Positions 1 to 36,211 are shown, counted from the stretch's first letter. The stretch is 36,211 nt of DNA from Psychrobium sp. (GCA_013214905.1 JABSRV010000015.1:1-36211); one strand, 5' to 3'. Notes: generated by a model not told the origin, from the letters alone. Numbers and translations: made by a program.

Positions 1-1
1 A

Positions 2-154
2 ACGGTTAATGGCGCGATAGCTCATTTTAAAGGTTGGATTAACGGAAAAATGAAAGGGGTTGCAACAAAGTATTTATTGAATTATCTAGCTTGGTTTAGA
101 GAAAGTAACGCTAAGCTAGATAATAAGCAAATATTGGAAGCGGCTTATAGATGA
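2..154 (+). mobile_element. C-terminal fragment of an IS1595/ISXO2-like transposase (runs off left edge)
   Basis: Frame 2 reads ...TVNGAIAHFKGWINGKMKGVATKYLLNYLAWFRESNAKLDNKQILEAAYR*, resembling the C-terminal 'G(V)ATKYLxNYLxWxR' region of IS1595-group transposases; the contig starts inside it. Confidence 0.6.
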
Positions 155-169
155 CAACAGTATTCTGGA

Positions 170-789
170 GCAGATCCTTGGTTTTACGCGACGGCTATCC
201 TAGCCATTTAAATTTATGGTATTGGCAAGGGCGGTTTTGGTGGTGCAATGGGCATTAGCCATTGCGCCAATGCAAGCTGCGGCGATCTTGTTGCCCGGTG
301 GTTTATCGGCATTGGTTTGGCGGGGTTGTTAATGGGGATTATTCCTGCCGCTGGTTTGAGTATTGTCATCGGGGATTGTCATTGCTCTTTTGTTTGCAAT
401 ACCTGTTGGGTAATAAGCGCTCTTTTGCTAGTAACAATGTATGGCTATGGAGTATGTTAGTTGGCTTTTCTAGCACGACTATTCATGCCGGTGGTGGCCC
501 TATCAGTATCTATCTATTGCCAACAAAGTTGGATAAATTGACGCTGATTACCACCATGGCTGTATTGTTTTGTGTTATAAATCTGGCTAAGTTAGTGCCT
601 TATACATTGCTTGGTAATTTTGACCGTACTAATTTGCTAACCGCGTTGGTATTGATGCCGCTCGCACCAATTGGTGTAAAGATAGGGGGGGTGTTATTAC
701 ACCGCGCCAGCGAAGCATTAATTTATCGCTTGAGTTACCTGTTCTTGTTTTTGTCAGGCACTAAGTTATTGGGTGACGGCTTTGGCTAG
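170..789 (+). pseudogene. Sulfite exporter TauE/SafE family protein, decayed
   Basis: TauE/SafE-like pieces alternate between frames: FYATAILAI*IYGIGKGGFGGAMG / ALAIAPMQAAAILLP / GLAGLLMGIIPAAGLS / VGFSSTTIHAGGGPISIYLLPTKLDKLTLITTMAVLFCVINLAKLVPYTLLGNFDRTNLLTALVLMPLAPIGVKIGGVLLHR...; in-frame stop and multiple frameshifts. Confidence 0.85.
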
Positions 790-803
790 AGCGAAAGCAG
801 AAC

Positions 804-824
804 CCTTATGCCAGTGGCATAAGG
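804..824. repeat. Perfect 9-bp hairpin CCTTATGCC-AGT-GGCATAAGG
   Basis: Direct reading of arms 804-812 and 816-824. Confidence 0.8.
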
Positions 825-853
825 AAGTCAGCTAAAGCAGTGATGTAGGTACT

Positions 854-908
854 CAGGTTTTGTCTCGAACTGAAAACCTGCACTGCAATTCCAATGATTT
901 TGGGTATA
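854..908 (-). repeat. Dispersed repeat end: hairpin plus 28-bp cactgcaattccaatgattttgggtata
   Basis: 881-908 is the exact reverse complement of 23578-23605; preceded by hairpin CAGGTTTT...AAAACCTG (854-861/873-880). Confidence 0.8.
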
Positions 909-950
909 GATCGCGCGAGAATTTCATGTGTGAATTATTCTTTAGGTTGA

Positions 951-1967
951 TTAACGATGCTGATGCTTAAAAGGCGTGGTGTTGCTATCTGGGTCATTGC
1001 TGGCGACGCTGCAAACAGCCATCACTCTGGCTGGACCACCGGTGCCGCCAACATGGTTTAATGCGCCAACCATTAATGAACAGTCACCTTGCTTTTCTGC
1101 TAATAGCGATAAATTGGTTAGGTTTTCAACAATTAAAATGTCGCGTTGATAAAGGCGTACATGTGCTGGCCATGAGTTACTCCACTTGTCATCACTACCT
1201 TTGGCGCCTTGGCCTGAATCTGTACTAAAGCTGTCAGCAGCGATACCCGAAATTTTAACGTTTTTTTCATCCATAATTTTGATGATTTCTTCAATCGCTT
1301 CGCTGGTAAAACCAGGGTGGTTTAGGCCATTGACATAGCGTGACGTATCCCAATCCTCAGTGCCAGAAAAATAGAATTGCTCCCAGCCTACACGACCAAC
1401 TAACCATGAACCGTCAGTGATTTTGTCTGCGACTGCGCGAATGTCTTCGGCTCTTATTGTCGCCATTGATGAGTCGGAAAAATCGGTGATGTTTAAGTCT
1501 GGGCTTGGCAGCCCGTTATTTTTTGCTAACTCTTTCTTAACCCGCGCAGATACGTCAATCAGCACTATATTACCGGTGAGTTGTTCGCTGCCTAACTCGT
1601 GCGCTGCTTTACGTTTGTTAAAACTGATACTGCCTTGTTCACTGCTATCTTCATTATTTCTATAATGATTAGGGGCGTTAAAACTGGTGCCATTATGCTC
1701 TTGTATCAAGATCGCCCGGCTATTGAAGTGGCCTTGGCTCGTTGCCCACTTATCTATAGGGTAGAGAATTGCTTGCTGATAAAACCCTGCAATGGGTGTG
1801 CTATCACCAATCGGACGCGCTAAGTCTGGTTTAGTGGCGTCACTGGCGCTGGGTGAAAATGTCGGAATAGGGTGACTAAGATCGATGAACTCGAGATTAC
1901 TGGCTGGACTCATTGAGGCACAACCAGCATTTAATAAGACAGCAAGACCAAGCATTAATTTTTTCAT
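951..1967 (-). CDS. Cyclase family (kynurenine formamidase-like fold) predicted lipoprotein
   Basis: 338 aa; N-terminal lipobox-like ...LLNAGC; IDLSHPI start and HNGTSFNAPNH at the position of the family HxGTHxDxPxH motif. Confidence 0.8.
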   Translation of the reverse strand: MKKLMLGLAVLLNAGCASMSPASNLEFIDLSHPIPTFSPSASDATKPDLARPIGDSTPIAGFYQQAILYPIDKWATSQGHFNSRAILIQEHNGTSFNAPNHYRNNEDSSEQGSISFNKRKAAHELGSEQLTGNIVLIDVSARVKKELAKNNGLPSPDLNITDFSDSSMATIRAEDIRAVADKITDGSWLVGRVGWEQFYFSGTEDWDTSRYVNGLNHPGFTSEAIEEIIKIMDEKNVKISGIAADSFSTDSGQGAKGSDDKWSNSWPAHVRLYQRDILIVENLTNLSLLAEKQGDCSLMVGALNHVGGTGGPARVMAVCSVASNDPDSNTTPFKHQHR

Positions 1968-2012
1968 CGTTGTATTCCTTTATATAGAAGCAAATTTATT
2001 TACTGAGGCAAT

Positions 2013-2029
2013 AGTAACTGTTAGTTACT
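2013..2029. promoter_or_regulatory. Dyad AGTAACT-GTT-AGTTACT in cyclase/LysR divergent intergenic region (candidate LysR-type site)
   Basis: Perfect 7-bp inverted repeat between divergent genes; GTGA...TCAC half-sites follow at 2031-2085. Confidence 0.4.
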
Positions 2030-2110
2030 TGTGATTGAATGTCACTATCATCACTATAATTGTGACGAAATATCACTAATGAAAGGTTAACCTCATGAAA
2101 AGCATCATGG

Positions 2111-3067
2111 ATGGATAAATTAAATCTATTAAAATTGTTTGTTAATGCCGTAGAGCATAGGGGATTTGCCGCTGCCGCCAATCATTTGGGATTGTCAGCC
2201 TCGACAATAAGCAAAGGTATTGCAAGGCTTGAAGAGAGCATTAATATTAAGCTGTTTAATCGTTCTACTCGGCAAGTACATTTAACCGATGCCGGCGTGA
2301 AATATTTGGTGATAGCTCGGCGCATTGTGCTCGATTTAGAGCAGTGTGAGCGTGAACTCCAACAAAATAATGATCTGCCGTGTGGCAAGGTGAAGATTAA
2401 TTTACCAGTCTCTTATGGGCGCCTTTATGTCTTGCCGCTATTACAGGAATTCATTGGCTTATATCCTGAAATAGAATTAGAACTTTCTTTTAACGATAGT
2501 TATGTCGATATTTTGGAGCAGGGCATTGATGTTGCTATTCGTAGTGGTAAGTTAGAAGACCAGCGATTGGTGGCTAGAAAAATAAGTCCTATTGATTTTT
2601 TAATATGCGCCTCTCCCGGCTACATTGCAAAGCATGGGCTACCAGCATCAGCAGATGATTATTCGCAACACACTTGGATAAGATTTAAATATCGGCAATC
2701 AGGACGCTTGATGCCGATTAGCGTTGATGAAGGCAGCGGCTTACAATTGCATGATCCTGGGCAGCAGTTTATTGTTGACGATGGAGAGGCCCTTGCACAA
2801 CTTTGCGCCCAAGGGCTTGGATTAACCCAGTTGCCTCATTTTATAGCAAGAGATTGGCTTGCAAGGAAAGAAATAGTCACAATATCGCCAGCGCTTCGTA
2901 CTTCCGAAGGTGTGTATTGTGTCTATCCAAAAAGAGAGTTTTTACCACAAAAAAATCGTATTCTAATCGATTTTTTGGTGAGTAAAATCGAAGAAAGTGG
3001 CGAGAGTACTTATCATACATGGGCTGGAAATGTCGTAGTGATGGAGCCTCCATCAGGAACAGTCTAG
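2111..3067 (+). CDS. LysR family transcriptional regulator
   Basis: N-terminal wHTH MDKLNLLKLFVNAVEHRGFAAAANHLGLSASTISKGIARLEESINIKLFNRSTRQVHLTDAG plus LysR substrate-binding domain. Confidence 0.95.
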   Translation: MDKLNLLKLFVNAVEHRGFAAAANHLGLSASTISKGIARLEESINIKLFNRSTRQVHLTDAGVKYLVIARRIVLDLEQCERELQQNNDLPCGKVKINLPVSYGRLYVLPLLQEFIGLYPEIELELSFNDSYVDILEQGIDVAIRSGKLEDQRLVARKISPIDFLICASPGYIAKHGLPASADDYSQHTWIRFKYRQSGRLMPISVDEGSGLQLHDPGQQFIVDDGEALAQLCAQGLGLTQLPHFIARDWLARKEIVTISPALRTSEGVYCVYPKREFLPQKNRILIDFLVSKIEESGESTYHTWAGNVVVMEPPSGTV

Positions 3068-3107
3068 ACAAAAAATTAACATAGCGAGTGCTGAGATGGC
3101 CTAGTCG

Positions 3108-5720
3108 CTAATGAATTTAATAGTGGTGCCTTTAGTAAATTACGAGACAATCGACTTGTTTATGGCTCAACTTGAGGCGTTATCATTTTTTCGCCACTAG
3201 ACTTTATTGCCAAAAATAGCATTATTGAAGATTTTAAAGTCAATTTGATCAACATTAAATTGATGTCTGACAAGCAAAAAAAATATGGTTTGTCAGATCA
3301 ACTTAACTTAACTCCATTGATCTGGCTCATGAAGATTACGGTTTGATGCTTGAATTTTCCACGCTGCATTATTTAAAACAAGCAGCAACGAGATATAACA
3401 TTGAGTTAAATGGCCCAGAAAAACTATTGTTCAAGCAAGTTAAAGAGAATGAATTATTTTTGCCTAAACTGTCCCCAGGGAGCTATACGCTAACTATTGT
3501 GGCGACTCATCCGGTGAGCAAAGTCAGCCACTAGTTTTGTCAATTCACAGCCATTACGCATTATGGGGGTCACCGCTAGCGAAATTTATTCTCATTATCA
3601 GCTTTTTATTATTGCTGATTAGCTACATCGTTCGCCGTAATAAGCAGCAACGTTTTTTAATGCGTGCGCATAGAAAAAGTAAAGCCAGTGAACGAAAAAT
3701 GCAATTGGCTCTAACGAGTAGTAATCGTGGAATTTGGGATTATAAAATAGACGAGAATCAATTATATGAAGACCGAATATGCAAAGAATTGGGCTACGAT
3801 ACGCTAAGCCCTCCATTTGAGGCAAAACAACATCTTCGCTTAATACACCCCGATGATTTTCCGTTGTTAGAGCCGCAATGGCAAAATTTCATTATGGGCA
3901 ACATCGATAATATTGATTTTTCTTATCAGATGTTAAGCAAGTCAGGGAAATGGAATTGGTATCGTGACGTTGGTCGTGTGATTGAACGAGACGCGCAGGG
4001 TAAACCGACACGAGTATCGGGTATTTATACCAATATTACGCAGAGTAAAGTGTCTGAAGCGAACGCTATATTATTCGGTGAAGCCTTTAGTAAAATCAAT
4101 GACTGGGTACTTATTCTTGACAGCAAGGGCATGGCAGTCACCGCCAATAGCGCATTTCTAAAGACCTTTTTATTGGATGACAAATCGTTGGTTCCAAGTT
4201 TTAAAGATTATCTAAAAGCGTTGGGGCAGCAGCAGTTTAAGAAGTTTAAACGTATCATGTCCAAGCTCTAAGCTGGCAATAGTAGGAGTGGTGAAATTGT
4301 TATCGTCAGCTAAGAAAAGGCGCAGCATCCTGTATTAGTGCGCATTAACGCGATTGCGAAATAAAATGACTTCATTACAAATTATGTCATTGTGTTGTCT
4401 GATATTACCAGTCAAAAAAATGCCGAAGAAAAGCTGCGTTTTCTAGCCAATTATGACTTTTTAACTAATTTTCCGAATCGAAAGTTAGTGCTGGAAAAAA
4501 TTGGTCATAGCATCAAGGCCTATAAATATAATCGTAAAAAAAGCGCTTTATTCTTTATCGATTTAGACAAATTTAAACAGGTTAATGATTCACTGGGTCA
4601 TAGTGCCGGTGATGAACTTTTGTGTGGTGTGGCTGATATTTTGGTCAGCAACGTTAAATCACGTGATATCGTTGCTAGGCAAAGCGGCGATGAATTTATG
4701 ATTTTGATTAACGATTTTTCATCAATTGATAATCTTAGTCATTTGGCTCAACGCCTAAACCAATGCTTATCGATTCCTGTAGAAATACAAGGTACGCAAG
4801 TGAGTATTACCTCAAGCATCGGTATTGCAATTTTTCCTGACGACGGTAAAAACTCTGACGATTTAATTCAAAAATCCGACTGGGCGATGATTCACGCTAA
4901 AAATTCGGGACGTAGTCAATTTCAGTTCTTTACTCAAAACATGACCGATAAAGCGCAAGCACGATTGAAACTCGAAGCCGATTTACGCCAAGCGGTAGCG
5001 GATAATAAATTGATAAATTATTATCAGCCAATCATGCAATGTGAGGGAAATAGGGTATTAGGTTTCGAGTTATTGTTACGTTGGCCAACGGACAATGGCA
5101 TGATATCTCCTGGAGTATTTATACCGGTTGCAGAAGATATTGGCTTGATTAGCCAAATGACTGAAGACGCAGTAGAACGTGCACTACAAGACTACTCAGC
5201 ATTAGAAAAAGTACATGCTGACATATATATATCAATTAACCTATCGACCATTCACATATTGCAAAAAGGCTTGTCGGACACATTGGAAAGTCTGTTGGAA
5301 AAATATGACTTACCAGCAAAAGTATTGCGTTTAGAAATTACCGAAGGCATTTTATTTGCCGATCATGATATCGCTCTTATTCGTTTGCGAGAGCTAATGG
5401 CTTGCGGTTTTAAGTTATTGCTCGATGATTTTTGCACTGGATATTCGTCTTTTACTTATCTTAGTCAATTCCCGATTGATGTATTAAAGATTGACCAAAG
5501 TTTTGTATTTGACATTGATTCTAACCCTATGAACAAAGCAATTATTAAATCCATCGTATCGTTAGCAGAGAATATTAACTTAAGTTGCATTGCTGAAGGT
5601 GTTGAAACACAAGAACAACTGGACTATTTGCAAAGCTTGAGTTGCAAAAATATTCAAGGATATTTCTTTTCCAAGCCAAAACCATTGCATGAATTGGTTC
5701 AAGGCCTTATCGTACCTTAA
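3108..5720 (+). pseudogene. Remnant of propeller/Y_Y_Y-PAS-GGDEF-EAL sensor (c-di-GMP turnover); 5' truncated, frameshifted, with in-frame stops
   Basis: Pieces: NEFNSGAFSKLRDNRLVYGST*GVIIFSPLDFI (last propeller blade, frame 2), MLEFSTLHYLKQ...LFLPKLSPGSYTLTI (Y_Y_Y, frame 1), LSIHSHYALWGSPLAK...PAS (frame 0), then GGDEF (SGDEF variant)-EAL ORF 4392-5720 in the same frame after three TAA codons (4269, 4311, 4362). Confidence 0.8.
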
Positions 5721-5752
5721 TTTATTCATGTTTATAAATATCGGGTGTCATA

Positions 5753-7225
5753 GTGTCTAAGTATATTTTATCAATTGATCAAGGAACGACAAGTTCTAGG
5801 GCAATACTGTTTACTGAGCAAGGTGAGATAGCAGGGTGCGCGCAGCAAGAACTGTCGTTGCTTTATCCGAAAAATGGTTGGGTAGAGATTGACGGCAACC
5901 ACATTTTACAAAGTGTCTTAGACACTTGCCGTGACGTCTTACAACAATGTGCGGTAACAGCTGATCAAATTATTGGAATGGGCATTGCCAATCAACGGGA
6001 AACAACGCTGGTATGGCATAAAGACAGTGGCGTACCAATTTATAACGCTATTGTGTGGCAAGATCGTCGCACCGCTGGTTATTGTGATGAAATGCGCAAT
6101 ACCAAAATCACCAAAATGATCAGTGATAAAACGGGGCTGTTATTAGATCCTTATTTTTGTGCGTCCAAGTTACGCTGGATTCTAGATCACGTACCCAATG
6201 CAAAAGAGCAAGCGAGGCAAGGGCAGTTATTATTTGGCACCGTTGATAGTTTTTTGTTATGGCACCTCACTGCGGGAAAACAGCACAAAACAGACGCCAG
6301 TAATGCGTCTAGAACGTTGTTGTTTGATATTCATCGCCAATGTTGGGACGAGAAATTACTGAGTTTATTCGATATCCCAGCAAGCATGTTACCTGTTGTT
6401 ATGGACAACAGCGATGATTTTGGTGTGTGTGAACACTTCGGCGCACAAATACCGATTATGGCCATGGCGGGCGACCAACAGGCCGCACTAATCGGTCAAG
6501 CATGTTTTGAGCCAGGCATGGCTAAAAGCACCTACGGTACAGGGTGTTTTTTAATGCTAAATACCGGTCAGCAAGCCCTTAAATCGAATAATAAATTGTT
6601 AACCACCGTCGCTTATCGCATCAATGGCAAAACCAATTACGCGATTGAAGGCAGCATATTTATGGCGGGGGCAACGATTGGCTGGATAAAAGACGGCTTA
6701 AAAATGATTGAGCACGCACGAGATAGTCAATCGATTGCCAGTAAGATAACCCTTGATCATGGCGTGGTGTTAGTGCCAGCATTTACTGGATTGGGCGCAC
6801 CGTATTGGGACGCAGACGCCAGAGGCGCTATTTTAGGATTGACCAGAGATTCTGGCATTAACGAAATTGTTAGCGCGGCGTTGCAATCAGTTGCGTATCA
6901 AAGCAAAGATTTGCAATTGGCAATGCAAGCCGATGGTTTACCGACCACAAGTTTACGCGTAGACGGTGGCATGGTTGAAAATGACTGGCTAATGCAGTTT
7001 TTGGCCGACATGTTAAATGTTGAAGTACAGCGGCCAAAAATCACTGAAACAACGGCGCTGGGCATCGCTTATTTAGTGGGACTGCGCAGTGGTGTTTTTT
7101 CCTCTACAAAGCAGTTGCAAGACATGTGGCATTGCGAGAAATTATTTAAGCCAACTATCGATGCAACGACAAGAAACAAACTTTATCAACAATGGCTGGC
7201 GGCGATAAAAAAAGTGCAAGGCTAA
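5753..7225 (+). CDS. glpK: Glycerol kinase (FGGY family)
   Basis: MSKYILSIDQGTTSSRAILFTEQGEI...NGWVEIDG...GMGIANQRETTLVWHKDSGVPIYNAIVWQDRRT; GTG start. Confidence 0.93.
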   Translation: MSKYILSIDQGTTSSRAILFTEQGEIAGCAQQELSLLYPKNGWVEIDGNHILQSVLDTCRDVLQQCAVTADQIIGMGIANQRETTLVWHKDSGVPIYNAIVWQDRRTAGYCDEMRNTKITKMISDKTGLLLDPYFCASKLRWILDHVPNAKEQARQGQLLFGTVDSFLLWHLTAGKQHKTDASNASRTLLFDIHRQCWDEKLLSLFDIPASMLPVVMDNSDDFGVCEHFGAQIPIMAMAGDQQAALIGQACFEPGMAKSTYGTGCFLMLNTGQQALKSNNKLLTTVAYRINGKTNYAIEGSIFMAGATIGWIKDGLKMIEHARDSQSIASKITLDHGVVLVPAFTGLGAPYWDADARGAILGLTRDSGINEIVSAALQSVAYQSKDLQLAMQADGLPTTSLRVDGGMVENDWLMQFLADMLNVEVQRPKITETTALGIAYLVGLRSGVFSSTKQLQDMWHCEKLFKPTIDATTRNKLYQQWLAAIKKVQG

Positions 7226-7236
7226 TGTCTTTTGAA

Positions 7237-7779
7237 TTAGTTGCTGGAGGTATCATGAACGCAAATAATCTTGCAATCGTTAGCTGTTTTATTGAAGAAA
7301 CGATGTGGTAGTAAGGTTGAAAATTGATAACTGTCACCTGTGGCTAATTTGTATTTACTGCCAGCAACCGTCAATTCAATAGCACCGTCAATGACGGTGC
7401 CTGTCTCTACGCCTTTCTTGATAGTCATCTGTGAACCCGAGTCACATCGCGCTTGGTAAGTCTTAATGAAAAAATTCACAGGGTAGTGTGAATCGCTTAT
7501 TCCTACCTGTTTGATAGTTGGGCGTTGATCGCTAATATTAATGAGTTCTTGTTCAAGATAGACGACTTTCTCTGGGAGAGATAATTCAACCATAAAAAAA
7601 TCACTGATACTCATTGAAACACCCGCCAATATTCGACTCAACGAGTTAATCGACGGACTGACTGTATTTCTTTCTATCATTGATATTGTGCTATTAGTCA
7701 GTCCTACCCGTTTGGCTAGCTCACGTTGTGATAAGCCATGAATTTCGCGAATTTTCTTGAGCTGTTCACCAACTTCCAT
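7237..7779 (-). CDS. XRE-family regulator with C-terminal cupin domain (PuuR-like architecture)
   Basis: HTH MEVGEQLKKIREIHGLSQRELAKRVGLTNSTISMIERNTVSPSINSLSRILAGVSMSISDFF plus cupin-like C-terminus. Confidence 0.9.
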   Translation of the reverse strand: MEVGEQLKKIREIHGLSQRELAKRVGLTNSTISMIERNTVSPSINSLSRILAGVSMSISDFFMVELSLPEKVVYLEQELINISDQRPTIKQVGISDSHYPVNFFIKTYQARCDSGSQMTIKKGVETGTVIDGAIELTVAGSKYKLATGDSYQFSTLLPHRFFNKTANDCKIICVHDTSSN

Positions 7780-8097
7780 CGCATACTACCTTTTAAAACA
7801 CTTTGCTTGATAATAAGCATAAGCAAAAATATACGATTTGGTAGTTTATCTTCGCTTTAACCACTATTAGTCGTCTGTTTATAAGGAGATAAGAACGTAA
7901 AATACGTCACCAATTTCTTTTTAAATAATTGTGTATTAGCTAGTTAGCTATATTGCTTGCACTGATTTGTACACTTTTAATTAGAAACCAAATAGCGTTG
8001 ATTCAAATTGTTCAACAGATTAATGCGTGATAACATTTTGGTTAGATGAGTGGTTATATAATGAATTTTTATGGAAAACACAACGAATGGAACCACA

Positions 8098-8574
8098 ATG
8101 AAATTTAGCTTAATGACAATAGCCCTGACGCTAGTTCTTAGTGGGTGCGCGAGCCAACAGCAACAACCTGCAAAAAGTGACCGCTATCTAAATGAAAGCC
8201 AGCGTCAATCGCAATGGGACAATTTTGTTGGTCATTGGCGTACGCAGCGTAGCAATGTTATCGGTGGTAAAAATACAATTACCATTAAACGCTTTAAGGA
8301 CGGCCGTTTTGTGATTCAGTTTAAAGTCTTTGATAAGCAAGAAATACTCAAAGAGGAACATCGTGAGATGGGCTTGTGGGGGATCTCAGGCGACATTTAT
8401 TTTACAATGTTTAAAGGATGGATCGAAAATGATCGATTTCAACCGGCTGATTCAAGCAAGGCCGCACATTATAATGCGTATCAAATTATTGAGCATGGTG
8501 CTGATAAGTTGACGTATAGGAGTTTGTCTTCTGATAATACGTTTTCATATCAGCGAATTGAGACGTTAAAATAG
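8098..8574 (+). CDS. Small predicted lipoprotein of unknown function
   Basis: From internal ATG: MKFSLMTIALTLVLSGCASQQQQPAK... (lipobox LSGC). Confidence 0.7.
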   Translation: MKFSLMTIALTLVLSGCASQQQQPAKSDRYLNESQRQSQWDNFVGHWRTQRSNVIGGKNTITIKRFKDGRFVIQFKVFDKQEILKEEHREMGLWGISGDIYFTMFKGWIENDRFQPADSSKAAHYNAYQIIEHGADKLTYRSLSSDNTFSYQRIETLK

Positions 8575-8593
8575 CAAAGGGCGAAACTAGAAA

Positions 8594-9430
8594 TTAACGC
8601 GAGCGATAACCCATTAGTGCATACAACTCACCCTGCTGTACACGGCGATTAGCAGAGGCAATGGTGCCATTACGTTGATATTCTTTCACCATTTCATTAA
8701 TAATGGGTGCTAGCTCATCTTTAGTCATTCCCGTGACAATACGCTTGTCGTAAAGCATTTTTAGTAAGATTTCATCTAAGCCAGTTAATAAATTATTTTT
8801 TGTATTATCATTAAAAATAGAAGGGAAGACAAGGTCAGAGTCGCGTATAAGGCCTAACGATTGGGTTAATTCTTCGACGATACAAGTTAGTAATTTTCCC
8901 TGTGCCATCGCGCGATCAACCGGGATAAATACATTTGCACTGATAATGTTTCCTGCTTTGTTGGCCCGAATGGTCGCCATGCAAAGAGAGCCATGCGTAT
9001 ATTTAACCAATTGGCTGCCGGCTTTTTTAGCCACCAACTGTTGCAGCATTTTCTCTTTGGTAAAGAAGAAGTGGATATTAGCGTTCTTGGCATGTTTGGT
9101 GCGTTCAATGTCCAGTCCGGTAATTTGCTTTAAGTGCTTGATGTGTGCATTGAGTAATTGATTGTGCAGCTCTACACCATTGGTTTGATGCTCAACGTAG
9201 ATGCGTAGCGGTTTATTCCATTTCTTTATCGAATAAGCCGAGGTACCGTACTCATCACCAAGCGCTATCTCGTAGAAACTATCGGTAATAAACTGGAGTG
9301 ATTGCCATTGCTGACGATCAGCGGCATGAGCAAAGGTAACAAAAAACATGCTAAAAACTATTACAAATTTAGACATTATTCGTAAAATACGTTTTACTTG
9401 CTGACTGAAATAAGAAATTAAAAGTTCCAT
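8594..9430 (-). CDS. DUF2927-like secreted protein
   Basis: Signal peptide-like N-terminus; ...LTCIVEELTQSLGLIRDSDLVFPSIFNDN...LTGLDEILLKMLYDKRI pattern. Confidence 0.7.
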   Translation of the reverse strand: MELLISYFSQQVKRILRIMSKFVIVFSMFFVTFAHAADRQQWQSLQFITDSFYEIALGDEYGTSAYSIKKWNKPLRIYVEHQTNGVELHNQLLNAHIKHLKQITGLDIERTKHAKNANIHFFFTKEKMLQQLVAKKAGSQLVKYTHGSLCMATIRANKAGNIISANVFIPVDRAMAQGKLLTCIVEELTQSLGLIRDSDLVFPSIFNDNTKNNLLTGLDEILLKMLYDKRIVTGMTKDELAPIINEMVKEYQRNGTIASANRRVQQGELYALMGYRSR

Positions 9431-9650
9431 TTATACGCTCTATTTTTGTGGCAATAGTTGCCTCAATCATTAAAGGCCAAAGTTAAGCGTAGTCGTGTTT
9501 TATTTATCTGCTATTTAGATAGGGTTTTTTAGTTTGTTTGTTCCTTACTTATTGAATGATAATGTTTTAATTGAATTTCGTTTTCTAACCATTTTGTGTT
9601 ACGTAACGTTTTTTCATAGTATTAAATGCTAATATGAGTGTTTATTAAGG

Positions 9651-9908
9651 ATGTTTATGGCCAAGCCAAATAAGAAAGGTCCGGCAAAAACAGTCGATAT
9701 ATTTTGTTCAAAATGTCGCGAGAAATTATTTAAATATAGAAAGGGCGGTAAAGGCGCGTTATTGAAATGTTTTAAGGAACGTATTGTGGATGACTACACC
9801 ACACAACCATGCCAATGTCCGAAATGTGAGCAGGTATTCGCCCGTGATATGTTAATTAGAGGTACGCCGGCATTTAAGATGATTGGCGGCAAGGTAATAA
9901 TGAAGTAA
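9651..9908 (+). CDS. Small zinc-ribbon-type protein
   Basis: CSKCREKLFKYRKGGKG...CQCPKCEQVFARDMLIRG; two CxxC pairs. Confidence 0.75.
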   Translation: MFMAKPNKKGPAKTVDIFCSKCREKLFKYRKGGKGALLKCFKERIVDDYTTQPCQCPKCEQVFARDMLIRGTPAFKMIGGKVIMK

Positions 9909-9921
9909 AGGGTGGGGGGGA

Positions 9922-10338
9922 TTAAAAGTCAACCTTCTTGCGCATTGTTTTACGTTTACCTTGTTGATTTTTTTTGTCGAGACGGCGCATTTTAGATCCA
10001 TAAGTGGCTTTAGTTGCAATGCGTTTTCTAGCGACCTTATTGGACTCTTGTAAAAGCTCGGTGAATTGTTTTAGGGCTACCTCTCTGTTGCGATCTTGAC
10101 TGCGACTGCCCTGACTTTTAATAATGATTTTTCCAGATTTACTGATCCTATGATCGCTAAGGGCTAATAGTTTACTTTTTAAAAAGGCTGATAAAGATGT
10201 GCTGGCATGTATATCAAAAAATAGATGCACCGCTGTTGATGTTTTATTAACGTGTTGTCCGCCTGCACCTTGAGCACGGATGAATTGAATCTCTATCTCG
10301 TGGCTTAATATGGTGATGCTATTGGATATTTTAATCAT
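9922..10338 (-). CDS. arfB: Alternative ribosome-rescue factor / peptidyl-tRNA hydrolase ArfB (YaeJ)
   Basis: RAQGAGGQHVNKTSTAVHL GGQ motif and basic C-terminal tail (KMRRLDKKNQQGKRKTMRKKVDF). Confidence 0.93.
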   Translation of the reverse strand: MIKISNSITILSHEIEIQFIRAQGAGGQHVNKTSTAVHLFFDIHASTSLSAFLKSKLLALSDHRISKSGKIIIKSQGSRSQDRNREVALKQFTELLQESNKVARKRIATKATYGSKMRRLDKKNQQGKRKTMRKKVDF

Positions 10339-10460
10339 GGTTATCTACTTCATATGCATTTATAACGCTAACGGTCATAGATACTTTATTAAAAAAAATG
10401 GTGCATTCTCGATAGTGAGCTAGGCTTAAAATGTTAACCCAATTTATCAAAGGACATATT

Positions 10461-10757
10461 ATGCTTACCGTGACAGATAATAACCGAGCGTTCGCTCGCA
10501 TGGATGTAGATTGTGGCGTCAGATTCAAAATAGTTGGTGCGAATGAACTTTGCCAAGGCAACCTACACAATTTAAGCGCAGAGGGTGTATCATTTCAAAC
10601 TGACAAAGTTTTAGCAAACGATACCGAAATTTTTCTTGAGGTGAGTTCAGGTGGTCGAGGTACTCCGCCGCTATTAGCTAACGCAAAAGTGGTGCGTTGC
10701 TGTGAAGCACTTAACGGAAATTTTGAAGTGGCTTGTACCATGAAAATTAGCGCTTGA
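10461..10757 (+). CDS. PilZ domain protein
   Basis: MLTVTDNNRAFARMDVDCGVRFKI...GNLHNLSAEGVSFQTDK...; RBS-like AAAGGA upstream of this ATG. Confidence 0.7.
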   Translation: MLTVTDNNRAFARMDVDCGVRFKIVGANELCQGNLHNLSAEGVSFQTDKVLANDTEIFLEVSSGGRGTPPLLANAKVVRCCEALNGNFEVACTMKISA

Positions 10758-10834
10758 TACTTAAGTTCAATTTTTTTATTTACCTAAATCTGATAGCATG
10801 CTGATAATTTATATTATCAAATATTGAGCTTTTT

Positions 10835-11758
10835 ATGAGTACCGCTATCATTTCGTCGATCGACTGCCATCTTCATAAAATGTTTGATGGTCACCCTGAA
10901 AACCCTAGCCGAATTGATGCAATATCTGATCGTTTAATGATAAGTGGCTTGGAATATAGCGTCAGTCATGTCGATGCCGTGGCGGTGTCCAAGCAAGATT
11001 TATTACTCGTTCATGAATCTACCTACCTAGAACAACTCAGCTCACAGCAACCCATGTCAGGCCTATTTGATATCGATGATGATACTCAGATGTGCTCAGA
11101 GACAATTATCGCCGCTAAAAAAGCTGCTGGGTCAGGCGTTCAGGCCGTTGACCTGATATTGGGGAAACAACAAACATCGGTTTTTTGCAATATTAGACCA
11201 CCGGGTCATCATGCAAAAAGCAATCAAGCTGGCGGGTTTTGCTTTTACAATAATATCGCCATTGCAGCTGCATATGCGTTGGAAAAAGGCGGCATAGACC
11301 GGGTCGCTATCATCGATTTTGACGTTCATCACGGCAATGGCACTGAAGAAATTTTTGAAGAAAACAATCAAGTAATGTTCTGCTCTTTGTTTCAGCAGGA
11401 AATATTTCCTTTCGCTTCAAAGAATGCCGTTAATCCACTACATATTAAAAATGCATTGGCGCCGGGTGCAGGTTCTAATGAATTTAAAGAACTTGTAACA
11501 TCACATTGGTTGCCGGCTTTACGTGAATTTAAACCGCAAATATTGTTTATTTCAGCAGGGTTTGATGGCCATCGAGAAGATGATATTGCACAGATGATGC
11601 TTGAGGATGCTGACTACGCTTGGATAACAAAAGAGTTGGTCGCGCTTAAACAGGATGTCGGAGCTTTAGGAATTGTGTCTATGTTGGAAGGGGGTTATGA
11701 AACACAAGCCTTAGCGCGTAGTGTCGTAGCCCATGTTAAAGCATTGGTAGATGACTAA
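10835..11758 (+). CDS. Histone deacetylase/AcuC-family zinc deacetylase
   Basis: NIRPPGHHAKSNQAGGFCFYNNIAIAA...VAIIDFDVHHGNGTEEIF...FISAGFDGHREDD...MLEGGYE motifs. Confidence 0.95.
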   Translation: MSTAIISSIDCHLHKMFDGHPENPSRIDAISDRLMISGLEYSVSHVDAVAVSKQDLLLVHESTYLEQLSSQQPMSGLFDIDDDTQMCSETIIAAKKAAGSGVQAVDLILGKQQTSVFCNIRPPGHHAKSNQAGGFCFYNNIAIAAAYALEKGGIDRVAIIDFDVHHGNGTEEIFEENNQVMFCSLFQQEIFPFASKNAVNPLHIKNALAPGAGSNEFKELVTSHWLPALREFKPQILFISAGFDGHREDDIAQMMLEDADYAWITKELVALKQDVGALGIVSMLEGGYETQALARSVVAHVKALVDD

Positions 11759-11946
11759 GCTACCTGATAATACCTAGCGTTGTCGGCTAATTCTTTATTT
11801 AGCACCTGCTTAACCACCGAAATACAACCGCCGCATTGACTACCAACTGCAAATTTGTTTTTAAGATCTTTGATCGTATCGACGCCGTTATACACAGCCT
11901 CTTTAATATCTTGATCTGTAATGCCTTTGCATAAACAAACGTACAT
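11755..11946 (-). CDS. bfd: Bacterioferritin-associated ferredoxin (BFD-like [2Fe-2S])
   Basis: MYVCLCKGITDQDIKEAV...GSQCGGCISVVKQVL: CxC...CxxC Bfd pattern. Confidence 0.92.
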   Translation of the reverse strand: MYVCLCKGITDQDIKEAVYNGVDTIKDLKNKFAVGSQCGGCISVVKQVLNKELADNARYYQVA

Positions 11947-11986
11947 GGAAATAATTCCTATCACTAAGTTGAATGCATAGTATAAA

Positions 11987-12001
11987 TGATATTGATTGTT
12001 A
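11987..12001. promoter_or_regulatory. Candidate Fur box upstream of bfd
   Basis: TGATATTGATTGTTA versus 7-1-7 TGATAAT-N-ATTATCA, 11/14 positions matching; about 40 bp upstream of the bfd start. Confidence 0.45.
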
Positions 12002-12117
12002 TTTGTAGTATCGATTTTCTGTTTATTAGATCTTGATCGGTTATTTTATACACAATAGAGTTGCTGTGCATAGCGATCAATGACTTAGGTAATTGAACGC
12101 TATTTTATGATCTGTTT

Positions 12118-14820
12118 TTAACGGCTGTTATCGTCAGACCAAGAGCGTAAATCAAGTGTCATTTCAATCCAGCCTTGCTCGATGTCAAATTTTGTTTTAA
12201 ACCCGAGCTTACGTGCCAATGTCACCATGCCGGAATTTTGCGGCAAGGTGAGCCCAAACATGATCTGCGTATTACGTTGTTGGCAGTAGTGGATCATTTT
12301 TAACATCAGCTTTCTCCCCAATCCTTGCGCCTGTAAATCACTGCGGATCACCACGGCGAATTCTGTTTGATAGTTTTCAGGATCGGTAATGGCGCGGACG
12401 ACGCCCAATGTGTGAAACTTATTGTCGTTATCACGGTATGAGGCAATAAAAGCCATTTCACGGTCAAAATCTATTTGAGTCATTTTGGCCATTGCTTCAT
12501 GACTAAGCTGGCCGACTTCTCCAAAAAAACGCTTATATCGATCTTCACTGCTCAAACTGTTATTGAATTCAACATGAGATTGTTCATCTTCTGCTTTTAT
12601 TGGGCGCAATAAAACCTCACGACCATCACGCAAAGTAAATATCTCTTCTAACTCCCGAGGGTAAGGCCTAATAGCTAGGCGTTGTGCGCTATCACCATCA
12701 TAAGGCTGTAGCGTCATGCTAAGGTCCAGCATCGTAATATCACTGCCTTTAACGAGCATAGGATTGATGTCGAGCGAAACAATTTCTGGGCAGTCTGTAA
12801 TTAAATAAGATAATTGGGTTAAGGTAATCGATAATGCATTAATGTCGAATTGCTCTATCGTTTGGCGATCTTTGATCTTTTCCGTTTTAATCGCGCCAAT
12901 TAACATATATCGAGCAAGAGCCGTATTAAGTGGGGGCAATGCAACCGCTGCATCGTGGTTGAGATCCCAGTTAGACGCGACTTCTCCCAAGTAAAGCACT
13001 GGACCAAATACCGGATCGTTGTGCATCGCAAAGCGTAATTCTTGAGCGCCCGCGGTATCAGCCATCTTTTGTACGACTAAACCGTTAATATTTTGAGCGC
13101 CGTGACTTGATTCAATGCGCTGTAACATGTCACTGGCAGCATTCTCGACCTCTTTTTTACACGACAGGTTTAGCGTGACACCTCGCATCGCCGCTTTGTT
13201 ATTTGGTATCAGCATACTTATTTTTAACGCAACGGGGAAGCCTATCTCTTGTGCCTTCTGTGCCGCCTGCACTGGCGTTTTCACTAAGTGAGTTGAGATG
13301 AAATTCAAGCCGTAGGTTTGCAGTAATGGTTGAGCCAAATGCAAGTCGATGTGCTGGTGATTGTCTCGAATAAGCGATTGCGCTATGTGCCGTACTTTAC
13401 TGGGATCTGTTTGATAATGCCTTGATGCCGATTTAGGTGTTTGTTGCAATAGTCGTTGGTTGCGACGATATTCCACCATATGCATAAATGCACCGACGGC
13501 TCCTTCAGGGGTGCGATACGTTGGCAGACCAAATTTACGTAATAAACGCCGCGCTGAATAAGCCGCTTCTTCGCCAGTCCAATTGGTCAAAATGTTAATG
13601 TGTTTCGATCGCTTATGCCGCTTTATTTCATCAATAATAGCTTGCGCAAACAACTCGCCACTCGCTACTGCCGTGGGAGAATGAATGATTAACAGGGTGT
13701 CTATTTCTTTGGAATCTAATACCGTGGTCAGTGCATTAGCAAATCGCGCGGGCGTGGCATCACCAGCAATATCAACGGGATTGCTGTGCGACCAATAACT
13801 GGGGAGACATTGTGATAACCGCTCAATAATCTCAGGTTCTAATTGTGATAATTTTCCGCCTGTCGAAATAAGCGCATCCACTGCCATAATCGCTGGTGCG
13901 CCACCATTGGTAATAATGGCTAGGCGCTCTCCCTTTAACGGTTTTGATGAAGAGAGCGTTTCAAACGCACCAAATAGCTGATGCAAATTACCGACTCGTA
14001 ACATGCCTGCACGGCGAAAGGCCGCGTCGTAAACTACATCGCGTCCTGCGTGCTCACCGGTATGACGCGCTACAGATCTGGCACCTTCTACTGTTTTTCC
14101 CGATTTTATGACGATAATTGGCTTGCTACGCGCAGCAGTACGGGCGGCAGACATAAAATGGCGGTGATCTTTAATGCTATCAATATAAAGTAATATAGAT
14201 TGGGTTTTAGGATCTCTGCCAAGGTAGTCGAGCAGTTCGTTAAAGTTTAGATCAATGGTTTCACCCACCGAAATGAAATGTGAAAAACCTATGCCTTTAT
14301 GGTTTGCCCAATCAAGCATGGTGGTTGCTATTGATGATGATTGACTAATAAAGGCGACTCGACCGGGTAGCGCTTGCTGATGAGCAAAACTAGCGTTTAA
14401 CCCAATATGGGGGATTTGTATGCCTAAGCTGCTGCCGCCCAATAAACGAATGCAATATTTTTTGGCGATGTTTAAAATTCTTGCTTCGCCATTGTCAGCT
14501 AAGTTAGGAATGCCTGCCGCCAATAAGATCGCGAAGTGACATCCCTTTTCACCTAATTCAATTAAAACCTCTGCGATGGCGCCAGCGTTAACGGTGATAA
14601 CAGCGAGATCAGGTACTTGGGGCAAGTCAGCCACCTTTGCATAGGCGAGTACACCGCAAACTGCCGTATACTTATTACTAACTGGCATGATTGGACCATT
14701 ATAGTTAGCTTGCAGTAAATTACGCATCACAAGATAACCAGGACGGTCTTGTTTGTTAGACGCGCCTATAACGGCAACTGATTGAGGGTGTAATAGTTGG
14801 CTAATTGACTGTTTATTCAT
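12118..14820 (-). CDS. Pat/YfiQ-type bifunctional NDP-forming acyl-CoA synthetase-like / GNAT protein acetyltransferase
   Basis: 900 aa: CoA-binding LLHPQSVAVIGASNKQDRPGYLVMRNL, succinyl-CoA ligase-like domains, ATP-grasp, C-terminal GNAT (ALGVVRAITDPENYQTEFAVVIRSDLQAQGLGRKLMLKMI). Confidence 0.93.
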   Translation of the reverse strand: MNKQSISQLLHPQSVAVIGASNKQDRPGYLVMRNLLQANYNGPIMPVSNKYTAVCGVLAYAKVADLPQVPDLAVITVNAGAIAEVLIELGEKGCHFAILLAAGIPNLADNGEARILNIAKKYCIRLLGGSSLGIQIPHIGLNASFAHQQALPGRVAFISQSSSIATTMLDWANHKGIGFSHFISVGETIDLNFNELLDYLGRDPKTQSILLYIDSIKDHRHFMSAARTAARSKPIIVIKSGKTVEGARSVARHTGEHAGRDVVYDAAFRRAGMLRVGNLHQLFGAFETLSSSKPLKGERLAIITNGGAPAIMAVDALISTGGKLSQLEPEIIERLSQCLPSYWSHSNPVDIAGDATPARFANALTTVLDSKEIDTLLIIHSPTAVASGELFAQAIIDEIKRHKRSKHINILTNWTGEEAAYSARRLLRKFGLPTYRTPEGAVGAFMHMVEYRRNQRLLQQTPKSASRHYQTDPSKVRHIAQSLIRDNHQHIDLHLAQPLLQTYGLNFISTHLVKTPVQAAQKAQEIGFPVALKISMLIPNNKAAMRGVTLNLSCKKEVENAASDMLQRIESSHGAQNINGLVVQKMADTAGAQELRFAMHNDPVFGPVLYLGEVASNWDLNHDAAVALPPLNTALARYMLIGAIKTEKIKDRQTIEQFDINALSITLTQLSYLITDCPEIVSLDINPMLVKGSDITMLDLSMTLQPYDGDSAQRLAIRPYPRELEEIFTLRDGREVLLRPIKAEDEQSHVEFNNSLSSEDRYKRFFGEVGQLSHEAMAKMTQIDFDREMAFIASYRDNDNKFHTLGVVRAITDPENYQTEFAVVIRSDLQAQGLGRKLMLKMIHYCQQRNTQIMFGLTLPQNSGMVTLARKLGFKTKFDIEQGWIEMTLDLRSWSDDNSR

Positions 14821-15028
14821 ATCAAACCTGCAAAAATACGGAAATTAAATGGCTTAGGGAAGTTTTGTAAGATAAATATAACAAAATTAGGGTGACTAAT
14901 ACCACCTTGATTACACTGGTTAATTTGACTTTCAGACGCGTAAAGATCAGCAACGAGGTTTCCCGCATTCAAAATTATTGGGTATACTAGGCGCTCTGGG
15001 CGTTTGGTCCAAAATTCAGGAGAGTAAA

Positions 15029-15688
15029 ATGAAATTTGTTGGAAAAAAACTTACCGCTGCAATCGTTGTTGCGTCAACTTTAACACTTGGTGCATGTCAG
15101 ACTATCGACCCATATACAGGTGAGAATAAGACCAGTAAAGCGACAATTTTTGGTTTAGGTGCTGGTGTAGTTTGTGCTTTAATTGGTTCAAAGAAGAGCA
15201 GCAAACATGCACGTAATGCAGGCTTAGGCTGTGGCGCTATCGGTGCCGGTATTGGTGCTTATATGGATTCGCAAGAAGCTGAAATGCGAAAAGAAATGGA
15301 AGGTACTGGCGTACAAGTTCAGCGTAATGGTGATCAAATACGTTTAATCATGCCTGGTAACATTACTTTTGAAACGTCTAAGTATAATTTGAACAGCAAT
15401 TTTCATAATACGTTAAACGGCGTGGTTCGCGTATTAAATAAATTCGGCGATACCAAATTAGTCGTTGGTGGGCATGCTGATAGCAGCGGCAACGCAGCGT
15501 CAAATCAAAAATTGTCGGCAAATCGCGCGCTTTCGGTTGCTAACTATCTACAAAACCAAGGCATTGCTGCTGGTCGCGTCATGAGTCGCGGTTTCGGTTC
15601 TGATATGCCTGTAGCAAGCAATGAGACAGCACAAGGTCGTCAGACTAACCGTCGTGTTGAATTAGATATTGTTGCTGTAGAGAAGTAA
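15029..15688 (+). CDS. OmpA-family outer-membrane lipoprotein (YiaD-like)
   Basis: AGGAG then ATG at 15029; MKFVGKKLTAAIVVASTLTLGACQ lipobox; glycine-zipper; OmpA C domain (VVGGHADSSGNAASNQKLSANRALSVANYL...NRRVEL). Confidence 0.92.
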   Translation: MKFVGKKLTAAIVVASTLTLGACQTIDPYTGENKTSKATIFGLGAGVVCALIGSKKSSKHARNAGLGCGAIGAGIGAYMDSQEAEMRKEMEGTGVQVQRNGDQIRLIMPGNITFETSKYNLNSNFHNTLNGVVRVLNKFGDTKLVVGGHADSSGNAASNQKLSANRALSVANYLQNQGIAAGRVMSRGFGSDMPVASNETAQGRQTNRRVELDIVAVEK

Positions 15689-15703
15689 TAGCACTCAATT
15701 CGT

Positions 15704-15750
15704 CAATTAAATGTCACTTATTAAGTGTTTGTGACATTTAATTGTCTTTT
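15704..15750 (+). terminator. Stem-loop terminator after the OmpA-like gene
   Basis: Perfect 14-bp stem CAATTAAATGTCAC/GTGACATTTAATTG, 13-nt loop, then TCTTTT. Confidence 0.65.
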
Positions 15751-15897
15751 AAGAAGAACTTAGATTATATAATTCTTATTTATTGGTAATTCATTTTTCT
15801 TTTTGCTAGTTTAGCAATCTCCTAACTCTGTCCCGAGACGTATCGTCAAGTTAAGGTTGCTTATGCTTATAATAAAAAAATCGAAAGTTGAGTTATT

Positions 15898-18800
15898 ATG
15901 CAATTAATTCAGATTATTCTTCGTTTTACTGTTTTATTTTCTATACTCGTTAGCGTTTTTGCTTCTTTGAGTACTTCTGCAAACAATTCCGTCCCAAGTC
16001 ACCTCGTAAAAACTATCACTAAAATAAATTACTTTGGTATTGAGCATGGTTTAGAACAATCTACTGTTTTTGATCTTGTGCAAGATAGGCATGGTTTTTT
16101 ATGGCTAGCTACGCAAAGTGGAGTTGTGCGCTTTGACGGTGATAAGTTTAGGACGTTTAATGTTATCCAAGGAGGAATTGCACATAATTTAATTCGCACG
16201 TTATTTATTGATAGTAAAAATCGACTCTGGGTAGGTACCGAAAATGGTCTAAATCGGTACGATGAGATTAATGAAAGATTTGTGTCATATAATAATAGAG
16301 GTTTGTTGGATAATAAGATTTTGTCAATATATGAAGATAATAATAATCGCCTTTGGGTCAGTACAGGGTCTGCTATTCATATATTACGGGAAGAAGGGCA
16401 AAAATTTGAGGTGTTAACTTTTGATATAAATGGTGACATCAGTCTCTCACCTAAACAAATAATGGCAATCTATCAAGATGAAAAAGGTTTCATTTGGCTG
16501 GGTGCTGGTAGAGAACAAAATTACTTAATTGACCCACTATTAAATAAGTTGTATTTGCTGGAGGAAGAGAACCCTCTAGGGTTAAAGATTAAAAATCAAA
16601 GCATAAATCAAATCATTCCATATCAAAACAACGAAATGTTAATTATTTCCAATAGAGAGATCCTGAAAATTAGTCAGGGTAGGTCTATCGTTTTATTGAA
16701 ACTTCAACAACAATCTGAAAAATTACGTCGTGCTTCATTTGATGCTGGAGGTGATTTGTGGGTCTCTTCTAATGAAGGAATCAGCCGATATCAGCTAAAA
16801 GATGAGAAACTGCTTTTATTGGAGCATATGAGTGATAGTGCCGCATGGAGTATTTTGAAAGACAAAGAAAATACAATGTGGTTCGGTAGCCATCTAAAAG
16901 GTTTAGGTCAGCACACTGGACGCGCTAATTATTTTAAGCAGTTTTCTGCCGAAAATAATGTTCTGGCCGACAATGTCGTTTGGTCATTGGGGGAGGATAG
17001 TCACCAAAATGTTTGGATCGCTGGTAACTCATCCAAACTTAACAAACTTAATATACGTACAAGAGAGGTCTCTTATTTTGAGACCAAAATTGAAGGAGGT
17101 AAGACATTAGCACTTGATAAAAATGGCTATATCTATATTGGTTCTGACCAAGGACTCTACCGATTTGATGTGACTAGTGAGGAGTTTTTGGGCTCAAAAA
17201 CAAAGTTATCAGACAAAGAAGTTGCTTATCTTACTATTCACGAGAATCATATCTATATTGGTGCTTGGGCTGAAGGTTTATACAGAATAAGCCTAATACA
17301 AGGCGATGACCAAACGCACCATAGGATGTTATTCTCAGGTAAAGATATTCCATACATCACCACTCTAATTTCAGATAACAACATGTTATATGTCGGGACA
17401 TTGACTGGTTTGTTGGTCATTGATTCGGAGAATGATTTATTTACCGAGATTCAATTGTTAAAAAATCAACGAGTGAGTTATGTTCATGTTGGTAAGCAAG
17501 GTGTATATGTTAGTACCGGTAGTGATGGCGTGTATTTATTTAGTCACGATCTAACTCAATTGATAAAACGCTACGACAAAAAAACGATCAAAAATAGCGC
17601 CATTTATTCCGCATTAAGTGACGAGTTTGGTCAATTATGGATGTCGACTGATAATGGAATTATTAAAGTAAATCCGAATGAAAAAATTGAACAATTTAAT
17701 CTATCGGATGGATTACAGGGTTTAGATTTTAATGACAATAGTGCGTTAAAGGGTAGCGATGGCAATTTGTATTTTGGCGGGGTAAATGGTTTGAATTATA
17801 TCAAACCGCGACCTTCAGGCATTATCAACAATCAAACGCCGAAGTTATTATTTACAGAATTTAGTGTCTTTAATAAGCCAGTGATGATTGCAGAGAGTAT
17901 GGAGAATGTTGTGCGACTGAAACAATCTATCATCCATACGCCAGATATTACATTAAATTACAGTGATTATCCGTTTGAGTTTACGTTTAATTTAATAAAT
18001 TACTCGCAACCTGACAAAGTGTTTTATCAGTATAAAATTCAGGGTATTGATAATGATTGGATCCGCAGTAAAGACACCAAAACGGCCACCTATACCAATC
18101 TCCAGTTTGGTCATTATCAGTTAGAAATTGAAGCTTACCTCAAAGAAAATGGCAAAAAATTAGCGAGTAATAAAATTAACATTGAGATATTGCCACCAAT
18201 TTGGTTGTCTGCAATGGCACTTTCGATCTATATAATGCTTTTAGCTATTGTTGCGTTTGTTATTTTTAGAGTATTTTGTCAACGTCGTCAATCGGCAAAA
18301 GCGTTGAAACTTAGCGCAGAACGATTAGAACTCTCCCTTTGGGGCAGTGGCGACATGATGTGGGATTGGGATATCGTTAAAGACAAAATGCATCTGACTA
18401 AGCATTGGCAACAATTTGATTATGAAGGCCTGTTAGATCAAAAATTTAGTAAAATACATCCCAATGATCGCAGTCGTGTTGAAGTTAGATTGCAAAAACA
18501 TTTACGTGGCGAGTTAAAGTTCTTCGAAGCTAATTACCGTATTAAGCGAAAGGACGAGCCGGAGCAGTGGATTTGGATACTTGATAGGGCGAAAGTCGTT
18601 TCTCGCTCCCCTGAGTTAGTGCCGCTGCGTATGACTGGCACCATCCGCGATATTACCGCGCTTAAAAGTGCTGAATTAACGTTAAACTTGCAAGCCAATG
18701 TAATGGCCCATATTAGTGACGCAATTTATGTGCTTGATTTAGGATTTAATGTTGTTGAAATTAATAAAGCCTTTGAGAAAATTACCGGACTTATGCGTGT

Positions 18801-20349
18801 TCAGGTAATAGACAACCAGCGAATATTTAGTACCTATCATGGCAATGTTTCGCAACATGTTCGCCAGCGATTGAGCAGCGGTTTAGAATGGAGTGGTGAA
18901 GTTAAGGCAATAAAGCCGAGTGGTGATTATTACTTTATTGAGCTCAATATTAATCCTATGCGTGATGATGATGATGAAATCAGTCACTACGTGGCAGCAT
19001 TCTCTGATATCACCAAACGTAAAGAGACAGAGCAAGAACTTCGAAATTTATCAAATATAGATCCCTTGACTAAACTGCCAAATCGATCTTATTTTCAATA
19101 TGCACATCGTAATTTAATCAGGCGTAAGCAGCCTCATGCATTGCTCACCATGGACGTTGATAACTTTAAAAAAGTTAATGATTCTATGGGGCATGATGAA
19201 GGCGATAAATTGTTGTGCATGATCGCCGAGCGGATCGACAGTAAGATCGATTGTCAGCATTTATTATGCCGTTTGGGCGGCGATGAATTTGCGTTGTTAT
19301 TAGAAGATATCGATCAAATTAGCATGATCACTCAAGTATTGTACGAAATTGAGGTATCAATGCAGGCGCCTTTTTATCTTAATAATGAGGTACTGGTGAT
19401 GAGTGGTAGCATTGGCGTCGCTATTTATCCAGCCGACGGTGAAACGACTGAAAATATGCTGCAAAGCTCTGATACCGCGATGTATCATGCTAAATCTGAC
19501 CCCGGTTTTAGTTATCAGTTCTTTGACTCTTCAATGAACGAATCAGCAGTGCGTCGTTTGCATATAGAAAGTTTAATTCGTCAAGCCTTAAAGAATGATT
19601 GGTTTGAAGTATATTATCAGCCTAAAATTGACGTTAAGACGCGCCAAGTAACGGGCATGGAAGCGCTAGTGCGTTTAGTTCATCCTGAATTGGGTTTGAT
19701 CAGTCCAAACGAGTTTATACCCATTGCCGAAGATACGGGGCTTGTTATTGCAATTGGAGAGAAGGTATTAGATAAAGCCTGTTACGCCACCCAACAATGG
19801 CGTAAAAGCGGCTTGTTTAATGGCCGAGTCGCCATAAACTTGGCTGCGAAGCAATTTGCGCAAATTGATCTCATCCAGCGCATTGATCATATTTTAGAAT
19901 GCACCCAGTTACCGCTGGCTAATTTAGAGCTAGAAATCACTGAGGGCACTGTCATTGTTGATCCTGAGCTAGCGATAAAAACCATGCATAAACTGACCGA
20001 CAAAGGCATACATTTAGCGTTAGACGATTTTGGCACAGGATATTCGTCACTGACTTATTTAAAACGTTTCCCAATTCATACCTTAAAGATTGATAAAGCA
20101 TTTATTGATGATTTGGGTAAAGAGCAGGGTGAAAAGAACATGGTTGCCTCTATTATATCGATTGCCCATAACATGGGATTGTCGGTAGTCGCAGAAGGTG
20201 TAGAGAAAGAGGAACAGGTTGCTGCATTAGAGCAACTTAACTGTGAAACCATTCAAGGGTTTTACTTTAGCAGGCCATTGTCTGAAGATGATTTCACGGC
20301 AATGTTACTGCAACATAAAATGGAGAAAGAGAAAGCGTTATTAGTTTAA
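15898..20349 (+). CDS. Sensor protein: two-component-regulator propeller + Y_Y_Y + PAS + GGDEF + EAL
   Basis: Repeated [L/I]WxGxxxGLxR[F/Y] blades, ...KIQGIDNDWIRSKDTKTATYTNLQFGHYQLEIEA (Y_Y_Y), PAS repeats, CRLGGDEFALLLED, MEALVRL, LDDFGTGYSSLTYLKRFPIHTLKIDKAFI. Confidence 0.95.
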   Translation: MQLIQIILRFTVLFSILVSVFASLSTSANNSVPSHLVKTITKINYFGIEHGLEQSTVFDLVQDRHGFLWLATQSGVVRFDGDKFRTFNVIQGGIAHNLIRTLFIDSKNRLWVGTENGLNRYDEINERFVSYNNRGLLDNKILSIYEDNNNRLWVSTGSAIHILREEGQKFEVLTFDINGDISLSPKQIMAIYQDEKGFIWLGAGREQNYLIDPLLNKLYLLEEENPLGLKIKNQSINQIIPYQNNEMLIISNREILKISQGRSIVLLKLQQQSEKLRRASFDAGGDLWVSSNEGISRYQLKDEKLLLLEHMSDSAAWSILKDKENTMWFGSHLKGLGQHTGRANYFKQFSAENNVLADNVVWSLGEDSHQNVWIAGNSSKLNKLNIRTREVSYFETKIEGGKTLALDKNGYIYIGSDQGLYRFDVTSEEFLGSKTKLSDKEVAYLTIHENHIYIGAWAEGLYRISLIQGDDQTHHRMLFSGKDIPYITTLISDNNMLYVGTLTGLLVIDSENDLFTEIQLLKNQRVSYVHVGKQGVYVSTGSDGVYLFSHDLTQLIKRYDKKTIKNSAIYSALSDEFGQLWMSTDNGIIKVNPNEKIEQFNLSDGLQGLDFNDNSALKGSDGNLYFGGVNGLNYIKPRPSGIINNQTPKLLFTEFSVFNKPVMIAESMENVVRLKQSIIHTPDITLNYSDYPFEFTFNLINYSQPDKVFYQYKIQGIDNDWIRSKDTKTATYTNLQFGHYQLEIEAYLKENGKKLASNKINIEILPPIWLSAMALSIYIMLLAIVAFVIFRVFCQRRQSAKALKLSAERLELSLWGSGDMMWDWDIVKDKMHLTKHWQQFDYEGLLDQKFSKIHPNDRSRVEVRLQKHLRGELKFFEANYRIKRKDEPEQWIWILDRAKVVSRSPELVPLRMTGTIRDITALKSAELTLNLQANVMAHISDAIYVLDLGFNVVEINKAFEKITGLMRVQVIDNQRIFSTYHGNVSQHVRQRLSSGLEWSGEVKAIKPSGDYYFIELNINPMRDDDDEISHYVAAFSDITKRKETEQELRNLSNIDPLTKLPNRSYFQYAHRNLIRRKQPHALLTMDVDNFKKVNDSMGHDEGDKLLCMIAERIDSKIDCQHLLCRLGGDEFALLLEDIDQISMITQVLYEIEVSMQAPFYLNNEVLVMSGSIGVAIYPADGETTENMLQSSDTAMYHAKSDPGFSYQFFDSSMNESAVRRLHIESLIRQALKNDWFEVYYQPKIDVKTRQVTGMEALVRLVHPELGLISPNEFIPIAEDTGLVIAIGEKVLDKACYATQQWRKSGLFNGRVAINLAAKQFAQIDLIQRIDHILECTQLPLANLELEITEGTVIVDPELAIKTMHKLTDKGIHLALDDFGTGYSSLTYLKRFPIHTLKIDKAFIDDLGKEQGEKNMVASIISIAHNMGLSVVAEGVEKEEQVAALEQLNCETIQGFYFSRPLSEDDFTAMLLQHKMEKEKALLV

Positions 20350-20480
20350 TCAGCATTAAGGACTAATTAAGTAAGCTATATTAATTAAAGTTGGCACGGA
20401 AGTAGCATTAAAGTATTTGACATGACAAATAAATGACAATCATTTACTTTATTTTACTTTATTTTACTTTGGGATTACTT

Positions 20481-20723
20481 ATGAAAACTTTATTACTTGC
20501 TTCTGCTTTAGGTCTTACTCTTTTAGCTACATCAGCTACTGCCGCTGTAAATACCGCTGAAACTTCTGTATGGCGTAAAATTGACATTGCTCCAGTAGCC
20601 GTTACTGATAATACTAAAACTGAAAAATCATCAGTATGGCGTAAAATTGATATCCGCCCTGTTGCTGCGAACAATACAACAAAAGCAGAAAAAACTGCGG
20701 TATGGCGTAAAATTGACATCTAA
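20481..20723 (+). CDS. Predicted secreted 80-aa peptide with three VWRKIDI repeats
   Basis: MKTLLLASALGLTLLATSATA|A...SVWRKIDIAPVAV...SVWRKIDIRPVAA...AVWRKIDI*; GGGA 8 nt before ATG; terminator follows. Confidence 0.75.
   Translation: MKTLLLASALGLTLLATSATAAVNTAETSVWRKIDIAPVAVTDNTKTEKSSVWRKIDIRPVAANNTTKAEKTAVWRKIDI
20568..20719 (+). repeat. Three copies of GTATGGCGTAAAATTGA(C/T)AT at exact 66-bp spacing
   Basis: Copies at 20568, 20634 and 20700. Confidence 0.95.
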
Positions 20724-20798
20724 TCACTATTTGATATGTCAGGCTAACAAAAAAATCAGTTAGCGTGATAATGTATCAATCGTGAAACGTATAAAAAG

Positions 20799-20821
20799 AA
20801 GAGCCGATGGCTCTTTTTTTA
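20799..20821 (+). terminator. Rho-independent terminator after the repeat-peptide gene
   Basis: AAGAGCC-GAT-GGCTCTT followed by T-run. Confidence 0.9.
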
Positions 20822-20907
20822 TGTTTAGATTTTAAGACATTACACAAAAGTGATAGAACATACCACTAGAAAGGTTGGTAAGCAGACAATTATTGCCACT
20901 ATAGTAC

Positions 20908-22029
20908 TTAATTTGCCGGGTAAAAAGCGCCTAAAATTGCCGCTTTATTGGCACCTGTAACGCGTGGTAGATTACTGGTTAATTTATTGATAAAACAATA
21001 GGCTAACCAAGAAAATGCAATGCCTTCTACCCACTGTGGCGCCAGGCCAAGGTCATCAGTAGAACCCACATCAGTCAATGGCATTAATTGCTTGAGTCGC
21101 GTCAATAAATCGTCATTAAAAACACCACCACCGCAAACATAAAGTTTATTAACCTGTGCTAATGGCAATATAGATTGGGCAATGGACTGAGCCGTCAGTT
21201 GAGCCAAGGTCGCTTGCACATCTTGTGGCGCTAAGTGGTTAAACTGTTGCAGTTGCTGCGTTAGCCAACGTGCGTTAAATAATTCTCGTCCGGTGCTTTT
21301 AGGCGCCGCTTTGGCAAAATATGGCTCGTCTAACATGTGCTGTAATAGCGCCTCATTAACCGCGCCGGTTGCCGCCCATTGTCCGCCATCATCATAAGGT
21401 TGCTGATGATGTTTTTTGTGCCAATAATCGAGCAGCGTATTGCCAGGGCCCGTATCAAAACCAAGTGTCTTGTCGGGATCCTTATCAAGCAATGTAATAT
21501 TAGCGATACCGCCAATATTTAAAATCACTCTATTTTCAACCTTGCTTTGAAATAGCTGTTGGTGAAAAGCTGGCACTAGTGGTGCGCCTTGTCCGCCTAA
21601 CGCAATGTCTTTACGACGAAAATCAGCGACAGTATCGATGTTTGTCATTACCGCAATGGTGCTAGCATCACCTATTTGCATTGAAAAAGGGTATTGGGCA
21701 TCGGGCATATGACGGACGGTTTGGCCGTGAGAGCCAATGGCAATTATTTGACTAGCTTCTATGCCAGCGTGATGCAATAACTCGATGGTAGCGAAGGCAA
21801 ATAATTCACCACAAGCGCGATCGCATTGCCCCAATAAATTAATATCGTTGCATTGGGGGTCGGCTAAGCGATGTAATTTTTCTAGCAGGGACGGGGTTAT
21901 CGGTTTGTCGTGACTAGCAATAAGTTTAGGAATGCCACTGGCGAAATCAACTAAGACCGCGTCAACGCCATCCATGCTGGTGCCCGACATCAAACCTACA
22001 TAATATTGAGGTGCGGCGCTATTACTCAT
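20908..22029 (-). CDS. anmK: Anhydro-N-acetylmuramic acid kinase
   Basis: YYVGLMSGTSMDGVDAVLVDF...IGSHGQTVRHMP...VILNIGGIANITLL...GFDTGPGNTLLD. Confidence 0.96.
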   Translation of the reverse strand: MSNSAAPQYYVGLMSGTSMDGVDAVLVDFASGIPKLIASHDKPITPSLLEKLHRLADPQCNDINLLGQCDRACGELFAFATIELLHHAGIEASQIIAIGSHGQTVRHMPDAQYPFSMQIGDASTIAVMTNIDTVADFRRKDIALGGQGAPLVPAFHQQLFQSKVENRVILNIGGIANITLLDKDPDKTLGFDTGPGNTLLDYWHKKHHQQPYDDGGQWAATGAVNEALLQHMLDEPYFAKAAPKSTGRELFNARWLTQQLQQFNHLAPQDVQATLAQLTAQSIAQSILPLAQVNKLYVCGGGVFNDDLLTRLKQLMPLTDVGSTDDLGLAPQWVEGIAFSWLAYCFINKLTSNLPRVTGANKAAILGAFYPAN

Positions 22030-23428
22030 TGCTAGCTAGCATAATGCGTTTATTGGTGGCTAGTTGCGCCATCCTATTATTCGCGATGCTTAAGAATGCA
22101 GCTTTTTGTTTTTTCGCCAGTGATTGTGATTTTGGTAATTTAACCGTGCGCGGATTACGGTGAGATCCGTTAACCAAAAACTCATAATGTAAGTGGGCGC
22201 CGGTGACTCGTCCGGTAGAACCCACAGTACCAATGCGTTGGCCTTGCTTAACCTTGGCGCCTTTTTTGACGTACTTTTTGGTTAAATGCAGGTATTTGGT
22301 TAGATACTTTTCACCGTGTTTAATGAAAACGTAATTACCATTATATTTACTATATGCCGACGCTATTACGGTTCCTGATCCGGCTGCCATTACCGGTGTA
22401 CCGCGCTTCGCTGCGTAATCAATGCCGTTATGGGCACGAATTTTACCAGTGACTGGATGCTTGCGGCGTGGATTGAAATTAGAACTAATATAGTTAAATT
22501 TTACCGGTGTGCGTAGAAATGCTTTACGCATGCTGCGCCCTGTCGCTGAATAATATTCGCCATCAGTATGTCTAATTGCTTGATAACTTTGACCTTGGTT
22601 GATGAACTCTGCCGCCAAAATGTTACCGGTCTTTACTTCAACGCCATCTAAAAACTTGCTTTCATAGATAATATTAAATTGATCACCTTTACGAATATCT
22701 AAGGCGAAATCGATATCCCAACCAAAAATATTAGCCAAATTCATGATCAAAGAAGCTTCAATGCCAGCTTCTATACCTGCATTCCAAAAATTACTACTGA
22801 TAACGGCGCTGGCCATTTTCTCACGAGTTTCTAATTGAGCGGTAAATTGAGACGCTTGATAGCCAGTATCTGTTTTGACAATTTCTAAGCGATTAATAAA
22901 ATCTTGTTGGTAGGTAAGCTTAATCAGTTGTTTTTTTGCGTTAGCGCCAAAATGAATAATTTGTCCCGGCATTATTTTTTTGAGGCTAGCGGTTGCTTTG
23001 CCAAGACTGGTAATACGATGCAGGGTTGTGGCGCTAAAACCAGCACGAGAGAATATTAAAGCTAAATTGTCACCGGACTTCACTTTCACTTGCTGCCAAG
23101 TCAACTTGTCGGCTGGCTCAAGGTCGATAGCTTGGTCGTTATTAACCGTCACCAACGAATCTTTACTGTGTGTTGTGCGCAACTTAGTCGCGGTATTTGC
23201 AGGCGTTGGCTGGGCCAAATTAATCGCAGAGCCGACCTCACCATCATTCATTTGCTGTGGCATACGCACTTCATAACGAGTGGCTATGGCAAGTGAATCT
23301 TCGCCGCCAGATATTTTAGACGCCTTGGCATCTTCACTGGGCAGTAAAAATAAAAGGCCAGTAATCACACAGACAGTAATTAGCAACTGTTTATGGCGAC
23401 GTGGCAATTGATGATAAATATGAGTCAT
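22022..23428 (-). CDS. mepM: M23 murein DD-endopeptidase (MepM/YebA-like)
   Basis: N-terminal OapA-like/LysM-like region; HNGIDYAAKRGTPVMAAGSGTV...GAHLHYEFLVNG M23 motifs; overlaps anmK by 8 bp. Confidence 0.92.
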   Translation of the reverse strand: MTHIYHQLPRRHKQLLITVCVITGLLFLLPSEDAKASKISGGEDSLAIATRYEVRMPQQMNDGEVGSAINLAQPTPANTATKLRTTHSKDSLVTVNNDQAIDLEPADKLTWQQVKVKSGDNLALIFSRAGFSATTLHRITSLGKATASLKKIMPGQIIHFGANAKKQLIKLTYQQDFINRLEIVKTDTGYQASQFTAQLETREKMASAVISSNFWNAGIEAGIEASLIMNLANIFGWDIDFALDIRKGDQFNIIYESKFLDGVEVKTGNILAAEFINQGQSYQAIRHTDGEYYSATGRSMRKAFLRTPVKFNYISSNFNPRRKHPVTGKIRAHNGIDYAAKRGTPVMAAGSGTVIASAYSKYNGNYVFIKHGEKYLTKYLHLTKKYVKKGAKVKQGQRIGTVGSTGRVTGAHLHYEFLVNGSHRNPRTVKLPKSQSLAKKQKAAFLSIANNRMAQLATNKRIMLASNE

Positions 23429-23577
23429 GACTTAAAACAAACCTTACAATAAAATTTAAAAAGGGTGCTAAACCGTGCCGTTTAATATTCAATTCCGCTC
23501 TTTAATCGCGTAAGATTAGCAGCTTTATGTATATCCTTAAACCTATAAGCATCTTTTGAACCAACAAAATGCTACTT

Positions 23578-23720
23578 TATACCCAAAATCATTGGAATTG
23601 CAGTGAAGCCGTCAAGGTTCGAATCGCCTGAGCTTATTGAGCCCTTAGCCAGTAAAAGCTAAGTAATTGTGATTCGAATCCGCCGACAATAAAACTGCGG
23701 TTTCAAGGGTAACGGGTATA
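23578..23720. repeat. Dispersed intergenic repeat element, terminal TATACCC...GGGTATA
   Basis: Starts tatacccaaaatcattggaattgcagtg (inverted copy at 881-908), ends gggtata; internal CTTAGC...GCTAAG hairpin and TTCGAATC motifs. Confidence 0.75.
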
Positions 23721-23721
23721 G

Positions 23722-24366
23722 TTACAACTTTGCGGTATCTAAAATACCGTGGCGGATCGCCAAATGCGTTAATTCAACGTCACCGTTAACTTCTAATTTA
23801 CTAAACAAACGATAACGATAAGAATTGACTGTTTTAGGACTTAGGCTTAATTGCTCCGAAATATCGGTAACCTTTTGCCCAGAGGTAATCATCATCATAA
23901 TTTGTAACTCACGCTCTGACAACGCTTGAAACGGATTGTCTTGCGAAGGTTTAAATTGGCTAAGCGCCATTTGCTGGGCAATTTCTGGTGACAGATATCG
24001 TTGTCCCGCTTTAACTTGTCTGATGGCATTAATCATTTCTATCGGCGCAGCGCCTTTGGTTAGATAACCTGCGGCACCAGCCTGCATAACTTTTGTTGGG
24101 TATGGTTCTTCGCCATGGATACTGATCACAATCACTTTAACGTCTGGATTTAGACGCAAAATACGACGTGTAGCTTCAATCCCGCCTATGCCTGGCATGT
24201 TCATGTCCATTAATACAATATCAGTATCGTTATTACGACACCATTGCACGGCAATTTCACCAGAATCGGCTTCACCAACAACCTTTATGCCACGAACATC
24301 TTCTAACAGGCGTCTAATGCCAGTTCGTACCAATTCATGGTCGTCGACCAAAAAAACATTTATCAA
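23722..24366 (-). CDS. uvrY: NarL/FixJ response regulator, UvrY/GacA type
   Basis: MINVFLVDDHELVRTGIRRLLEDVRGIKVVGEADSGEIAV...LMDMNMPGIGGIEATRRIL...LSERELQIMMMITSGQKVTDISEQLSLSPKTVNSYRYRLF. Confidence 0.93.
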   Translation of the reverse strand: MINVFLVDDHELVRTGIRRLLEDVRGIKVVGEADSGEIAVQWCRNNDTDIVLMDMNMPGIGGIEATRRILRLNPDVKVIVISIHGEEPYPTKVMQAGAAGYLTKGAAPIEMINAIRQVKAGQRYLSPEIAQQMALSQFKPSQDNPFQALSERELQIMMMITSGQKVTDISEQLSLSPKTVNSYRYRLFSKLEVNGDVELTHLAIRHGILDTAKL

Positions 24367-24554
24367 TTCGTTCCCCTTATGCCGTTGTTTTCAATGGCTA
24401 AAGATATAATTTCAGGGTATTACAACAATCCGTTACCACAACGCTATCGCTGACAATTCAATCAGTTAACTGCCCGCGAATGATAGTATGACCGTTTTTT
24501 GGTGGCGTGTCTGCAATTACAACTGATAAAAGTGCATTAGCACTAACAATTGCA

Positions 24555-25883
24555 TTATAAAATGATCTTTAACCGTTGCTTTGGTTGCAGTGGATTGTTA
24601 GTCGACAAACGATTCCAGCGCACTATATCTTGCACTTTTACCTTATATTTTCGACTTATATTCCACAAGTTGTCCCCGTTTTTCACAATGTAAACTAATC
24701 GCTCTTTTCTCACCTTAGCGCTTTGCCATGGGTGCAGCTGTGCACTCACGTACGGCACAACTAACGTTTGGCCAATTCTAATTCGACTTGATGACAATCG
24801 ATTTAGTTTTTTTATGCCCTCTACCGTTGTGCCAACCCGCCGCGCAATCACACTTAAGCTATCGCCTGATTTAACGACATGGCGATGCCAGCGAAACCAA
24901 TCTTTTTTATTTATTGACTCCAGTTTTTGTCTAAATTTACTTTCCACCACTGCAGGGATCATTAACTGGTATTGACGATTGGGTGCGGTAGCCCATCTAT
25001 TATATGCAGGATTAAGACGCAGCAATTGTTTAGGAGTCATATTGGCCCACTCTGCCGCCAATGTAAGATCGAGCTGACTATCAAGTTCTATCAACGCCAC
25101 CGCTGGCTTATTAGCGATAGGGGTAAATGTATAATTGAGCGCCTTAGCATGTTGTAATATATCTGCGATCGCTAGCAATTTCGGCACAAAATCAGACGTT
25201 TCTGACGGCAAACGCAGCGACCAGAAATCAATAGGCTTATGCTCTCGTTTATTTTTCTTGATCGCTCTACCTACGCGCCCTTCCCCCGAATTAAACGCGG
25301 CAATCGCATTAAGCCAATCTTGACCTAAGGTTTTGTGGAAGAACTGAAAATAATCTAATGCAGCGCGAGTTGATTGCACAATGTCACGTCGATCATCAAC
25401 CCACCAGTTTTGGTGCAAGTCAAAGCGCTCACCTGAGATAGGCATAAACTGCCATAAGCCAACCGCTTTTTTATGTGATACGCCATAGGGAATATATGCG
25501 CTTTCAACAATAGGCAGTAGCGCGAGTTCTACTGGCATGTTGCGCTTTTCCAGCTCGGTCACAATGTAATATAGAAAAGGTTCGGCGCGTTTGGAGATAG
25601 TCACCATAAAATTAGGATGACTTAAATAATATTGTCGCCATTTCTCAACGGCCTTATTGCGCGGTACTTTAATACTTAACTGACTGCGTATACGCTGCCA
25701 CACATCGTCATGTTGATGAGGTTTTTTGGCGATAATAACAGGCTGACCTATCGGTTCTTTAATGAATTCAGGTACATTAACCACCTTTTTTTCCACTGTT
25801 GTTACCGATTGCGGCGTTTGCTGACACGCACTAATGCTCAGTAACAAACTCAATGTTAAGGTTACTAATAAAGGTTTTTTCAT
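24555..25883 (-). CDS. mltD: Membrane-bound lytic murein transglycosylase D with LysM repeats
   Basis: Lipobox LSISAC; LPIVESAYIPYGVSHKKAVGLWQFMPISGERFDL...AFNSGEGRV; two C-terminal LysM modules (VKSGDSLSVIARRVGTT; VKNGDNLWNISRKYKVK). Confidence 0.95.
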   Translation of the reverse strand: MKKPLLVTLTLSLLLSISACQQTPQSVTTVEKKVVNVPEFIKEPIGQPVIIAKKPHQHDDVWQRIRSQLSIKVPRNKAVEKWRQYYLSHPNFMVTISKRAEPFLYYIVTELEKRNMPVELALLPIVESAYIPYGVSHKKAVGLWQFMPISGERFDLHQNWWVDDRRDIVQSTRAALDYFQFFHKTLGQDWLNAIAAFNSGEGRVGRAIKKNKREHKPIDFWSLRLPSETSDFVPKLLAIADILQHAKALNYTFTPIANKPAVALIELDSQLDLTLAAEWANMTPKQLLRLNPAYNRWATAPNRQYQLMIPAVVESKFRQKLESINKKDWFRWHRHVVKSGDSLSVIARRVGTTVEGIKKLNRLSSSRIRIGQTLVVPYVSAQLHPWQSAKVRKERLVYIVKNGDNLWNISRKYKVKVQDIVRWNRLSTNNPLQPKQRLKIIL

Positions 25884-25923
25884 GGATAAATTCTTTTTAT
25901 TGTAATGTAAAATGGAATGCAAA

Positions 25924-26811
25924 CTATCGCGGCGCGCAATCGCTCGCCACTTTACAGTGACCTAACGCCCAATACAATCCTTGAATGGCAGTGGTTGGGA
26001 ATGCGGTTTGATGATTGGCACCAGCAATAATTACCAATTTTGTGTGCAAGTTTGGTTGCTGCCACGCCGCCATGTTGTGATAAAATGTTTTCGCGTCTTG
26101 CACCATGTCATAATGACTCTCTTGTTTTTTGTTTTCGCGATCACCTATCGCAATAAACACATTGGCATTAATGCTTGGCATGTTCTTTTTAAATTGTTGC
26201 TCTAAACGAAAGATAAATTGATCATTAAACCAAAATGATGGGCTGCCCAAAATGTAGTTTTTAAATAGCTGCGGTTTAGTCATCAACATGTAAGCGCCAA
26301 ATAGCCCCCCTAATGAATTGCCAACAAAGGTACGGTTACTCTTATCAACTCGGTAGTTATCTGCCATGTATTTAAAGACGACATTTTCAATGAACGCCAT
26401 ATGCAGGGGCGCGCCTCCGGTTTCTTTACGCCACGATAATGCCTTAATTGGCGTGTAATCAAACACTCGGCTATGATCACGTTTTGATCTTTTGGCATAA
26501 GAAATACCGACAATGATCGCTTGATCCATTTTTTTCACATTCATTGGATAGCGTGTCGCGCCAGAAACGATTTGAAAGGCGTATAACGCATCGGTTAAAT
26601 AGATCACCGGATACTTTTTGTCACTATTTTGGGTGTATGTTTTTGGTAATTTGATAAACAATGGATATACCCGTTTACTCACGGGATCGGTAACATCGAT
26701 GACTGCGCTGCGCGGTATGCTAAAGGCTTGCTCATTTGCCATTGTAGATGGGCTAAACGAGCATAAAAACATGATCAATAATAACGATGTAATGGCAGTT
26801 AAATGTGACAA
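25924..26811 (-). CDS. Secreted alpha/beta-hydrolase esterase (enterochelin-esterase/esterase D-like)
   Basis: Signal peptide; YPVIYLTDALYAF...TFVGNSLGGLFGAYMLMTKPQLFKNYILGSPSFWFND nucleophile elbow GNSLGG. Confidence 0.88.
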   Translation of the reverse strand: MSHLTAITSLLLIMFLCSFSPSTMANEQAFSIPRSAVIDVTDPVSKRVYPLFIKLPKTYTQNSDKKYPVIYLTDALYAFQIVSGATRYPMNVKKMDQAIIVGISYAKRSKRDHSRVFDYTPIKALSWRKETGGAPLHMAFIENVVFKYMADNYRVDKSNRTFVGNSLGGLFGAYMLMTKPQLFKNYILGSPSFWFNDQFIFRLEQQFKKNMPSINANVFIAIGDRENKKQESHYDMVQDAKTFYHNMAAWQQPNLHTKLVIIAGANHQTAFPTTAIQGLYWALGHCKVASDCAPR

Positions 26812-26843
26812 AGAAAATTCCTTAAACGCTAATGAGTAAATAA

Positions 26844-28280
26844 TTATAGATTGTTCACGAGCGCTAACATCTCGCTAGGATCGATGCGCTGCTCCCCTTC
26901 AATCAATTCAAAATGTAAATGAGGGCCCGTCGTTCGCCCTGTAACGCCAACCGTCCCTATTTTTTGGCCAGCGGTAATATATTCATCCACGCTAACATTG
27001 AAACTATCTAGGTGTGCATAAAGGGTATGTTGGCCATTGTGATGTTTAATGAGCACCACCTTGCCATAATTTTTATTAAGGCTAGTCGTATCAGCACTGA
27101 CCACTATTCCTGCCAGACTAGCAGTGACTTTGGTACCTAAAGGCGCTGCAAAATCAATGGCCTTATGTGCTTTATTCCCGCGAAAACTACTGACATGGCC
27201 AAAACCAGAACTGATCCTTGCATTAGTAATTGGCAGTGCCCCTTGCTGAACGGACCATAAATCGCTAACAATAATAAAGGGTTTTGCGCCAACAGAACTC
27301 ACCAACACCATAAACACGGTTAGTGATAACAATAAAAGATGCCATGTATTAAACGATTTACTTGGCGTAGCCGCCATAGTAAGGCGCAAACGCGTTTCAA
27401 ACTGCTGCTTATTGGTATGGGGATCGGCGAAGTTCGAGCTTATCAGTTGATCTGACTGGCGCCGGCTTTGTTTCAGACTCGCGATTAAGGCTTGGGCATA
27501 TTGCAGCTTATTTTTAGGGTCTTGGCGTAGTACATCAGCATCACAATTAATTTCCATTTGTAGTAAAAATCGCTGTTCTAATAGCGCAATGAATGGATTA
27601 AACCAGCACAACGCTGAGATAAATCGCATCACGATAACCGATTTGGGATCCCACCGTTTGCAATGATTAAGTTCATGTTCAATTAACAGTCTTTGCGCAC
27701 TACCTTCCATCTCAAAGACGTAATTAGGCAACACCAATGTATGGCTAAATAGTCCACAAACAAAGGGCGATATAGATTGTTCACTCTTAACAACCTTAAT
27801 AGAATGCCGTGAAATAGTTGCCTGTTGCGCGGCCGTGGCGCTGCGTAATACATCAATGGGTGTGCATTGATTAACGAGTTTTCTTAGCTGATTTAGCGCG
27901 CGAAAAAAACGACAAAGATGAACCACGGTGCCAATCAATACCCCCGCCATGACCGCGAACAAGATAAGCGGCGTGAACTCATATTCGATAATATCGTGGC
28001 TTAGTTTGTGTGCTAACAAAGGCTGTAAATTGTCGACTTGCCATGGCGATTTTAAGACGTCAGGAATGAATGCATTGACCTCTCTACTAGGCTGTACAAT
28101 AAAAGGCGCAATAGCTAATACAAAAATAGCTTGCCACCAACGTGACCACTGGCCCAAGGCAGGCCGTAATTTATTCATAAGCAATGCGATGGCTAGTAAT
28201 AATGCGCTCCAGCCAACAAACATTAAAAGTTGTAATAATAACGCGTAAGTTATCGTCTCAAAATGCATGTTATGACTCAT
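26844..28280 (-). CDS. M56 (BlaR1-like) membrane metalloprotease fused to C-terminal M23 endopeptidase domain
   Basis: Multi-TM N-terminus, LLIEHELNHCKRWDPKSVIVMR (HExxH), ISSGFG...HKAIDFAAPLGTKV...GPHLHFELIEG (M23). Start probably 28280 or 28268, overlapping or abutting the upstream BlaI gene. Confidence 0.92.
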   Translation of the reverse strand: MSHNMHFETITYALLLQLLMFVGWSALLLAIALLMNKLRPALGQWSRWWQAIFVLAIAPFIVQPSREVNAFIPDVLKSPWQVDNLQPLLAHKLSHDIIEYEFTPLILFAVMAGVLIGTVVHLCRFFRALNQLRKLVNQCTPIDVLRSATAAQQATISRHSIKVVKSEQSISPFVCGLFSHTLVLPNYVFEMEGSAQRLLIEHELNHCKRWDPKSVIVMRFISALCWFNPFIALLEQRFLLQMEINCDADVLRQDPKNKLQYAQALIASLKQSRRQSDQLISSNFADPHTNKQQFETRLRLTMAATPSKSFNTWHLLLLSLTVFMVLVSSVGAKPFIIVSDLWSVQQGALPITNARISSGFGHVSSFRGNKAHKAIDFAAPLGTKVTASLAGIVVSADTTSLNKNYGKVVLIKHHNGQHTLYAHLDSFNVSVDEYITAGQKIGTVGVTGRTTGPHLHFELIEGEQRIDPSEMLALVNNL

Positions 28281-28653
28281 TACCGTCTTGTGCTTGTTGC
28301 AACTCTTTAAGCAGTTTTTCGAAATCTTCAATTTCATGTTCATTAATCAGCTTACTATCTGCAAACATGGCGATCGGTAATGGCCCGTCAATTTCAAAAA
28401 TTCGTTTGGCAAAGTCTTGCGCGTAACATGCTAGGGTTTTGACCTTGTCGATTTTGGCAAAATAAATTTTCTTGTTGCCTTGAGAGGCTACGCTAACGAA
28501 CGCTTTATCACCCATGCGCTCTAGCGTTTTACGGGTTGAAGAATAGCTCCAACCAAGCAAGGGCTCTATTTGGTCGTGCAGTTGACGCGCTGTTTGCGGT
28601 TCGAGATGCCACAACAGCTTAAGTATTTCTAATTCAGGGTTAGTCGGTTGCAT
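28270..28653 (-). CDS. BlaI/MecI/CopY-family repressor
   Basis: MQPTNPELEILKLLWHLEPQTARQLHDQIEPLLGWSYSSTRKTLERMGDKAFV; the annotated upstream GTG (28704) lies in the palindrome, so ATG 28653 is preferred. Confidence 0.9.
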   Translation of the reverse strand: MQPTNPELEILKLLWHLEPQTARQLHDQIEPLLGWSYSSTRKTLERMGDKAFVSVASQGNKKIYFAKIDKVKTLACYAQDFAKRIFEIDGPLPIAMFADSKLINEHEIEDFEKLLKELQQAQDGNES

Positions 28654-28686
28654 TACAGTTTCTTTATTATTATCAACAAGCTGATT

Positions 28687-28704
28687 GTGCGACAAGTGTC
28701 GCAC
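28687..28704. promoter_or_regulatory. Candidate BlaI operator 1: GTGCGACA-AG-TGTCGCAC
   Basis: Perfect 8-bp inverted repeat, 2-bp spacer, just upstream of the BlaI ATG. Confidence 0.65.
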
Positions 28705-28719
28705 TTAAGCAAGGGCATT

Positions 28720-28737
28720 CTGCGACAAGCGTCGCAG
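28720..28737. promoter_or_regulatory. Candidate BlaI operator 2: CTGCGACA-AG-CGTCGCAG
   Basis: Near-copy of operator 1, centre-to-centre 33 bp. Confidence 0.65.
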
Positions 28738-28857
28738 TTATATGGTAGTCGAAAATAAACTACCTATTAAATACTAACTCACTCAAACCTATTGACACGG
28801 ATCTGACCTGCTGAAACAATGCGAGCATAATAGTCAGTAACATAATAGTGATAACAC

Positions 28858-29721
28858 ATGGAACAATTTGAATCGAAAGAGATAAAAGTCACATGCCCGG
28901 ACGGCATAGCGCTGGCAGCGACCTTGTTTGAGCCGCAAAAGACGATAAAAGGTGCCATTATTATTGGTCCGGCAACGGGTATCAAACGACAATTCTATAG
29001 CCATTTCGCCCGTCATTTAGCTAATCACGGCTATGGTGTCATTACTTTTGACAATAGGGGCATAGGCCAATCCTGTCTCGATGGCGTTGAGAAAAGTGAC
29101 GCCACACTGCAATGTTGGGGGGAAATTGATATGCCCAGTGCGCTACGCACTTTGCAACAAGCATTTAAGGACACCAAATATCATTTAATTGGCCATAGCG
29201 CTGGCGGTCAATTGGCGGGTTTGATGCACAATAGTGACCAATTAAGCTCGATGTACAACATTGGCAGTTCGTCTGGTCAGTTAAAAAATATGAAGATGCC
29301 TTACTTATTTAAAGCACATTTTTTTATGAATTTTTTTATTCCTTTAAGTAACCGATTATTTGGTTACACCAAATCACATTGGTTTGGCATGGGAGAGCCC
29401 TTGCCTAAAGGCGTCGCTACGCAGTGGAGTTTTTGGTGTAACGGGCAAGGGTATTGTAAAACAAGTTTTGGCAAAAGCATTGATAAGCATCAATACGATG
29501 ATTTGACCTTACCTAGCATGTGGCTAAGGGCTATTGATGATGACATAGCAAACGGTGCTAATGTCGAGGATATGATTTCTGTATTCAAAAACATCGACGC
29601 GCAAACGGTTACCCTGACTCCTAGCGATTATAATCTTAAAGAAATTGGTCACATGAAGTTTTTCAGCCGCCAGTCTAAGGTATTGTGGCAACACACATTA
29701 AGTTGGTTAGCGACGCATTAA
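28858..29721 (+). CDS. Alpha/beta hydrolase (S33-like)
   Basis: GAIIIGPATGIKRQFYSHFARHLANHGYGVITFDNRGIGQS...HLIGHSAGGQLAGLM. Confidence 0.9.
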   Translation: MEQFESKEIKVTCPDGIALAATLFEPQKTIKGAIIIGPATGIKRQFYSHFARHLANHGYGVITFDNRGIGQSCLDGVEKSDATLQCWGEIDMPSALRTLQQAFKDTKYHLIGHSAGGQLAGLMHNSDQLSSMYNIGSSSGQLKNMKMPYLFKAHFFMNFFIPLSNRLFGYTKSHWFGMGEPLPKGVATQWSFWCNGQGYCKTSFGKSIDKHQYDDLTLPSMWLRAIDDDIANGANVEDMISVFKNIDAQTVTLTPSDYNLKEIGHMKFFSRQSKVLWQHTLSWLATH

Positions 29722-29751
29722 ATATGCTCTGACATACAATTAATTCTGAGC

Positions 29752-29785
29752 AAAAAAAAGATAAGCATAAGCTTATCTTTTTTTT
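29752..29785. terminator. Bidirectional terminator between convergent genes
   Basis: Perfect 15-bp stem AAAAAAAAGATAAGC-ATAA-GCTTATCTTTTTTTT. Confidence 0.9.
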
Positions 29786-29811
29786 ATTAACGGCGATAAC
29801 TAATTAGCAAG

Positions 29812-30756
29812 CTATTTAGTTAATGTATCAGCCATTAGTTGTAATAATCTAGGGCTATCAACGTCAACACAGATGTTTGACGCCGGCACGTTATCCCAAT
29901 GATCAACAACGTATTGCTTGTCTAATGGCGCGACAATTGTTTGACCTATCGCGACTCCGTCAACTGCAACGCGCACGCGACCTGGTTTAGTGGTAAAAAT
30001 GTCTGGCGCCATCGCATAAACAATGGTCGATGCGTCATGTACATAACAACCGTCGATAGAAAACTCTTTGCGATAAAAATTAAAGTAAAATTGAGTCACC
30101 TGATATAAAAAATCACCGCATTGCGTATTGTTATCACGCACGTTCTCTAAGAATGCATCATCAATAAGCACTTTATGTGTTACATCGAGGCCAACCATCG
30201 TCACCTGCCAATTGGCTTGAAATACAATATCAGCCGCATGCGGGTCATTAATAATATTAGCTTCAGCAACGGGTGTCACATTACCCGACTCGGTATCCGC
30301 GCCGCCCATTAATATCACTTCATGCACTAAACCAGCAATGCTTGGATCAAGCGCTAAGGCTGTCGCCAAATTACCCAATGGACCTAAGGCGACAATGGTA
30401 ATTTCATTCGGATATTGATGCACTAAATCGACGATAGTTTGCGCTGCATTACGTTCTATCGCTTGACATTTTGGAGCGGGGTAATTGATATTACCAAAAC
30501 CGTCTTTACCGTGTACAAAGTCAGGCGCAGCAAGTGGCTTGCGCACTAAAGGCAAAGCAACACCACGTGAAACAGGCACGTCAACACCGGCAACTTCCAC
30601 CAAGGTCAATGCATTTTTGGTAGCGAGATCAACCGAAACATTACCAAAGGTTGTCGTTAGCGCCAATACATCGAGAGTGGGTGCATTAAACGCCAAGAAA
30701 ATAGCCATTGCATCATCAATGCCTGGATCGGTATCTATAATTATTTTGCGCGACAT
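29812..30756 (-). CDS. Inosine/uridine-preferring nucleoside hydrolase
   Basis: MSRKIIIDTDPGIDDAMAIFLAFNAPTLDVLALTTTFGNVSV...ALGPLGNLATAL...LMGGA. Confidence 0.95.
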   Translation of the reverse strand: MSRKIIIDTDPGIDDAMAIFLAFNAPTLDVLALTTTFGNVSVDLATKNALTLVEVAGVDVPVSRGVALPLVRKPLAAPDFVHGKDGFGNINYPAPKCQAIERNAAQTIVDLVHQYPNEITIVALGPLGNLATALALDPSIAGLVHEVILMGGADTESGNVTPVAEANIINDPHAADIVFQANWQVTMVGLDVTHKVLIDDAFLENVRDNNTQCGDFLYQVTQFYFNFYRKEFSIDGCYVHDASTIVYAMAPDIFTTKPGRVRVAVDGVAIGQTIVAPLDKQYVVDHWDNVPASNICVDVDSPRLLQLMADTLTK

Positions 30757-30757
30757 G

Positions 30758-31648
30758 TTATTGACCTTGTATAAATTGAGTAACTTCGTCAAACGAAGGA
30801 ATAGAACTGCTCGCACCTGTGCGCGTCACACAGATTGCAGATGCACCGCACGCGGTGCTTAAAATGTGTTTAATATCTTGTTTAGCCATTAAGCCAGACA
30901 GACAATAACCAATGAACGTATCACCCGCTGCAGTAGTATCAACAGCCGCTACGTTAAATGCAGCTACTTCGATTAACTCATCACCGTGAATATAACAAAC
31001 GCCCTGCGCGCCTAACGTCATAATCACCGTTAAGTGTGCATAGTCTTGTTGTAATTTACGCTTAGCCTCATCGATGCTGGCTACGTTTAATAAATCCATC
31101 GCCTCAACTTCATTAACAATTAATATATCGATGTTGTTGATGACAGACGTAACAAGCTGCTTGTCCATTGGGGCTGGATTATAGGCAATTGTTAAGCCTC
31201 GTTTATTGGCTGAACTAATAATACTTTCAATATGATTTGTTTCGTTTTGCAACAAGACCCAATCATCATCATTTGATTGCACCATTACGTCATCAATTTG
31301 TACTTGCGTTAGCGCGTGATTTGCACCGGCAAACAAGACAATGGCATTTTCAGCGTCTTGATTAACTTGAATGATGGCGTGACCAGTTGGTGTATCTAAT
31401 TGAGCTATGTGCTGGGTATTAATGCCGCAATCGCTGAGTTCATTTAACAGCGCATTATCTTGCTGACTGATCGCGCCAACATGCACCACCTGACATTTGG
31501 CCTTGGCAAGCGCAATTGATTGATTAGCACCTTTGCCACCTAAGATTTTTTGGTAATGAGATGAGGTTAGTGTTTCACCGGGGCGAACAAAATGAGGAAC
31601 CTGATAAACGTGATCGATGTTAATCGAACCAAAATTGAAAATAGCCAT
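30758..31648 (-). CDS. rbsK: Ribokinase (PfkB family)
   Basis: FGSINIDHVYQVPHFVRPGETLTSSHYQKILGGKGANQSIALAKA...VDTTAAGDTFIGY. Confidence 0.92.
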   Translation of the reverse strand: MAIFNFGSINIDHVYQVPHFVRPGETLTSSHYQKILGGKGANQSIALAKAKCQVVHVGAISQQDNALLNELSDCGINTQHIAQLDTPTGHAIIQVNQDAENAIVLFAGANHALTQVQIDDVMVQSNDDDWVLLQNETNHIESIISSANKRGLTIAYNPAPMDKQLVTSVINNIDILIVNEVEAMDLLNVASIDEAKRKLQQDYAHLTVIMTLGAQGVCYIHGDELIEVAAFNVAAVDTTAAGDTFIGYCLSGLMAKQDIKHILSTACGASAICVTRTGASSSIPSFDEVTQFIQGQ

Positions 31649-31778
31649 TTATGTTCTCTTGTTAAATAATTAGTGTAATTATATCAACATAAACAACTAA
31701 AAAACATTGTGATACTGATAACTAAAGCACAAATTCTTTAAAAGAAAAGCGACTATCGACGTAGTAAAGGGCACTGTA

Positions 31779-33650
31779 CTACTCTATCCCTATCACCTGA
31801 TTTCTGCCTTGCAGCTTTGCGCGATATAAACGCTGATCAGCAAGTTGCAGTAATTGTTTCTGATCAGTGATTAAATCACTTAATCATGCAACGCCAATGC
31901 TAACGGTGATTTAAAAATACTGAACGACTGGCGTAGTCACACACATTTTTTCAAGGGCAAGCCGCAAGGTCTCAGCCATTTTAAAACCGTCACCATAATG
32001 TTTATCGGGCAACAAGACTAAGACCTCTTCCCCGCCCAGTCTGATAATAACGCTGTCGTCAGGCAATACACGTTTACAACATAAGGCAAAGTTTACCAAT
32101 ACCTCATCACCCACACCATGCCCGAATTCGTCATTAACCCGCTTAAAATGATCTAAATCTAACATCAAAGCCGTTAACGGCTGTTTCTTCGAGACGAATT
32201 TGCGCTGTAATTTATTAAAGACCAAAAATAGATAACGCCGATTATACAATCCGGTTAATTGATCTTGATAAGTGAGCTTATAAAATTGCTGTCTGTTTCG
32301 ATAAAGTAAAATTATCAGCACCAACGCTAATCCAGCAATGCAGCCTACAAATAACAGTTTCAAGTTTAATTGCGATAGGGCCTGTGCATGCCGATCGATC
32401 TCCGTCTGCTGTAAAACAGTACTCCAATTCAAATCACGATTCTTTTGCTGCAAAAAAGCTAAATCAAACAACAGCTTTTGATGTTGTAAGTTATCAAAAT
32501 TACGGCGTCTGTTTTCGGTCACCAAATGCTGTCTGTTTTCGCTTAATATTTGATAAGCTTGTTTGAATTGACCATCAGCGGCCAGCCCATTCGCTTTAAT
32601 TTTCAATAATTCTAATGTTGTCGCATTGGACTTTTTGTCATCACTGATCACCAGTGAATTATCATCGGCCAATAATTCATTTAATCCCGAGAAATCGTCC
32701 GTAGCCAAGCGATAGCGCGCTTTTATCAGTAATAAACGATCTTTATCATCCGCACGTCTTATGTGTTTTTGTAATTCTTGCAATGTTTGCAAGGTACTGC
32801 CCACCGCGATAATCTGCCTGCTTTGCAATTGCAACTCAGCGATACTCAATTCGATAATTAAGCGATAAAGCCCAGAGTCAACCACCACAGACAGCGGCCT
32901 AGCATTAAGTAGTATGCGCAGCGCTTCACCGCCATCACCTTTGCTAGAAGCCAATTGAGCTAACTTTATTTGCACCACTAAATTTTCGACAGAATATTGA
33001 TTTTTTTCGTAATATTGATTGGATTTCTCTAACAATGCTTCCGCTGAAACAATGTCATTTAAAATCAACAGCCGACCCGCAAGATTAAGAGCAATTAGCT
33101 GTTTAAGCGCCTCATCGTCGCTTTGCAGAGCCAATTGATAAGCGGCTTTATATGATAACAGCGCCAAGTCTGATTGATTTTCTTGCTGATAAATTTTAGC
33201 TTTGAATAATAATAACGCCGCATGTTCGCTCTTGTCTTCATCATAGCTTAATGTCGACATACTATGGTCAATCAGCTCTTTAGCTTGACTGTATGCCTGT
33301 GTTTGCAATTGAAAGTGAAGCACGATGAGGGTTAATCTTAACGCTTGTTTTTTGAACTCTGGACGATTGGCGGCCAACGACAATCCAGTGAGTGCAAACT
33401 CCAATGATTCATCGTTAAGTGACAGATCTTTCGCTAATTTGGCACGCAGATAATAATAGCGCACTAATGTCGCGTTTGATTGTTGACTAAATTGCGTCGT
33501 GCTAGCCAATGGTAAAAGTAACTCTCGCGCTTGATTGGGTGAGATCCGCACGCGCTGCTCAGCTTGTGTTAATAGATTAATAAACTCGTTGCCAACAGCC
33601 AAAACAGGTATGCATAGAAACAACAGTAGAAATGAGATAAACCTCAACAT
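31779..33650 (-). pseudogene. TPR-like/TM diguanylate cyclase with two in-frame stops before the conserved GGDEF C-terminus
   Basis: Open part 31911-33650 ends ...RLGGEEVLVLLPDKHYGDGFKMAETLRLALEKMCVTTPVVQYF*; the same frame continues ITVSIGVA*LSDLITDQKQLLQLADQRLYRAKLQGRNQVIGIE*. Confidence 0.8.
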
Positions 33651-33854
33651 GAATAATCCTTTATTAATCGACGTGGCTATTGTTTTCCATAACATTGATA
33701 TAGATACTAAAAAGCTATCACTAACCGTTGGTATCCTTATCTGTCATCTTCGGTTATAACAACTAAGCATGCATTCAATTTAAGCACAATATGTCGTTTT
33801 TGCTGACTTTATTGTAAACTAAGCCAATTTTTTCTTCCTCAGGGATTAAACGCA

Positions 33855-35138
33855 TTGCAAACACTGTCGCAACTCAAAGCTGGCCAGCTTATTGGCACTA
33901 CATCGTTAACATTATCAGAACAGCTAACTACCTTTCCGCTAGAGATATTGTCACTTGCCAATACGTTAGAAGTATTAGATTTATCGAATAATCTATTATC
34001 ATCACTGCCAAATGAGTTTGCGCAGCTCACTAAATTGAAGATTATGTTTGCCTCTAATAATCAATTTAAGTCATTACCCGCCGTGTTAGGGCAATGCGAA
34101 AAGTTAGAAATGGTTGGCTTCAAGTCTAATCAAATATGTGAGGTGACCAATGAGTCACTGCCGAGTCAATTACGCTGGTTGATATTAACCGACAATCATA
34201 TAGAAACCATGCCTGACTCATTAGGTGAGCGCCCTCGATTGCAAAAACTCGCGTTAGCTGGCAACAGATTACGCGCTTTACCACAAACATTAGCGCAAGC
34301 ATGCAACCTAGAGCTGATTCGAATTTCAGCCAATCAACTGACCGAATGTCCGGTGCAATTATTAGATTTACCTAAATTGGCATGGATAGCGTTTGCCGGT
34401 AACCCCTTTAGTCAATCGCACCTAGCCCATAAATCTGTGCCCGAATTGCCGTCAAACAGCTTTGTCTTGGGAAAAGTCTTAGGGCAAGGTGCATCAGGCG
34501 TCATTTATAAGGGCAGCTGGAAAACACCGCAAGACGCCTTGCCAAACGACATTGCCATCAAAGTATTTAAGGGGCAAGTGACTAGTGATGGTTATCCGTC
34601 TGATGAGTTGCAAGCGTGTTTAAGCATATCCAAACACGACAATCTTGTGCAATCGCTTGCGCAGGTCAATGAAGCGGGCTATTTAGCGCTGATCATGGAT
34701 CTTATTGCACCGCATTACAAAAATTTAGGTCAACCGCCGAGTTTGCAAAGTTGTACTAGAGATACTTTCGCCATTAATGCTTATTTACCTGTCCGTAAAA
34801 TTGTCAAAATTGTGCAACAAATGCAAGATGTATTGGCGCATCTAGAGCGCCATCAAGTATGTCATGGTGACTTTTATGCCCACAATACCTTAGTGGATGA
34901 CGAAGCTAACGTCATCTTCGGTGATTTTGGCGCATCAAGCATGTATCACATGTTGAGCAAGGATAACAAAACAAAGGTAATGAAGATTGAGCAGCGCGCA
35001 TTTCGTCATTTTATCAGTGATTTATTAACAATATGTGCCGATGAGGATAAAGGGAGTGAGATGTTCGCTCAGTTACAACGACAAGCACAGCAGCAACCGT
35101 TGACCGAACTTAACCCCGGGCTACTTGAAAATGCTTGA
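33855..35138 (+). CDS. Leucine-rich-repeat Ser/Thr-type protein kinase
   Basis: LRRs (LEVLDLSNNLLSSLPNEFAQLTKL...), then VLGQGASGVIYKG, DIAIKVFKG, VCHGDFYAHNTLV, IFGDFGASS kinase motifs. Confidence 0.92.
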   Translation: MQTLSQLKAGQLIGTTSLTLSEQLTTFPLEILSLANTLEVLDLSNNLLSSLPNEFAQLTKLKIMFASNNQFKSLPAVLGQCEKLEMVGFKSNQICEVTNESLPSQLRWLILTDNHIETMPDSLGERPRLQKLALAGNRLRALPQTLAQACNLELIRISANQLTECPVQLLDLPKLAWIAFAGNPFSQSHLAHKSVPELPSNSFVLGKVLGQGASGVIYKGSWKTPQDALPNDIAIKVFKGQVTSDGYPSDELQACLSISKHDNLVQSLAQVNEAGYLALIMDLIAPHYKNLGQPPSLQSCTRDTFAINAYLPVRKIVKIVQQMQDVLAHLERHQVCHGDFYAHNTLVDDEANVIFGDFGASSMYHMLSKDNKTKVMKIEQRAFRHFISDLLTICADEDKGSEMFAQLQRQAQQQPLTELNPGLLENA

Positions 35139-35145
35139 TTGATTA

Positions 35146-35185
35146 AATAAACCAGCCATAGCAATTCGGCTGGTTTATTTTTTAC
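35146..35185. terminator. Bidirectional terminator
   Basis: AATAAACCAGCC ... GGCTGGTTTATT followed by TTTT. Confidence 0.85.
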
Positions 35186-35193
35186 GATGACAA

Positions 35194-35570
35194 TTACTTT
35201 TGACGTAACTCACGGCGCAAAATTTTACCCACTGTAGATTTGGGTAACTCCGACAGAACCACCAGCTTTTTCGGCACCTTGTACCCCGTTAACTGCTCTT
35301 TACAATAGGCAATTAATTCATCTTCATCTAATTGACCTTCAACGGTGATAAAAGCGCAGACCTTCTCGCCAGTGCGCTCGTCCGCTTCACCAACAACAGC
35401 GGCTTCAAGCACTTGCGGATGACTTGCCAATACTTCTTCTACTTCATTTGGGTAAACATTAAAGCCCGACACAATAATCAGATCTTTTAGGCGATCGACA
35501 ATTTTAATACAACCATTTTGACGTTTTTTCGCGATGTCACCGGTTTTAAAGAAACCGTTTTTCATCACCT
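35194..35570 (-). CDS. fadD: Long-chain acyl-CoA synthetase, C-terminal fragment (5' part lost at chimeric junction)
   Basis: NGFFKTGDIAKKRQNGCIKIVDRLKDLIIVSGFNVYPNEVEEVLASHP...LTGYKVPKKLVVLSELPKSTVGKILRRELRQK. Confidence 0.9.
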
Positions 35571-35630
35571 CTGCCGTCTCTTTCATGCTCATCCCCTCGT
35601 AGTGAAACAGCACGAGCGCCAGGAGCACCG
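35570..35630 (-). other. Short segment resembling ECF sigma factor region 4 fused to the fadD frame
   Basis: Minus-strand frame reads LALVLFHYEGMSMKETAEVM, which looks like sigma-70 region 4 rather than the expected acyl-CoA synthetase core. Confidence 0.4.
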
Positions 35631-35659
35631 ACCCGGACGTGGCGTGCACCGACAACAGC

Positions 35660-36211
35660 ATGATCGAATCGCTCAGCACACCCTGGAAGATTGGATACAA
35701 GCAATGGATGATTGCATTCCGGGACTATTTGGACGGCCTCGGCATCGGAACCGATCAATGGGTCTTTTGTCCCTTCGACGAAGCGTTTTTTAACGGTGGG
35801 GAAGAAATAACCTTCGTCCAGGCAAAGTTGTGCTACGAGGTCGACCCGACCATCCAGTTCTTTCAAGACACCTGGCCGACGAAGGGACCTGACCAGCTCG
35901 AACGTTGGCGCGGTGTGACCAATGTGACGTGGTGTCCGGATTCCGGCGTGTTTGAACTGGCACCGTGGCACTGGCTGCGTGCCGAGAAGCGGCCCATGTG
36001 GGAATACTTTTGCTATCAGTCGCAGCGGAAATTCGAGCCGCACGGATTGTACCGCGGTGCCGGCCCGCGAGCGTGGCATCGAAAACTGGATGGTACTGCC
36101 TTTTTCGCGCCCCGGGCCCACACCGGTACCGACTGGAACGATTTGGACGGACCGTTCGGTGACACCTGTCTCGTTTTGGACGCCAATGGGAAACCGATCA
36201 ACACTCGCCGC
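35660..36211 (+). CDS. Partial GC-rich ORF off the right edge, DUF4091/glycoside hydrolase-like, planctomycete-like flavour
   Basis: Open frame not in the ORF track: MIESLSTPWKIGYKQWMIAFRDYLDGLGIGTDQWVFCPFDEAFFNGGEEITFVQAKLCYEVDPTIQFFQDTWPTKGPDQLERWRGVTNVTWCPDSGVFELAPWHWLRAEKRPMWEYFCYQSQRKFEPHGLYRGAGPRAWHRKLDGTAFFAPRAHTGTDWNDLDGPFGDTCLVLDANGKPINTRR. Confidence 0.6.
   Translation, partial: MIESLSTPWKIGYKQWMIAFRDYLDGLGIGTDQWVFCPFDEAFFNGGEEITFVQAKLCYEVDPTIQFFQDTWPTKGPDQLERWRGVTNVTWCPDSGVFELAPWHWLRAEKRPMWEYFCYQSQRKFEPHGLYRGAGPRAWHRKLDGTAFFAPRAHTGTDWNDLDGPFGDTCLVLDANGKPINTRR

Follow-up and report, generated by a model that had tools for sequence, protein, structure and literature searches.

The systems closest to the locus described here are BlaR1-BlaI and MecR1-MecI of Staphylococcus and Bacillus. 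In BlaR1, the sensing domain lies outside and the M56 protease site inside, BlaI is cleaved directly, and the P1′ residue of autocleavage is Phe284 (PMC9834060). A gamma-D-Glu-diamino acid dipeptide has also been reported to bind directly to the repressors themselves, Bacillus licheniformis BlaI and Staphylococcus MecI, and as a cytoplasmic wall fragment to relieve their repression (PMC3305447). The combination of M23 with M56 is recorded in a review among the M23 fusions with other catalytic domains, which together make up under 1% of hits (PMC9662197), in agreement with a preliminary description of the present DNA that had called M56/M23 fusions a recognised annotation class. The review covers the same two-domain combination as the protein studied here and is silent on its function, neighbours, operator and output; the neighbour, operator and output described below are new relative to that account. 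Our search of the open-access literature found no study of M56/BlaI combined with M23 or lytic transglycosylases, and the module appears to be unstudied as a means to sense or adjust the cell wall.

The window, by which we mean the whole 36,211-nt stretch of Psychrobium sp. DNA that was analysed, contains four minus-strand genes at 24555-28737 whose transcription order is blaI, M56-M23, esterase, mltD:

28270-28653, minus strand: blaI, 127 aa with an ATG start (Pfam Penicillinase_R, E 4e-19)
26844-28268, minus strand: M56-M23 fusion, 474 aa (Peptidase_M56, E 4e-31; Peptidase_M23, E 9e-31)
25924-26811, minus strand: secreted esterase, BES/IroE-like (PF00756, E 4e-18)
24555-25883, minus strand: operon mltD, a second MltD and a lipoprotein (SLT, E 2e-22; two LysM; lipobox LSISAC)

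These gene and domain calls bear out the tight same-strand packing noted in the preliminary description, with gaps of 1 bp between blaI and M56-M23, 32 bp between M56-M23 and the esterase, and 40 bp between the esterase and mltD. The fusion's ATG lies 1 bp past the blaI stop codon, and the two genes would overlap if an upstream ATG were used; the next gene downstream of mltD encodes a UvrY/GacA response regulator. Conservation of the gene order, which the preliminary description had put forward as a check, was found in other genomes. The full fusion occurs in 16 genomes from several families, comprising 13 of the 296 genomes of the order (its own included) and three additional ones from a class set of 369, and BlaI lies directly upstream in all 16, overlapping the fusion or within a few bases of it, with mltD further downstream in all four readable congeners. 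Because BlaI is always adjacent, mltD follows in four congeners and a dyad precedes blaI, we take the arrangement as more than chance, and chance adjacency of the four genes was rejected on the conservation across genomes. A scan with a single fusion protein as query returned only one M23 relative, from Clostridia. Two candidate variants were discarded: an apparent BlaI-M56-M23 triple fusion (L102 in G307, a 629-aa frame), where BlaI is encoded by its own gene, overlapping in a different frame, and a congener (G006) that seemed to have operator and BlaI without the fusion, where the sequence is masked (N) past fusion residue ~134. The latter genome is excluded from the fusion and second-MltD counts and serves as the 17th locus for the dyad.

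The fusion protein itself is organised as follows:

27429..28223, minus strand: M56 region, with TM1-TM3 and the protease part (PF05569 match)
27663..27677, minus strand: HExxH motif (HELNH), residues 198-202, invariant in 16/16 fusions
27381..27467, minus strand: counterpart of the autocleavage loop, residues 268-296, with Phe280 (equivalent to BlaR1 Phe284) and Arg293
27285..27347, minus strand: TM4, residues 308-328, a predicted helix with a linker of about 20 residues after it
26877..27170, minus strand: M23 (LytM-type) domain (PF01551), with His368, Asp372, His419, His450 and His452

The family profile aligns with residues 3-345 of the S. aureus BlaR1 structure 8exp, a stretch that takes in the whole membrane protease, and beyond it with M23 structures. 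In all 16 fusions the HExxH...ExxxD...R set is invariant, the Arg being the partner of the Asp, and the autocleavage-loop Phe is kept in 15 of them, G059 being the exception. The five M23 catalytic residues (HxxxD, the catalytic His and HxH) likewise show no change in 16/16, even where identity falls to about 24%, so that the HExxH, HxxxD and HxH motifs previously described as intact are indeed so in the sequence. An AlphaFold model (mean pLDDT 77) has helices at 3-34, 42-52, 99-133 and 308-328, compatible with TM1-TM4, then an M23 domain beginning about 20 residues past the last helix, and the loop 272-284 around Phe280 is disordered. The best Foldseek matches are M23 domains, with a fold that fits DipM, StM23, ShyA and LytM; BlaR1 is not among the Foldseek matches listed, and the kinship with BlaR1 comes from sequence profiles. 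By analogy with BlaR1 topology, the M23 domain would be periplasmic, and it presumably acts as a peptidoglycan endopeptidase. It shares its fold and all five catalytic residues with the endopeptidases LytM, MepM, ShyA and DipM; unlike these, it is fused to a membrane M56 protease and not to the N-terminal domains of ShyA/Csd3, and it would be regulated by the repressor of the fused protease.

Domain, profile and structure searches found only the M23 domain after TM4, and no C-terminal penicillin-binding (class D-like) sensor domain. Since that sensor domain is missing, we do not file the module as a BlaR1 beta-lactam sensor. It resembles BlaR1-BlaI and MecR1-MecI in pairing a repressor of the BlaI type with a neighbouring M56 membrane protease, in the HExxH...ExxxD...Arg set, the autocleavage-loop Phe and the scissile Phe of BlaI, and, as read here from sequence alone, in a dyad at the repressor gene's own promoter. 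It differs from them in its intact M23 domain in place of a penicillin-binding sensor, in its half-site TGCGACA and in its output, with neither a beta-lactamase nor PBP2a; domain calls across the operon gave no beta-lactamase or low-affinity PBP gene. The module appears to work like BlaR1 in its proteolytic half, and we consider it probable, jointly with the full mechanism set out below, that it is a BlaR1-type proteolytic switch in which an M23 domain with intact catalytic residues has taken the place of the sensor.

BlaI is a winged-helix repressor whose profile matches MecI and BlaI structures across the full length, and the recognition helix carries the signature SSTRKTLERM. A Phe aligned with Phe102 of S. 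aureus BlaI, the P1′ residue of cleavage, is kept in 16 of the 17 BlaI proteins, G644 having a Leu at the scissile position. Comparison of these residues with the invariant M56 set (16/16) and the loop Phe (15/16) supports the M56/BlaI proteolytic switch that had been suggested for this locus. Upstream of blaI we identified the following elements:

28688..28703, no strand assigned: O1, the proximal putative operator dyad, a perfect one (TGCGACACTTGTCGCA) flanked by the inferred -35 and -10
28721..28736, no strand assigned: O2, the distal putative operator dyad, which reads TGCGACGCTTGTCGCA on the blaI strand and is spaced 33 bp from O1
28684..28712, minus strand: inferred blaI promoter, -35 TTGCTT, 17 bp, -10 CACAAT, spanning O1

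The O1-O2 spacing corresponds to about three helical turns. A dyad precedes blaI in all 17 loci read (the 16 fusion loci and the masked one), and 15 of them match the consensus TGCGACA-NN-TGTCGCA with at most one mismatch; the two variants are TGCTACATTTGTAGCA in G023 and GGTGACATATGTCGCC in G644. In most loci a TTGAC, a good -35, stands ahead of the dyad, which then fills the -35/-10 spacer. The TTGCTT of the window is weaker than the TTGAC of its relatives, its -35/-10 pair is a weak match by itself and is absent from the promoter scan list, and we place the promoter here because TTGAC lies at the same place in most relatives. A tandem second dyad occurs at 33 bp in G001, G007, G008, G254 and G059 and at 34 bp in G006, so that with the window genome tandem dyads occur in the source genus and in G254 and G059. 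A dyad that overlaps the repressor gene's promoter is a likely operator, and autoregulation by BlaI of its own operon at this conserved dyad is supported by comparison. The operator dyads are an observation that the preliminary description does not contain.

Pattern searches allowing at most one mismatch were run in the window's own genome and in G283, G215, G173, G255 and G084. The own genome gave four further matches, all inside reading frames and including genes that we take from their sequence to be ftsH, glutamate-synthase-like and efflux-pump-like, and no non-coding dyad outside the operon; in all six genomes the other matches lie within coding frames, and we take them as chance. The regulon had been described as not obvious, a view that no longer fits the source genome, where the sole non-coding dyads at this threshold belong to this operon. 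In other genomes the dyad is found at a second gene family: one M1 peptidase family, which occurs in only two of 21 genomes searched. In G549 a dyad separates blaI from a divergent M1 peptidase-esterase pair, and in G273, where the M1 peptidase and the fusion are on different contigs, two dyads stand immediately before the peptidase gene. These dyads support the assignment of the motif as the BlaI site and suggest that the BlaI regulon can reach beyond the operon.

In Gram-negative bacteria, wall cutting must be matched to synthesis, and how the state of the peptidoglycan is read directly is largely an open question. We think it probable that the locus encodes a peptidoglycan-reading switch of the BlaR1 type that controls its own wall-hydrolase operon. 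In the resting state, a BlaI dimer would occupy one or two promoter-overlapping dyads and keep the operon repressed. The M23 domain, near the inner membrane, would read nascent or loose peptidoglycan, and the trigger would be that it engages, or fails to find, its substrate, either direction being admitted. This change would pass via TM4 to activate the cytoplasmic M56 site, which would cut BlaI before the conserved Phe (Phe97, counting from MQP), and derepression would then provide more M56-M23 hydrolase and, in the source genus, also a dedicated second MltD and the esterase, the operon staying on until wall structure is restored. Within this scheme we infer the signal and its direction, BlaI cleavage, M23 activity and co-transcription. 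If true, a BlaR1-type switch that senses via an active wall-cutting enzyme would be a direct peptidoglycan reader, and a defined operator together with a dedicated lytic transglycosylase should make the system easy to test.

The output most closely tied to the module is mltD. All ten genomes of the genus examined have a core MltD, and four of the ten carry a further copy, in each case behind the fusion, which corresponds to 4/4 congeners with the fusion vs 0/5 without BlaI and fusion (the masked genome is not counted). The one-sided exact probability of this split is 1/126, a value from a small count that ignores kinship (G001 and G007 are close). The second copies form a clade separate from core MltD with support 100/100. 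The operon protein has the SLT domain and LysM repeats on a lipoprotein that characterise MltD architecture, and it scores 350 bits against the PRK10783 equivalog, below the cut-off of 508 for E. coli-type MltD, so we describe it as MltD-like and apart from the core copy. The proposed tie of a lytic transglycosylase to the module thus gains support from the four readable congeners, and it is limited to one genus.

The esterase, which had likewise been put forward as an operon output, is a weaker member of the operon and only loosely tied to the module. Its nearest counterparts are the siderophore-type BES/IroE esterases, and an esterase is likewise found close to the module in G008, G254, G059 and G549; relatives also occur elsewhere in congeners, outside the operon and without a dyad, and a module-exclusive esterase was rejected on that ground. 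Downstream genes in other loci are an esterase, a PF00144 beta-lactamase-family protein with an esterase (G059), a polysaccharide deacetylase (twice), a TonB-dependent receptor, or none. Since no co-directional gene lies close by in several loci and mltD is confined to one genus, a wall-remodelling output is not universal.

In four genomes (G283, G215, G084 and G255) the pair stands alone, with a convergent next gene, no output gene and no second non-coding dyad at up to one mismatch, so the derepression products known there are BlaI and M56-M23 only. Mainly because of these stand-alone pairs, we suggest that the M23 domain may be an effector as well as a sensor, a possibility that the preliminary description did not raise. 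Taken to its end, M56-M23 would be a wall hydrolase that also senses its own substrate and controls its own gene. M56 activity, and hence the BlaI level, would be set by how the M23 domain engages peptidoglycan cross-links in catalysis, and the two genes would together exert feedback control over wall cross-linking, with outputs such as the second MltD recruited later. We offer this version tentatively, with its prospects short of even.

The same stand-alone pairs, where the sole non-coding dyad is their own, would also fit an M23 domain that is effector only, that is, a membrane-anchored endopeptidase restrained by its own operon's repressor, with the signal entering through the membrane, another periplasmic loop or protein turnover. 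The five catalytic residues kept in 16/16, dispensable for a sensor that only binds, agree with this as well, but M23 occupies the place of the BlaR1 sensor, past TM4 and a short linker, and one protein doing both is simpler; we rate it as rather doubtful. That M23 is instead a pure sensor, binding peptidoglycan or a wall-targeting compound without cutting it and acting through mltD and other hydrolases, is unlikely given the conservation of the full catalytic set and the stand-alone loci without outputs, even though the sensor of BlaR1 is itself an enzyme-like domain used for sensing (PMC9834060) and many loci are accompanied by accessory hydrolases. We also find it improbable that the module is a resistance cassette, sensing a wall-active antimicrobial that its hydrolases (esterase, M1 peptidase, beta-lactamase-family protein, polysaccharide deacetylase, MltD) inactivate or against which they harden the wall: the outputs are secreted hydrolases that differ between genomes and the distribution is patchy (13 of 296 in the order), but no output is common to all loci and several have none. 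Finally, it is very unlikely that a cytoplasmic peptidoglycan fragment relieves BlaI, with M56-M23 and MltD supplying the fragment pool rather than cleaving BlaI, since, for all the reported dipeptide binding, the autocleavage-loop Phe and the scissile Phe of BlaI are conserved here, BlaR1 cuts BlaI directly (PMC9834060) and anhydro-muropeptides, which lytic transglycosylases produce, showed no activity in the assay of the dipeptide study (PMC3305447). These readings overlap in part, and our confidence in each is not meant to add up to one with that in the peptidoglycan-reading switch.

The peptidoglycan-reading switch would also show BlaI and M56 to be a signalling scaffold of general use, not a device tied to beta-lactams. 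The same genome holds two other BlaI/M56 pairs, one with a C-terminal TonB domain (L001) and one with C-terminal ankyrin (L003), which are alike in having the repressor directly upstream of an M56 protease with a swapped C-terminal domain. They differ from the present pair in the C-terminal domains, in the recognition helices (KTVKTLLSRM and TSVQTMCKIM) and in their upstream dyads.

The dyads of the fusion operon also stand upstream of an M1 peptidase gene in two distant genomes, and in one of these (G273) that gene lies on a different contig from the fusion, where it is likely a regulon member in trans:
L104 4925-6364, M1 peptidase gene, same dyads in front (G273)
L101 6240-7626, M1 peptidase gene, same dyads in front (G549)

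In another relative, G023, the operator (locus L034) reads TGCTACATTTGTAGCA and lies 41 nt before blaI, and the BlaI recognition helix is STTRTVLERM vs SSTRKTLERM in the window's operon; operator and helix together may represent one case of matched change.

Two further BlaI/M56 pairs occur in the window's own genome, each with its own, different upstream dyad; in both the M56 protease carries an exchanged C-terminal domain, and the operators within this one genome are apparently separate:
L001 1098-2694, BlaI and M56 with C-terminal TonB_C
L003 1030-2988, BlaI and M56 with C-terminal ankyrin repeats

Genes beside the fusion were also recorded in relatives, and the order of fusion followed by polysaccharide deacetylase was observed in two unrelated families (G644 and G023):
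L028 5906-7096, PF00144 beta-lactamase-family protein between fusion and esterase (G059)
L103 3287-4243, polysaccharide deacetylase immediately after fusion (G644)
L034 3385-4473, polysaccharide deacetylase immediately after fusion (G023)
In the congener G006 (L064 1-4501), an N-masked stretch covers most of the fusion and whatever follows it.

Additional peptidoglycan genes (window 20908-23428) lie close to the window's operon, ~1 kb beyond mltD and separated from it by a uvrY-like gene; these encode a Csd3/MepM-type M23 endopeptidase and a protein that, judged from its sequence, resembles anhydro-MurNAc kinase (AnmK).
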